Shown piece by piece: positions 1-54,728 of a DNA stretch of 54,728 nt. This stretch comes from Magnetococcales bacterium (GTDB taxonomy: Bacteria > Pseudomonadota > Magnetococcia > Magnetococcales > JADFZT01): assembly GCA_015232395.1 (NCBI GenBank), contig JADFZT010000026.1:1-54728 (forward strand). Reading direction: 5' to 3'. A program made the translations under genes and the position numbers. The notes beneath the pieces are model-generated. The model was not told the origin of the DNA, ran no database searches, and saw nothing but the letters and a program-made list of their open reading frames with translations. How positions within the stretch are numbered: position 1 is the stretch's first letter; every line of letters begins with the position of its first letter.

Positions 1-2
1 GG

Positions 3-266
3 CTGCCGTTCCGAATTGCCGCTCACGTGAAGATTTGTGTCATGGCCCTCTTGATCCAGAGAGTGGCGGAACTAGCCGTTGGCAAAACGTGGCCACGCAT
101 TCGAGAGGATTTGGATCGTGTGAAGGCCACCTGCTTCAAAATCAATTCTCGCCATATTTTTCGCCGGAATGAAATCCCAGAAGAGGCGGTATCTATCATG
201 AAAGTCCTTGGAATTTCAAAGCCTTCAGAACTATTGGATGCCCGCAAGGAAGTAGAGAAACTGTAG
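3..266 (+). CDS. Transposase, C-terminal fragment (window edge)
   Basis: The reading frame is open from the left edge, so the protein starts outside the window and only about 87 residues are seen. The visible part begins LPFRIAAHVKICVMALLIQR and continues with an acidic and basic helix to a TAG stop. An R-I-x-A-H-V segment followed by a hydrophobic A-L-L-x-Q-R helix is the usual C-terminal end of IS4/IS1634-type DDE transposases, after the catalytic glutamate. The catalytic residues themselves lie outside the window. An internal GTG at 27 is not the real start. Whether the element is intact cannot be decided here. The family call rests on this short tail only, so IS1634 versus another IS4-group family is open. 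Confidence 0.6.
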   Translation: MPFRIAAHVKICVMALLIQRVAELAVGKTWPRIREDLDRVKATCFKINSRHIFRRNEIPEEAVSIMKVLGISKPSELLDARKEVEKL

Positions 267-279
267 TCACACGAGGGGG

Positions 280-741
280 GTGGGGATAACCTGCACAACA
301 TCCCGTTATAAAACGGGATTTTACAAATTTCCGTGTCTACCCGTCAGAAACCCAGGCAAGGGAGAGCTTCCACCTGAACAAGATCTTTTTCGGCATGCGG
401 CCAAGCTATCCTATAAACCCAAGGAAGATGACCGGGCGTTCAAAAAGGCCCTCAAAGCCTACGAAGGGGATCCCCTCTGGCCTGCGCTGGCGAAGCACAT
501 GGCCCGGCGCTCCAGTGAGGCGGATCGGGCGCTGTTGATTGATTTGGCGAAGCATCCGGAAAAGCGGGAGCCGCCTTTATCCTGGGGATTGCAATTTATC
601 GTGCGGGGGGATGTTTGGCTGGATAACAATGAAGGAATCGTGACGCTGGATGAGTTGAGTGAGGAGGCTGGGTTGGCGCCACTTCCCTATCTGGAGGAGA
701 TGCCGCCGGAGTTGGAGGTGGATTGGGATAAGAAAGATTGA
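280..741 (+). CDS. Hypothetical protein, probably the remains of a longer gene
   Basis: An open frame of up to 153 residues. The first 25 or so residues are read through DNA next to the transposase tail and do not look protein-like. From about residue 45 onward the sequence is typical of a soluble helical protein (DRAFKKALKAYEGDPLWPAL), with an acidic C-terminus ending EVDWDKKD. No domain is recognised. The start is unclear: no good ribosome-binding site precedes position 280. The simplest reading is that an insertion element removed the 5' part of a longer gene and left this C-terminal piece. An intact short gene starting at an internal codon remains possible. Confidence 0.4.
   Translation: MGITCTTSRYKTGFYKFPCLPVRNPGKGELPPEQDLFRHAAKLSYKPKEDDRAFKKALKAYEGDPLWPALAKHMARRSSEADRALLIDLAKHPEKREPPLSWGLQFIVRGDVWLDNNEGIVTLDELSEEAGLAPLPYLEEMPPELEVDWDKKD
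302..317. repeat. Short inverted repeat beside the transposase end
   Basis: The 6-bp arms CCCGTT and AACGGG face each other across a 4-bp loop, 36 bases after the transposase stop. This may be part of the element's end or a small terminator. I could not identify a full terminal repeat because the left end is outside the window. Confidence 0.35.
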
Positions 742-806
742 GGCTTGTTGGGGTTGTTCGTTTTTCTCTGGCATTGTCGTGGTGCGCTCTGGATTCCCGC
801 CTGCGC

Positions 807-885
807 GGGAATGACGGGGGGAAACGGGAATGACGGGGGTGAAACGTGGATGACGGGGGGAAACGGGGATGACGGGGGATGAAAC
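807..885. repeat. Four-copy tandem repeat of about 20 bp
   Basis: Four imperfect direct copies of a G-rich unit (GGATGACGGGGGGAAAC and variants) lie at 807-825, 826-845, 846-864 and 865-885. They follow directly on ATTCCCGCCTGCGCGGGAAT (792-811), a common proteobacterial intergenic palindrome. The copies look like expansions of the flank of that palindrome. No gene is seen between 742 and 984. Confidence 0.7.
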
Positions 886-918
886 CTGGGGGAGAGGGAG
901 GGGTTTCTCTCCCCCAGG
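885..918. other. Perfect 12-bp stem hairpin
   Basis: CCTGGGGGAGAG at 885-896 pairs with CTCTCCCCCAGG at 907-918 across a 10-base loop. There is no T-run on either side, so it is a strong hairpin between a plus-strand and a minus-strand gene rather than a classical terminator. It is followed by a run of GTTGAAGTTGTGAA-like short repeats at about 954-980. Confidence 0.6.
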
Positions 919-984
919 GAAGGGCGGGGGGTTATGGGGTTGATGGGGTTTGGGTTGAAGTTGTGAAGTTGTGAAGTTGAAAGG

Positions 985-1221
985 TTAGCAGTAGGACCAC
1001 ATGCGGTCGCAGCGCGCCGGGCGGCCCAAATCGATGTCGTAGCCTTCGTGGGCATCCTCCACAGGGATTTTGCTATACTCCTTGAGATTTTCCTCATTCT
1101 CGAAAAAGACGGTCAGCACATGACCACCACCCAAATCTTCCACCGCATAGGGCTTATCCTCAGTGTCACCATGAAGATCCTTCAAGCTGATGGGGTCGGT
1201 GGTGGCAACGATATCGGTCAT
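985..1221 (-). CDS. Small hypothetical protein with Cys at its end
   Basis: 78 residues, starting MTDIVATTDPISLKDLHGD and ending ARCDRMWSYC. The ATG at 1221 is chosen over the longer frame (to 1248) because AAGGAG stands 8 bases upstream of it. The protein is acidic and soluble, with a predicted beta segment (GGHVLTVFFENEENL) and two cysteines within the last ten residues, which suggests a metal or disulfide site. No family is recognised. It stands alone between a hairpin block and the end of mutM, in the same orientation as mutM. Confidence 0.6.
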   Translation of the reverse strand: MTDIVATTDPISLKDLHGDTEDKPYAVEDLGGGHVLTVFFENEENLKEYSKIPVEDAHEGYDIDLGRPARCDRMWSYC

Positions 1222-1345
1222 TTCAGTGTGCTCCTTGCCCAGAATCATGTTTAGTTGAAACCGTTGTAGCCCTTAATCCAGTTCATAGGGCCATTCGCTT
1301 ACTTACTTCGAGTGGGGTGAGGGGGAAAAGTTCATTGAATGATTC

Positions 1346-2164
1346 TCATTTCTGGCATCCCGGACAAAAACAGGAGGCCCGATTACCCAAGCGAATCTCC
1401 CGGATCTCCCCGCCACAGGTAAAACACCCCTGCCCCTCCCGCCCATACACCGCCAGCTTTTGCGCAAAATAGCCCGGCTTGCCCTCGCTGGAGCGAAAAT
1501 CCCGAAAGGTGGTGCCCCCCTGCTCAATCGCCTCTTGCAGCACCTCTTTCACCACCATCACGAGCCTATTCCAGCGCACCTTGGAAACCTCCCCACTCGC
1601 CACCCCCGGATGAATCCCGGCTCTAAATAGCGCCTCCGCCGCATAGATGTTGCCCACCCCCACCACCACCTTGGCATCCATGATGAAATTTTTCACCGCG
1701 ACCCTCCTCCCCCGGGAACGACCATATAGATAGGCCCCGGTAAAATCCCCCTCCAGAGGCTCCGGCCCTAAATGATTCAAAAGAGGGTGCTCCAGCAATG
1801 GCTGCTCCAGCCACAGCACCGAGCCAAAACGCCGGGGATCGGTCAAGCGCAATAGCAAACCCTGATCAAACAGAAAATCCAGATGGTCGTGTCGGCCAGG
1901 GGAAACACCCCGCTCCACCACCCGCAACACCCCCGACATCCCCAGGTGAATCATCACAGCGCCATCCCCGGTCTCGAACAGGAGATATTTGCCCCGCCTG
2001 GAGATCCCCCGCACCCTGGCCCCCACCCACCGCTCCCCAAGTACCCCCTCCGGCACCGGCCAGCGCAAATCCCCCCGGCGCACGGTGATCCCCACCACCT
2101 CCCGCCCCACCACCAAAGGCCCAAGCCCCCGGCGGATGGTTTCCACCTCCGGCAGTTCAGGCAT
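1346..2164 (-). CDS. mutM: Formamidopyrimidine-DNA glycosylase (MutM/Fpg)
   Basis: This bifunctional base-excision repair enzyme removes 8-oxoguanine and formamidopyrimidines and cleaves the AP site by beta/delta elimination. At 272 residues it has the normal length. The N-terminus MPELPEVETIRRGL carries the catalytic Pro and Glu after Met removal. The helix-two-turn-helix region includes VGVGNIYAAEALFRAGIHP, which holds the conserved N-I-Y-A-x-E. The C-terminal zinc finger CFTC...CPGC (four Cys) is complete. The gene is divergent from the cNMP-domain gene, with 168 bp between the two starts. It appears intact and ordinary. Confidence 0.96.
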   Translation of the reverse strand: MPELPEVETIRRGLGPLVVGREVVGITVRRGDLRWPVPEGVLGERWVGARVRGISRRGKYLLFETGDGAVMIHLGMSGVLRVVERGVSPGRHDHLDFLFDQGLLLRLTDPRRFGSVLWLEQPLLEHPLLNHLGPEPLEGDFTGAYLYGRSRGRRVAVKNFIMDAKVVVGVGNIYAAEALFRAGIHPGVASGEVSKVRWNRLVMVVKEVLQEAIEQGGTTFRDFRSSEGKPGYFAQKLAVYGREGQGCFTCGGEIREIRLGNRASCFCPGCQK

Positions 2165-2332
2165 GCCACACCTCCCTTGGATATCCCAGCCAAAAACCCT
2201 GATTCAAAAGGGAAATGGTGGTGAAAAACGGTTTTGGTCTGTTAATGTGAAGAGCAGTCAAGTACATTCGGCCTTTGATCCTGCATAGTTAGAAAATGGC
2301 AGCGAGGCTCACAGGCAAAGGAGCACCAAACC

Positions 2333-2812
2333 GTGTCCGTGTCGGAACCCGTCTTTAGATTGCTGGGAACACTCCCTCTTTTCAACACCTTCAACGAGCG
2401 CGAAAAACGCCGTATCGCCAGCCTCGACCATATTTTTATGCGTTTCAGCAGCAACGAAATTATTTTCAAGGAAGGGGCCACCGATCAATCATTTCATATC
2501 CTGATCTCCGGCTCCGTGCGCATCACCCGCAATGATCTACCCAACAAAGCCCTCGCCCATCTGAGCCCCGGCGCCATCTTTGGCGAAATCGCCTTTCTCA
2601 CCGGTCGCAGGCGGGGCACCAACGTCATCGCCAACGATTCTGTCATCACCATGAAGCTGGATCACCAAACCCTCCACCGCATGAACCCCACCCTGCGGGA
2701 AGGGATCAAAAACCAGCTGATCGAACTCCTGGCCAACCGGGTCAACCAGCTCAACGACTCCCTGATCAAACGCGCCAAGGTTGACGGATCCGCCTATCCC
2801 GTCAACGACTAA
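2333..2812 (+). CDS. Cyclic-nucleotide-binding-domain protein without DNA-binding domain
   Basis: 159 residues from a GTG start, chosen because AAGGAG lies 9 bases upstream. It consists of one Crp-like beta-roll (about residues 12-130) with the phosphate-binding cassette region GEIAFLTGRRRGTNVIA. A short helix follows and there is no helix-turn-helix, so it is not a Crp/Fnr transcription factor. Proteins of this form act as stand-alone sensors or as regulatory subunits of a partner. Whether it binds cAMP, c-di-GMP or nothing is not visible. It heads a same-strand group with the TPR-like protein and the J-like protein, which may be its partners. Confidence 0.85.
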   Translation: MSVSEPVFRLLGTLPLFNTFNEREKRRIASLDHIFMRFSSNEIIFKEGATDQSFHILISGSVRITRNDLPNKALAHLSPGAIFGEIAFLTGRRRGTNVIANDSVITMKLDHQTLHRMNPTLREGIKNQLIELLANRVNQLNDSLIKRAKVDGSAYPVND

Positions 2813-2877
2813 AGTCCATGGCTCTCCCCCGCTCAACCGCTTATTTGCCCAGGCCGCACCACACACCGGGTCGCACC

Positions 2878-5094
2878 ATGAATAAAAAACGGCACAATCG
2901 CTCCAAGCCCACCCCGGAAGAGATCGCCGCTCTCGGAGAAATCTGCCTCGTCGAAGGACGCTGCCAGGAGGCGATTGCCGCATTCAAAAAACTGATCAAG
3001 GATGACCCCCAGGGAAAATGGAACAAACCCCTCATCGCCGCCTGCCGGGGACGGGCCATGGAACTTTCCCTTTTGGGACAGTTCAACAAAGCGGTGGAGG
3101 TGCTGGAAAAAGGGGCCGAGATGACCGGAACCACCCTCGACCCCGAAGAGTATCTACCCCTGATCGCCCAAGGGGGGGATCAGGAAAAGCTCTTGGATAT
3201 TCTCCTGGCACCCAAATCCACTCTCGCTAAAAAACATCCCAAACTCTGGAACACCCTCTGGGAGTGGATTGCCGCACAGCTGGTGAGTGGTAACACCCCC
3301 TTGAAAAAAAAGCTCCCCGCCGATCATCCCGTGCAGATAGAGTGGAGCGAAGCGAAAAAAGCCCTGGCCGCTTTCAGCCGGGGAGCGGATCGGGAGATGA
3401 ACAAACGCCTGGGCCACATTCCCCCGGACTCCCCCTTCGCCGCCCTGGTCTATCTATTAAGAGGACTCGCCCAGCTGGAAGAGGATATTGATGCCGGATT
3501 GATTCTGCTGAGCCAAATTCCGGATGACTCCCCCTTTTCCGGTCTGGCACTGGCTGGAGAAGTGGCGGGACTCGACAGATACGCCCTGGCCCACACCCTC
3601 CCCCGCCTTGGACCTGCCGGGCAGCTCTTCACCACCGCTCTGAAAGGAATCGAAAGCAGCGGGCTGAGACTCATCAATCAGATGACCGCCATCGCCAACA
3701 ATCCCGCCAAGCTCCACTCATTCCTCCTCACCCACGAGGAGCTTTTCGAGCCGGAAGCTTTGCGCACCCTCTGCCAAAACCTCCTGAGCGCCGCCCCCAA
3801 ATCGATCCGCCGCCACGAAAAACAGTTTGGCCCCATCGACCCCCTGGAGCGGTTCTATATTTTGGCACGGCACGCCGAAAATGAAGGGGATCTGGAACGC
3901 GCCCAACGTTATTGGAACAAAGGCCTCCACGCGCTTAAAGAGGAGCCTCTGGCAGATCAACCCCCCAAGGATCAAGGCGAACGAAACCTGGAGATGGCCC
4001 TCATTCTGCGCCGTCTGGATCAACTGGAGCAGGCCATCGAACCCGAAGCAACCCGCACCAGCTTTCCCCTTCTGGAAGAAAGCCTGACCCTGGATCCCGG
4101 AGAAAAAAACAGCTGGCGGCTACTCCTCTATCGTTATCGACACAACAACGACGAAAAAGCCTACCACCACTGGGTCACCCGGAGCATTGAGCATTTTGCT
4201 GCCGATCCGGAATTTCTCAGCCTGGGCGTGGCCTCAGCCATGGCCCGCAAGGCGTTTAAAAGTGCCGCACACCTGGCGACCAGACAGTTAACCATCGATC
4301 CCGACAACCGGCAGGTGCGACGGGGAGCCATTGCCGCGCATCTGGAGCACGCCCGCAAACAGATCCGTGGTGGTCGCCTGACCCTGGCCCGCAAGGAGCT
4401 TGAGCATGCCCTGGAGCTGGAGCAAAGCTCAAGCGGGCAGGGAATCGTGCAAATTCTTCAGGGATTCATCAAACTCCTGGAGCGGCAAAAAAAAGCGGGC
4501 GATACCGACATCCAGATCGGCATCAAACTCATCGGCAGCCCCATGGCAGGACATTTTTGGGTGATGGTGGAAGCCGAACGGCTGAAACTCCCCATGAACC
4601 ACTATTCCCGCTACCGCAAGGCCTTCTTCCAAAAGGGTGGCGGCAAACCCGAACGGGAAGCTTTTTTGCGGTTGACCGAAATGCTGGAAGCCCTGCCCCG
4701 GCGGGGAGCGCCCATGGCCCGGGAAACCATCAACCGGCTGGACAGCTTTTTTGATAAAGGGGCACAACTCCCCCTCACCCTGGATGAAACCCGATATATC
4801 TGTAAGCGCTTTCACCAGGCCGGGGAGCGGGAATTGCTGCACCACCACATCACCGCCGGGGAGGCCAAATGGCCCGAGGAGGTGATCTATCCCCCGCCCC
4901 AAGAGGTGATTTTGCGCTATCCGGACAACCCCTTTGCCAACCCCATGGCCGACCCCCTCTCCACATCCATTACCGGCTCCCTCTACGGAGACTCCCTGAC
5001 CAAAGGGGGCCATTCGGATTCCGCTCTCTCTCCCCCATCAACCAAAAAACGGGACAAGGATCCCAACCAACTGGAGATGGATTTTGGCCCATGA
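2878..5094 (+). CDS. Large TPR-like repeat protein
   Basis: 738 residues from ATG 2878 (MNKKRHNRSKPTPEEIAAL). A longer frame from 2818 adds 20 residues that are Pro/His/Arg rich, and neither start has a clear ribosome-binding site. The protein is almost wholly helical with TPR-like helix pairs: CQEAIAAFKKLIKDDP and FNKAVEVLEKGAEM near the N-terminus, LERAQRYWNKGLHAL mid-way, and LTLARKELEHALELEQ later. No signal peptide or membrane segment is seen, so it is probably cytoplasmic. The C-terminus ends with a hydrophilic tail (KKRDKDPNQLEMDFGP). It overlaps the J-like gene by 4 bp (ATGA), so the two are translationally coupled. A scaffold or co-chaperone role is inference. Confidence 0.75.
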   Translation: MNKKRHNRSKPTPEEIAALGEICLVEGRCQEAIAAFKKLIKDDPQGKWNKPLIAACRGRAMELSLLGQFNKAVEVLEKGAEMTGTTLDPEEYLPLIAQGGDQEKLLDILLAPKSTLAKKHPKLWNTLWEWIAAQLVSGNTPLKKKLPADHPVQIEWSEAKKALAAFSRGADREMNKRLGHIPPDSPFAALVYLLRGLAQLEEDIDAGLILLSQIPDDSPFSGLALAGEVAGLDRYALAHTLPRLGPAGQLFTTALKGIESSGLRLINQMTAIANNPAKLHSFLLTHEELFEPEALRTLCQNLLSAAPKSIRRHEKQFGPIDPLERFYILARHAENEGDLERAQRYWNKGLHALKEEPLADQPPKDQGERNLEMALILRRLDQLEQAIEPEATRTSFPLLEESLTLDPGEKNSWRLLLYRYRHNNDEKAYHHWVTRSIEHFAADPEFLSLGVASAMARKAFKSAAHLATRQLTIDPDNRQVRRGAIAAHLEHARKQIRGGRLTLARKELEHALELEQSSSGQGIVQILQGFIKLLERQKKAGDTDIQIGIKLIGSPMAGHFWVMVEAERLKLPMNHYSRYRKAFFQKGGGKPEREAFLRLTEMLEALPRRGAPMARETINRLDSFFDKGAQLPLTLDETRYICKRFHQAGERELLHHHITAGEAKWPEEVIYPPPQEVILRYPDNPFANPMADPLSTSITGSLYGDSLTKGGHSDSALSPPSTKKRDKDPNQLEMDFGP

Positions 5095-5417
5095 AAAACC
5101 CCTTCACCATCCTGGCCATCTCTGATCACGCCGATGACGAAACGATCCGGGAAGCCTTCAACGCCCAACTGCAGGCCTTTCCCCAGGAACGTTTTCCCCA
5201 ACGTTACCGGGAAATCCAGGCCGCTTTCCATGCCCTTCAGGATCGTCGGCTGCGGATGCGCCAGCGGCTTTTTGGCAATGGCGATCCGGATCTGACCCCC
5301 CTTTGGACCCAATGCCTGCGTTATACCGCCCCCAGGCGCCCCACCCAAAAAACCTTTCGGGATCTCATGGCGGAGTCCCTCTCGGAATATCGTTTTCCCG
5401 ATTCAGAAAAGAGTTAA
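5091..5417 (+). CDS. J-domain-like protein lacking HPD
   Basis: 108 residues, starting MKNPFTILAISDHADDETI at an ATG that overlaps the previous stop codon. The N-terminal 55 residues follow the J-domain layout: Y/F-x-I-L-x-I, then an A-D-x-x-x-I-R-x-A-F helix, then YREIQAAFHALQDRRLRMRQ as helix III. The HPD tripeptide between helices II and III, needed to stimulate DnaK, is replaced (QAFPQERFPQ). It is therefore probably a J-like structural module that cannot activate Hsp70. The tight coupling to the TPR-like gene suggests they form a complex. The C-terminal 50 residues are basic and unassigned. Confidence 0.65.
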   Translation: MKNPFTILAISDHADDETIREAFNAQLQAFPQERFPQRYREIQAAFHALQDRRLRMRQRLFGNGDPDLTPLWTQCLRYTAPRRPTQKTFRDLMAESLSEYRFPDSEKS

Positions 5418-5548
5418 ACCCTTCCATAGCCCTGAGCCCTCCTCGCAAAAACAAGAAAAATAGCCAAGAAGGATTTCCCGTGGGAGGAAAAACTGGCTAA
5501 AATGGGCTGCTTCACTCAAAAAACGCCAAGAAAGAAAGATCGCATTTC

Positions 5549-6469
5549 ATGACCTTCATCTGGACTCTGACCGCCCTGACACTGGCGACCCTGGCTTTTG
5601 TCTTTTATCCCCTCTTCATGCGTCGGGGAGGACGCCCTCTGCCTGTTGGTGTGGAAGGGGATCCCCGGATTGAACTGGAAAATCAACGGGACTCCCTCCT
5701 GCGGCAGCTGAAGGAACTGGACTACGAAACCTCGGCAGGCTATCTGGACGAGGCGGCCGCCGGAACCACGGCAGGCCAAGTGCGCGAAGAGCTTTCCCAG
5801 GTGTTGGCCAATCTGGATAAACAGGAAAAAGAACCCGACGCCACGACCGACGCCAATCAAGGGGATGACCAAAACGCCGCCCTCAAGCGAACGGTGGATA
5901 AGGCTGGAGGTGCGGTGGCGCTGATTTTGGTGGCGGCCCTCAGCATGGGGCTCTATATCGCCATGGGCTCACCCAAACAAGTCCCCAGCCCCGAACCCCA
6001 GGCTGCGGCTCCCAGTGAGTCGGACATCAACACCATGGTGGCCAACCTCGCTGCCCGCCTGCAAAACGAACCGGACAACATCGAAGGCTGGATGCAGCTG
6101 GGGCGCTCCTATAGCTACATGCAACGCTATGACAAAGCCATCGAGGCCTATGCCCACGTCCTCACCGTGGATTCTGAAAATATGGATGCCGCCGTCGGCC
6201 TGGCTGAATCCCAGGTGAAGGGAAGCGACCCGGAGCAGTTTAGGCTGGGGATTGATCTTTTCAAGGATATCATGGCCAAGGATCCCAACCGCCCCGAACC
6301 CCTCTGGTTCCTGGGATCAATCGCCCTGCGGGGGGGAGAAAAAAATCTGGCCATCGACATGTGGGAACGACTGCTTACGATTATACCCCCTGACAGCCCC
6401 GCACGAGAAACCCTGGAATCAGCCATCGAGGAAGCCAAAAAGTTGCCGGAGCCACAAAACAATCCCTAA
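5549..6469 (+). CDS. ccmI: Cytochrome c biogenesis protein CcmI (TPR)
   Basis: 306 residues. An N-terminal membrane helix (TFIWTLTALTLATLAFVFYP) is followed by a cytoplasmic loop with the CcmI-type segment LKELDYETSAGYLDE. A second membrane helix comes next (about 117-138, GGAVALILVAALSMGLYIAM), then a periplasmic domain with TPR units (GWMQLGRSYSYMQRYDKAIEAY, and PEPLWFLGSIALRGGEKNLAIDMWERLL). CcmI binds the apocytochrome c C-terminus and delivers it to the CcmFH heme ligation complex. The other ccm genes are not in the window, and ccmI stands alone between the J-like gene and tatA. The length and the two-helix topology match the family. Confidence 0.85.
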   Translation: MTFIWTLTALTLATLAFVFYPLFMRRGGRPLPVGVEGDPRIELENQRDSLLRQLKELDYETSAGYLDEAAAGTTAGQVREELSQVLANLDKQEKEPDATTDANQGDDQNAALKRTVDKAGGAVALILVAALSMGLYIAMGSPKQVPSPEPQAAAPSESDINTMVANLAARLQNEPDNIEGWMQLGRSYSYMQRYDKAIEAYAHVLTVDSENMDAAVGLAESQVKGSDPEQFRLGIDLFKDIMAKDPNRPEPLWFLGSIALRGGEKNLAIDMWERLLTIIPPDSPARETLESAIEEAKKLPEPQNNP

Positions 6470-6554
6470 CCGCTAAAAATCACCGGGAAGCCTCCACCAC
6501 CCACTTCCCTGTGAAAAATCATCAAAATCCATGAAATTCTCAAGAAAACAGGGC

Positions 6555-6574
6555 AAGCGGAAGCTGGCGCTTGG
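6555..6574. terminator. Hairpin after ccmI
   Basis: CAAGCG and CGCTTG arms flank an 8-base loop in the ccmI-tatA gap, which also holds a pair of GAATTC sites. The arms are short and no T-run follows, so termination is only possible. Confidence 0.3.
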
Positions 6575-6675
6575 GATTGCCTTGCTGTAGAATTCGTGCG
6601 TTTAATAACGCTTGAGTCAAAACTAGAGCTTCAGCCCAAAACCCGGGCTTTGCCTTCAATCTGGAGAATGCCACC

Positions 6676-6903
6676 ATGTTTGGTTTGGGAGCCACGGAAC
6701 TCATCATCATTCTGGTGATCGTCCTGATACTCTTCGGTGCTGGAAAACTCCCCAAAGTGATGAAAGATGTGGGGCGTGGCGTGAAAAGCTTCAAAAGCGC
6801 CATGAACGAAACCGAAGAGCAACTCAAAAATTCGACCGAATCTTCTGAACCTTCCGCTATCGAAGGGGAAGTGAAGAAGGACGACAACAAGGCCGCAAGC
6901 TAA
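6676..6903 (+). CDS. tatA: Twin-arginine translocase subunit TatA
   Basis: 75 residues: a short N-terminal membrane helix (MFGLGATELIIILVIVLILF), the F-G-x-x-K-L-P hinge as FGAGKLPKVMKDVG, an amphipathic helix GRGVKSFKSAMNE and a charged tail. TatA polymerises to form the translocation pore for folded twin-arginine proteins in the inner membrane. A GGAG sequence lies about 10 bases before the ATG. It is first of a tatA-tatB-tatC cluster with gaps of 16 and 3 bp, certainly an operon. Confidence 0.97.
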   Translation: MFGLGATELIIILVIVLILFGAGKLPKVMKDVGRGVKSFKSAMNETEEQLKNSTESSEPSAIEGEVKKDDNKAAS

Positions 6904-6919
6904 GGTGGAGTGACCCTTT

Positions 6920-7357
6920 ATGCTTGGAATGGGCTGGTCTGAAATCTTCATTATCGTAATCATCGGACTCCTGGTGATCGGGCCTGACAAGCTGCCCGAA
7001 GTAGCCAGGGGAATCGCCAAAACGATCCGTCAGGTGCATCGTTTTGCGAACGATATCCGCGACTCCATCAACCTGGATGAGCTTGAAGCCAGCACCAAAC
7101 CCGGCACGCCCCAAAATCCCCACCAGCCTCCGGGGAGTAGCGGACTGGAAGGGCTCAATCCAGATCATGGACTGGGCACCGGGCCAAACACTGGACTGGA
7201 CACCAGACCAGAGCCAGGGCTTGATCTCTCCAGCGACATGGATGAAGACCCCACCCCTGTGGAACCGGTCCAAGCCAAACCGGAACCGGTCGATACCGCA
7301 CAATCGCATTCCCACGGGGCAGAACCAAGCCCCAACAAAGGCCAAACCAACGCTTAA
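6920..7357 (+). CDS. tatB: Twin-arginine translocase subunit TatB
   Basis: 145 residues. The N-terminus MLGMGWSEIFIIVIIGLLVI is the TatB membrane helix with the conserved Glu at residue 8. PDKLPEVARGIAKTIRQ is the hinge and start of the amphipathic helix. The tail from about residue 60 is Pro/Gly/Asp rich, with short imperfect repeats of the type GLxPxxGLGTGPNTGLDTRP, and is probably disordered. TatB with TatC forms the receptor for twin-arginine signal peptides. It lies between tatA and tatC. Confidence 0.95.
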   Translation: MLGMGWSEIFIIVIIGLLVIGPDKLPEVARGIAKTIRQVHRFANDIRDSINLDELEASTKPGTPQNPHQPPGSSGLEGLNPDHGLGTGPNTGLDTRPEPGLDLSSDMDEDPTPVEPVQAKPEPVDTAQSHSHGAEPSPNKGQTNA

Positions 7358-7360
7358 GCC

Positions 7361-8116
7361 ATGGAACACGAAGATAAAGCACCGCTCCTGTCCCACCTGA
7401 TCGAACTCAGGCAGCGGATGATGACCTCGGTCTTCGCGATCCTGATCGCCTTTTTGGCCTGCTATGGGTTTGCCGAAGAAATTTTCAGCTTCCTGGTCAA
7501 GCCCCTGCGGGAGGTGATCGGCCCGGACGCCAAAATGATCTATACCGGGCTCCACGAGGCTTTTTTCACCTATCTGAAAGTCTCGTTTTTCGCTGGGCTC
7601 TTTCTGGCACTACCGGTTGTCTTCAGTCAATTTTGGCGATTTGTGGCGCCAGGGCTCTACCAGCACGAAAAAAAGGCCTTTTTGCCATTTTTAATTATCA
7701 CCCCACTGCTTTTTTTCCTGGGGGGAAGCCTCGCCTATACGTTCGTCTTTCCGTTGGCGTTTAAATTTTTTCTGGGATTCACCTCCCCCACCATCGAGGC
7801 GCTGCCAACCCTCAAAGAATATTTGAGCCTGGTGATCAAACTCATCTTCGCCTTCGGCCTCGCCTTTGAGCTGCCGGTGGCGCTGGTTTTGCTCATCAAA
7901 GCCCAGGTTACTTCTGTTTCGTCCCTGGTGGCCAAACGCAAGTATAACATCGTACTCGCCTTCGTCGCCGCTGCGATTCTTACCCCACCCGATCCATTCA
8001 CCCAAATCTTTTTGGCCATTCCCATCATGGCCATGTACGAAATTTCCATTTTGATCGGGCGCAACATCGAAGCGACCCGAGCCAAACAAGAAGCCACAGT
8101 AGACAAAGAACTTTAA
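7361..8116 (+). CDS. tatC: Twin-arginine translocase subunit TatC
   Basis: 251 residues with six predicted membrane helices. The N-terminal LLSHLIELRQRMM is the signature cytoplasmic segment that takes part in binding the twin-arginine motif, and the conserved F-x-P/A-P-x-L-Y appears as FVAPGLYQHEKKAF. The gene begins 3 bases after tatB. TatC is the multi-spanning receptor component of the Tat complex. Normal length and intact. Confidence 0.97.
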   Translation: MEHEDKAPLLSHLIELRQRMMTSVFAILIAFLACYGFAEEIFSFLVKPLREVIGPDAKMIYTGLHEAFFTYLKVSFFAGLFLALPVVFSQFWRFVAPGLYQHEKKAFLPFLIITPLLFFLGGSLAYTFVFPLAFKFFLGFTSPTIEALPTLKEYLSLVIKLIFAFGLAFELPVALVLLIKAQVTSVSSLVAKRKYNIVLAFVAAAILTPPDPFTQIFLAIPIMAMYEISILIGRNIEATRAKQEATVDKEL

Positions 8117-8142
8117 GCCAATCCGAAATTGGACCCAAAACG

Positions 8143-9825
8143 TTGAGCAAATCCAGTACTACCCCACTCTATATCACCCCCCTGGGCGGCCTGGGGGAAA
8201 TCGGCATGAACCTCATGGTCTACGAATACGACGAGCGCCTGCTCATCGTCGACTGTGGCCTGACTTTCCCCACCCCGGACACCCCCGGGATCGATGTCAT
8301 CATCCCGGATACCCGCTATCTGGCAGAAAACCGCGACCGCATTGAAGGGTTTGTCTTCACCCACGGCCACGAAGATCACATCGGCGCCCTGCCCCACATT
8401 TGGCCGGATCTGGAAGGCCCGGTTTACGGCACGCCCATGACCCTGGGGCTGTTGGAAGGAAAGTTCAGGGAACACAACCTGACGGAAAAGGTCCAAACCC
8501 ACGAAGTCCGCTATGGTGTGCCGTTTGAGCTGGGGCCCTTTAAGATCACCTATATTCCGGTCACCCACTCCATCGTCGATGCCGCAGCGTTGGCGATCAC
8601 CACCCCATTGGGCACCATCATCCATACCGGGGATTTTAAAATCGACCACACCCCGGATGGGAGCCTCACCACCGATCTTTACGCCCTCTCCCGGTTTGGT
8701 GAGCAAGGCGTTTTGGCGCTTCTTTCCGACTCAACCAACATCACTGTCCCCGGCTCGACCGTTTCCGAGCGGGGCATCAACAACGTCTTCGAAAAGCTAT
8801 TTGACAAGGCAGAGGGGCTTTTGATTGTCGCCACCTTCTCCTCCAACATTCAGCGCATCGGTCAAATAATTCACGCGGCAGCGGCGTGTGGGCGCAAGGT
8901 GCTCCTCAATGGCCGCTCCATGGTCAACAATATCACCGTAGCCCGGCGGCTGGGATTTCTCAATCCACCAGCGGACACCTTGATCGACATCCGCCAATTT
9001 CGAAAACACCCCCGGGAAAAGCTTCTGGTTCTCTCCACCGGCAGTCAGGGGGAGCCTAACTCCTCATTGATTCGCATCGCCAACGGCGAGCACAAGGAGA
9101 TCAAGATCGAATCCGGGGATACGGTGGTCTTTTCCTCCAAATTCATTCCCGGCAACGAACGCACCATTTGGACTCTGATCAACCTTCTGTTCAAATCCGG
9201 GGCAGAAGTGATCCACGAAAAAAATGTTCCGGAAATCCATGTCTCCGGTCACGCCCCCCAGGAAGACCTGAAGCTGATGATGGCGCTGACCAAGCCCCGG
9301 TTTTTCATCCCCATCCATGGGGAGCTCAGGCACCTTCATCGCCATACCCGACTGGCCTGGAAAATGGGTATCCCCAAGGAAAACACCCTGGTGATCGAAA
9401 ATGGCCACCGAGTGTGTCTGGATGGAAAAACCATCGAACAGATGGAGCCTGTCCCCAGTGGCCGGGTCTTTGTAGATGGCAAGGGTGTGGGGGATGTGGG
9501 GGATATCGTCCTGCGGGATCGGCGTTATCTTTCCGAAGATGGCTTGGTGGCGGTGGTGCTGGTCATTGAAAAAGCCACGGGGGCGATCCTGCAACGTCCG
9601 GAACTGCTGACCCGGGGTGTGGTCTACGAAGACGAAAGCCAAAACCTGCTGGAAGAGGCCAAAGAGGCGGTTGAGGCCGCCCTGGAGATGGGGCCCAAGG
9701 CGATGGATTTCCGAGATGACGAAACAGCTGGCCCCAGGGAGCTTGCGCTGAGGGCCTTGCGTCGATTTTTCAAGAAACGACTGGGCCGACGACCGGTGGT
9801 CGTACCCCTGGTGATGGAGATGTAG
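8143..9825 (+). CDS. rnj: Ribonuclease J
   Basis: 560 residues of the metallo-beta-lactamase/beta-CASP family, which acts in mRNA decay and RNA maturation by 5'-3' exonuclease and endonuclease activity. Near the N-terminus is LYITPLGGLGEIGMN. The zinc motif HGHEDH is at residues 74-79, and further ligands occur in PVTHSI and HTGDFKID. The beta-CASP domain follows, with HVSGHAPQEDL and PIHGELRHLHRH near residues 370-405. A C-terminal domain of about 110 residues completes it. The start is TTG at 8143, the only start codon that keeps the conserved N-terminus, and no strong ribosome-binding site precedes it. The gene follows tatC by 26 bp and precedes ftsK by 2 bp. Confidence 0.95.
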   Translation: MSKSSTTPLYITPLGGLGEIGMNLMVYEYDERLLIVDCGLTFPTPDTPGIDVIIPDTRYLAENRDRIEGFVFTHGHEDHIGALPHIWPDLEGPVYGTPMTLGLLEGKFREHNLTEKVQTHEVRYGVPFELGPFKITYIPVTHSIVDAAALAITTPLGTIIHTGDFKIDHTPDGSLTTDLYALSRFGEQGVLALLSDSTNITVPGSTVSERGINNVFEKLFDKAEGLLIVATFSSNIQRIGQIIHAAAACGRKVLLNGRSMVNNITVARRLGFLNPPADTLIDIRQFRKHPREKLLVLSTGSQGEPNSSLIRIANGEHKEIKIESGDTVVFSSKFIPGNERTIWTLINLLFKSGAEVIHEKNVPEIHVSGHAPQEDLKLMMALTKPRFFIPIHGELRHLHRHTRLAWKMGIPKENTLVIENGHRVCLDGKTIEQMEPVPSGRVFVDGKGVGDVGDIVLRDRRYLSEDGLVAVVLVIEKATGAILQRPELLTRGVVYEDESQNLLEEAKEAVEAALEMGPKAMDFRDDETAGPRELALRALRRFFKKRLGRRPVVVPLVMEM

Positions 9826-9827
9826 GC

Positions 9828-12800
9828 ATGCCCCCCCGAGGCAATCAATCCCGGCGCAAACAAAAACAAAATGTCGAAAAGAGCATGACCCTTCTGCGGG
9901 AAGGAAGCGGTATCCTGCTCCTATGTCTCACCGCATTTATTGCCGTCAGCCTCTTTTCGTTCGATCCTTCGGATCCCTCTTTCAACTATACCGGGGACGA
10001 CGAACAGGTCAGCAACCTGGCCGGTTTGGCTGGGGCTCACCTGGCGGACCTAACCCTGCAACTGTTTGGGTATTCTTCGGGCTGGCTGCTGCTTTTGATT
10101 GGTTTTTTAGGCTTCCAACTCTTTCGCAACCGCCCCATCAGCCTCTATCTGGACCGCATCCTGGCTCTACCGATGCTGGCGGTGGTGACCAGCCTGTTGG
10201 CGGCGATGTTTTTCACCCCGGACTCAACACCACTGCTACCAGCGGGGCCCGGGGGCATGTTGGGATTGCTCGCAGCCAAGGCGATTCGCCGCACCTTTGG
10301 TTTTTGGGGCGGATTAATCCTGCTCGTACCCCTGGCCGTACTCTCCATGATGGTGCTCACCCGTTTTTCGTTACAGGATTTTATCAACCGGGTACAGCAT
10401 GAGATGGGCTTTGTCGGCGGCTGGACCGGCGATAAAATTCGCGCCTCTGCGGCTGCAAGAGCCGAACAAAAGGCAGCCCAGGCCGAAGCAGCCCTGGCTG
10501 AAGCAGAAGCTCAAGCCGAGGCGCAAGCCGCAGAAGATGCCGCCTTTGCTGAAGAAGATTCCCCTGATCTCCCCCAGAGTGCTTTGGAACCCGATGAGGA
10601 GCTGGATTCGGGTCACCAGCTGGATGAAAAGAACGAAGAGCGTTACGATACCGACAATAATCCACCCTATCCGGAACATCTGTCTCGGCTGGATTCTGAC
10701 ACGCCTTCAGGCTCAGCCGGAGACGATCTCCACCCGGAACCCTACGCTGACATGGCTTCACCGCCGCCCAAAGAGCGCAAGTGGCTGGATAATATCCTCC
10801 ATCCCTTTGCCCGACGGGATGCGGATGAAAAATCCACGGTTCCCCAGCAACGCCAGGAGCCCATGGTCGAAGAGTTGCCTCCCCTGGGAAGCCTGGGCAA
10901 AAAACGGATGGAACCTCGCCTGGAGCCCTCTCTGGACGGGCCGGAAACAGAAAGCTGGGACGAAACCGGCCCTGTCAGGGATTTTACCCCAGAGCGCCCC
11001 CAGCCCACCCCCAAGGAGGTCATTCCCGGCATCACCCCCTGGGCTGAGGAGGACTCCTTTGACCCGGACCCCCTGGAGCCCGAGATGGACCCGGACACCC
11101 CGTTTGGAACGGAAGATGCCGATCTTTCCGAACGGGTTGACGCCTGGCACAAAACCCATGCCCACAAGCTTTCCCAGGCATCTATAGAAACCACCCCTCA
11201 AGGGGAAGCGGAAGAAACCAGCGAATCGGATGACCCGGAAAGTGTTGTCAGTGGCTTGAAAGCACCTGTTGTGGCGACCTCCCCCCTCTCTTCCCCAGCA
11301 GCAAAACAGGCACCTCCCGTTGCCCCGGAGAAGATGGCTCAGGAACCTTCCCCAGCCACACCGCTCTCGGAAAGTGAAAAATCCACGGCTTCCCCCGCTT
11401 TCAAAAGATATGATGCGGCTTTTGAGCCTGGTGAAAAGATGGCGGAAGAGGCCGATTCCGTCTATCCCACACTTCAGGATAGTCCGACAAACCCTCCTCA
11501 ACAGAGCGAGGAAGCGCCCTCTCCTGGTCGCTCTTTTCAAACAAAACCCGACTCTCAGTCATCCCTTAACCACAATTTCGATCCACCGGAGGATAATCGG
11601 CACCATTCCTTGGTGGATGAAAAGATTGCAGCCGAAGAGAAGCCCGTCCCCCCTTTTGAAGCCCAGGACCGGCCCCCCTCTTTCGCTGAAATGGCTTCGG
11701 GAACCGATGTCGCCGAGCCGTCTGATTTCAGCACTGCCCAGTGGAACTCTCCCGCTGAACTTGAAGTGGATGATCCGGAGCTTGAATCCGCCCCGGACGA
11801 TTTCAGTGAAACCGATCAGGCCCCTCTGGAATATTCAGACTCAAATCCAAGCCCGGATCAGAATCAGGTGTTTGCCCCAAACTGGGTAGAACTGGAAACC
11901 GACTCTGAAGAGACCTCTTCTACAGCAACAGCCCGAGAGGAACCGCTAGAGGCCACGTTTGATGAACCACCCGCTGATGAGCCCACACCGGCTCCAGCCC
12001 TCCCGGTAATGGCCACCCTGGACGATGACGAAGAAAAATCCCCTCTTCCCCCACTCTCCATGCTGGAAGGTGCCACAGCTCTAAACAGCCCGGGTCCCGA
12101 TCCTGCAAGCCTCAATGCCAAAGCGCGCATTCTCGAACACAAACTCGGGGATTTTAAAATCAAGGGGCAAATCATCGATGTCCTGCCGGGACCGGTGGTT
12201 ACCACATTCGAACTCGACCCCGCCCCGGGACTGCGGGCCGCAAAGGTAATCGGGCTTGCGGATGATCTGGCCCGCAACCTGGCAGCCACCTCTGTGCGGG
12301 TGGTGGGCAATATTCCCGGCAAAAATGTCATCGGCATCGAAATCCCCAACGATACCCGGGATACGGTCTATCTGAAGGATGTTCTTCTTTCCCAGTCTTT
12401 CCAAAAAACCAACAGCCCCCTGGCCGTAGCCCTGGGTTCCGATATCACCGGCAATCCGGTGGTGGGCAATCTGGCCAAAATGCCCCATCTGCTGGTCGCT
12501 GGAACCACCGGTTCGGGTAAATCGGTCGCGGTCAACGCCATGATCTGCTCCATCCTCTTCAGTGCGACACCTGAAGAAGTGCGGTTTTTGATGGTGGATC
12601 CCAAGATGCTGGAGCTTTCCATCTATGAGGGAATTCCCCATCTGCTGGCCCCGGTGGTAACCGATGTCCGAAAGGCTGCCAACCTGCTCAAATGGGCGGT
12701 CCAGGAGATGGAAGAGCGCTACCGGCTGATGTCGGAGCTGGGTGTTCGGGGGCTTGCGGGTTATAACGAACGCATCAAGGAGTGCATAGAAAACGGCGAG

Positions 12801-13562
12801 CAGCCCACCCGTCGGGTCAAGGTGGGGTTTGATCCTGAGACCGGGCATCCAGTGGAAGAGGAAGAGCCAATTCCCCTGGAGCACAAGCCCCTCATCGTCA
12901 TCGTGATCGACGAGCTGGCAGACCTGATGATTCAGGTAGGTAAAGAGGTGGAACCGGCTATCGCCCGCTTGGCACAGATGGCCCGGGCAGCCGGGTTGCA
13001 CCTGATCATCGCCACCCAGCGTCCCTCAGTGGATGTCATCACGGGCCTGATCAAAGCCAACTTTCCCACCCGGATCGCCTTTAAGGTCTCCTCCAAAATC
13101 GACTCCCGGACCATTCTCGACGCCATGGGAGCCGAGCGACTCCTGGGTATGGGGGATGGTCTCTACCTTCCCCCTGGCACCACCCAGCTCAGACGGATTC
13201 ATGCCCCCTTCATGACGGATAAATCGGTCCACACCCTGGTCCGGTTTTTAAAATCCACCGGCAGCCCTCAATATGACAGTTCTGTGCTGGTGGCCAAGGA
13301 ATCAGACGACAGCGGGGGTGACGGCGGCATGGCAGCGGGAGGTGGCGGCGGTAGTGGCGAGGAGTATGATGAACTCTACGACCAAGCGGTGGTTTTGGTG
13401 ATCAAACAGAAAAAGGTCTCCACCTCCATGGTGCAGCGCCACTTCAAAATCGGCTACAACCGGGCCGCTCGCATTGTGGATCGCATGGCCGAGGATGGTT
13501 TGATATCAGAGGCCAACTCCGCAGGTAAGCGGGAGGTGCTGGCCCCCAACGCCAACGCCTGA
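9828..13562 (+). CDS. ftsK: DNA translocase FtsK
   Basis: 1244 residues. Four N-terminal membrane helices (about residues 25-190) anchor it at the division septum. A very acidic, Pro/Glu/Ser-rich linker covers roughly residues 210-750. The motor follows: Walker A GTTGSGKS at 892-899, Walker B in LIVIVIDELADLM near 1022-1034, and RPSVDVITGLIKANFPTRIAF after it. The C-terminal winged-helix gamma domain (EEYDELYDQAVVLVIKQKK and the rest, about 1180-1244) reads KOPS sequences and activates XerCD. FtsK pumps DNA to resolve the chromosome terminus during division. It begins 2 bp after RNase J, so the two are co-transcribed. Nothing appears broken. Confidence 0.97.
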   Translation: MPPRGNQSRRKQKQNVEKSMTLLREGSGILLLCLTAFIAVSLFSFDPSDPSFNYTGDDEQVSNLAGLAGAHLADLTLQLFGYSSGWLLLLIGFLGFQLFRNRPISLYLDRILALPMLAVVTSLLAAMFFTPDSTPLLPAGPGGMLGLLAAKAIRRTFGFWGGLILLVPLAVLSMMVLTRFSLQDFINRVQHEMGFVGGWTGDKIRASAAARAEQKAAQAEAALAEAEAQAEAQAAEDAAFAEEDSPDLPQSALEPDEELDSGHQLDEKNEERYDTDNNPPYPEHLSRLDSDTPSGSAGDDLHPEPYADMASPPPKERKWLDNILHPFARRDADEKSTVPQQRQEPMVEELPPLGSLGKKRMEPRLEPSLDGPETESWDETGPVRDFTPERPQPTPKEVIPGITPWAEEDSFDPDPLEPEMDPDTPFGTEDADLSERVDAWHKTHAHKLSQASIETTPQGEAEETSESDDPESVVSGLKAPVVATSPLSSPAAKQAPPVAPEKMAQEPSPATPLSESEKSTASPAFKRYDAAFEPGEKMAEEADSVYPTLQDSPTNPPQQSEEAPSPGRSFQTKPDSQSSLNHNFDPPEDNRHHSLVDEKIAAEEKPVPPFEAQDRPPSFAEMASGTDVAEPSDFSTAQWNSPAELEVDDPELESAPDDFSETDQAPLEYSDSNPSPDQNQVFAPNWVELETDSEETSSTATAREEPLEATFDEPPADEPTPAPALPVMATLDDDEEKSPLPPLSMLEGATALNSPGPDPASLNAKARILEHKLGDFKIKGQIIDVLPGPVVTTFELDPAPGLRAAKVIGLADDLARNLAATSVRVVGNIPGKNVIGIEIPNDTRDTVYLKDVLLSQSFQKTNSPLAVALGSDITGNPVVGNLAKMPHLLVAGTTGSGKSVAVNAMICSILFSATPEEVRFLMVDPKMLELSIYEGIPHLLAPVVTDVRKAANLLKWAVQEMEERYRLMSELGVRGLAGYNERIKECIENGEQPTRRVKVGFDPETGHPVEEEEPIPLEHKPLIVIVIDELADLMIQVGKEVEPAIARLAQMARAAGLHLIIATQRPSVDVITGLIKANFPTRIAFKVSSKIDSRTILDAMGAERLLGMGDGLYLPPGTTQLRRIHAPFMTDKSVHTLVRFLKSTGSPQYDSSVLVAKESDDSGGDGGMAAGGGGGSGEEYDELYDQAVVLVIKQKKVSTSMVQRHFKIGYNRAARIVDRMAEDGLISEANSAGKREVLAPNANA

Positions 13563-13628
13563 TTTTCTCTCACCCCGAAAGAAATATCCGACAAAATCTC
13601 CAGAGACATCCCATCAACAGCGCATTAT

Positions 13629-13791
13629 CCTAAATCCGGCAGTTGGGCGTGTGTGGCTGGTGCAGAATATTGGTTCGCATAGTGAATTGGGAGAAATCGC
13701 TGTCACCTTATTGGTCACAAGACTTTCTCCCGATTTACTTGGTGGATCAAGAGGCTGGGGCATGTACGTACGCCCAACTGCCGGATTTAGG
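13629..13791. mobile_element. MITE-like element with 22-bp terminal inverted repeats
   Basis: The ends at 13629-13650 and 13770-13791 are perfect inverted copies of a 22-bp sequence beginning CCTAAATCCGGCAGTTGG. The element is 163 bp long and holds no transposase. An ATTAT flanks it on both sides (13624-13628 and 13792-13796), as expected for a 5-bp target duplication. Inside, GGGAGAAA and TTTCTCCC form a second small hairpin arm pair. A 70-codon open frame across it is only a by-product. It is probably a non-autonomous element moved by a transposase elsewhere in the genome. It fills the otherwise empty ftsK-RDD gap (13563-13915). Confidence 0.75.
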
Positions 13792-13915
13792 ATTATGCTC
13801 AAGAGATCCCCTGGCTAGCCTATACCAGGGGAAAACAGCTTCTGAAATCATTTAACAAAAACAACTGGCGGGCATTTCTGTCTCAGGCTGCCAACAGCTG
13901 ATCACTGGGGGAAAC

Positions 13916-14503
13916 ATGGAAAACAGTCCATTGGAAGAACGGCGCTACGTCGGCTTCTGGGTCCGCACCCTGGCAAGCATTATTGATACGATCGTCATTG
14001 TCATCTGCACAGTCCCAGTCATCATTTTCACGATGAAAGATACCATCGATACAAATGGCCCCCCTCAACTGCCTCTTCAAGCAGAGCTTATACTCGATTT
14101 TTCGGTCGCCATTGCGGTCATTCTCTTCTGGAAATTTAAATCCGCCACACCCGGAAAAATGCTCTTCAACGCCATCATCACCGATGCCAAAACCGGTGGC
14201 CCCCCCAGCACCAAACAGCTGATCATCCGCTATCTGGGCTATATTCCATCCACTCTGTTTTTATTCATGGGCTTTTTCTGGATCGCCTTCGATAAGAAAA
14301 AACAGGGTTGGCATGACAAACTGGCGGATACCGTTGTGGAAAAGCCATCTTCCTTCCCCACCACCTATCTTCACAAAACCCAACCGTCGGTCATTAAAAA
14401 AATGGTCGCGGAATCCGCATCAAACCCACCGAAACAGATCCCACCATCAGATGACAGCGTGACCTATATGCTCAATGGCGTCCCTGTCTCGAAGAAAAAG
14501 TAG
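13916..14503 (+). CDS. RDD-family membrane protein
   Basis: 195 residues. The N-terminal YVGFWVRTLASIIDTIVIV holds the R...D pair that gives the RDD family its name. Three membrane helices follow: about 20-42, 60-80 and 115-135. The middle A-T-P-G-K-M-L segment and the late K-K-Q-G-W-H-D-K-L-A-D-T segment are standard RDD signatures. The C-terminal 55 residues are hydrophilic and end VSKKK. Some RDD proteins have been linked to ion or sodium/proton transport, but most are uncharacterised and nothing here narrows the function. It is a single gene after the MITE-like element, facing the TRAP genes. Confidence 0.85.
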   Translation: MENSPLEERRYVGFWVRTLASIIDTIVIVICTVPVIIFTMKDTIDTNGPPQLPLQAELILDFSVAIAVILFWKFKSATPGKMLFNAIITDAKTGGPPSTKQLIIRYLGYIPSTLFLFMGFFWIAFDKKKQGWHDKLADTVVEKPSSFPTTYLHKTQPSVIKKMVAESASNPPKQIPPSDDSVTYMLNGVPVSKKK

Positions 14504-14565
14504 ACACACCTTTTGATTTCTTGGCTAAGGGGGAAAGTGGCTAAAAGGGAAAAAAAGTCAAGACC

Positions 14566-14598
14566 GTGGGGGCTCGCCCCCACACCCCCGGGGGGTGT
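14566..14598. repeat. REP-like GC hairpin pair
   Basis: GTGGGGGCTCGCCCCCAC (14566-14583) is a near-perfect palindrome, and ACACCCCCGGGGGGTGT (14582-14598) is a second one that overlaps it. They lie just downstream of the RDD gene. The form is that of a dispersed extragenic palindrome. Confidence 0.55.
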
Positions 14599-14633
14599 AA
14601 AACAAAATCAAGATCAAGATCAAAAGAAGGACC

Positions 14634-14678
14634 TTGGGGGGAAAGAATTCCCCCCAATTCCCCCCATCTTTTTTTTTA
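14634..14678 (+). terminator. Terminator between convergent RDD and dctM genes
   Basis: TTGGGGGGAA (14634-14643) pairs perfectly with TTCCCCCCAA (14648-14657) across AGAA. A second TTCCCCCC and then a run of about ten T follow. The A-rich stretch upstream could allow it to work on the other strand as well. Confidence 0.65.
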
Positions 14679-14702
14679 ATCGTTTAAATTCAAAAGATTT
14701 AT

Positions 14703-16100
14703 TTATTGGCCGTAGACCAGCATCGGGAGCCACGTCGCCAGCTGGGGCCAGTAGCCAATCGCGCACAGCACCAAAATCTGGATCATGATGAATGGTATGA
14801 TCCCCCGATACATCTGACCGGTGGTGATTTCCGGAGGGGCGACACCACGGAGATAAAAGAGGGAAAAACCAAAAGGAGGGGTCAAAAACGAAGTCTGAAG
14901 ATTGATCGCAATCATCACCCCAAGCCACACCGGATCCAAACCCAGCCCCAACAGCGGTGGCCCCACAATCGGTACCACCACAAAAGTGATTTCAATAAAA
15001 TCGATAAAAAATCCCAAGAAAAACATCAAAACCATCACAGCCAGCATCGCCCCAAAAGCCCCACCCGGCAACCCCGACAACAATTCCCGAACCAACTCAT
15101 CTCCACCAAACCCCCGAAACACCAGGGAAAAGATCGATGCCCCCACCAAAATCATAAAAACCATGCTGGTCACCTGGGTGGTGGAGTTCATCACCTCCTT
15201 CAACCGCACCCAAGAGAGACTCTTCTGCTGCCAAGCGAGCCCCATCGCACCCACCGCACCCACCGAAGCCGCTTCCGTCGGAGTCGCCAAGCCCCCCAGA
15301 ATGGAACCCAACACCGCCACAATCAAAAACAAAGGCGGCACCAACACCTGCAACACCTTCGCCCAAAGCGCCGCCCCACTCACCTCCCGATCCTCCGCAG
15401 GAATAGCCGGTACCGCTTCAGGCCGAAAAACAGCCACCCCCACCAGATAGAGAATATACATGGCGACCAGGATCAAGCCTGGAATCAATGCCCCAACGAA
15501 AAGATCCCCCACACTCACCGTGCGCGGCGTATAAACCCCCATTTCCAACTGAGCCTGCTGATAGGCGGATGAAATCACATCCCCCAACAGCACCAAAACA
15601 ATGGAAGGCGGGATGATCTGCCCCAGAGTACCCGAAGCGCAGATGGTGCCAGTGGCGACACCATGATCATACCCCCGGCGCATCATGGTCGGCAGGGAAA
15701 GCAACCCCATGGTCACCACCGTCGCCCCGACAATACCGGTACTGGCGGCCATCAACATGCCGACCAGAGTGACCGAAATACCCAACCCCCCACGCATGGG
15801 ACCGAAAAGCGCCGCCATGGTATCCAGCAAATTTTCCGCTACCCGGGAGCGCTCCAGCATCACCCCCATAAAGATAAAGAGAGGTACTGCAATCAACGTT
15901 TCATTGGTCATGATGCCGTAGAGCCGGTTGGGCACCGCCTCCAGAAAAACCGCATCAAAAACGTCGTCGTAGCTCCCAAGCCAAGCAAAAATGAGTGCCG
16001 TACCCGCCAGGGAAAAAGCCACCGGATAGCCCATGATCAACACCACGCACACCCCGGCGAACATATAGAGGGCGGCGTAAGACTCGATATCGAATTCCAT
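14703..16100 (-). CDS. dctM: TRAP transporter large permease DctM
   Basis: 465 residues with about 12 predicted membrane helices. Typical DctM segments include GYPVAFSLAGTALIFAW near the N-terminus, the MGVMLERSRVAENLLD region, and GTLGQIIPPSIVLVLLGD (the conserved G-x-x-I-P-P-S). The end carries LQTSFLTPPFGFSLFYL. DctM is the ion-coupled transport subunit of tripartite TRAP systems for carboxylates and related solutes. It is slightly longer than the usual 425-430 residues because of a 30-residue central loop. It lies 3 bases after dctQ. No periplasmic binding protein (DctP) gene lies beside it. Confidence 0.95.
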   Translation of the reverse strand: MEFDIESYAALYMFAGVCVVLIMGYPVAFSLAGTALIFAWLGSYDDVFDAVFLEAVPNRLYGIMTNETLIAVPLFIFMGVMLERSRVAENLLDTMAALFGPMRGGLGISVTLVGMLMAASTGIVGATVVTMGLLSLPTMMRRGYDHGVATGTICASGTLGQIIPPSIVLVLLGDVISSAYQQAQLEMGVYTPRTVSVGDLFVGALIPGLILVAMYILYLVGVAVFRPEAVPAIPAEDREVSGAALWAKVLQVLVPPLFLIVAVLGSILGGLATPTEAASVGAVGAMGLAWQQKSLSWVRLKEVMNSTTQVTSMVFMILVGASIFSLVFRGFGGDELVRELLSGLPGGAFGAMLAVMVLMFFLGFFIDFIEITFVVVPIVGPPLLGLGLDPVWLGVMIAINLQTSFLTPPFGFSLFYLRGVAPPEITTGQMYRGIIPFIMIQILVLCAIGYWPQLATWLPMLVYGQ

Positions 16101-16103
16101 GAT

Positions 16104-16640
16104 CTAGGCGACCTCCTCGTGATAGAGGAGAAGGAGGACATTTCTAAACATCAAGGAGAGGCCTTGCAGGGCGATGAGCAGGGGCATCGCCAGGATGATC
16201 GACTTTAACAGCCACACCCCGTCCAGCCCACCCGCTTCCCGGGAACCTTCCCACACACTCCAGGAGGCGGCCACATATTCCCAGCTGATCGAAAAGAGAA
16301 AAATCGCTACCGGCAGGAGAAAAAACAGACCACCGAAGAGATTGATCCACGCTTTGGCCCGTTCCGACATAGGGCGATAAAAAATATCCACCCGGACATG
16401 GCCATCGTGTTTCAAGGTGTAGGAAGCCCCCAGCATGAAAACCGCCGCATGCATATAGGTGACCGACTCCTGCATGGCGATCCAGCCAAGATCGAAAAGA
16501 TAGCGCAGCATGGCCACGGCAAAGGTGACCAACACCATGAAGAGGGTGCACCAGGAGATAAAACGACCGATTCCCTCCATCAGGGAGTCGATATAGCGGA
16601 TTGAGGCTGCCAAAAAGATTTTCAAAACGCCCTCCCCCAT
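16104..16640 (-). CDS. dctQ: TRAP transporter small permease DctQ
   Basis: 178 residues, four membrane helices (about 25-48, 62-82, 103-125, 150-172), with the family segment TLKHDGHVRVDIFYRPM between helices two and three. DctQ partners DctM and is needed for transport. No clear ribosome-binding site stands before the ATG at 16640; a later Met at residue 21 would cut into the first helix region. The outer-membrane barrel gene ends 18 bp upstream, so barrel, dctQ and dctM look like one transcript. Confidence 0.9.
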   Translation of the reverse strand: MGEGVLKIFLAASIRYIDSLMEGIGRFISWCTLFMVLVTFAVAMLRYLFDLGWIAMQESVTYMHAAVFMLGASYTLKHDGHVRVDIFYRPMSERAKAWINLFGGLFFLLPVAIFLFSISWEYVAASWSVWEGSREAGGLDGVWLLKSIILAMPLLIALQGLSLMFRNVLLLLYHEEVA

Positions 16641-16658
16641 CTTGCGAGCAGCAACACC

Positions 16659-17795
16659 CTAAAAGCCACTGGTCAATCCCAGGGTCAGGATACCGTAGGG
16701 CTCCTCAAACTTGTGAGCACTGAAGGGGTTGTAGGTAAGAGGCAGCTCCCCGACAAATTGACGTTTCATCAGCTGACTACGCACAAAACCACCGATACTG
16801 GGGGTTATTTTGTAGCCAAGTTCCGCAGTCAGGATGTGGTTGGAGTCATAAGTGACGCCTGTTTTTCCATACTGGGTCACCAACGCATCCAGCTCATCCC
16901 GATCCACTTTTATAAATCGATAGCCCAGCCTGGCGCGCCATTTGTCATTCATCCACTGATAATGCCCGCCCATTTGCCAATATTTTGAATCGTATCGAAG
17001 AAACATGGCAGGATGGAACGATTCACTAAAACCAAAACCAACGCAGTTCCGGCTATCGTTCGGAGCCAGGTAGGCATAGTCCGAATCATTGTTGGGGGAT
17101 TCGTCCAAAGAATATTCACACCCCCCCAGAGAAAGGGAAAGACGGTCAAAATCGGTCTTGCTCCGCCCTCCTCCGGCAAAAAGTGTCATCAAAGATTTTT
17201 CACTCAGGGCCCAAGTAGCGATCAAGTCCACCTGCGTCTGATGGTCCTTGGGATTATCTACCCGAATGGTATCCACTGTCAGGGAGGCGACATTGGTAGC
17301 GGATCCTTTGTTGGCTTCATTGGCACGATTCCCCCAATAACTCAGCCGTAGGGCCAAAGCCGGTAACCACCCCATGTGATAAGTCATTTGCAGTTGGCTC
17401 CCCAACTGCCAGCCAATACTCTCCCCATCGTCGTAGGGTGTTTTGACCCCGCGTTTCCACAGTCCACCATCAATCCACAAGCGCTTGGTGAGAGCCAACC
17501 CGCCCCGGATGTGCCCCCCGGTATAGTCGCCGATATCCTCCCCCCGGCTATCGGGTTCCCGCACGCCAAAAAGATCGACCGTTTTGTTCATCATGTCCCA
17601 CCCCACCTCAATCTCCCCATGGCCTGGGGCATAACCGGGTTGGGCGGTGAGAAATTCATCCAGGGGGGCGCACCAGGCCCAGAGAGGCCACGCCAGGGTG
17701 AGCAGCAACAACCCCATTCCCAGCGGTGTTTTCACCATCCGGTCCAGGGGATTTTTTATATTCAAAATTGTGTGTGAGATAGCCACGTAATTCAC
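16659..17795 (-). CDS. Predicted outer-membrane beta-barrel protein
   Basis: Up to 378 residues. A hydrophobic signal segment (GMGLLLLTLAWPLWAWCA) precedes the mature part. GTG at 17795 gives a 19-residue leader before the signal; ATG at 17738 (MVKTPLGMGLLLL) gives a standard signal peptide and is the likelier start, though AAGGAG lies just before the GTG. The mature protein alternates hydrophobic and polar residues in strands (GHIRGGLALTKRLWIDGGLW, LQMTYHMGWLPALALRLSYW) and ends in Phe (LTLGLTSGF), as BAM substrates do. Two Cys sit in a probable loop (GGCEYSL and RNCVGF). It is upstream of dctQ-dctM by 18 bp, so it may let the TRAP substrate across the outer membrane. The substrate is unknown. 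Confidence 0.7.
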   Translation of the reverse strand: MNYVAISHTILNIKNPLDRMVKTPLGMGLLLLTLAWPLWAWCAPLDEFLTAQPGYAPGHGEIEVGWDMMNKTVDLFGVREPDSRGEDIGDYTGGHIRGGLALTKRLWIDGGLWKRGVKTPYDDGESIGWQLGSQLQMTYHMGWLPALALRLSYWGNRANEANKGSATNVASLTVDTIRVDNPKDHQTQVDLIATWALSEKSLMTLFAGGGRSKTDFDRLSLSLGGCEYSLDESPNNDSDYAYLAPNDSRNCVGFGFSESFHPAMFLRYDSKYWQMGGHYQWMNDKWRARLGYRFIKVDRDELDALVTQYGKTGVTYDSNHILTAELGYKITPSIGGFVRSQLMKRQFVGELPLTYNPFSAHKFEEPYGILTLGLTSGF

Positions 17796-17910
17796 CCACT
17801 CCTTGTCGGGGAAAAGGAGAAATTATACGAAAATTTCAGCGAAAATTAAAGGGGGGAGAGAAACTGGAAAGGTGGGGAAAAAGTCAGTGGGTTTGCCAGT
17901 GCTGTCAGCT

Positions 17911-18156
17911 TTACAGAAAAAAACGGAAAAGTGCGAACATGGCACCAATGATAATGGCAGATTGCGCGACCAGCATACCAGCCACCCATTTGACGATATC
18001 AACTTTGGCCTCAGCCAAATCGCGTTTGCTTCTCTCTTCCAATCTAGCCAAATCGCTTTTTGTTGCTGCCTCCAACGCCTTGATATCACGTGTCAGGGAA
18101 CCTTCCAGCGCCTTGATATCACGTGTCAGGGTATCAAATGAAGCAATAGGCAGCAT
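17911..18156 (-). CDS. Small coiled-coil protein with C-terminal membrane anchor
   Basis: 81 residues with AGGAG 6 bases before the ATG. Residues 8-57 are a charged coiled coil. Within it, LTRDIKALE is repeated 11 residues apart (residues 10-18 and 21-29), a hendecad spacing. The last 25 residues are a membrane helix (VAGMLVAQSAIIIGAMFALF). The layout resembles DUF1640-type or Bdr-like tail-anchored coiled-coil proteins, whose function is not known. The repeat is also seen in the DNA as a 27-bp block present twice, 33 bp apart. It is upstream of the outer-membrane barrel gene on the same strand, about 115 bp away. Confidence 0.75.
   Translation of the reverse strand: MLPIASFDTLTRDIKALEGSLTRDIKALEAATKSDLARLEERSKRDLAEAKVDIVKWVAGMLVAQSAIIIGAMFALFRFFL
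18072..18131. repeat. In-frame 33-bp tandem duplication
   Basis: The block CGCCTTGATATCACGTGTCA and its flanks occur at 18072-18098 and again at 18105-18131, with one base changed. It adds one 11-residue turn set to the coiled coil of the gene that contains it. Confidence 0.8.
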
Positions 18157-18224
18157 AAAGTTCTCCTGATGGTGAATTTAACACATTGAGAGGTAAGGTA
18201 GCAATTTCACCAACCTTTCCCCAT

Positions 18225-18262
18225 AAAAAAACGCGCCCGATTCTGCGTGGGCGCGTTTTGAT
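18225..18262 (-). terminator. Terminator of the surface lipoprotein gene
   Basis: AAAACGCGCCC (18228-18238) and GGGCGCGTTTT (18249-18259) form a perfect 11-bp stem. On the minus strand the stem is followed by seven T, placing it about 55 bases after the lipoprotein stop codon. Confidence 0.85.
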
Positions 18263-18313
18263 GGGACCGATCCAGGGCTGAAACGGTGCCCTGGATCGGA
18301 AAGAGTCGTTTGA

Positions 18314-21274
18314 CTATTCAGTGATCTCGATCATACCCCAGACACCGTAGCCGGTAACGGCCTTGTCCCCGATGGTGATGGTATTCATACCGTAGCCGTC
18401 GCCGAGCATTTCCTGACCCGATGCGCCGGAGACCACCATCACGTTGTTGGAGATGATCAGTTCGACATCATAGCTGCCTGCCTTTTGCGGCTCAGCCAGC
18501 TGGTAGATGGTGTAATCTTCCAGATCGACACCAAACTCAGCCTCGGCGGCTTTATCAGCCAAGTCAAGCAGGGTGGAGAAATTTACAGAGAAGCTGTTGT
18601 CACCTGCCTCTACCGGAGAGTTCTCGGCCTCGTTGGTGAAGGGCACAGTCAGGGAAAGACCCTCACGGGAGCGACCGTAAGTGTAGATCATGGCCCCTTC
18701 CGGGAAGTTAACAGAGAGGTTGCCATCGTCATCGATGGAAAGCTCCACCCCTTCCAGGATACCCTTGGCTTCTCCACCGCGACCGTCGTTGTCAGTAGCA
18801 CGGAAGGCGAGATCGACTACGGCAGTGCCGTCGGTACCCAAGGGGGCGCCAACCACATTAACGTTGATGGACATGCTGCCGACTCCGGCGATGGCATCTT
18901 CCACCTCGTCAGCACTAAAGCTGAGGCCTTCCTGGAACTCTTCCAGAGTGTACTCTACTTCGGCGCCGGTACCGATGGCCATGTTGACGGTATCGTCGGT
19001 GATCTGGAGATAGTCGGTATAGGAGGTACCATCGTAGTCGACGATGATGTAGACCGTGACCTCAATGGACTCGGTGCCGTCGGATACGGTGACGGTAAAG
19101 CTGTCCTCACCGAAGAAATCGGTCGGCGCATAGTAGGTAAACTCGTCGGGCAGGTCAGTGGAAAAGTCAACTGTTCCGCCTTCCGTTGTGGAAATACCGG
19201 TGGTAAGACCGCCAACGGTATAGGTTAGGGTATCCCCATCCGGATCCTCGACCGGAACAAAGCCGACAAATCCCGCCTCAGCCTCGCTGGACTCGGTAAA
19301 AAACCAGATTTCATCAAAGTCCGAGTCCGGTGCGTCATTGCCGGATGAGAAGACTTCCACTTCAATGGAGGCCGCCTCGGAGGTGTTGCCATCAGCATCA
19401 TCCACCGTAAAGGAGAAGGTATACATGCCGGAGGAGGTGCCTTCAGGCATGGAGAGGGTGAAATCACCGTTTGTGTCGACGGTCACCGTCCCTGCGCTGG
19501 GCTGGGAGGAGACAGTCCAATTTACCAGGCCGACATCATCACTCTCCGGATCCCAAGCCCAGAGGGTTCCCATAAGTTCGCCATCACCGGATTCCGGCAT
19601 TTCCAGGAACCAATAGTCATCGAACGCCCAGGGAGCCTCGTTTCCACCAGAGCCGGTAAACAGGCTGGCAGTAGCGCTACCGGAGGTGAGTCCTGCCGAG
19701 TCGGTAACCATAAAGGTAATGGTGACTGGGCTGTCTGCGTCAATTTCAGCACCTGTTCCGGTATATTTGTACAGGCCGTCGCTGCCATCATCATTGACCG
19801 CAGTGACAGAGGAGGGCAGGGTTGAGGTAACGGTGAAGGTGATGGTGTCACCCTCTTCCTCATTGGGATCCCAGGCATCCAGGAAAAACTCGGTCTCGGT
19901 TCCATCCGTGGTGTCGACAAAGAAGTGAAAGTCAAAAGCCTCGGGCGCAACGTTGTCATCGCCACCTATACCGTTGGTATTGTTGGCGTTTTTAATGACA
20001 TTCTCATAGGCTGTATTGAGACCGTTAATGTAGGAGTTCCCTTCCAGATTGGTGTTCTGCAGGAATTGCTGTTCGATCATCAGCTGGATGGAATCCTGCA
20101 GAGCATCCACATCGACGAGCCCCTGAGAGTCGCCGGTGGTCTCTGTGGTGACGGACAGGTTTTTCACACTGGTAAGCAGTGCGGTGGCCGCCTCATTCAA
20201 CAGAGTGATCAGATCGTCCGTGGAGTCAATGTCCGACTGGAGCTGATCGGAAAGCAGGTTGGTGAAGGTCAGGATGGCTGTGGTGGCGCCTGACTGCACG
20301 TTGGAAGTCTTGGCAGCTGCGGCATCTACAGCAGCATTCATGTCCCCGCCACTGCTATAGGCGGAGGAGATCAGCGCCTGTGCCTTGAGGATATTCTTGA
20401 CGTTCTGCTTGGCGGCGCTCTTGGTGAGCTTGTTCAGCAGGCTTGGGCTGATATCGCCATATTTGGTGGTATTGTTGTTGGCCGTATTCTTGAGGAGCTT
20501 TTTGAAGGTGCTTTCGAAGATGGTCTCGTCCAGGGAGAGACTGCTGCTGATAAGCGGTGTTCCGGCCGTGCTCAGAGCAGACAGGAGATCTGCCAGTTGG
20601 TCACCCACCAGGGCCATGGAGTTCGGGGTAATGGGCTTGTTGCGGGCACCTTGCAGGGCACTGGTGGCATCAAGCACGATCTGCTGAACGACCAGAGCAC
20701 CGCGACGGACGTTGATGGCATCCTCGCTGCTGGTGTCGTTCATGTTGAGGCTGCCCAGTTCGGTTGAGGAACCGAGGGTGATGTTGAGGGCCGCAAGAAC
20801 CGCAGTCTCGGCAGCCGCGTCACCACCCAGCAAAGCCACCATGCTGGAGATCGGTGTCAGATACTCATAATCATTGGGAGCAAAAAGAATACCGGTGAAA
20901 CGGGAGATCTCCTCACCATCGCTATTGACATTACGGCTGTAGTTCGTCGGGTTTGCCGTGGTGCTCTTATCGAAGCCCTTGAGGACCAACTGACCGGTGG
21001 TGCAATCGCTGGGCAGGCTGAACTGCCCCAAAGTGCCGACGGTGGTGCTGGTCGTGGTGGCATTGGTTTCGTCGGTGTCCTTGACGCCATCAGAATCGAC
21101 GTCACACCATACACTGGCGTTGACGATATAGTCATCCTGGGCGCTCTTGGTAGTGGTTGAGGAAGAGCTGCTTCCGCCACCGCCACCGCAAGCCATCAGG
21201 CCCATTCCCAAACCCAGGGCGCCAGCCAAGGAAAGAAGTTTAAAACCGTTAATTTTGATCCCCCGTTGCTTCAT
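18314..21274 (-). CDS. Large surface lipoprotein with cadherin-like repeats
   Basis: 986 residues from ATG 21274, chosen because AAGGAG is 8 bases upstream and a lipoprotein signal follows at once; the frame extends further upstream without support. The lipobox is LMAC with Cys29, followed by a Gly/Ser/Thr linker. Residues 58-69 (DVDSDGVKDTDE) look like a calcium-binding loop of the thrombospondin type-3 or dockerin kind. Roughly residues 90-430 are helical. From about 470 to 780 there are three cadherin/Ig-like units with D-P-D-G-D and D-D-A-D-G-N motifs. The C-terminal 200 residues are acidic beta-rich sequence. It is probably an exposed, calcium-stabilised adhesin or matrix protein; the ligand cannot be read from the sequence. 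Confidence 0.75.
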   Translation of the reverse strand: MKQRGIKINGFKLLSLAGALGLGMGLMACGGGGGSSSSSTTTKSAQDDYIVNASVWCDVDSDGVKDTDETNATTTSTTVGTLGQFSLPSDCTTGQLVLKGFDKSTTANPTNYSRNVNSDGEEISRFTGILFAPNDYEYLTPISSMVALLGGDAAAETAVLAALNITLGSSTELGSLNMNDTSSEDAINVRRGALVVQQIVLDATSALQGARNKPITPNSMALVGDQLADLLSALSTAGTPLISSSLSLDETIFESTFKKLLKNTANNNTTKYGDISPSLLNKLTKSAAKQNVKNILKAQALISSAYSSGGDMNAAVDAAAAKTSNVQSGATTAILTFTNLLSDQLQSDIDSTDDLITLLNEAATALLTSVKNLSVTTETTGDSQGLVDVDALQDSIQLMIEQQFLQNTNLEGNSYINGLNTAYENVIKNANNTNGIGGDDNVAPEAFDFHFFVDTTDGTETEFFLDAWDPNEEEGDTITFTVTSTLPSSVTAVNDDGSDGLYKYTGTGAEIDADSPVTITFMVTDSAGLTSGSATASLFTGSGGNEAPWAFDDYWFLEMPESGDGELMGTLWAWDPESDDVGLVNWTVSSQPSAGTVTVDTNGDFTLSMPEGTSSGMYTFSFTVDDADGNTSEAASIEVEVFSSGNDAPDSDFDEIWFFTESSEAEAGFVGFVPVEDPDGDTLTYTVGGLTTGISTTEGGTVDFSTDLPDEFTYYAPTDFFGEDSFTVTVSDGTESIEVTVYIIVDYDGTSYTDYLQITDDTVNMAIGTGAEVEYTLEEFQEGLSFSADEVEDAIAGVGSMSINVNVVGAPLGTDGTAVVDLAFRATDNDGRGGEAKGILEGVELSIDDDGNLSVNFPEGAMIYTYGRSREGLSLTVPFTNEAENSPVEAGDNSFSVNFSTLLDLADKAAEAEFGVDLEDYTIYQLAEPQKAGSYDVELIISNNVMVVSGASGQEMLGDGYGMNTITIGDKAVTGYGVWGMIEITE

Positions 21275-21550
21275 TTCATACTCCTTCTTCTTATGTGATC
21301 CAATTTGTCTTCCCAACCCAAAAAGTGAGGGAGGGAAGATATCGGAAATATCTCCTTCCCTAATAGCATCCAAGCATGCTGCCAAATACCGAGTGGTTTT
21401 GTCAAACTTAAACGCAATCAACAAGATGGTTGTGGGTAGTTGAAAATTTTATCCGCACGAACAATCCCCTGGAAATCAACTCCCTGGAGACTTCACTTGG
21501 AACCGGGATGGTAAAAAAAAATTTTACACGTCATAAAGTGTATTCCAGCC

Positions 21551-23824
21551 TTACTCCTGCTCGAATAGATTGCCGGTAATCCCTTTGGCGGCATCTCTGG
21601 GAGAAACGCCGGTTCCCTCAAACACCGCCCCACTCAAAAAACCGTGGGGCAACATCCCCCCCCGGGCAGAACGCGGTGCGCTCCAGGGGTCGTATTCGGT
21701 GATTTTACGGGTTTTTTTGCCGGAATCAAGCACCACGCCCACAGCGGGATCAAAGGTGGTGACATCCACCAGGGTTTCCCCCCTGGAGATGCGCTGAATC
21801 CGCACCCCTTTGCCCCGACCCAGCAGAGGAAACTCCGATAAATTGCAGATCAGCAGGCGGCGGCCCCGGTTGATGGCGGCGACTTTCTCCCCGTTGACCG
21901 GATGGATATGCAGCAGCGCATCCCCCTTTTTAAAGGTGATCAGCTGCTTACCCCGACGGTGGCTGGTAATAAGGTCCGACCCTTTGACCCGAAACCCCTG
22001 CCCCAGACTGGTCGCAATAAAATACTCCCGATCCCCAGATACCGCAAGCACCCAGACCATGCGGTCCCCATCCTCAATCTCGAAGGTGACCGCCAGATGC
22101 TCGCCAAACCCCTTGCCGGTAGGGAGTTTATCCGCCAGCAGTGAAAAAACCTTGCCCGATGAGGAGATAAAGGAAAGATGGTCGTTGGTGTAGCCCCGCA
22201 CCATCATATGCAGGCCATCCTGCTCCTTGAAACGCATCTTGCGGCCTGGATCGGGATCGTGCCCCTTGGCGGTCTTGACCCACCCCTTACGGGAAAGAAT
22301 CAGTGTAACCGGCTCCCGCCGCACCATGTCTTCAGGCTTGAGGGAAATCTCCGGGGCCGCCTCAGCCAGTTCCGTGCGTCTCGGATCGGCAAACTCCTTG
22401 TGGGTTTTGTCCAACTCTCCCCGAATCGCCCGCCACATCAGCCGATCATCCGCCAACAGAGCTTCCAGTTTCCGGGCTCTGGCCTCCTTCTCTTCGATCT
22501 CCTTGCGGATGCTGATCTCTTCCAGACGGCGCAAGGCTCTCAGGCGCAGATTCAATACCGCCTCGGCCTGCAACCGGTCGAGACCGAAGCGGGACATCAA
22601 TACCGGAGCCGGGTCATCGTGCTCCTTGATGATGGCGATCACCTCGTCGATATTGAGATGAGCGATGAGATGGGCCGCCAACAGATGCAGACGCTCGGCG
22701 ATCTGGCGAAGCTCATGGCGCGCCCGGCGGGTATGGATTTCAAATCGATGATCCAGCCACGCCTTGAGCAGCTCCTTGAGGTTCATCACCTCGGGACGCA
22801 CCGCTGCCGTGATGACGTTGAGATTGACCGTTACCCGGGTCTCCAAGTCGCTGTGCTTGAAGAGAAAGGCCATGAGCAGATCCGGCTCCACCCGACTGGA
22901 ACGGGGGGTGAGCACAATGCGCAACTGCTCGTCGGATTCGTCCCGGACATCCTCCAACAAGGGACATTTTTTTTGCAGAATCAACTGGGCAATACGCTCG
23001 ATCAATCGAGATTTTTGCACCTGGTAGGGAATTTCCGTCACCACCAACTGCCACCCGCCCCGACCCAGCTTTTCCTTTTCCCAGCGCCCCCGCAAGCGCA
23101 GGGAACCCCGCCCGCTCCGGTAAACCTCCAAACGCTCCGCCTGCCCCGAAACCAAGATTCCCCCGGTGGGAAAATCAGGGCCGGGCAGATGCGCCATCAG
23201 ATCCTCAATACCCGCCTCGGGCTGGTCGATCAAAAACCGGCAGGCATCAATGATTTCGCCCACATTATGGGGGGGAATGGCCGTAGACATCCCCACAGCA
23301 ATACCCGTGGAACCATTCGCCAGCAGATTGGGAAAACGGGCTGGCAGCACCAAGGGCTCTTCCAGGGAGCCGTCATAGGTGGGGATCATGGCCACGGTGT
23401 CCTGGTCCATATCCTCCAGGAGCGCCATGGCGACCTTTGTCAGCCGCGCCTCGGTATAGCGCATGGCTGCTGCGCCATCGCCATCGATGTTGCCAAAATT
23501 GCCCTGACCATCCACCAGGGGATAGCGCACCGAAAAATCCTGGGCCAGACGCACCATGGCGTCATAGGCGGATTGATCGCCGTGGGGATGAAACTTACCG
23601 ATCACATCCCCCACCACCCGGGCCGATTTTTTCGGGGGGGAGCCTGCTGTCAGCCGCAAGGCGCGCATGGCATGCAGAATCCGCCGATGAACCGGCTTCA
23701 AACCATCCCGCACATCCGGCAGGGAGCGGCTGATGATGGTGGAGAGGGCATAGGCCAGATATCGACTCTCAAGCTCAAGCCTTAAAGGAGCCTCCTGAAT
23801 CCGGTCAGACGATTCAAACATCAA
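21551..23824 (-). CDS. parC: DNA topoisomerase IV subunit A (ParC)
   Basis: 757 residues, the length usual for alphaproteobacterial ParC. The catalytic tyrosine is Tyr123 in [11 protein letters not shown]. The preceding [19 protein letters not shown] is the DNA-gate helix. A five- to six-bladed C-terminal beta-pinwheel follows from about residue 500. ParC with ParE decatenates daughter chromosomes. Its ATG overlaps the recA stop codon (ATGA), so it is translated from the recA transcript. parE is not in the window. Confidence 0.95.
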
Positions 23825-24915
23825 CGCTTGCCCTTGCTCCGGGGTTTGGGTGCCGGGTTGGGTTCAGGGGTGGGGATGACAGCCCCCTCCTCCCCATCAG
23901 CCCCAGCTCCGGCGTGCTTGGTAGGAATCCCGAGAGTTTCCCGCAGACGATCTTCCAGGGTGTTGCGGATGGCGACATTATCCATCAAAAAGCGCTTGGC
24001 ATTTTCCCGCCCCTGACCAATACGCTCACCATCATAGGCGTACCAAGCCCCCGATTTTTCGACAATCCCAGCTTCCACCCCCATGTCGATGATTTCACCC
24101 TCCAGGGAGATCCCCTCGCCATAGTTGATATCCAACTCCGTGGTTTGAAAAGGCGGGGCCATTTTATTTTTGACCACCTTCACCCGACAGCGATTGCCTA
24201 CGGTCTGGTCCTTATCCTTGATGGCGGAAATACGCCGGATATCCAGGCGAACCGAGGCATAAAATTTGAGCGCATTACCACCGGTGGTGGTTTCGGGATT
24301 TCCGAACATCACACCGATCTTCATGCGGATCTGGTTGATGAAAAGCACGATCCCCTTGGAGCGGGAGATGGAACTGGTGAGCTTGCGCAAGGCCTGGGAC
24401 ATCAGCCGCGCCTGGAGCCCCATGTGGGAATCTCCCATATCCCCTTCAATCTCCGCCCGAGGGGTCAACGCCGCCACCGAATCCACCACCACCAGATCCA
24501 CCGCCCCCGAACGCACCAGCATATCGACAATCTCCAACGCCTGCTCACCGGTATCCGGCTGGGAGATCAACAACGACTCCATATCCACTCCCAGCTTGCG
24601 GGCGTAGCCGGGGTCCAGGGCATGCTCCGCATCCACAAAAGCCGCCACCCCGCCTTTTTTCTGCACTTCCGCCACCGTGTGCAGCGCCAAGGTGGTCTTG
24701 CCCGAAGCCTCCGGACCAAACACTTCAATCACCCGCCCCCGGGGCAATCCGCCAATACCCAAAGCCAGATCAAGCCCCAACGAGCCCGTAGAGACCACTG
24801 GAATATCCTGAACCGACTCCGCGCCCATACGCATGATGGAGCCCTTGCCAAACTGCCGCTGAATCTGGGTTATGGCTGCATCCAGAGCCTTGGCCTTATT
24901 GCTATCCGGTTCCAT
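23821..24915 (-). CDS. recA: Recombinase RecA
   Basis: 364 residues. Walker A is GPEASGKTT at 67-75. The [19 protein letters not shown] segment, [18 protein letters not shown] (Walker B and L1) and [30 protein letters not shown] (L2 region) are all complete. A Pro/Lys-rich tail of about 35 residues closes the protein ([13 protein letters not shown]). RecA forms the strand-exchange filament and activates LexA self-cleavage. The gene is followed, with a 4-bp overlap, by parC. I saw no alphaproteobacterial GTTC-N7-GTTC and no gammaproteobacterial CTGT-N8-ACAG operator upstream; see the upstream repeat region. Confidence 0.98.
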
Positions 24916-25451
24916 ATCGTCTCCTCAATCAATCTGCTACGGATGGGGGTGTGCCATCCATTATATAGTGATATCGATGGTGACGTTGCCGCCAACCGTG
25001 ATGTCGATTGTGGCACCGTCACATCTATATAGATACGCCTGCTCTTTCCCTTATATGGATACGCCCCACTCTTTGCCCTCTCATCTTGATGAGGGGTTCC
25101 TCTGAGTCGGCTTCAGCTTGATGTGCCAAGTGTGAGATCAAACGGTGATGGCAGCCCCAGCCGGTTTTGGGCGACAGGTTAGCAGAAGCAGACAGCCCAC
25201 AACAAGAATGGGCAGACACAGCCACCCCCTACCAATGTCGATCAACCATCCCCCCCTCAACCATATCGATCAGCCTCCCCTTCTCTGACAATCCTGGCAG
25301 CGGGGGGGATCCTTTGAGATCAGTTTGCCTGGAAATCGGTTCGGCTAAGCTTTACCATGAGCGGCGGTGGAAAATAATGGATTCAATTGTCGGTATTTTG
25401 ACGTTTTTCCACTATTCGGCTTATTTCACAAAATTTTGTCAGGGGGTTTTC
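24916..25451. promoter_or_regulatory. Divergent recA/pilT control region with short direct repeats
   Basis: This 536-bp gap holds no convincing gene. GTGATATCGATGGTG (about 24967) recurs as GTGATGTCGATTGTG 31 bp later. TATATAGATACGCC (25026-25039) recurs as TATATGGATACGCC (25052-25065), 26 bp later. Related ATGTCGATCAACC and ATATCGATCAGCC copies lie near 25234 and 25263. The first two pairs lie within 150 bp of the recA start and could be operators. Confidence 0.45.
25398..25426 (+). promoter_or_regulatory. Candidate promoter of pilT
   Basis: TTGACG at 25398-25403 and TTATTT at 25421-25426 are separated by 17 bases. Transcription would start about 20 bases before the pilT ATG. The -10 box is weak. 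Confidence 0.4.
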
Positions 25452-26501
25452 ATGTCCAAAAAAATGGGGATCGCGGAACTGTTGGCATTCGGGGTCAAAA
25501 ATGGCGCATCGGATCTGCATCTCTCTTCAGGGATGCCGCCCCTGATCCGGGTAGATGGTGATATCCGCCGTATCGACATCCCCCCACTGGATCGTGAGCA
25601 AGTCCACGACATGATCTACGACATTATGAACGACAAGCAGCGCAAGGATTTTGAAGATCGCTGGGAAAACGACTTTTCCTTTGAAATTCCAGGCCTTGCC
25701 CGCTTTCGTGTCAACGCATTCAACCAAAACCGGGGCCCGTCTGCGGTGTTCCGTACCATTCCTTCCGAAATCCTCACCTTGGAACAGCTGAGCGCGCCGG
25801 CCATCTTCAAGGAGTTCGCCGACACCCCCCGTGGGATCGTGCTGGTAACCGGCCCCACCGGTTCCGGTAAGTCAACCACACTGGCGGCGATGGTAGACTA
25901 TAAAAACAGGACCGAATATGGCCACATCCTCACCATGGAGGATCCCATTGAATTCGTTCATGAATCCAAAAAATGCCTGATCAATCAACGGGAGGTGCAC
26001 CGGGATACCAAATCCTTCGAAGCCTCTCTGCGCTCCGCCTTGCGTGAAGATCCGGACGTGATTCTGGTGGGTGAAATGCGCGACCTGGAAACCATCCGCC
26101 TGGCCCTCTCGGCAGCTGAAACCGGTCACCTGGTCTTTGGCACCCTCCACACCACCTCTGCTGCCAAAACCATCGACCGTATCGTCGATGTCTTCCCTGC
26201 TGCCGAAAAAGATATGATCCGCACCATGATTTCCGAATCCCTGCGGGCAGTTATCTCCCAAACCCTGCTCAAGAAAAAGGGCGGTGGACGGGTGGCGGCC
26301 CATGAAATCATGATCGGCACCCCAGCCATCCGCAACCTGATCCGGGAAAACAAGGTGGCCCAGATGTATTCCGCCATCCAGACCGGTCGCGCCGTAGGCA
26401 TGATGACCTTGGAGCAAAACCTGCAGGAACTGGTGCAAAAAGGCCTGATTACCCGGGAAGCTGCCAGAGAAAAAGCCAACCACAAGGATTTCTTCAAATA
26501 G
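25452..26501 (+). CDS. pilT: Type IV pilus retraction ATPase PilT
   Basis: 349 residues. ATG 25452 is chosen because it gives the conserved N-terminus (MSKKMGIAELLAFGVKNGAS) with an AGGGGGT ribosome-binding site; the frame is open further upstream. Walker A is GPTGSGKST at 134-142. The Asp box and Walker B region includes VILVGEMRDLETI, the His box is TLHTTSA, and the PilT hallmark AIRNLIRE is present near the end. PilT is the hexameric motor that depolymerises type IV pili and drives twitching. A strong terminator follows the gene. Two PilU-like paralogues lie downstream. Confidence 0.95.
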   Translation: MSKKMGIAELLAFGVKNGASDLHLSSGMPPLIRVDGDIRRIDIPPLDREQVHDMIYDIMNDKQRKDFEDRWENDFSFEIPGLARFRVNAFNQNRGPSAVFRTIPSEILTLEQLSAPAIFKEFADTPRGIVLVTGPTGSGKSTTLAAMVDYKNRTEYGHILTMEDPIEFVHESKKCLINQREVHRDTKSFEASLRSALREDPDVILVGEMRDLETIRLALSAAETGHLVFGTLHTTSAAKTIDRIVDVFPAAEKDMIRTMISESLRAVISQTLLKKKGGGRVAAHEIMIGTPAIRNLIRENKVAQMYSAIQTGRAVGMMTLEQNLQELVQKGLITREAAREKANHKDFFK

Positions 26502-26517
26502 GTTCATTTCCCTGATT

Positions 26518-26568
26518 CCACCACCGCCTGGCCCAAGATAACTGATGTCAGGCGGTGGTGGCGTTTTT
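26518..26568 (+). terminator. Rho-independent terminator of pilT
   Basis: CCACCACCGCCTG (26518-26530) and CAGGCGGTGGTGG (26549-26561) form a perfect 13-bp stem with an 18-base loop, followed by CGTTTTT. Confidence 0.9.
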
Positions 26569-26787
26569 CCACCTCGGCACCACCGCCACCCCCCCCTTTC
26601 ATCCCCCCTTCCCTATCCCCAATCCGCTAAACGCCCACCACCCTCAATTGATTTTTCAGAACGCCTGGCAATCCTGGAACGATGTTTGCATTGATTTGAG
26701 ATCAAACGGCCTCACCCTGAACCGATAGCGGTTTGGATCGAGGCTAACCCAAGGATTCACTCCTACTCGTTTCAGGATTAAGGCCCC

Positions 26788-27411
26788 ATGAAAATTTCCT
26801 TTTCCGGCTTTCGGCTGGCCCCCATTCTGATGGCTGTGACCTTGGCGGGGTGTGCCCAATTTCCCGTTGTGGTCCCCATGCCCCCAGCCGAGACCCACGC
26901 CCAAGAGTCGGCTGCCATGACGGAAGTGGATCTCATTCGCATGAGCCACGCCCTGACCGACGCCCTGGTAGCGGAACTTCAGAAAAATCACCCCTCGTTC
27001 CATCGGCGCAAGCCTTTGGTGGTGACCAGCTTTGTCAATCGCAACAATCTGGACGACTCCTCGGCTCTGGGACTGCTCATCTCCGATCACGTCGCCTCCC
27101 GCTTTACCCAGCAGGGTTTTTCGGTAGTGGAGCCCAAGTTGCGCAACGACCTGGCCATCCGCAAGGAGCAGGGTGAATTCATCCTCTCCCGGGATATCGA
27201 AAAGCTATCCGAGGAAAACCGGGCCTATGCGGTGGTGGTGGGCAACTATACCGAAGGACGGGATATGCTGGACATCACCTCCAAGATGATCCAGGTACGC
27301 ACCCGGCAGGTGTTGGCCTCCATCGATGCCAAACTGCCACTCGGCGTTCAAACCCGGGATCTCCTGGTTAATAATGGCGGCGGACCTACCTTGACGGTCG
27401 TAGACAAATGA
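26788..27411 (+). CDS. FlgO-domain lipoprotein, first of two
   Basis: 207 residues. The signal peptide MKISFSGFRLAPILMAVTLA ends at a lipobox (LAGC). The mature part carries a FlgO-like domain from about residue 55: PLVVTSFVNRNNLDDSSALG, then SDHVASRFTQQGFSVVEPKL, then FILSRDIEKL and YAVVVGNYT. FlgO in Vibrio is an outer-membrane lipoprotein needed for flagellar stability; the same fold occurs in many lipoproteins of unknown role. The next gene is a paralogue that overlaps it by 4 bp. Position between PilT and a PilU-like ATPase suggests an envelope function connected with pili, but that is inference. Confidence 0.8.
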   Translation: MKISFSGFRLAPILMAVTLAGCAQFPVVVPMPPAETHAQESAAMTEVDLIRMSHALTDALVAELQKNHPSFHRRKPLVVTSFVNRNNLDDSSALGLLISDHVASRFTQQGFSVVEPKLRNDLAIRKEQGEFILSRDIEKLSEENRAYAVVVGNYTEGRDMLDITSKMIQVRTRQVLASIDAKLPLGVQTRDLLVNNGGGPTLTVVDK

Positions 27412-28004
27412 GACGCACACCTCACACCAATGGCTGGATCCGGGGCTTTCTGGCCGGGCTCTGCCTGCTGGCAACCGCTCTCCCCTCGGGGTGCGCGCCT
27501 CCCCCGCCGGAACACCCCATGGTTTCCCAGCCCCTCTCCAGCCGCACGCCGCAAAATCTGACCAGTGCAGCCTATGAAGCGGCGGACGCCATGTTGGCCC
27601 GGCTTGGGGATCGCATTCACCCGAAACAGACCATTCTGCCAGCCAGCTTTGTGGATCAGGATGATCTCAATAAATCTTCCCGACTGGGCCGGCTTCTGGC
27701 CCGGCAGATGGCTTCCCGCTTTACCCAGGCGGGATTGCCGGTGGTGGAAGTCAAACTGCGCAACAGCATTCTGATCCAGGAAGGAAAAGGGGAATTTTTG
27801 CTCTCCCGGGAGCTGGACGCCATCCAGGCCGATCATAATGTGCACGCCGTGCTGGTGGGCAGTTATGCCGTCGCCGGATCCAAAATTTTTGTCAATGCCC
27901 AGCTGATTCGCCTGAAAGACCGGGTTATTCTCTCCTCCCAGGACTTTACCGTGCCCATGGGCAATGACACCCGGGCTCTGGTGGCTGAAAACAAAACTTA
28001 CTGA
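27408..28004 (+). CDS. FlgO-domain lipoprotein, second of two
   Basis: 198 residues, start codon overlapping the previous stop (ATGA). A longer basic signal peptide ends at a lipobox (LPSGC). The mature domain is clearly homologous to the upstream protein: ASFVDQDDLNKSSRLGRLLA, then MASRFTQAGLPVVEVKLRNS, then GEFLLSREL and AVLVGSYA. The pair is a tandem duplication that has diverged, and translational coupling suggests equal amounts and perhaps a heteromer in the outer membrane. A large hairpin follows the gene. Confidence 0.8.
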   Translation: MRRTPHTNGWIRGFLAGLCLLATALPSGCAPPPPEHPMVSQPLSSRTPQNLTSAAYEAADAMLARLGDRIHPKQTILPASFVDQDDLNKSSRLGRLLARQMASRFTQAGLPVVEVKLRNSILIQEGKGEFLLSRELDAIQADHNVHAVLVGSYAVAGSKIFVNAQLIRLKDRVILSSQDFTVPMGNDTRALVAENKTY

Positions 28005-28018
28005 CCCCACACCCAGCA

Positions 28019-28111
28019 TTCATCGACCTCCCTGCGCCGGGGTTCGGAATAACGGCCTCCCCTCCAAGCTCCGAACCGCTTGGCTTGCGGGGAGTCGATG
28101 ATAAAATTTTT
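28019..28111 (+). terminator. Long interrupted hairpin after the lipoprotein pair
   Basis: CATCGAC (28021-28027) pairs with GTCGATG (28094-28100). Inside it, GGTTCGGA pairs with TCCGAACC, and CTCCC with GGGAG. A T-rich run follows (ATTTTTTCC). It could terminate the lipoprotein transcript, or be the folded end of a small repeat element. Confidence 0.5.
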
Positions 28112-28455
28112 TCCTCTTTTACACCCCCTTTGCCTCTTCATCCATTGACCAAAACGCCTTTCGCACCACCATTCCAGCCACGCTCCACCCATGGAATCTC
28201 CCCACGAACAACGCCCTCTCCCTGCAAAAGTTGCTCGAACCACGCGAATCAAGGTTTAATTACCGGGCAAAACAGGGTTTAATCATTCTCTGTAACAGGA
28301 TGGGCCGTTCCGGTGGGGGGAAGGTCCTTCGCCATGGGAATCAATGGGGGTACAAGTCCCACGATATCTTGGTCGGCTGAGCTGGTTCAGGAAAAACCAA
28401 CCCAAGACCACCCCAACCCATTTCAAACCTACGGATTGAGAGAGCGAGGAATCAA
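28112..28455 (+). other. Non-coding leader upstream of the first PilU-like gene
   Basis: About 340 bases with no gene. The last 160 bases can fold: GAAGG-TCC-TTC near 28320, and TCTTGG...CCAAGA enclosing CTGGTT...AACCAA at about 28365-28410. The T-loop-like GGGTACAAGTCCC at about 28350 is not part of a tRNA. I compared it by eye with c-di-GMP-I, cobalamin and TPP riboswitch cores and found no match. Confidence 0.35.
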
Positions 28456-29613
28456 ATGGATCGTGAACAAGCCATCAAATTTATGCTCGATGCCCTGAAA
28501 ACCATGCTGAAAAAGGGTGGATCGGATCTATTTATCACGGCAGGATTTCCAGCAGCGGCCAAAATCGACGGCAAAATGACCCCCCTTGGCAAAAATCCCC
28601 TGGACGCCAACCAAACCCGGATGCTCTCCCGCTCCATCATGAACGACAAGCAGGTGAAGGAGTTTGACGCCACCAAGGAGTGCAACTTTGCCATCAACCC
28701 CCCCGGGGTAGGCCGTTTCCGCGTCAACGCCTTTGTCCAGCAGGCCCGGGTCGGCATGGTGCTGCGAACCATCACCACCGACATTCCGGACTTCGACCAG
28801 CTGGGATTGCCGCCCATTCTCAAGGATGTGGTGATGGCCAAAACCGGCCTGGTGCTGGTGGTGGGAGGGACCGGATCGGGTAAATCGACCTCTCTGGCTG
28901 CCATGATCGGCCACCGCAACAAAAATTCCCACGGCCACATCATCTCCATTGAAGATCCGGTGGAGTATGTCCATCCCCACGTCAACTGCATCATCACCCA
29001 GCGGGAGGTGGGGGTGGATACCGAAGGGTGGCATGCCGCGCTCAAAAACACCCTGCGTCAGGCCCCCAACGTCATTCTCATCGGGGAAATCCGTGATCAG
29101 GAGACCATGGAGCACGCCATCAACTTTGCCGAAACCGGCCACTTGGCGCTCTCCACCCTCCACGCCAACAACGCCAACCAAACCCTCGACCGCATCATCA
29201 ACATGTTTCCCTCTGCCAAACGCCAGCAGCTCCTGATGGATCTCTCCCTGAACCTCAGGGGAATTATTTCCCAGCGACTGCTGAAACGCAAAGGGGGGGG
29301 CCGGGTCGCCGCGATTGAGATCATGCTCAACTCCCCTCTTATCTCCGACCTCATTTTTAAAGGGGAAGTGCACGGCATCAAGGAGATCATGGGTAAGTCC
29401 AATGAGCTGGGGATGAAAACCTTTGATCAGGCCCTCTTCGATCTCTATGAAGCAGATCTCATCACTTACGAAGATGCCCTGCGCTCTGCCGACTCCGCCA
29501 ACGAACTGCGTCTGAAGATCAAACTGGAAGGTAAAGATTCCAAAAACCGCGATGTCAACGAAGGCCTCGACGGGATCAACCTGGTGGCCAAGGAAGAAGA
29601 TCTCGGGATGTAA
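28456..29613 (+). CDS. pilU: PilU-like type IV pilus ATPase, first copy
   Basis: 385 residues. Walker A is GGTGSGKST at 137-145. VILIGEIRDQETMEHAINFA carries the Walker B region and TLHANNANQTLDRIINMFP the His box. It lacks the PilT AIRNLIRE motif; the equivalent place reads PLISDLIFKGEVHGIKEIM, as in PilU. PilU assists PilT in retraction under load. This copy has a longer charged C-terminus (about 30 extra residues ending KEEDLGM). A nested hairpin separates it from the second copy. The gene symbol rests on motif resemblance, so PilT-like 2 is an equally safe name. Confidence 0.85.
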   Translation: MDREQAIKFMLDALKTMLKKGGSDLFITAGFPAAAKIDGKMTPLGKNPLDANQTRMLSRSIMNDKQVKEFDATKECNFAINPPGVGRFRVNAFVQQARVGMVLRTITTDIPDFDQLGLPPILKDVVMAKTGLVLVVGGTGSGKSTSLAAMIGHRNKNSHGHIISIEDPVEYVHPHVNCIITQREVGVDTEGWHAALKNTLRQAPNVILIGEIRDQETMEHAINFAETGHLALSTLHANNANQTLDRIINMFPSAKRQQLLMDLSLNLRGIISQRLLKRKGGGRVAAIEIMLNSPLISDLIFKGEVHGIKEIMGKSNELGMKTFDQALFDLYEADLITYEDALRSADSANELRLKIKLEGKDSKNRDVNEGLDGINLVAKEEDLGM

Positions 29614-29625
29614 TTCATCCAAACG

Positions 29626-29681
29626 GCCAAGCAGAGGTCAGAGGGCGGTCAAGTCTAAAGACAACCGCCCTCAAGCTTGGC
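29626..29681 (+). other. Nested hairpin between the two PilU-like genes
   Basis: GAGGGCGGT (29641-29649) pairs with ACCGCCCTC (29664-29672), and this is enclosed by GCCAAGC (29626-29632) with GCTTGGC (29675-29681). No T-run follows, so it is more likely an RNA-stability or attenuation structure than a full terminator. Confidence 0.55.
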
Positions 29682-29726
29682 ATGCCACTTAAGACGACGC
29701 ACTGACAAACCAATCGAGAGCCGATC

Positions 29727-30782
29727 ATGAATGTGACACCCTATTTGAAACTGATGATCGAAAAGGGGGCTTCCGACCTCTTTTTCAGCTGTGACACCCC
29801 CCCGAAGATGAAACTTGACGGCAAGATGGTTTCGGTAGGCAAGGATGTTCTCACACCAAAAATGGTGAAGGCGGCCTGTCTTTCCATCATGGACGAGGAG
29901 CAGGCCAAATATTTCGAGGAGGAGCTGGAGATCGACTTTGCGATCTCCCTGGGTACCGAGGGGCGTTTCCGGGTCAACGCCTTTCACAGCAAAAACAACA
30001 CCGGCATGGTCCTCCGCTACATCAAGGCCAAGGTGCCCAATATCGACGACCTCAAGGTGCCGCCCATCCTCAAAGAGCTGATCATGCCCAAGCGTGGCCT
30101 GCTGCTCATGGTGGGCGCCACCGGTTCGGGAAAATCCACCACCCTTGCGGCCATGATCGACCACCGCAACGCCACCTCAGCGGGCCACATTCTCACCATT
30201 GAGGATCCCATCGAATTTATCCATCCCCACAAAAAATCCCTCATCAACCAGCGGGAAGTGGGGCCGGATACCAAATCCTATGCCCGCGCCTTGAAAAGCT
30301 CTCTGCGGGAAGCGCCGGATGTTATTCTGATCGGTGAGATCCGGGATCGGGAAACCATGGAAGCGGCCTTGGAGCTGGCGGGTACAGGCCATCTGGCCAT
30401 CTCCACCCTCCATGCCAACAACGCCTTTCAGGCCATGACCCGAATCATCAACATGTTTCCCCAGGCGCTGCACAAGCAGCTCTTCATGGATATGTCCCTC
30501 TACATGCGGGCGATCATCTCCCAACGCCTGGTGCGCAGTGTTGATGGCAAGCGCCGGGCGGCTGTGGAAATCATGGTCAACACCCCCCACATCGCCGAAT
30601 TGATGCTCCAGGGGCAAGTGGATGAGATGAAGGAAGCCCTGGAAAACAGTGGTGAAAAAGGGATGCAATCCTTCGATCTTTCCCTCTTCAATCTTTACAA
30701 GGAGGGGGCTATCACCATGGAAGAAGCCCTGGGTAACGCCGACTCCCGGGCCAACCTCGAAGCCAAAATCCACTTCGGTTGA
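29727..30782 (+). CDS. PilU-like type IV pilus ATPase, second copy
   Basis: 351 residues. Walker A GATGSGKST is at 130-138, VILIGEIRDRETMEAALELA is the Walker B region, and TLHANNAFQAMTRIINMFPQ the His box. It also lacks AIRNLIRE (TPHIAELMLQGQVDEMKEAL instead), so it groups with PilU rather than PilT. It is closely similar to the upstream copy in the ATPase core and differs mainly in the N-terminal domain and the shorter C-terminus. Having two PilU paralogues next to one PilT suggests different loads or different pilus systems. Confidence 0.85.
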   Translation: MNVTPYLKLMIEKGASDLFFSCDTPPKMKLDGKMVSVGKDVLTPKMVKAACLSIMDEEQAKYFEEELEIDFAISLGTEGRFRVNAFHSKNNTGMVLRYIKAKVPNIDDLKVPPILKELIMPKRGLLLMVGATGSGKSTTLAAMIDHRNATSAGHILTIEDPIEFIHPHKKSLINQREVGPDTKSYARALKSSLREAPDVILIGEIRDRETMEAALELAGTGHLAISTLHANNAFQAMTRIINMFPQALHKQLFMDMSLYMRAIISQRLVRSVDGKRRAAVEIMVNTPHIAELMLQGQVDEMKEALENSGEKGMQSFDLSLFNLYKEGAITMEEALGNADSRANLEAKIHFG

Positions 30783-30800
30783 TCCATCCGCAATCTATTT

Positions 30801-30844
30801 TCTGACGGGTTGGTGTGGGGATGATTCCAGCCAACCCGGTCAGA
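30801..30844 (+). terminator. Hairpin after the pil ATPase genes
   Basis: TCTGAC-GGGTTGG pairs with CCAACCCGGTCAGA with one bulged base. It lies 18 bases after the stop codon. No T-run of note follows. Confidence 0.5.
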
Positions 30845-31157
30845 AATAATTCCCGGATCATCGCCACCCCCTCCGCTGCAAACCCTCCCCTTCCCCCGCT
30901 GACCAGGAAAACACCTCCACGGCATTGACCATCCTATACAGCTGAATTATATCCAAAAATATCACACCACCCAAACCGTCCTTTTGCGAACGATTTTCAA
31001 TCAAACTACAAACATTGTTTGACCATACCCATTTTTTTCACTACTCTGTCGCAACGATTGAAACAAAACTCCATTTTTAAAATGTAAATAAAGAGGGGGT
31101 CTAACCAAGATCCCCTTCCATAAACTGTTTCACCACAGACCAGTGATAAGGCGATCC
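30845..31157 (+). other. AT-rich upstream region of the diguanylate cyclase gene
   Basis: About 310 bases without a gene. GC is lower than the surroundings from 30940 to 31100, with many A and T runs. A possible TTGACC-N17-TACTCT lies near 31020. No repeat or riboswitch core was recognised. Confidence 0.3.
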
Positions 31158-32483
31158 ATGGCCACGATTCTGGTGGTTGACGACGACAGCCAAACCATTG
31201 AACAGCTCACCCGGCTGATTTCAGAAGCGGGCCATAGCGCTGATTTCCTCTTGGAGCCCCAATACCTGCTGCCCAAGCTGGAAACCGACCCCATCGACCT
31301 CATCCTGTTGGATGTCAACATGCCGGAGGTGGATGGGCTCTCCCTGCTGAAAAAACTCAAAGCCAACCACAAAACTGAAGATATCCCGGTCCTCATGATC
31401 ACCGGGGATACCGAAGAAAAGCTGGTTCAGGCGTGCTTTGAAGCCGGTGCGGTGGACTTTCTCAACAAGCCCATCCGCCCCCTGGAGCTACAATCCCGCA
31501 TCCGCATCGCCCTGGAAACCCAGGAACACATCGCAGCCATCCAGAGCCAAAAAAACGACCTACAGCAAACCAAAGCCTTTATCGAAACGATCCTGGACTC
31601 CATGGAAGAGTCCATCTGCGTCATTGATCGCCGGGACAACACCATTTTGGAAGCCAATCAGGTCTTCATCAACCAGATCGGGCTACCCCGGGGATTGGTC
31701 ATTGGCCGCAAATGTTTTGATAAACCCGGAGAGCGCACCCACCCCTGCTTCCAGTGTGATGGGCCTGATAAAGACTGCATTCTCAAGGATGAACTGGAGC
31801 CGGGCAAAAGCCGTATACGGGAACTCATTCACCTGGATAAAAACAAGGAACGAATCTTTACCAAGGTGATCACCCGGCCCATTCTCTCCGGGGAGCTGGA
31901 AGACAACCGGGTACTCTACCTGGCCCGGGACATCACCAAAGCCAAACGCATGGAGGAAAAACTCAAGCATTTGGCCTTCCACGATGTTTTGACCGGACTT
32001 CCCAACCGGCAACTCTTTTTCGACCGGCTGGAGCAGGCCCTGGCCCAGGCCCGCCGCCACGATCAACTCCTGGCAGTGCTTTTTTTCGATCTGGACCGCT
32101 TCAAGGAGGTTAACGATACCCTGGGCCACAATATCGGCGACCTTCTTCTCAAAGAGGTCGGCAGCCGGTTGGCCAAGGGGATTCGGGAGAGCGATACCGT
32201 CGCCCGTCTGGGAGGGGATGAGTTTACGGCGTTTTTAACCAACCTGGATGAGCTGGAAGATGTCCGCAAAACTGTCCGCAAACTACTCAAAAGCCTGGGT
32301 CGAAAATTTCAACTCAAAAAACACAAACTCTCGGTCACCAGCTCCATCGGTGTCAGTCTGTTTCCCCATGACGGAGACACCTTACAGACTCTGACCAAAA
32401 AAGCGGACAAGGCGCTCTATAAAGCCAAATCCGATGGTCGCAACAACGCCCAATTTTTTTCACTGGGCAAAAAAATCAAATAG
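31158..32483 (+). CDS. REC-PAS-GGDEF diguanylate cyclase
   Basis: 441 residues; ATG 31158 is preceded by AAGG at suitable distance. The receiver domain (1-120) has Asp8/Asp9, phospho-acceptor Asp52 in LLDVNMPEVDG, Thr82 and Lys104 (FLNKP), so it should be phosphorylatable. A PAS domain (about 135-265) contains a cysteine group, Cys186, Cys197, Cys200 and Cys207 (C-x10-C-x2-C-x6-C), a possible metal or redox centre. The GGDEF domain (about 275-441) has the intact active site GGDEF at 352-356 and an inhibitory I-site RESD at 343-346. It should make c-di-GMP with product feedback. Its partner kinase is not adjacent. The PstS-like gene begins 25 bp downstream. Confidence 0.92.
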   Translation: MATILVVDDDSQTIEQLTRLISEAGHSADFLLEPQYLLPKLETDPIDLILLDVNMPEVDGLSLLKKLKANHKTEDIPVLMITGDTEEKLVQACFEAGAVDFLNKPIRPLELQSRIRIALETQEHIAAIQSQKNDLQQTKAFIETILDSMEESICVIDRRDNTILEANQVFINQIGLPRGLVIGRKCFDKPGERTHPCFQCDGPDKDCILKDELEPGKSRIRELIHLDKNKERIFTKVITRPILSGELEDNRVLYLARDITKAKRMEEKLKHLAFHDVLTGLPNRQLFFDRLEQALAQARRHDQLLAVLFFDLDRFKEVNDTLGHNIGDLLLKEVGSRLAKGIRESDTVARLGGDEFTAFLTNLDELEDVRKTVRKLLKSLGRKFQLKKHKLSVTSSIGVSLFPHDGDTLQTLTKKADKALYKAKSDGRNNAQFFSLGKKIK

Positions 32484-32508
32484 ATATCACCCAGAGAAAG
32501 GGGTGCCC

Positions 32509-33561
32509 GTGGCTGGTCCGTATTCCGACCCAATAAACGGTTTAACCCGCCATGGCCATGGAATAACGCTCCTGTTCTGGATCATAGCTGGCATCCTGTT
32601 GTCCCCTCTCCCAAGCCAGGCAAGCCCACTGATAGGCCTCCCCTTTTCCGATCCCACCCAGGGAATGCCCATGCCGGATGGCTGGCAGGAAAAACCGATC
32701 CGTTATGAGGAGCGATTGGCCGGTTACGATCTGGTGCTGACCCTCGACCAGCAGGTTTATCAAATTTTAACGCCGATCATCGAACAGTTTGCCGCTGAAA
32801 ACCACATCAAAGTAGCCATCAGGAAGGGCACTTGCGGCATCTCCGGGGGCATGCTGGACAATAAACGGGTGGATATGGCCGGTTTTTGTTGCGCTCCAGG
32901 CCAGATAGACCGGTTTCCCGGGCTGCGTTTCCACACCCTGGGAATCGGAGCCATTGCCATCTTTACCCACCCAAGCAACCCCATTCGGGATATCAGCCTG
33001 ACCGATCTACGGGCCATTTATCAGGGAGAGCGCTATCGCTGGTCGGAAGTGAATAAAAGCGCAGGCAAAAACAGCCATGACCTGCCCATCCGTACTGTAG
33101 GAAGGCTCCATTGCAAGCTGCGTCCCGGTCACTGGCGGCTGTTGCTGAATAATGGCGACCTCTTCAGCCCACGCATGTTGGAGGTAGGCACCATAGCCGA
33201 CATGATTCTCCAGGTGGCCTCATTCCCCGAGGCGATCGGCTATGAAACCATCTGGCATGTGGACCGCTACCGACAACAGGGAAAAGTCCAGCCCCTGACC
33301 ATCGACGCCATTTCCCATCAAGACACCCAAGCCCTGGCTCAGGGGCGTTATCCCCTCTATCGCACCTTCAACATTACCACCTGGGAAGGCAATCTGGCCA
33401 ATCCCCATGCAGATAGACTGGTTACACATCTACTGAAAATGGTGGAAAACCTCGCTCCCCACTACGGCCTGGTCCCTGCTTCCCACCTACGAAAAACGGG
33501 CTGGCAATTTATGGGTAATGAGCTGATCGGCAAACCTGTATCTGCAAATCCCTCTCCCTGA
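32509..33561 (+). CDS. PstS-like periplasmic substrate-binding protein
   Basis: 350 residues from GTG 32509, chosen because AAAGGGG stands just upstream and a signal peptide follows (LLFWIIAGILLSPLPSQA). The mature part has the PBP-like fold of the phosphate-binding group: a GTCGISGGMLDNKRVDMAG stretch corresponds to the G-T-G-x-G-I...L-x-x-G-x-x-D-I-A motif, and ISLTDLRAIYQGERYRWSEV is the usual PBP-like I-F-x-G-x-x-x-x-W segment. A Cys pair (FCCAP) at about 125 is unusual for phosphate binders. No ABC transporter is adjacent, so it may be a sensor for the upstream cyclase's signalling chain rather than an importer subunit. The ligand is not determined. Confidence 0.7.
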   Translation: MAGPYSDPINGLTRHGHGITLLFWIIAGILLSPLPSQASPLIGLPFSDPTQGMPMPDGWQEKPIRYEERLAGYDLVLTLDQQVYQILTPIIEQFAAENHIKVAIRKGTCGISGGMLDNKRVDMAGFCCAPGQIDRFPGLRFHTLGIGAIAIFTHPSNPIRDISLTDLRAIYQGERYRWSEVNKSAGKNSHDLPIRTVGRLHCKLRPGHWRLLLNNGDLFSPRMLEVGTIADMILQVASFPEAIGYETIWHVDRYRQQGKVQPLTIDAISHQDTQALAQGRYPLYRTFNITTWEGNLANPHADRLVTHLLKMVENLAPHYGLVPASHLRKTGWQFMGNELIGKPVSANPSP

Positions 33562-33626
33562 CCCCATCCCGTTTCGATCCATTTTTTTGGCAAAGGGGCG
33601 GAGTGGTAAAAACAACAACGGCCAAA

Positions 33627-34670
33627 TCAAAAACGCTCCTGCCAAGCCCCCAGAGTAAGCCCCCCACCCCCTCCGGAACCAACCGGCCCCACATAAGGCT
33701 CGCTCAGGGTGAGAGATCCCCCGGTGGGCATCTCCAACATTCTCAGGATAAAGGTGTCGATGGTGGCCGGATCGAAAGTACCCAAATTAAGGATAATTTC
33801 ATCCTCTCCAGGATTGTAACTTGTAACCGCCGGGTTGGCGCCGGTGGCTCCGGAATCGAGACAAACCAGACTCCCCCCCATACCGCCACAGTTGGGCCAC
33901 ACTTTCATCTGATAGCAATAGACCGAAGCGGAAGCCCCCAGATCAAACCCGCCATCCTGCACATCCTCCAGCGCCCCGGAGCCACAGACAATTTTTACAT
34001 CGTCAGGCAGTCTGATTTCGACCAGCAGCCAAGCCCCCACAGGAGGGGTGGTGACCAGGGTTGATTCAAAACTGATCTCCTCGTCACTGGCCGCAGCCAG
34101 ATTGGTGTTACCGCTATCCTTGAGGCAGGTGCTGTTTTTGGAGCTACCGGTACAAAGCATGTTGGCCACATTACAGCTGATGCCGGAACAGGGTTCGGTA
34201 AAGGTCACATTGTAATCGACATCCATCAGATGGCTGCCGTTCCAGCTTTCCGGATTGCCCGAGGTAAAAAGATTTCCCTCCGCCACCCCCCCGTCGGCGG
34301 TACAGGTCACCCCGTTGCGACTGATGGTGCGCTGGTTGTCGGAAAGCGTATCCACCACCGTCAGATCAAACAGGCCGCTGCCCCGGTCGCTGATGGTCAG
34401 GGTAAAACGACCTATCTGGTTGCCTTCGCTGTCGTTGAGGGTCTGCTCGGTGGGAATGGTGAGGGGGCTGCAACCGCTGTTCCAGAGCTGTTCAAGCCCT
34501 GCCTGCATACCGGCTTCCGCCATATTGAAGGCCTTGCCACCCCCGACGGTTTCCTGGGAGATCCAACTGCCACTCAGATACATGTTGGTCAGGGAGACCC
34601 CGATGGAGGCCATCACGACGATCATGAAAATGGCGGTGATGGAGAGAAAACCGTGTTGTCGGCATCCCCC
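33627..34670 (-). CDS. PilX-like minor pseudopilin, start disturbed
   Basis: About 348 residues in frame. The N-terminus reads CRQHGFLSITAIFMIVVM: Gly before Phe as in prepilin cleavage, then a hydrophobic helix typical of PilX-type proteins. SWISQETVGGGKAFNMAEAGM is the normal follow-on. The C-terminal part is Cys-rich and beta-rich, ending GLTLGAWQERF. No ATG, GTG or TTG lies in frame between the previous stop codon (34757) and this helix. An ATG exists at 34672 but is one base out of frame; a run of five G directly after it would, if six, give MGGCRQHGFL. So there is either a G-run frameshift (real or a sequencing error) or a rare start. Last gene of a four-gene pseudopilin cluster. Confidence 0.7.
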   Translation of the reverse strand, partial: GGCRQHGFLSITAIFMIVVMASIGVSLTNMYLSGSWISQETVGGGKAFNMAEAGMQAGLEQLWNSGCSPLTIPTEQTLNDSEGNQIGRFTLTISDRGSGLFDLTVVDTLSDNQRTISRNGVTCTADGGVAEGNLFTSGNPESWNGSHLMDVDYNVTFTEPCSGISCNVANMLCTGSSKNSTCLKDSGNTNLAAASDEEISFESTLVTTPPVGAWLLVEIRLPDDVKIVCGSGALEDVQDGGFDLGASASVYCYQMKVWPNCGGMGGSLVCLDSGATGANPAVTSYNPGEDEIILNLGTFDPATIDTFILRMLEMPTGGSLTLSEPYVGPVGSGGGGGLTLGAWQERF

Positions 34671-34756
34671 ATGGCAACGGCTCGCCCCAACGCTTGGCCC
34701 TGGGGGAATATCCCGACCGGTCGCCGTTATCCGCTGAAGTGGAGAAGGTGGTGCTT

Positions 34757-35260
34757 TCAGTTGCGGATGAAGACTGAGGTTTCCAGAGGAACAGAGACCA
34801 CATCGCCACTGGGCAGGGTTGCTTCCATGGCAAAATGGATCTGCACCACCCCGGGGGGGACGCCGGTCATGCAATCGGTGGGTTGGAAGGTGAGGCTGGC
34901 TGCCTCCACCCCCTCGACCAACACCTTGTCCACCCCCCCAAGACTGGAAGAGTAGAGGATGGTCTGCCCCGATTGGCTGAAAGAGAGGACAGCCCCGTCG
35001 AAATTGGTGAATGTCAGGGTGTCGGCCCCTCCCGGCTGGGAGAGAGTCAGGCAAGTCGCTCCCTGCAACTCTCGAATCAGCCGCTCCATGGCCAGCTGTC
35101 CTTCGTTGACCATGGGGGTCAGGGCCTGACCGGTGAGATAGGCGTTGAAGACATCCCGAATGAACTGAACCCCCAGCCCCGCCACCACACTCAAGATGGT
35201 GATGGTCAGCACCATCTCCAGCATCGAAAAGCCACCGGTCGCCTTTGGCTCCCATTTCAT
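34757..35260 (-). CDS. PilW-like minor pseudopilin
   Basis: 167 residues. The type III signal is GGFSMLEMVLTITILSVVAG, with Gly|Phe cleavage and Glu at +5. A soluble domain follows with two Cys (ATCLTL, TDCMTG). Such minor pilins prime pilus assembly or take part in surface sensing and adhesion. The gene begins 9 bp after the PilV-like gene and is followed by the PilX-like frame, all on the minus strand. No clear ribosome-binding site was seen. The assignment to PilW rather than another minor pilin rests on gene order. Confidence 0.75.
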   Translation of the reverse strand: MKWEPKATGGFSMLEMVLTITILSVVAGLGVQFIRDVFNAYLTGQALTPMVNEGQLAMERLIRELQGATCLTLSQPGGADTLTFTNFDGAVLSFSQSGQTILYSSSLGGVDKVLVEGVEAASLTFQPTDCMTGVPPGVVQIHFAMEATLPSGDVVSVPLETSVFIRN

Positions 35261-35269
35261 AAGCCCGGG

Positions 35270-35722
35270 TCAAAAACGGCTGAGAACGGTTTGAGACTGA
35301 GCCAGATGCTCGCTGTTTTCGAGATTGGTCACCGTGACTTTGACACAGAGATAGCTTTCACCGGCGGGGTCGCTACCAGTGCAGGTGATAGCGCTTCCGG
35401 AGAGACTGGCCCCCATGAGATCCACGTTGCGATTGAAAAGAACCTCCGCGCCGATGTCAATCACCTCATCCCCCTCATAAGCGGCAACAGTGATGGCTGA
35501 AAACCCTCCCCCCCGAAACTGCTGGGCCTGGATCTCTTCCAAAATTTCACGGGCCAAAAAATCAGCCTGCACCTGTTCCCGAAACACATTGATACCGGAA
35601 AGAACCTGAAGAAACAGTGGCAGGATCCCCCCTATGGCGATGGCGATCACCACCAAAAAGAGCACCAGCTCAATCAAGGTGAAACCGGTTTCCCGCCCCC
35701 CTTCCCACCGGTGCGGGTTCAT
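35270..35722 (-). CDS. PilV-like minor pseudopilin
   Basis: 150 residues with the N-terminal motif TGFTLIELVLFLVVIAIAIG, a canonical prepilin leader with Gly|Phe and Glu at +5. The mature domain includes SGINVFREQVQADFLAREIL and two Cys (ITCTG, SYLCVKV). The start codon overlaps the stop of the FimT/GspH-like gene (ATGA). It belongs to the same transcript as the other three pseudopilins. Confidence 0.8.
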   Translation of the reverse strand: MNPHRWEGGRETGFTLIELVLFLVVIAIAIGGILPLFLQVLSGINVFREQVQADFLAREILEEIQAQQFRGGGFSAITVAAYEGDEVIDIGAEVLFNRNVDLMGASLSGSAITCTGSDPAGESYLCVKVTVTNLENSEHLAQSQTVLSRF

Positions 35723-36129
35723 GGGATCCTCACCGCTCCCGTATCCCCCACCACGACCAGAGTCAGACTTTCACCACCACTGTTGAGGGTGATGGCAATA
35801 TCCTCAAAGGAGTCGGGGGAACCCCGGCCATCGAAAAGAATGGAAAAACCGGATTGGAAGGAAACGGAGTCCAAGGTGCCGCTGGAGAGAATCTCCACGC
35901 CATTGGTTACCTCATAGGAGGCGCTGCCGCTGTTGCGAATGGTGTGACTACCGCTTCGATTCATGGCCAAAGCCCGGGTGTGACGAATCTCCTGGGCGAG
36001 CTGCCGAGCCTGGGCGTGGAGGGATATCACCGATCCCGGCAGCCGTCCCATGACCGCGACGGCAAGAATGCCGATGATCAGAATAACCATAATCAATTCA
36101 AGCATCGTGTGACCGCTCTCGCCATACAT
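35719..36129 (-). CDS. FimT/GspH-like pseudopilin
   Basis: 136 residues from ATG 36129 (a GTG at 36147 would add six residues; AGGT stands about 7 bases before the ATG). The N-terminus MYGESGHTMLELIMVILIIG has Gly|His in place of the usual Gly|Phe, and Glu at +5. The FimT/GspH pattern of a long first helix and then beta-strands is present (ARQLAQEIRHTRALAMNRSG). It is the first gene of the four-gene pseudopilin cluster. FimT-type minor pilins can bind DNA in competent bacteria; here the role is open. Confidence 0.8.
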   Translation of the reverse strand: MYGESGHTMLELIMVILIIGILAVAVMGRLPGSVISLHAQARQLAQEIRHTRALAMNRSGSHTIRNSGSASYEVTNGVEILSSGTLDSVSFQSGFSILFDGRGSPDSFEDIAITLNSGGESLTLVVVGDTGAVRIP

Positions 36130-36339
36130 GCGCAGACCTGGGAACACGGACGTTATTTTTTGGTCAAAGAGGGAATGGTCTCGCGTTTGTTGAACGATTT
36201 CAAGTTGTTAGTTTGGATAATTCAGGTGATTTTCGGGTTTTATAACACCTATTTTATACAAGGTTATGGATGATAAATGAGTAACCAACCAGTCAACCTG
36301 AAGACCAGAATGACAGCTGATGCTACGCCAACAAAGTTG

Positions 36340-36368
36340 TTGACAAGCTAACACCATTGCCTTATTAT
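36340..36368 (+). promoter_or_regulatory. Strong sigma70-type promoter of erpA
   Basis: TTGACA at 36340-36345, a spacer of exactly 17 bases, and TATTAT at 36363-36368. The transcript would begin near 36375 and have a leader of about 100 bases before the erpA ATG. Confidence 0.75.
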
Positions 36369-36381
36369 TAGAATATTCTAA
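36368..36381. promoter_or_regulatory. Palindromic operator over the erpA transcription start
   Basis: TTAGAATATTCTAA is a perfect 14-bp palindrome that begins at the last base of the -10 box and covers the expected start site, the classical position for a repressor. The binding protein is not known; an iron- or Fe-S-responsive regulator would fit the gene. Confidence 0.6.
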
Positions 36382-36477
36382 AATGGGAAAGGTACTTCCC
36401 AAGCCGTGCATGACGACACACTGACCCAAAAACCAGCGGTTCAATCCGCCGACCACCCTTATGAGGAGTAGCGCAAC

Positions 36478-36837
36478 ATGTCCCTGACCCTGACCGAGAA
36501 CGCCACCAAAAAGCTCGATGGCCTCATCAAGGCAGAAAACAACCCCGACCTCAAACTGCGGATTTTTGTGCAGGGCGGAGGATGTTCCGGCTTTCAGTAT
36601 GGTTTCGCCTTTGACGAAAAAGCCGACGACAATGACATCACTGTGGAAGCCGATGGTGTCCAGGTTTTGGTGGACCCCCTCTCCATGAACTATCTGCGTG
36701 ACGCCCAAGTGGATTATGTAGAAGATCTCAACGGCGCCCAGTTTGTCATCAAAAACCCCAATGCTGGCAGCTCCTGCGGCTGCGGCCAATCCTTCACCCC
36801 CAAGGAAGAAGGCAGCTCTTCCTGCGGCCACGCCTAA
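36478..36837 (+). CDS. erpA: Iron-sulfur cluster insertion protein ErpA
   Basis: 119 residues of the A-type carrier (HesB/IscA) family. The three cluster-binding cysteines are present: Cys in [11 protein letters not shown] and two in SSCGCG. These proteins receive Fe-S clusters and deliver them to apo-enzymes. A GAGGAG ribosome-binding site precedes the ATG. The C-terminus carries a further Ser/Cys tail ([10 protein letters not shown]), which is longer than in Escherichia coli. It has its own promoter, operator and terminator, so it is a single-gene unit. IscA or SufA are alternative names within the family. Confidence 0.9.
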
Positions 36838-36876
36838 GCCTGCCGGTTTTTTTTCATCGGCAATCACGTTCCATCC

Positions 36877-36906
36877 AGGCCTTCCACCGGAGGGCCTTTT
36901 TTTTTC
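36877..36906 (+). terminator. Terminator of erpA
   Basis: AGGCCTTCC (36877-36885) pairs with GGAGGGCCT (36889-36897), one G-U pair, three-base loop, then nine T. Confidence 0.85.
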
Positions 36907-36924
36907 TGAATCGGGAAAAATGGT

Positions 36925-36954
36925 CCAACATGGGATAAAATGGTCCCATATTGG
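36925..36954. promoter_or_regulatory. Inverted repeat upstream of lon
   Basis: CCAACATGGGA (36925-36935) and TCCCATATTGG (36944-36954) are inverted copies matching at 10 of 11 positions, 8 bases apart. It lies 20 bases upstream of the proposed heat-shock promoter, so it may be an operator site. Confidence 0.5.
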
Positions 36955-36973
36955 AAAAAAAGGCTGCATGCTG

Positions 36974-37004
36974 CTTGTATTCAGCCTGAACCGGCACCAT
37001 ATAT
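36974..37004 (+). promoter_or_regulatory. Sigma32-like heat-shock promoter of lon
   Basis: CTTGTAT (36974-36980), 14 bases, CACCATATAT (36995-37004). This closely follows the RpoH pattern CTTGAAA-N11-16-CCCCATNT. lon is a member of the heat-shock regulon in many bacteria. Confidence 0.6.
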
Positions 37005-37038
37005 TGCTCCATACCTAAGACACTTTAAGGATGGAATC

Positions 37039-39489
37039 ATGTCAGACGAAGATAACAATAATTCCGACAAAGAAGTTGTAGACGCCATCATCGAGGAGCC
37101 CGAGGTGACGGAAGCGGCAGACCTGGATGAATCCGACACCACTCCGGCACGCATGGAAGACATCATGCCGATGGAGCTGGTGGTCTACCCCCTGGGTGGA
37201 CGTCCCTTCTTTCCGGGTATGCTGACCCCTATTCAGGTAGAAGGCTCCCCCTACTACGACATTATCCGCCAAGCGCTGGACTCCCCCGGAAAAATGTTCG
37301 GCATCGTGCTTTCCCACGTCGAGGAAGGCGACGAAGTCTTTGACCCTGAAAAACTTTTTCCCATGGGTACGGTGGCGCGGGTTTTGGAAGCTGCCGTCAA
37401 CGAAGAGGAAAAACAGGTCAAACTCCTGGCTGAGGGCATTTCCCGGTTTGAAATCACCGAAGTGGTCCAGGCTGGCCCCCCCACCGTGGTACGGGCGATC
37501 CACCACAACAAACCGGCTGAAGAGGTCGATCCGGACACCCTGAAGCCCTACACCATGGCGGTGATCAACACCCTGAAAGAGATCCTGAAATACGACTCTC
37601 TCTATCAGGAACAGGTCCGGATGTTTCTCTCCCGGCACAATTTCAGCGACCCGGATCGGCTGGCCGATTTTGTCGCCTCCATGACCAGCTCCAAACGGGA
37701 AGAGCTACAAGAGGTATTGGAGACCATCTCCACCCAGGAGCGGCTGGAAAAAGTTTTGGGATTGCTCAAAAAAGAGCTGGAGATGGTCAAGCTCCAGGAT
37801 AAAATTTCCAAGCAGGTGGAAGAAGGCATCTCCAACAACCAGCGGCAATTTTTCCTCCGGGAGCAGCTGAAGGAGATCCAGAAGGAACTGGGCATCACCA
37901 AAGACGACCGCACCGCTGATGTGGACCGTTTTCGGGATCGGCTGGAAAAGCTCACCCTGACCGAAGAGGCCGAAGAGCGCATCACCGAAGAGCTGGACAA
38001 GCTGTCGGTACTGGAAACCTCCTCCTCGGAATATGGGGTGACCCGCAACTATGTGGATTGGCTCACCAGTCTGCCCTGGGGAGTCTACTCCAAGGATAAG
38101 CTCGACCTCAAACGGGCCAGGCGAATTCTGAATCAGGACCATGACGGCCTGGATGATGTCAAAGAGCGCATCCTGGAGTTTTTGGCGGTGGGCAAGCTCA
38201 AGGGGGAGATCGGCGGCTCGATCATTCTTCTGGTGGGGCCACCCGGGGTGGGCAAAACCTCGGTGGGGCGCTCTGTCGCCCGGGCAGTGGGACGGGAATT
38301 TTTCCGCTTTTCCGTCGGCGGCATGCGGGATGAAGCTGAAATCAAAGGGCACCGACGCACCTACGTGGGGGCGATGCCGGGCAAGCTCATCCAAGCCTTG
38401 CGCCGCAAAAAGGTCGCCAATCCCATCGTCATGCTCGATGAGGTCGATAAGATCGGTGCCAGCTATCAGGGAGATCCCGCATCCGCCCTGCTGGAGGTGC
38501 TGGACCCAGAACAAAACATCGAATTTCTCGACCACTATCTGGATGTGCGGTTTGATCTTTCCAACATTCTTTTCATCTGCACCGCCAACCAGATGGACAC
38601 CATCCCCCGGCCCCTGTTGGACCGTATGGAGGTAATCCGGCTGTCGGGTTATATCACCCAGGAAAAACTGGCCATCGCCCGCAACCATCTGATTCCCAAA
38701 CAGCTGGATAAAAACGGCCTCACCAAACAAGATATTCGCTTCAGCCAGGCTGCCTTGAGAACCATCATCGACGGCTATGCCCGGGAGGCGGGGGTGCGGC
38801 GTCTGGAACAAAAGGTCGGCGCCATCATCCGCAAAAGTGCGGTCAAGATTCTCGATGATGAACCAAAACCCATTCAGGTGGGCAAGGAGCAGGTGGAGGA
38901 TTTTCTGGGCAAGCCCGATTTCCGGGACGAAAAACCGATGAAAGGGGTGGGGATCGTCACCGGTCTCGCCTGGACCGCCATGGGTGGGGCCACTCTGGAT
39001 ATCGAAGCGGTGCGCATTCGGGACGACAAGGATGGCTTCAAACTCACCGGAAAATTGGGTGAGGTGATGAAAGAATCAGCCCAGATTGCGGTCAGCCACA
39101 TCCAGGCCCACTGCAAAAGTCTGGGAGGCAACCCCAAACGACTGGAAGGCACGGTGCATCTCCACGTGCCGGAAGGAGCTACCCCTAAAGATGGTCCCTC
39201 CGCCGGCATCACCTTGACCACCGCCCTTCTCTCCCTGGCCCGCGACCAAGCCATCCCCCGCTATATGGCCATGACCGGAGAGATCACCTTGACCGGCCAA
39301 GTGCTGGCAGTGGGGGGCATTCGGGAAAAGCTGATCGCCGCTCGCCGGGTAGGGATCAAAGAGGTCATTCTGCCAGAAGCGTGCCGCAAGGATTATGAAG
39401 AGGTTCCGGACTATATCCGCGAGGGGGTGACTGTCCACTTTGTGCGCCGATATACCGAGGTGGTCAAAATCGTCTTCGGCAAAACCTAA
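37039..39489 (+). CDS. lon: ATP-dependent Lon protease
   Basis: 816 residues. ATG 37039 has AAGGA 7-8 bases before it; the frame extends upstream without support. An acidic N-terminal extension of about 45 residues (SDEDNNNSDKEVVDA) precedes the substrate-binding LON domain. The AAA+ module has Walker A GPPGVGKT at 400-407 and Walker B VMLDEVDKIG. The Ser-Lys dyad is Ser721 in PKDGPSAG and Lys764 in GGIREKLIAARR, the normal 43-residue spacing. Lon degrades damaged and regulatory proteins in the cytosol. It is a single-gene unit with its own heat-shock-like promoter and terminator. Confidence 0.97.
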   Translation: MSDEDNNNSDKEVVDAIIEEPEVTEAADLDESDTTPARMEDIMPMELVVYPLGGRPFFPGMLTPIQVEGSPYYDIIRQALDSPGKMFGIVLSHVEEGDEVFDPEKLFPMGTVARVLEAAVNEEEKQVKLLAEGISRFEITEVVQAGPPTVVRAIHHNKPAEEVDPDTLKPYTMAVINTLKEILKYDSLYQEQVRMFLSRHNFSDPDRLADFVASMTSSKREELQEVLETISTQERLEKVLGLLKKELEMVKLQDKISKQVEEGISNNQRQFFLREQLKEIQKELGITKDDRTADVDRFRDRLEKLTLTEEAEERITEELDKLSVLETSSSEYGVTRNYVDWLTSLPWGVYSKDKLDLKRARRILNQDHDGLDDVKERILEFLAVGKLKGEIGGSIILLVGPPGVGKTSVGRSVARAVGREFFRFSVGGMRDEAEIKGHRRTYVGAMPGKLIQALRRKKVANPIVMLDEVDKIGASYQGDPASALLEVLDPEQNIEFLDHYLDVRFDLSNILFICTANQMDTIPRPLLDRMEVIRLSGYITQEKLAIARNHLIPKQLDKNGLTKQDIRFSQAALRTIIDGYAREAGVRRLEQKVGAIIRKSAVKILDDEPKPIQVGKEQVEDFLGKPDFRDEKPMKGVGIVTGLAWTAMGGATLDIEAVRIRDDKDGFKLTGKLGEVMKESAQIAVSHIQAHCKSLGGNPKRLEGTVHLHVPEGATPKDGPSAGITLTTALLSLARDQAIPRYMAMTGEITLTGQVLAVGGIREKLIAARRVGIKEVILPEACRKDYEEVPDYIREGVTVHFVRRYTEVVKIVFGKT

Positions 39490-39551
39490 CACTCTCTTAA
39501 GCCAGCCAGCATCAGAAAAGCTGGGCTGCAATCCATCTCTTATTTCAACCT

Positions 39552-39597
39552 CTGGGGAGTGGCTGTATGCCGAAGCCACCCCCCAGCTTGGTTTTTC
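39552..39597 (+). terminator. Terminator of lon
   Basis: CTGGGGAGTGGCT (39552-39564) pairs with AGCCACCCCCCAG (39574-39586), 12 of 13 positions, followed by CTTGGTTTTT. The rest of the 342-base gap up to 39831 shows C-rich sequence and no gene. Confidence 0.8.
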
Positions 39598-39831
39598 TCC
39601 CCCCCTATCCCATCCCCCTTGGATTCCCCCCCAAAACTCTTTTTCCCACTCCAAGCTTCTCCCCTTTTCCTCCCGACCACCTCGGGTATGGATGGCTTGG
39701 GATTCGGGAGAGATCTCAAAGTGGTGGGGTCACTTGTCCTTTGAAGCGGCAAAGGGTATTTTCAGGTTTGTTACGGATGGTTTTGTGGTTAAATCGAGGG
39801 TATTGGCAGTTCCATTTTCAAGGACACGTTC

Positions 39832-41031
39832 ATGGCCGGTATGGATAACCATTCCATCCAACGGATTCTTCTGGAATATGATCGGGAAAAAGAGCTTTAT
39901 GCTGATTTTTTGACCATGAATCTCCGGCTTTTCAAGGAGTTCATCAAGGAAAATGCCGTCGTCGTCTATTCCATTGAGGGGTTCCTCATGGATCGGGAGG
40001 CGTTACGGAACTGGTTGGAAACGACCACCACCCCGGTGCAATCCCTGAAAGATATCGAAGATCTCGTCACCATCCGGGTGCTGACCCACTTTGAAGATGA
40101 GGTGGTGCGGGTATCGGACATTCTCAAAAGCGCCTTTTCGGTGGTGAGAGATGTCTTTGGTGAGGGAAAAATCCAGGAACCAAAGCGATTCGGTTACCAC
40201 TCCCACTACTATCTCACCCGAATGATGGATGCCCGGCTGGAGTTGATCGAATATCGCCGTTTTCGCGCGTGTCAGGTGATGTTTCAGATTCGTTCCCTTT
40301 TGCAACACACCTGGTTGTCCATCCAAAAACGACTTGATTTTCCCAACGAGACCGCCCTACCCCAGGAACTGAGACGGCCTGCGGCGCGTATTGTGGGTCT
40401 CTTTGAGCTGGCAGACAGGCAGCTCAACACCCTGAAGCAGGAAGTCACCCTGGCTGCCGCCGAGCCGGAACCCCAACCCCAAGAGGGGGTGGAGTTAGCG
40501 GTCAAACTTGCCAAAAAGCCTGCCAAGGCCTCGAAAAAGAACGCTGACAAGGGCAAAAAATCCGGCAAAAAAACAGCGCCGGTCAAACCCGTCCCCCCCA
40601 AGCCAAAATCCCAAAAAGAGGCCTCTGCCACACCCTCCCCCTCTGAGCACCCACGCTGGTCCGGGGAAGAGTGGTCCAAACTGGTTTTGGGAGATTCCCT
40701 CATCCGGAGCCTGGATCGTAAAATTGCCGATCTGTTTGATCTCAGACTTAAATTTCACGAACCTTTCATCCAGCAGCTGGAAGCGATTGCCGCCAAGTTT
40801 GACATCCACTCCCAGGAAAGCCTGCTGGAATCCCTGGTGCGCAACGAAGCGGCCATTGTGAGCCATTCGGGCAAGCTCTTTGAAGGGGCTGATGTGGCGG
40901 ATGTGGATTTTATCGTGCGGGGTATCTCGATTTTGCTGCTGCTTCTGCACATCGCCATTGAAGTAAAAGACCAGGAGGCGATGGATGAAATCCTGGCCAT
41001 CATGCAAATTCCGCTGGAGCCATCCATCTGA
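39832..41031 (+). CDS. RelA/SpoT-like nucleotidyltransferase-fold protein, copy 1
   Basis: 399 residues with AAGGA 8 bases before the ATG. Residues 30-200 follow the RelA/SpoT synthetase core: IEDLVTIRV (75-83, conserved Asp), RFGYHSHYYLT (119-129) and MFQIRSLLQHTW (150-161). The glutamate expected two residues before the Gln (E-x-Q-I-R-T) is Met150, and the usual R-x-K-S segment before the Asp is absent, so (p)ppGpp synthesis is unlikely. A Lys/Pro/Ala-rich linker (about 225-275) leads to a helical C-terminal domain shared with the next gene. No membrane segment. The pair is unlike RelA, SpoT or short SAS enzymes in its C-terminal domain. Function unknown. Confidence 0.75.
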   Translation: MAGMDNHSIQRILLEYDREKELYADFLTMNLRLFKEFIKENAVVVYSIEGFLMDREALRNWLETTTTPVQSLKDIEDLVTIRVLTHFEDEVVRVSDILKSAFSVVRDVFGEGKIQEPKRFGYHSHYYLTRMMDARLELIEYRRFRACQVMFQIRSLLQHTWLSIQKRLDFPNETALPQELRRPAARIVGLFELADRQLNTLKQEVTLAAAEPEPQPQEGVELAVKLAKKPAKASKKNADKGKKSGKKTAPVKPVPPKPKSQKEASATPSPSEHPRWSGEEWSKLVLGDSLIRSLDRKIADLFDLRLKFHEPFIQQLEAIAAKFDIHSQESLLESLVRNEAAIVSHSGKLFEGADVADVDFIVRGISILLLLLHIAIEVKDQEAMDEILAIMQIPLEPSI

Positions 41032-41198
41032 ACGATTCGGGATGGTGAAGGAATAAACGAAACAATGGCAAGGAGCCTGACGGACTTTTGGATGGCTCAA
41101 GGGGATGCCAATCCCTGGAACCAGGCACGATCCCGGGAGAGATGATCCGTGACACGCCACACCATCAGCACCCGAGAGGGCATGAAGGTTTTCACCCC

Positions 41199-42491
41199 AT
41201 GAATACCAACGAGGTTATTTTATCGGAATACACCGAAAAGCAGGTGGCCTTCCGGGAATTCAAGAATCGACTTGGCGTTCTCCTCGACGAAACGGTCCGA
41301 GCGGGCAAGCTGGATGTCTTCGACATCACCACGAGGCTCAAAAGCCGTCGGAGCCTGGAGCGCAAAATCACTGAATCTTTGGATAATCTTTACCCTGCCC
41401 TTCATGAAGTGCCGGATCTGGTGGGTTTTCGTATCATCACTTTTTTTCAAAACGAAGTGGACCGGGTGATCGACCGACTGGCCCAGGATTTTCAGGTGGT
41501 CAAAGAGTCCTGGCCCCATCGGGAGATTGAACGCAACCCCGAGGCCCTGGGCTATCCCACAGGCTGGGCGGTGATTCAGCTACCCGCCGAACGGCTGAAG
41601 CTGGTGGAATATGAGCGGTTTGTGGGGTTTCAGGCTGAGATCCAGGTCTGCTCCCTCATGCAGCACACCTGGGGGCGGATTGAGCAGCATCTGGGCTATC
41701 CTCAGGATCGTTTTCCGGTGGAGATGCTTCGGGAATTTACCCAGCTGAGCTATCTCTTCGAGCTTTCCGATGGGGAGTTGAACCGGGTACGGAAATTTTT
41801 ATCTCCCTACAACTTTGACCCCAAAGAGAGGGAAACACCCAAGGGAATAACGCCCCCTGCACCTCCCCTTTCCTCAGCCAGCCAAGGGACCCAAGCCAGC
41901 CAACCTGCCCCTTCCACCCCATCCAACCGTCCCACACCGGACCAAAAAAAATCTCGGGCAAAAAAACCACCCTCCCCCAAACCTGAAACAATAACAGAGC
42001 CCGCAGATGATCCCATCGGGGTTGAGGAAGCCAAGGCCCTTGATCGGGTCGTGCTCTCCGGCAACGAAGCCGCCATTGATCTGGAAAGCCTGGAATTATT
42101 TATTCTCCAAAACGACATGGTGCGTCAGATTGATCGGATCATCGCCGCCTATTACGACACCCGCCTGATGTATCGTCAAAAATCGATGGAAAGGCTTTTG
42201 GCGGCCATCAACGATCTCGGCACCATTCACACTCTGGCCGACCTGGAAGAGCTGTTGTTTAAAAAGCGCAAATTGATTCCCAAGGTAGCCAAGGAAATTT
42301 TAGGGGACCACAACAGCCGGGAGTATGGCTTCGTGTTGAAGGGGGTCTCCCTCTTTCTACTCGCCTATATCGCTGTGGCCACCACCCGGGATATCAACAT
42401 TATCGGCGACTTTCTGGAAAACCACAGCTTTGACGAAAAGCTGGTGGACCGGTCCAACGTCCGGATGCTGCTGATGCTGGATGTGGGCTAG
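41199..42491 (+). CDS. RelA/SpoT-like nucleotidyltransferase-fold protein, copy 2
   Basis: 430 residues from ATG 41199 (AAGG about 10 bases before; the frame is open to 41088). The core has TTRLKSRRSLERK (44-56, the synthetase R-x-K-S region), DLVGFRII (73-80) and QAEIQVCSLMQHTW (145-158), with Glu147 in the catalytic position. The G-Y-x-S-x-H segment is altered to GYPTGWAV (118-125). After a Pro/Ser/Lys-rich linker (about 215-290) it has the same helical C-terminal domain as copy 1 (FILQNDMVRQIDRIIAAYYD against LVLGDSLIRSLDRKIADLFD). The two genes are 167 bp apart. The residues lost in copy 1 are kept here and the reverse, which suggests a mutually dependent pair. Confidence 0.75.
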   Translation: MNTNEVILSEYTEKQVAFREFKNRLGVLLDETVRAGKLDVFDITTRLKSRRSLERKITESLDNLYPALHEVPDLVGFRIITFFQNEVDRVIDRLAQDFQVVKESWPHREIERNPEALGYPTGWAVIQLPAERLKLVEYERFVGFQAEIQVCSLMQHTWGRIEQHLGYPQDRFPVEMLREFTQLSYLFELSDGELNRVRKFLSPYNFDPKERETPKGITPPAPPLSSASQGTQASQPAPSTPSNRPTPDQKKSRAKKPPSPKPETITEPADDPIGVEEAKALDRVVLSGNEAAIDLESLELFILQNDMVRQIDRIIAAYYDTRLMYRQKSMERLLAAINDLGTIHTLADLEELLFKKRKLIPKVAKEILGDHNSREYGFVLKGVSLFLLAYIAVATTRDINIIGDFLENHSFDEKLVDRSNVRMLLMLDVG

Positions 42492-42520
42492 CCTGCCTTG
42501 ATTTTGGCTCAGTTATCAGG

Positions 42521-42543
42521 CCTGACATAATGGCGCTGTCAGG
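42521..42543 (+). terminator. Hairpin after the RelA/SpoT-like pair
   Basis: CCTGACA (42521-42527) and TGTCAGG (42537-42543) form a 7-bp stem 30 bases after the stop codon. No T-run directly follows. Confidence 0.4.
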
Positions 42544-42705
42544 AATGTAACAGCCAACTCCGGCAAACTCCGCAAGGGGATTGAATATCTCTGCTATTTT
42601 TTCTTTGAACAGGAAAGCTGGCGGGTAAGCCTGGTAGAACCTTTAAGCCCGAACATCACCTGGCCTTGAGAAAAAAATCCTACCCAAACAACTCTCTCAG
42701 CTTCT

Positions 42706-43479
42706 CTATTCCGACGACAACTCCGCCTCCCTCTCCCCTTTTCTCTCCCCCTTGTCAGCCAGCTTTTGCAGCGTCTTCCAAGCCCGTCCCAACTCAAAGG
42801 GCGCATGGGCGTTGGAGCCTGGTGAGATCAGGGCGTTATGGCGCTGTAAAATCTTGAGATAGGGTTCCATGGGGTTTTGATAGGCGGGGTTCAGCTCGAT
42901 GGCGATGCCGTTGGCGGTGGCTTTTTTGACCACCTCTTCGAAGCGTTCCATGGGAAAGGGGGTGTTGTAGAGGTGGCAAATGCCCCCGGGATGGGCGATG
43001 GCATCCACCTGGGGATTTTCAGCCAGTGCCATCAACCCCTTATACTCCAGCTCCACCGCCCGCTCCGGCTCCAGCGTCCCCACATCCCAGCCATGGCCAG
43101 GATAGCTGTGGACCGCCCCCAGAATAAACTCCACATGCTCCGCCATCTCAGAGGTCAGCAGCAAACCTCCATCAAAATCGGTAATGGGCACCTCCAGGCC
43201 GATGCCGATCATGATCCGGTCCCGATGTTTTTCCCGCAGAGCGCGCAACTGATCCAGATAGCGTCTGAACCAACCACTTTCGGTGGCAATGTCGGGTTCG
43301 GTATGTTCGGTAAAAATCAGCCGGGTGAGGCCTGAATTGATGGCCTGATCCACCATGTCGGAAAGATCGGCCAAGCCGTCGGAAAGGTTGGAATGGGCGT
43401 GATATTCCCAGGGAGGGATGGGGGCCGGAAGGGGGGTGGCGGGGATAAAGAGGGTCTTGATGTCAGGCTTTCGCCTCAC
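42706..43479 (-). CDS. PHP-domain metal-dependent hydrolase
   Basis: 257 residues. The PHP motifs are in order: EYHAHSNLSDG (motif I, H-x-H), FTEHTEPD (motif II), GLEVPITD with the ligand Glu, FILGAVHSYPG (motif III), AIAHPGGIC and, near the end, the GSNAHAP segment in place of the more usual S-D-A-H. The arrangement suits a trinuclear-metal phosphoesterase such as histidinol-phosphatase or a relative of the PolX/YcdX group. The replacement of the last Asp by Asn may alter metal binding. Its start overlaps the stop of the DnaJ-domain gene by 4 bp, so the two are co-translated. No his gene is nearby, so histidinol phosphatase activity is doubtful. Confidence 0.8.
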   Translation of the reverse strand: MRRKPDIKTLFIPATPLPAPIPPWEYHAHSNLSDGLADLSDMVDQAINSGLTRLIFTEHTEPDIATESGWFRRYLDQLRALREKHRDRIMIGIGLEVPITDFDGGLLLTSEMAEHVEFILGAVHSYPGHGWDVGTLEPERAVELEYKGLMALAENPQVDAIAHPGGICHLYNTPFPMERFEEVVKKATANGIAIELNPAYQNPMEPYLKILQRHNALISPGSNAHAPFELGRAWKTLQKLADKGERKGEREAELSSE

Positions 43480-43814
43480 CGTTTTCGCATCCCCCGCAAG
43501 AGCCGTAAAAATTCGGGTGGGGCCTTCTTTTTGCGGCTCTTGCCCAGATGTCGGCTGGTGGAAACAGTCTTGCAGAATTCTGAGATGATGTCAGCATCCA
43601 GGAGGTTGCGTTTGTCAGGATCCTTCAGCACCAGGTACGCCTCCACCATGGTTTTGAACAGCTCCTCGGAGTTTGGATCCTTGGCGACATCGGGGTGATG
43701 CACCCGAGCCAGATCACGAAAGGCCCGTTGGATACCCTTTTGGGTCGCATTTTTGGGAATGCCCAGAATATCGTAATAATCCGTGAGAGCCTTCTGACCT
43801 GGCATACCAACCAT
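43476..43814 (-). CDS. DnaJ-domain protein
   Basis: 112 residues from ATG 43814, which has AAAGGAG 7 bases upstream (the longer frame to 43844 does not). Residues 9-72 form a complete J domain: DYYDILGIPKNATQKGIQRA, HHPD with the essential HPD, then a helix III and LKDPDKRNLLD. It should therefore be able to stimulate a DnaK partner, in contrast to the HPD-less protein at 5.1 kb. The C-terminal 40 residues are basic (GKSRKKKAPPEFLRLL). There is no zinc-finger or substrate-binding domain, so it is a type III J protein. It is coupled to the PHP hydrolase by overlap. Confidence 0.9.
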   Translation of the reverse strand: MVGMPGQKALTDYYDILGIPKNATQKGIQRAFRDLARVHHPDVAKDPNSEELFKTMVEAYLVLKDPDKRNLLDADIISEFCKTVSTSRHLGKSRKKKAPPEFLRLLRGMRKR

Positions 43815-43855
43815 GCGTCTACTCCTTTGGCGACCTGATACCACTTTTTAGGATG

Positions 43856-43904
43856 GTAAAAAAACTGGCGGCGGTCGTGGGAAACCCGCTCCCCCGACCG
43901 CCGC
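43856..43904 (-). terminator. Terminator of the Na/Pi symporter gene
   Basis: GCGGCGGTCG (43868-43877) pairs with CGACCGCCGC (43895-43904). On the minus strand the stem is followed by CAGTTTTTTT. It separates the symporter gene from the DnaJ-domain gene. Confidence 0.85.
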
Positions 43905-43932
43905 TTCAAGTCAAACAGTCAGCTTCAGGGGA

Positions 43933-45750
43933 TTACACAGCCACCAGAGCTGAGGAGCCTTCCTGGTGCATCACCAGACGGGCAATCCGCTTGGAGTGGC
44001 TGTAGATCCGTTTGTAGTTTTCAAGGATATCGCTCAAGAGAGAGAAGGCCAAGAGTTCATTGGTGGTATGCTCACCTTGAAGCAGATTTTTATGCTTCTC
44101 CAGGACCAAATCATCCATGGCATCCACCACATCCGCTTCCAGTTTCAGAACCATTTTGGCAGCGTCGGGGCGATCATGCTCATAGGCGGCCATGGCGGAC
44201 TGGAAGGCTTTGACCACCACTTCGTGGAAGCCATTCAGGGTGTTGATCTCATCCTCACCCAGCTGCACTTTGCGCTGGGAGCACACTTCGGCCAGATGGA
44301 ACATGTGGGTCTCGACGATGTCACCGATATTTTCCAGCTCGGTCACGGTCGTCATGGCGGACATCGCCTCGTCAGCACTCTTTTCGGTGAGATCCCCCCG
44401 GCCGATTTTGGCCAGATATTTGGAAATTTCACCATAGAGGATGTCGGCCTTGTCATCCATATCCCGGACAGTGGTCATATAATCGACGTTGCCGGTATAG
44501 ACCCCCTTGGGAATACCGTTCAACATTTCGGTCACCACTTCACCCATACGGCCCGTCTCACGACGCACCATGCTCAGAGCGAGGGGAGGAGTGGAGAGCA
44601 TACCGTCATTAAGATATTTGGGACGGTAGGCCGCTTGGGCTTCCTCTTCGACAGTGGCCTCCTTGAGGGGCACGATCTTCATCACCAGCTTGGCAAAGGG
44701 GCCAGCGAAAGGAAGGAAAATCAAGGTATTGACCACATTGAAGACGGTGTGGGCGTTGGCGATCTGCCGGGGAGCCTCAACAGCAAGCTTGGCAGTACCG
44801 GTGAGACCCACATCGGCTACTGGAGACATGGTGGTGACTAATTCCACCAGTTGGTCGATAAAGCCGACCCAGAGCAGCACCCCCGCGATATTGAAGAGCA
44901 GATGGGCTACCGCAGCCTGAACCGCTTCACGGCTCTTGCCGATACAGGCCAGCATGGCGGTGACACACGTACCGATGTTGGCGCCAAAAGCGAGGGCGAT
45001 ACCCGCTGGCAAGGTGATAAACCCCTGCCCCGCCATGACGATGACGATGCTGGTCGTCGCCGAGGAGGATTGCACAAGCCCTGTAAACAGAGCCGCCACC
45101 AGGATACCCAATATCGGATTGGACATGGAGGCCATGAGATCCAGGAAGGGCTGGAAGGAGCGCAGGGGCTTCATCGCGCCACTCATCACACCCATACCGA
45201 AGAAGACCAGACCCAAACCCATCAGCACCAAACCCCAATGCTTGATCCGCTCTTCCTTGGCCACCAGGGACATCAACCAACCGGAGGTCACCATCAGCAA
45301 GGCATACTTGGTAACCTTGAAGGCGACGATCTGGGCGGTGATGGTGGTACCGATGTTGGCGCCGAAGATCACCCCGATGGATTGGGTGAGATTCATCAGG
45401 CCTGCGGTCACAAATCCCACCACGATGACGGTGGTCACCGAAGAGGATTGCACCACCGCAGTGGTGAGCGCCCCGGTGATGACCCCGGCCACCCGGTTGG
45501 TGGTCATCTTGGCCAGGACATCCTTCATCTTGTCCCCGGCCACATGGCGCAGGGATTCGGTCATCATCTCCATGCCGTAGAGGAACAGGGCCAATCCCCC
45601 AAACAAGGTCATGGCCATCTTCCACCAGTCGATCCCCTTATCAGATGATGATCCGGCAAAGGCAGGATCGATCATTAAAAAGAGGGTGACCATAATCCCC
45701 ATCATTACCCATGGTCGATGGTCTCGTGGCAATTTCAATAGATACGGCAT
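43933..45750 (-). CDS. Na/Pi-cotransporter II-related protein with PhoU-like domain
   Basis: 605 residues. After a leader-like hydrophobic segment there are about nine membrane helices in two inverted halves, each with the family Q-S-S-S motif (TTAVVQSSSVTTVIVVG and FTGLVQSSSATTSIVIV) and a GANIGT sequence (GVIFGANIGTTITA and ALAFGANIGTCVTA). The C-terminal 200 residues are a helical PhoU-like domain (REFSP-type helices with MDDKADILYGEISKYL and MTTVTELENIGDIVETHM). The protein should import phosphate with sodium, with the PhoU domain regulating it. It is a single-gene unit with its own terminator. Confidence 0.9.
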   Translation of the reverse strand: MPYLLKLPRDHRPWVMMGIMVTLFLMIDPAFAGSSSDKGIDWWKMAMTLFGGLALFLYGMEMMTESLRHVAGDKMKDVLAKMTTNRVAGVITGALTTAVVQSSSVTTVIVVGFVTAGLMNLTQSIGVIFGANIGTTITAQIVAFKVTKYALLMVTSGWLMSLVAKEERIKHWGLVLMGLGLVFFGMGVMSGAMKPLRSFQPFLDLMASMSNPILGILVAALFTGLVQSSSATTSIVIVMAGQGFITLPAGIALAFGANIGTCVTAMLACIGKSREAVQAAVAHLLFNIAGVLLWVGFIDQLVELVTTMSPVADVGLTGTAKLAVEAPRQIANAHTVFNVVNTLIFLPFAGPFAKLVMKIVPLKEATVEEEAQAAYRPKYLNDGMLSTPPLALSMVRRETGRMGEVVTEMLNGIPKGVYTGNVDYMTTVRDMDDKADILYGEISKYLAKIGRGDLTEKSADEAMSAMTTVTELENIGDIVETHMFHLAEVCSQRKVQLGEDEINTLNGFHEVVVKAFQSAMAAYEHDRPDAAKMVLKLEADVVDAMDDLVLEKHKNLLQGEHTTNELLAFSLLSDILENYKRIYSHSKRIARLVMHQEGSSALVAV

Positions 45751-46315
45751 ATTTCCTCCTCGGTGGTGGATTCCTGCTGGCAGCAGAATGAATAGTCTGG
45801 CATGACCGCCGGTTATCCCAAGCGTGCATATTGGTGTCAGACCGGGTATCGACGTCGTTTATTTTTCAAGCTTATTGGATGCTGAAATGGAAGCCATGCC
45901 TCTATCCAGTGCGGATGATTGGCTTCGGACAGCCTGCTTTTCGAGAGCCCCCTCTCACAAAATTTTCTTATACGAGCGAAAACATCATTTTGTTTTGTGA
46001 AATTTGTGTAACGAGAACGTTACACGGGCGTCATAATAGTAACCTTTCCACATTCAAATCAAGACCAAATGTCCGATAATTACACTTTTTTCCACTCCCT
46101 ATCCCCACCCCCTCAAAAGCGGAGGTGAGCTGTTGAAATGGACCGCCTCTTTGGATTAAACCTTCCAGGTATCCCGATGGTAGAGTGGACCGGATGGAAA
46201 ATATTTTCCGCTCCCTTGTAAAGGTCGGGAAGTTAGCGTGAGTCCCTTGGGGCGACACGAATGGCGGGAGCCACTATTTCAGTCACTTTTTTCCAAAAGC
46301 GAAGGATCGAAACCC
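45751..46315. promoter_or_regulatory. Divergent symporter/aldolase control region
   Basis: 565 bases without a gene. Two perfect palindromes are seen: GTGTAACG-AGAA-CGTTACAC at 46006-46025 and GGAAAATATTTTCC at 46196-46209. The stretch 45955-46080 is AT-rich and could hold promoters for both directions. No Pho box is clear, though the symporter gene would be a candidate for one. Confidence 0.4.
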
Positions 46316-47194
46316 ATGGCGGACACCGACGGCAATCAAGAATCAAAAAACTATCATCTGGATATCCCCATGGAGAGCCAGGTTTCTGGCCTCAAGGGTT
46401 GCAACTCTCTCGATTGGGGGATGAAAAATCGGCTTTCAAACATTTTCGACCCCAAGAGCAATCGCACGGTGATGCTGGCTGTGGATCACGGCTATTTCAT
46501 GGGCCCCACCACCGGCCTGGAGCGGATCGATGTGGATATCGTGCCCCTCCTCCCTTATGCCAACACCCTGATGTGTACCCGGGGTATTTTGCGCACCTCC
46601 ATTCCCCCCACCTTCAACAAGGGTGTGGTGCTCCGGGCGAGCGGTGGCCCCTCCATCCTCAAAGAGCTTTCCGATGAGGAAATTGCGGTCAACATGGAGG
46701 ATGCCCTGAGGATCAATTCTGCAGCGGTTGCGGTGCAGGTCTTTATCGGTGGCGAATTCGAAACCCGCTCCATCCACAACCTGACCCGGCTGGTGGATGC
46801 AGGCCTGCGCTACGGCATGCCTGTGCTGGGCGTGACGGCGGTCGGCAAAAACCTGGTGCGGGATGCCAAATATATGCGTCTGGCCACCCGCATCTGTGCC
46901 GAACTCGGCGCCACTTACGTCAAAACCTACTATGTGGATGATTTTGAAACCGTCACCGCCGCCTGCCCGGTGCCCATTGTGATTGCCGGTGGTAAAAAAA
47001 TTCCGGAACTGGATGCGCTGACCATGGCCTATAATGCCGTACAGCAGGGTGCTCACGGCGTGGATATGGGCCGCAATATTTTCCAATCCCCAGCTCCAAA
47101 AGCCATGATCCAGGCGGTCAACAAGGTGGTGCACGAAAACATGCCCCCCAAGGAAGCCCTGGCTCTCTATGAAGAGCTGAAAAACGCGGGTTGA
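46316..47194 (+). CDS. LsrF-like class I aldolase/thiolase
   Basis: 292 residues from ATG 46316, with GAAGGA about 10 bases before it; Escherichia coli LsrF has 291. The TIM-barrel DeoC/LacD family signature is clear: [15 protein letters not shown] near 51-65, and the Schiff-base lysine is Lys203 in [11 protein letters not shown], the same number as in Lsr[11 protein letters not shown] near the end binds phosphate. LsrF acts on the phosphorylated autoinducer-2 product; the related archaeal MJ0400 enzyme makes an aromatic-pathway precursor. No lsr transporter or kinase is nearby. The neighbouring aldolase/dehydrogenase suggests a sugar-phosphate breakdown route instead. The exact substrate is open. 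Confidence 0.85.
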
Positions 47195-47211
47195 TATTCT
47201 GACTGCTATCA

Positions 47212-47276
47212 GTGGCCCCTGGCAGGGAATCCCTTTTTTATGAAAGGGAGGCTCCATCCCTTTCATATGGGGCCAC
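47212..47276 (+). ncRNA. Predicted three-way-junction RNA between the aldolase genes
   Basis: GTGGCCCC (47212-47219) pairs with GGGGCCAC (47269-47276). Inside lie a small hairpin AGGG-AAT-CCCT (47224-47233) and a strong one, ATGAAAGGGA with TCCCTTTCAT (47240-47249 and 47257-47266). The perfect pairing of three stems in 65 bases, just upstream of the second gene, suggests a structured leader or processing element. No known riboswitch was matched. Confidence 0.45.
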
Positions 47277-47403
47277 CGATTGCTTTTACCGCCCCCATGC
47301 AGGCCAGATAATCCAGGCTGTCCCAACGCCTGGATAGCTGGCTTTAGAAGCATGGGAATTGCCATCCAGATCAGACTGGAATTGGAAACAGGAATTGCCA
47401 TCC

Positions 47404-49485
47404 ATGAAAAGCCGTTGGAACGACCAGGAAGCTGCCGCCTTCGTTGCCCGCCACGAAGCCCAGTGGGGTCAGGATTTGGCCTTGCGCACCTATACCGGCC
47501 ACCTGCTGGGTAGTGACAGAGAGCTGGTACTCCACGGCGGGGGCAACACCTCGGTCAAATGCTATCGCACCGGCCCCCTGGGGGAGCCCATCGACGCCAT
47601 TCACATCAAGGCCTCCGGCTGCGACCTGGCCACCATGACGCCTCAGGATTATGTACCGTTGAATCTGGGCTATCTGCGACGGCTTTCCACCCTGACACAA
47701 CTGAGCGATGCCCGGATGGTGTCGATCCTCAAGGCCCACACCCTGGAAGGCTCTGACGCGACTCCCTCCATCGAGGCCCTGCTCCACTGTTTTATCCCCC
47801 ACCGTTTTATCGACCATACCCACGCCGACGCCATCCTCACCCTGGGCAACCGCGAGGGGGGGAGTGAGCGCCTTCGGGAGGCTCTGGGGGAGGAGGTGAT
47901 ACTGCTCGATTATGTCCACCCCGGCTTTCAACTCTCCCTGGCCGCCGCCCAGGCCTTTTCGGAAAACCCCCAGGCCAAGGGAATGGTGCTGCTCAAGCAT
48001 GGCCTCATCACCTGGGGAGAGAGCGCCCGGGAAGCCTATGAAGCTACAGTGGAGATGGTCACCCGGGTGGAAAAATATCTGGCCACCCTCAAGCTCCACG
48101 ATCCCCCCCCCTTCGAGGTCACCTCAGAGCCTACCGCCAGGAGCCGTTATCGCAAGCTGGCACCCCGCTTGCGGGGAGCCCTGGCAGTCGCCACTGGCGA
48201 TGACGACCAACCCTGGCAGCGGATGGTGCTGCAGCCCCTGATCACACCGGAAACTTTAAAACTGGCAGATCATCCCCAAGGCCGGGAGATCGCTCTAACC
48301 CCGCCGCTGACATCAGACCATCTGATCCGCACCAAAGCCCTTCCCCTCTGGCTGGACAATCCCGAAGAGGCGGTAGCAGCAGTGGCCGGATATAGCGAAA
48401 GCTATGACGCTTATTTTGAACGCCATCGGGAACACCTGACCCCAGGGGTAAAAAAACGCGATTCCAAACCCCGGATGATTTTGATCCCGGGGGTGGGGGC
48501 GGCCATTGCCGGGAGCGATCTGACTGAATCCACCATCGCCCGGGATATCACCTGCCAGACCATCACCGTTAAAAACCGTATCGCCCAAACCGGTCGCTTC
48601 GAAGGGCTGGATGAGCGCCACCTCTTCGACATGGAATATTTCAGTCTCCAGCATGCCAAACTCAACGCCACCACCCGGTTGCCGCTCCAGGGTTCCATCG
48701 CCCTGGTGACGGGCGCAGCGGGGGCCATTGGGGCTGGGATCTGTCAGGAGCTGTTGCAGCAGGGAGCCCTGGTGGCGGGTACCGATCTGGCGGGGGAAGC
48801 GCTGGAGGCGCTGTCGGAGCGGTTCAAGGCCGATTTTGGCGAACGCTTCATGGGGGTGGCGTTGGATGTCACCGATCCGGAAGCTGTGAAGGAAGGATTT
48901 GGTCAGGTGATCGATGTGTGGGGCGGGGTCGATCTGGTGATCATCAATGCGGGGCTGGCCCACGTCTCTTCCCTGGCCACCATGGATACCGACCGCTTCA
49001 AGCAGCTGATGCGGGTCAATACCGAAGGCACCCTCCATATTTTGGGTGAAGCGGCCCGGCTGTTTGAATTACAAGGCACCGGGGGGGATATCGTCCTCAT
49101 CTCCACCAAAAATGTCTTTGCACCCGGAGCCAACTTTGGGGCCTACAGTGCCACCAAAGCCGCCTCCCACCAGCTGGCCCGAATCGCCAGCCTCGAACTC
49201 GCAAGCCAGGATGTCCGGGTCAACATGGTCGCCCCCGACGGGGTGTTCAGCCATGGGGCCAACAAGTCGGGGCTGTGGGCTGAGGTGGGGCCGGACCGCA
49301 TGCGGGCCAGAGGGCTCGATGAAGATGGCCTGGAAGCCTATTATCAAAACCGAAACATGCTGAAAGCCAAAATTACCGCCACCCACGTCGCCCGGGCCGT
49401 GCTCTATTTTGCCACCCGTCAATCCCCCACCACCGGGGCCACCCTGCCGGTGGATGGCGGCTTGCCGGATGCCACTCCCCGATAA
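47404..49485 (+). CDS. Fused class II aldolase / short-chain dehydrogenase
   Basis: 693 residues from ATG 47404 (AGGAA upstream; longer frame open to 47359). Residues 15-235 form a class II (RhaD/FucA-type) aldolase domain: LHGGGNTSVK near 45, HTHADAILTLG with the metal-binding His pair, and HGLITWG. The C-terminal 250 residues are a short-chain dehydrogenase: VTGAAGAIGAG binds NAD, IINAGLAHVSS follows, and the active site is ISTKN with YSATK. A linker domain joins them. This is the architecture of the bifunctional rhamnulose-1-phosphate aldolase/lactaldehyde dehydrogenase family, though no rhamnose genes are present. With the LsrF-like gene it probably forms a two-step sugar breakdown path. 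Confidence 0.9.
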   Translation: MKSRWNDQEAAAFVARHEAQWGQDLALRTYTGHLLGSDRELVLHGGGNTSVKCYRTGPLGEPIDAIHIKASGCDLATMTPQDYVPLNLGYLRRLSTLTQLSDARMVSILKAHTLEGSDATPSIEALLHCFIPHRFIDHTHADAILTLGNREGGSERLREALGEEVILLDYVHPGFQLSLAAAQAFSENPQAKGMVLLKHGLITWGESAREAYEATVEMVTRVEKYLATLKLHDPPPFEVTSEPTARSRYRKLAPRLRGALAVATGDDDQPWQRMVLQPLITPETLKLADHPQGREIALTPPLTSDHLIRTKALPLWLDNPEEAVAAVAGYSESYDAYFERHREHLTPGVKKRDSKPRMILIPGVGAAIAGSDLTESTIARDITCQTITVKNRIAQTGRFEGLDERHLFDMEYFSLQHAKLNATTRLPLQGSIALVTGAAGAIGAGICQELLQQGALVAGTDLAGEALEALSERFKADFGERFMGVALDVTDPEAVKEGFGQVIDVWGGVDLVIINAGLAHVSSLATMDTDRFKQLMRVNTEGTLHILGEAARLFELQGTGGDIVLISTKNVFAPGANFGAYSATKAASHQLARIASLELASQDVRVNMVAPDGVFSHGANKSGLWAEVGPDRMRARGLDEDGLEAYYQNRNMLKAKITATHVARAVLYFATRQSPTTGATLPVDGGLPDATPR

Positions 49486-49670
49486 GAGCGACCAAGGACA
49501 ACTCTGAAATTCTGACTTTTGATAAAACCTGACGATCCCGATTATCGATAAAAGCCCCCTGGCCACATGCGATCAGGGCCTCCTGCCGATCCGTCCTGAA
49601 ACACCCATCCGGATCAATCAGGTTAGCCGGGATTTTTCTCTTCAACCCCTGACGAAACCGACTACCATTC

Positions 49671-52600
49671 ATGGGATCCAAGCATCACCGAACCGGCTTT
49701 TTTTTGCGTGAAGGCCTTTTCAACAACTTTGGCCACTTTTCCGAGCTGGAAGCGCGTATCACCGAGCTTCCCAGTGAAAAGGATCGCAACGACGCCTTGG
49801 AGATATTTATCGAAGGGATGCTGGCGACCCGTGCTCTGGATGCCGTCAACGACTTTCAGCCCCTCGATTTTGTTCCCTTTGAGCGTCGCCGGAAGCTTTT
49901 TCCACCCACAGGGGAGACACTGGCACAAGGGGTTTTTAAAACACCAGCCGGGGAGGAGCACCCCTATCACGTGCTGTTCAAACCGGGCAGGCCCCCCCTC
50001 TCCAACCGGGATGTCACCGATTTTCTGGCTCTTCAGGGGCTCTTTCCCCATAAGCTCCTCATCACCAACTGCGACCTGCTCCCCCCGGCCCTCAGCCGTG
50101 AGAAGGGGGTCTACAGCTTGAGAGGGAGCGATCTGGACCGGTTGGAGCGCCGAGAGATTCTCGCCATCCGCCGCTGGTTGCAAGGGGGAGGTCTCACGGT
50201 GGAACGGCAGGTTTTGCCCAGACACCTGGAAACCGCACGGGGAGAGATCCACAATGGGCTAAACCGCACGGATCAGGGCTCGGTGATCTTTCCCCCCGGT
50301 CTGGAGAGCGCCCGCCTGCTGCTGGCCCTCGGGGAAAAGCAGGCCGGACGACGCACCCTGCTGATCTGGAGCCCCAGCTTTGACCGCTTGCAGCAGATCC
50401 TCAATATCTGGCGTCAACAAGCCACCTGGCAGGCCCTCTCCCCCTTGCTGGTCCACGACCCCAAAGCCCCCACCCCGCCAGATCATCCCCCCCTGAAAAC
50501 GGAAGAGCTGAATTTTCCCCTGGCGGTGGAAGCAGAAGATATTCGGCGCTTTCTGGCTTGGCGGAGTAACAGCACCAAAGCCATTCTCGCCACCCATTCG
50601 GCGGCTTCCCTGGTGGCAGAGGCATTGACAGAACAGACCCCACCGGAGCTGGCTGTTTTTCTCGATGCCCACCACCCGCCCCTCTCCAGCCCCGGCGAAT
50701 CCCTTCAGGCCCTCCTGGACAACCCCACCCTCAGAGGCCGCAAAACCCTCTTTTTGGCCCCGGTGGAGCACCATCAGGAGATCACCCGCAAGGATAAGAA
50801 TGGAGAGGCCAAAACCCTCTTTTCCCTAAAGGATCAAAAACGCTTCGGCCCTCCCTTGCATCAACTGGCCGTGGCCGAAGCCGCCAAGCTGGGGCTCGTG
50901 GCGCCCACCCGGCTGGTGCTCTATGTGGTAACCCCCGAAAGCCTCGAACAAGCCGCCGCCACGAAAAAAAACAGCCCAGAGGAATCCCCTGCTCAAACCC
51001 CAGGCGAGCCCCTTCCAGCCGCCGCCCTCACCATCGATCGCTCCCAGGAACCCTCTGTCACTGAAAATCCGAAAACTGATAATCCGGTAGAAGAGCCAGA
51101 GCTGGATCCGACAACAGTCACCGATTTTGCCTTTTGGGAGCCCCCCGAAGAGGTAGCTGAAGAGGTGGCTGAAGAGGTAGCTGAAGATTTATTAAAACCT
51201 GCTGAAACCACCGATACCTCTCCAGACAAAGCCGCCCCCGAAGAACAGCCCGAACCATCCGAGGCCACCCCTGCTGCTGAACACTCCCCAGTGAATAAAA
51301 AATCGGCGCTATCGGATAAGGCACAAAGTGATGGGGAGCAAGAACTCCCGGAGGAAGTACCTACGGCATCTACCGATACCAAAACCACCCGCACCGCTGC
51401 TGAACAAGCGCCATCAGAAGCAATCCGGGAGCCTGCTGAAAAGACGGCAGGGAAGGAAGCGACCGACAGCAGCGATTCCGATGCCCCCACCCAGAAAACC
51501 AAACCCCGCAAAGCCAAAGCTGCGACTCCCCCTACCCCATCCCCCCACCATCAGGCTCTCTGGTTGGCCCTGGGTCAGGTGATGGCAGAGAGCAAAATTC
51601 ACAAGGTGCTCTCTCTACACCCCTCTCCCCCTCTCGCCCAGGCGTTCATCACCGCTGATCTCCCTCAAAGATCGGCAGAAGAAGGAAAAATAGAGACCTT
51701 CCATGTCAACGGGACCATGGGATCAAGCGAGGTTAAATCCTCTATAGCCGCATATGCGGATGGAGATAAAACCGCCCTCCTCTCCCTCCCCTTCGGCTAC
51801 GATCCCCACCCCGACTCTCCCCCCTGGCAGCTGGCGGTTATCTCCCCCCCCAAATCGGGCCGGGGAGACTCCCTGGGGGTAATTTCGCGATTGATGAGCC
51901 AACCGGCTTCCTCCCCCCCCGCCAAAGCCCCGGCCATTCTGCTGATCCCCCTGTTTTTGGAGGGAAAGCCCGGAGAAAATCTGGCGGAGCGGCTCCAGAA
52001 AACCAATCTGGCCGGGGAGCTTGATCTCATCCAGTGCCATGTGGAGCTGGAGGGCAGCTTAAGTGACATCATCCGCCTGTTGGGAGAAAACAAGGGGCGT
52101 ACGGGTCATTGGAATGCCGCACCTCTGCTGGCTGAACGATTGGCGGAAAAAATCGATATCCAAGCGCCCAACGAACTCTTGGAAGAAGCGCGCCAGAGCG
52201 TGTCCGAATATCTGGTGGATCAACTGGGCTCCTTGTGGGACCAACGCTTCGGTGAATTTATCGCCTTTCGGGATCGTGCGGGCCACGGGGAGCTACCCAA
52301 AAAACATCCCGATCATCCGGAGCTGGGACGCTGGGGAGAGCTGCAACGGGAAGCCAAAGCCAAAGGGCTTCTCTTGGAAGAACGGCTCAAACGCCTGGAG
52401 GCCGCCCGGTTTGTCTGGGATCTGGAGCAGGCTGGCTGGGAAAAACAGCTCAGAGAGGTGGTGCGCTTCAAGGAGACCCACGGCCACGGCAAAATTCCCG
52501 ACTCTCTGAAGGATAATCCAGAGCTGGGCAAATGGTGCAAACTGCAACGCAAGCTCAAAGCCCACGATGAACTGGCCCCGGAGAGGATCGCCAGGTTGGA

Positions 52601-54434
52601 GCGGGCGGGATTCGTTTGGGATCTGAAGGAGGCGGCCTGGGAGGCGCAATTTGCCAATCTCGGACAGTACAAACTGCGCCACAATCACTGCCGGGTGCCG
52701 GACGTCTATCCCGACCACCCTGAGCTGGGCCAATGGGCCAAGGATAACCGCAAAAACGCTGCCAATGGCACACTGAGTGATGAACGCCGGGAAAAACTGG
52801 AACGCATCGGCTTTGTCTGGGATTTGAAAGAAGCCGCATGGCTCGATCAATACCGGGCACTTTCCCAATATCGCTTTCGCCACAACCACTGCCGGGTACC
52901 GGATCTCTATCCGGAAAATCCGGAACTGGGCAAATGGGCCAAGGATAATCGCCGGGCAGCCCAGATGGGCACCCTCTCCCGGGAGCACCGGGAAAAACTC
53001 GACCAGGTGGGATTTGTCTGGGATCTACAGGAAGCGGCCTGGCTTGATCGATTTACCCTACTTGTTCGTTTCAAGGAGCGAACCGGTCACTGTAAGGTGC
53101 CGGACCTTTTTCCGGAGCAGCCGGAGCTGGGTAGTTGGGCCAAGGAGTGCCGCCGCTTAAAACGCCGGGGCAAAATCAATCCCCGCCACGAAGCGCGTCT
53201 GGAAGAGATCGGCTTTGTCTGGGATCTGGAGGCGGCGGCTTGGGAGGAGATGTTCGATCATCTGAAACTGTTTCGTGAAACCCACGGCCATTGCCAGCCC
53301 CCAGCCACCTATCCCCCGGTGCCGGGCCTCCCCCCCTGGGTGATTCGCCAGCGGTCGGATAAATATCGCAAGCGGCTGGCTCCCGAGCGCATCACCCGGC
53401 TCGATGAGATCGATTTTATCTGGGATCTGGAAGCCAAACAGTGGCAGGAAATGTTCGAAATCTTGGCCGCCTTCCACCAAGCCCACCACCATTTTCATCT
53501 ACCCAAGGGAGACCCCGATACCGCCGAGCTGGAAAAGTGGGTCACCAAACAGCGCGGGCTCCATAAATCGGGCAGGCTGGATCCAGAGCGGCAGGAAAAA
53601 CTCACCGGGATCGGTTTCGTCTGGGATAAACGGGATGCCGCCTGGGAGGAACGTTTTCAGGCGTTGGTACGATTCAAAAAAGAGCGCAACCATTGCAACG
53701 TCCCCGGCAAGTGGGCGGATGATCCGGAGCTGGCCAGGTGGGTGGCCAATCAGCGCAAGGATCACAAAAAAGGGACCCTGACCGAAGAGCGCATCAACCG
53801 CTTGACCGAACTGGGCTTGATTTGGGATACCCGGGAAATCTTTTGGGAGGAGATGTTTGCGGCTCTGGTGGAGTTTCGGGAAGTGCGGGGCCACTGCAAC
53901 GTGCCGGACGTCTATGATGAAAACCCCCAGCTCGCCTGGTGGGTCGCCACCCAACGCAAAGCCAAACCGTCGGGGCAGCTTTCAGAAGAGCGGCTGGCCC
54001 GATTGGATGCCCTGGAGTTTGTCTGGGATCCCTTGGCGGCCCGTTGGCTGGAGATGCTGCTGGAGCTGCGCCAATTTCACCAAACCCACGGCCACTGTCT
54101 GGTTCCCAAGGAGTGGCCGGAAAATCCCGCGTTGGGATCGTGGATCGCCACCCAAAGAAACGCCGCCCGCAATCGGATGTTGAGCGAAGAGCAGGTGGAA
54201 CAACTATCCGCCTTGAATTTTGTGTGGGATCCCCAGGTGGCTCTGGCTGAAGAGATGTTCGTTGGGCTGGCGCTCTTCAAGGAAACCCACGGCCACCTGA
54301 ACATCCCGGTTCAATACCGGGAAAACCCCCAGCTGGGGTTATGGCTTCAGTTTCAGCGTCAGGCGTGGAAAAAAGGTACTCTTGATCCAGAGCGAAAAAA
54401 ACGGCTCCAGGAGATGGGATTGGTTGCCGGATAG
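49671..54434 (+). CDS. Degenerate restriction-helicase-like protein with HA repeats
   Basis: 1587 residues. Residues 20-170 resemble an Mrr-type nuclease domain but lack its catalytic residues (YHVLFKPGRPPLSNRDVTDF stands where Q-x-K is expected). Residues 180-430 follow a superfamily 2 helicase first domain: PPGLESA (208-214) where Walker A should be, LLIWSPSFDRLQQIL as motif Ia, LDAHH (331-335) in place of DEAH, and FGPPLHQLAVAEAAKLGLV. An acidic Ala/Pro/Glu linker with three 12-bp tandem units at 51147-51182 follows. Residues 640-800 resemble the second helicase domain, but motif VI (Q-x-x-G-R-x-x-R) reads GVISRLMSQP. From 855 to the end are eleven HA units. No ribosome-binding site is clear. 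All ATPase and nuclease signatures look lost, so it is probably a DNA-binding structural protein. Confidence 0.8.
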   Translation: MGSKHHRTGFFLREGLFNNFGHFSELEARITELPSEKDRNDALEIFIEGMLATRALDAVNDFQPLDFVPFERRRKLFPPTGETLAQGVFKTPAGEEHPYHVLFKPGRPPLSNRDVTDFLALQGLFPHKLLITNCDLLPPALSREKGVYSLRGSDLDRLERREILAIRRWLQGGGLTVERQVLPRHLETARGEIHNGLNRTDQGSVIFPPGLESARLLLALGEKQAGRRTLLIWSPSFDRLQQILNIWRQQATWQALSPLLVHDPKAPTPPDHPPLKTEELNFPLAVEAEDIRRFLAWRSNSTKAILATHSAASLVAEALTEQTPPELAVFLDAHHPPLSSPGESLQALLDNPTLRGRKTLFLAPVEHHQEITRKDKNGEAKTLFSLKDQKRFGPPLHQLAVAEAAKLGLVAPTRLVLYVVTPESLEQAAATKKNSPEESPAQTPGEPLPAAALTIDRSQEPSVTENPKTDNPVEEPELDPTTVTDFAFWEPPEEVAEEVAEEVAEDLLKPAETTDTSPDKAAPEEQPEPSEATPAAEHSPVNKKSALSDKAQSDGEQELPEEVPTASTDTKTTRTAAEQAPSEAIREPAEKTAGKEATDSSDSDAPTQKTKPRKAKAATPPTPSPHHQALWLALGQVMAESKIHKVLSLHPSPPLAQAFITADLPQRSAEEGKIETFHVNGTMGSSEVKSSIAAYADGDKTALLSLPFGYDPHPDSPPWQLAVISPPKSGRGDSLGVISRLMSQPASSPPAKAPAILLIPLFLEGKPGENLAERLQKTNLAGELDLIQCHVELEGSLSDIIRLLGENKGRTGHWNAAPLLAERLAEKIDIQAPNELLEEARQSVSEYLVDQLGSLWDQRFGEFIAFRDRAGHGELPKKHPDHPELGRWGELQREAKAKGLLLEERLKRLEAARFVWDLEQAGWEKQLREVVRFKETHGHGKIPDSLKDNPELGKWCKLQRKLKAHDELAPERIARLERAGFVWDLKEAAWEAQFANLGQYKLRHNHCRVPDVYPDHPELGQWAKDNRKNAANGTLSDERREKLERIGFVWDLKEAAWLDQYRALSQYRFRHNHCRVPDLYPENPELGKWAKDNRRAAQMGTLSREHREKLDQVGFVWDLQEAAWLDRFTLLVRFKERTGHCKVPDLFPEQPELGSWAKECRRLKRRGKINPRHEARLEEIGFVWDLEAAAWEEMFDHLKLFRETHGHCQPPATYPPVPGLPPWVIRQRSDKYRKRLAPERITRLDEIDFIWDLEAKQWQEMFEILAAFHQAHHHFHLPKGDPDTAELEKWVTKQRGLHKSGRLDPERQEKLTGIGFVWDKRDAAWEERFQALVRFKKERNHCNVPGKWADDPELARWVANQRKDHKKGTLTEERINRLTELGLIWDTREIFWEEMFAALVEFREVRGHCNVPDVYDENPQLAWWVATQRKAKPSGQLSEERLARLDALEFVWDPLAARWLEMLLELRQFHQTHGHCLVPKEWPENPALGSWIATQRNAARNRMLSEEQVEQLSALNFVWDPQVALAEEMFVGLALFKETHGHLNIPVQYRENPQLGLWLQFQRQAWKKGTLDPERKKRLQEMGLVAG
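52233..54431 (+). repeat. Eleven helicase-associated (HA) repeats
   Basis: The coding repeat unit averages 67 residues (200 bp). Each unit has W-x-x-x-F/Y, a stretch F-K-x-x-H-G-H-C-x-V-P, then P-E-L-x-x-W, R-x-x-x-x-x-G-x-L, E-R-x-x-x-L and G-F-V-W-D. Units start near WDQRF, WEKQL, WEAQF, WLDQY, WLDRF, WEEMF, WQEMF, WEERF, WEEMF, WLEML and AEEMF. HA units are thought to be three-helix DNA-binding modules. Confidence 0.85.
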
Positions 54435-54473
54435 GAACCCGGACCGTTACCTTTAAATCATGGTTGCAGAATA

Positions 54474-54728
54474 TTAATACCCATACTTACTGCAAACAAG
54501 GTTTGAAAATTGCTGCGCCAATTCAAAAGCAACATGCGAATCCACAAGATTCGTGCAAATAGTTCCTTTTAGAGGCAAATCTACCTGTTCTCCACATTTC
54601 TTTTTTGATTCGTGTATCAATCGACTCACAGCAAAACCCGTTTCATTTTTATTTGCAAAAATGCCTGATAAAAGGTTTTTCCCCAGTGGCTGGCACCTGC
54701 CAGGCAGAGGGCGAGATAGTCCGGGTTG
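54474..54728 (-). CDS. C-terminal end of a gene running off the right edge
   Basis: Read from the right edge on the minus strand, the frame is open for 84 codons up to TAA at 54474-54476. Protein-like sequence includes NLLSGIFANKNETGFAVSRL, then KKKCGEQVDLPLKGTI and LVDSHVAFELAQQFSNLV. No start codon is visible inside, so the gene begins beyond the window. The GC content here is clearly lower than in the neighbouring HA-repeat gene. No family is recognised. The open frame could be chance in so short a piece, but the codon pattern looks coding. Confidence 0.45.
   Translation of the reverse strand, partial: QPGLSRPLPGRCQPLGKNLLSGIFANKNETGFAVSRLIHESKKKCGEQVDLPLKGTICTNLVDSHVAFELAQQFSNLVCSKYGY

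Follow-up and report, generated by a model that had tools for sequence, protein, structure and literature searches.

A catalytically dead nuclease-helicase-HA protein kept across the Magnetococcales, usually behind an aldolase/dehydrogenase gene

Why would bacteria keep the skeleton of a restriction-type helicase in which the motifs needed for catalysis have been replaced? The question is raised by one reading frame in a 54,728-nucleotide contig of a Magnetococcales bacterium (JADFZT010000026.1; this whole stretch of DNA is called the window below). An initial annotation, made from the letters alone, described a nuclease-like domain followed by two RecA-like helicase domains and eleven HA repeats, and proposed that the protein is retained as a DNA-binding scaffold, an anti-phage decoy, or a regulator of an active paralogue. 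Here we follow this gene through its fold, its relatives, its neighbors, and its history in the order (Table 1).

Table 1. Positions in the window of the HA gene, its parts, and the genes upstream (aa, residues of the encoded protein).
Feature	Position	Strand	Remarks
Catalytically dead nuclease-helicase-HA protein (whole gene)	49671..54434	+	1587-aa ORF, no internal stop
N-terminal helical module, conserved, aa 1-80	49671..49910	+	51% identity to phage-borne L114
PD-(D/E)xK (Mrr_cat_2-like) nuclease fold without catalytic lysine	49911..50210	+	N133, W169 invariant
RecA1-like lobe, aa 181-430	50211..50960	+	Profile, motif alignment, model
Walker A position, now PPGLESA	50292-50312	+	aa 208-214
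DEAH position, now LDAHHP	50661-50678	+	aa 331-336
Linker, acidic, Pro/Glu-rich, predicted disordered, about aa 431-620	50961..51530	+	pLDDT mostly <50, pI 4.3
RecA2-like lobe and C-terminal helices, aa 621-850	51531..52220	+	Profile, motif alignment, model
Motif VI position, now GVISRLM	51876-51896	+	aa 736-742
Eleven HA (PF03457) repeats	52236..54419	+	Three helices each in model
Bifunctional class II aldolase/short-chain dehydrogenase	47359..49485	+	NF006194, over cut-off
LsrF-type aldolase/thiolase	46238..47194	+	NF006081, 492 bits vs cut-off 297
Gap between aldolase/dehydrogenase gene and HA gene, 185 bp	49486..49670	+	No terminator-like site on + strand

A nuclease-helicase skeleton with its catalytic residues replaced

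Searched against Pfam as a single sequence, the window protein matches one family only, HA, in 11 stretches (E = 4e-188), and all 11 repeats exceed the curated family cut-off in a search of the genome. The same search finds no helicase or nuclease match in the N-terminal part of any of 32 full-length orthologues, the window protein included, so the nuclease-helicase skeleton is visible to profiles and fold only. A profile of the 32 orthologues matches the enzyme LlaBIII (PDB 4xqk) across the nuclease, RecA1, and RecA2 regions (E = 2.9e-37), and an AlphaFold2 model of aa 1-870 (pLDDT 77, pTM 0.76, with core blocks mostly at 80-96) returns LlaBIII as its top Foldseek match (E = 1.3e-22). The two matches together establish that the nuclease-RecA1-RecA2 skeleton is correct. 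The domain order read from the letters was therefore right, and the helicase fold expected in residues 180-800 is present in the structure model as both RecA-like lobes. The array of HA repeats, modeled separately, forms eleven three-helix units (pLDDT 89, pTM 0.46), in which each unit is predicted to be well folded while the placement of the units relative to one another is uncertain. A fold search with the array against the PDB gave zero matches at E <= 0.001; a single HA unit does match a solved structure of the domain, 2KTA. From one RecA-like lobe to the other runs an acidic, low-complexity linker of roughly 190 aa (about aa 430-620, containing EEVAEEVAEEVAED), which is missing from most orthologues and largely specific to the species of the window.

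Replacement of the catalytic motifs, also proposed from the letters, held up in both alignment and model. Intact relatives carry MACGTGKTx at Walker A where the window protein has FPPGLESAR, and the PPGLESA segment occupies a strand-loop-helix P-loop in the model (strand 202-206, helix 213-223). In alignment with the same relatives the DEAH box has become LDAHHP, motif III reads FLAPVEH, motif V is degraded, and motif VI, QxxGRxxR in the intact proteins, is GVISRLMS. The Q-x-K of the nuclease is H-V-L at aa 100-102, compared with Q-S-K in L114, a phage-borne relative discussed below. In all 32 full-length orthologues the P-loop and nuclease lysines and the arginine pair of motif VI are missing and no complete DEAH box remains; the aligned aspartate of the nuclease D...Q-x-K persists in some of them only. 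The same motif table shows intact ATPase motifs in Type ISP and HA relatives, the nuclease lysine being checkable in only two of these relatives. Since every one of the 32 proteins compared lacks the catalytic residues, the loss of catalysis predates the diversification of the order. The residues that now stand at the catalytic positions vary between lineages, and fragments of motifs II, III, and V persist in some of them (DAHRT, TATPR, and RCLTEG in the orthologue L049), a pattern that fits gradual erosion following an early loss of catalysis.

Intact relatives and the origin of the dead form

LlaBIII and its relative LlaGI (PDB 4xqk and 5ffj) are Type ISP enzymes that join an Mrr-family nuclease to an SF2 helicase-like ATPase in the same order as the window protein, and they are its best matches in both profile and fold. 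Beyond this shared nuclease-motor fold the two diverge: Type ISP enzymes continue into coupler, methyltransferase, and target-recognition domains, whereas the window protein has lost the catalytic residues and carries HA repeats in place of those domains. Pfam finds no coupler, N6-methyltransferase, or Type_ISP_C domain in the window protein, although it finds them in true Type ISP relatives. One such intact restriction-modification enzyme occurs within the order itself (L099:3207-8237, in genome G017, contig C140); other Type ISP-like genes in the order are scattered only.

Outside the order, our sample comprised plasmids, phages, viral contigs, and 299 genomes of the phylum. A profile of the N-terminal part recovered intact Type ISP enzymes and one plasmid HA helicase from this sample. 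Plasmid HA helicases, including those of Hydrogenophaga pPBL-H3, Pseudomonas megaplasmids, Streptomyces, and Rhodococcus, share the RecA1-RecA2-HA arrangement, some with a nuclease domain recognizable as Mrr_cat_2 or by its Q-x-K. Unlike the window protein, they reside on mobile elements, have 2-6 HA repeats, and in most cases keep their motifs. The window protein has the homology of an HA helicase in the nuclease and both RecA lobes, carries C-terminal PF03457 repeats, and lacks the ATPase and nuclease motifs.

The closest intact relative was found when viral contigs were searched with the full family. L114 is a protein of 1019 aa on a 15.9-kb metagenomic contig (IMGVR_UViG_3300047160_014587) that also carries an HK97-type capsid gene, and it matches the family profile (E = 1.8e-163) far above every other outside relative. 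Its motifs are intact (MACGTGKT, DEAHKT, TATPR, QAAGRAMR, and nuclease QSK), and it is colinear with the window protein over the full length, from the N-terminal module through nuclease, RecA1, and RecA2 to the HA array. Identity is 51% in the module of aa 1-80 and 25-27% in the RecA parts. L114 has five HA repeats, no acidic linker, and a phage contig as its home, in contrast to the eleven repeats, linker, and chromosomal run of metabolic genes of the window protein. This relative is known from a single metagenomic sequence, and a viral-contig search with L114 as query returned L114 only.

In a maximum-likelihood tree, the 32 proteins of the order are monophyletic (UFBoot 98), nested inside active HA helicases, and adjoin L113, L114, and L115 at a node with support of 100. 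The nested position makes the dead state a derived one, and a single catalytic loss at the base of the order's branch would be the simplest reading of these sequences. Branches are long, also in the RecA part, and long-branch attraction could have affected the tree; orthology is nevertheless favored by synteny and by the N-terminal module that the proteins share. Domestication and catalytic death of the HA gene are well supported.

Loss of catalysis with retention of the HA repeats happened more than once, as indicated by a separate branch of the tree and by plasmid proteins reduced to HA arrays. L112 (WP_208964517; L112:2081-5047 on NZ_CP058642.1), from a plasmid of Rhodococcus sp. ZPP, has also lost its catalytic motifs and kept its HA repeats. 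Its Walker A reads ARGTGRT, its DEAH and Q-x-K are gone, and a copy with 94% identity is found in Rhodococcus sp. WAY2, but it branches apart from the Magnetococcales clade, beside an active Rhodococcus helicase. HA-array proteins on other actinobacterial plasmids, those of R. opacus and Mycobacterium, have lost the helicase parts and retained the repeats: L105:3368-6124 has 10 and L110:3893-5755 has 8, and the 1.8 kb upstream of each contains no helicase motif, with only a Helicase_C remnant surviving in L105, the R. opacus protein. These degenerate Rhodococcus and Mycobacterium proteins are plasmid borne, whereas the window protein is the product of an order-wide chromosomal gene.

Retention, selection, and gene neighborhood in the order

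The HA gene is present in 44 of 48 Magnetococcales genomes and was not detected in the other four (G007, G008, G013, and G041); the 32 full-length copies served for the comparisons of catalytic residues, repeats, and phylogeny. Where dS could be estimated, close pairs gave dN/dS values of 0.05-0.39 in every domain, and all domains are under purifying selection. The C-terminal HA repeats mostly had the lowest values, as the nuclease-like module often did, and the RecA lobes had higher ones. The frame of the window protein is confirmed as full length and free of stops at 1,587 aa. As the initial annotation had supposed, the protein is kept and not decaying, given these dN/dS values and its presence in 44 of 48 genomes. 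The proposed expansion of the array is likewise seen across the family, with 8-13 repeats in 31 of the 32 orthologues (5 in the remaining one) compared with 2-6 in the intact relatives sampled. Each of the last four repeats is more similar to the repeat at the same position in other species (44-58% alike) than to the remaining repeats within its own protein (35-38%), which argues that each is maintained as an individual unit. In two relatives (G036:C102, locus L045, and G044:C60/C63), the HA gene is split by a frame break that is either an assembly error or real.

The most persistent feature of the locus is its upstream neighbor. Counting an aldolase/dehydrogenase gene on the same strand within 750 bp, tallied from coordinates, the HA gene directly follows this partner in 35 of 40 testable genomes from many families; four genomes (G024, G028, G033, and G034) were left out of the tally because their contigs end. 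In the five exceptions (G016, G021, G023, G025, and G031), the HA gene is found at another locus or at a greater distance. The gap separating the two genes, 185 bp in the window, is mostly 4-150 bp in relatives, and the LsrF-type gene is often the first of the same operon-like run. Two genomes, G007 (L081) and G013 (L080), retain the aldolase/dehydrogenase gene with no detectable HA gene and represent two apparent losses, while neither gene was matched in G008 and G041. Other window neighbors (Na/Pi transporter, DnaJ, RelA-like, and Lon genes) are not conserved near the HA gene, and PHP accompanies it in a few genomes only, so the pairing does not reflect general synteny. The link between the two genes is strong but not absolute. 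A promoter and terminator scan gave counts at chance level, with no terminator-like site on the + strand of the gap (49486-49670), and a shared-word operator search upstream of the LsrF-type gene yielded no conserved word, A-rich words aside.

Candidate roles for a helicase that has lost its motor

The explanation we consider probable is that the HA gene is a domesticated nuclease-SF2 helicase-HA enzyme of mobile-element origin, dead as an enzyme and kept as a non-catalytic scaffold. The order's ancestor would have acquired the intact enzyme from a phage or plasmid lineage, and the gene would have become fixed behind the aldolase/dehydrogenase gene. Before the order diversified, both catalytic lysines (P-loop and nuclease), the acids of the DEAH box, and the arginine finger disappeared while the folds were retained, and the HA array would have grown from about 5 units to 8-13. 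In the protein as it now stands, the array might hold nucleic acid as a long, non-catalytic scaffold, the conserved N-terminal and nuclease-like module might hold a partner, and the two RecA-like lobes could serve as a passive connector. A functional tie to the aldolase/dehydrogenase is suggested by gene order: since the HA protein is usually encoded right behind this enzyme, the two probably serve one process, where the HA protein might, for instance, regulate the pathway or organize it in association with DNA or RNA. Of the uses first proposed, reuse as a non-enzymatic scaffold fits best, and the intact phage relative and the conserved operon position strengthen it.

Nucleic-acid binding by the array is a first guess, made because HA repeats stand where Type ISP enzymes have their DNA-recognition part and because an HA unit matches 2KTA. 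In the window protein the HA cores carry a net basic charge (+1.45 per repeat), which is suggestive of DNA binding there, but for the family charge is not decisive: several orthologues are neutral or acidic in this region, and the family did not differ significantly from nine other HA proteins (p = 0.07). These neutral and acidic arrays make a protein-binding role with the aldolase/dehydrogenase a serious rival, in which the HA protein would be a structural or regulatory partner of the enzyme or its complex and the array a protein-binding chain. Several observations agree with such a protein-only scaffold, among them the tight, order-wide gene pairing, a charge near neutral in many orthologues, constraint that is often strongest in the N-terminal module and C-terminal repeats, and the conservation of the last four repeats one by one. 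However, the HA repeats of relatives belong to enzymes that act on DNA, and two genomes keep the aldolase gene without its companion, and on balance we find this rival unlikely.

Less is to be said for the remaining alternatives. That the closest intact homologue is phage borne, and that PADLOC restriction-enzyme models match intact relatives, would suit a decoy or dominant-negative protein, a dead host copy interfering with active HA helicases of phages or plasmids such as L114. This seems improbable, as the gene is single copy and near universal in a metabolic neighborhood rather than patchy like a defense island, only 5 of the 48 genomes contain capsid genes resembling the one carried by the L114 phage, and the window protein itself gives only a weak, partial PADLOC match (REase_MTase_IIG, E = 1e-5); no positive evidence for interference was found. 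Regulation of an active paralogue could be imagined in G017, with its intact Type ISP enzyme, but it is very hard to reconcile with a 99%-complete home genome in which the HA gene is single copy, with zero other HA proteins over the cut-off and zero other matches to the family profile, or with the scattered Type ISP-like genes of the order. Protein, HA-family, and profile searches all failed to find an active paralogue there. Full retention of the fold in the model, and the motif fragments of orthologues such as L049, could hint at an enzyme with unorthodox catalytic residues; the universal absence of the P-loop lysine, arginine pair, and nuclease lysine, and substitutes that change from lineage to lineage, make this highly improbable. 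A decaying pseudogene might be expected to show the long RecA branches and the two broken frames, if these are not assembly errors, yet long open frames in most genomes and dN/dS well below 1 in all domains leave this idea barely credible, and selection together with retention in 44 of 48 genomes rules it out for most lineages.

A bolder form of the domestication reading is put forward more tentatively, as possible but rather doubtful: that the order tamed a phage or plasmid helicase, that the protein is co-expressed with the aldolase/dehydrogenase and physically links its pathway to DNA or RNA, and that it represents a new class, the domesticated restriction pseudoenzymes. Eukaryotes offer well-known cases of dead enzymes that were domesticated. 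If our reading is correct, a single-copy, order-wide, dead restriction-type helicase paired with a metabolic gene in bacteria would be an unusual passage of a mobile-element weapon into core machinery. With the intact L114, the form before the change can be set directly beside the form after it. The HA domain is found in hundreds of plasmid records, and the dead protein would allow it to be studied in a setting in which it has to function with no motor; the literature searched held no paper on HA-repeat function or on the Magnetococcales protein.

Two further features of the window deserve mention in their own right. At 39832-42491, two adjoining proteins of 399 and 467 aa, each with a RelA/SpoT synthetase-type domain, are encoded beside lon, and three type II/IV secretion ATPase genes of the T2SSE family lie in one stretch at 25167-30782.
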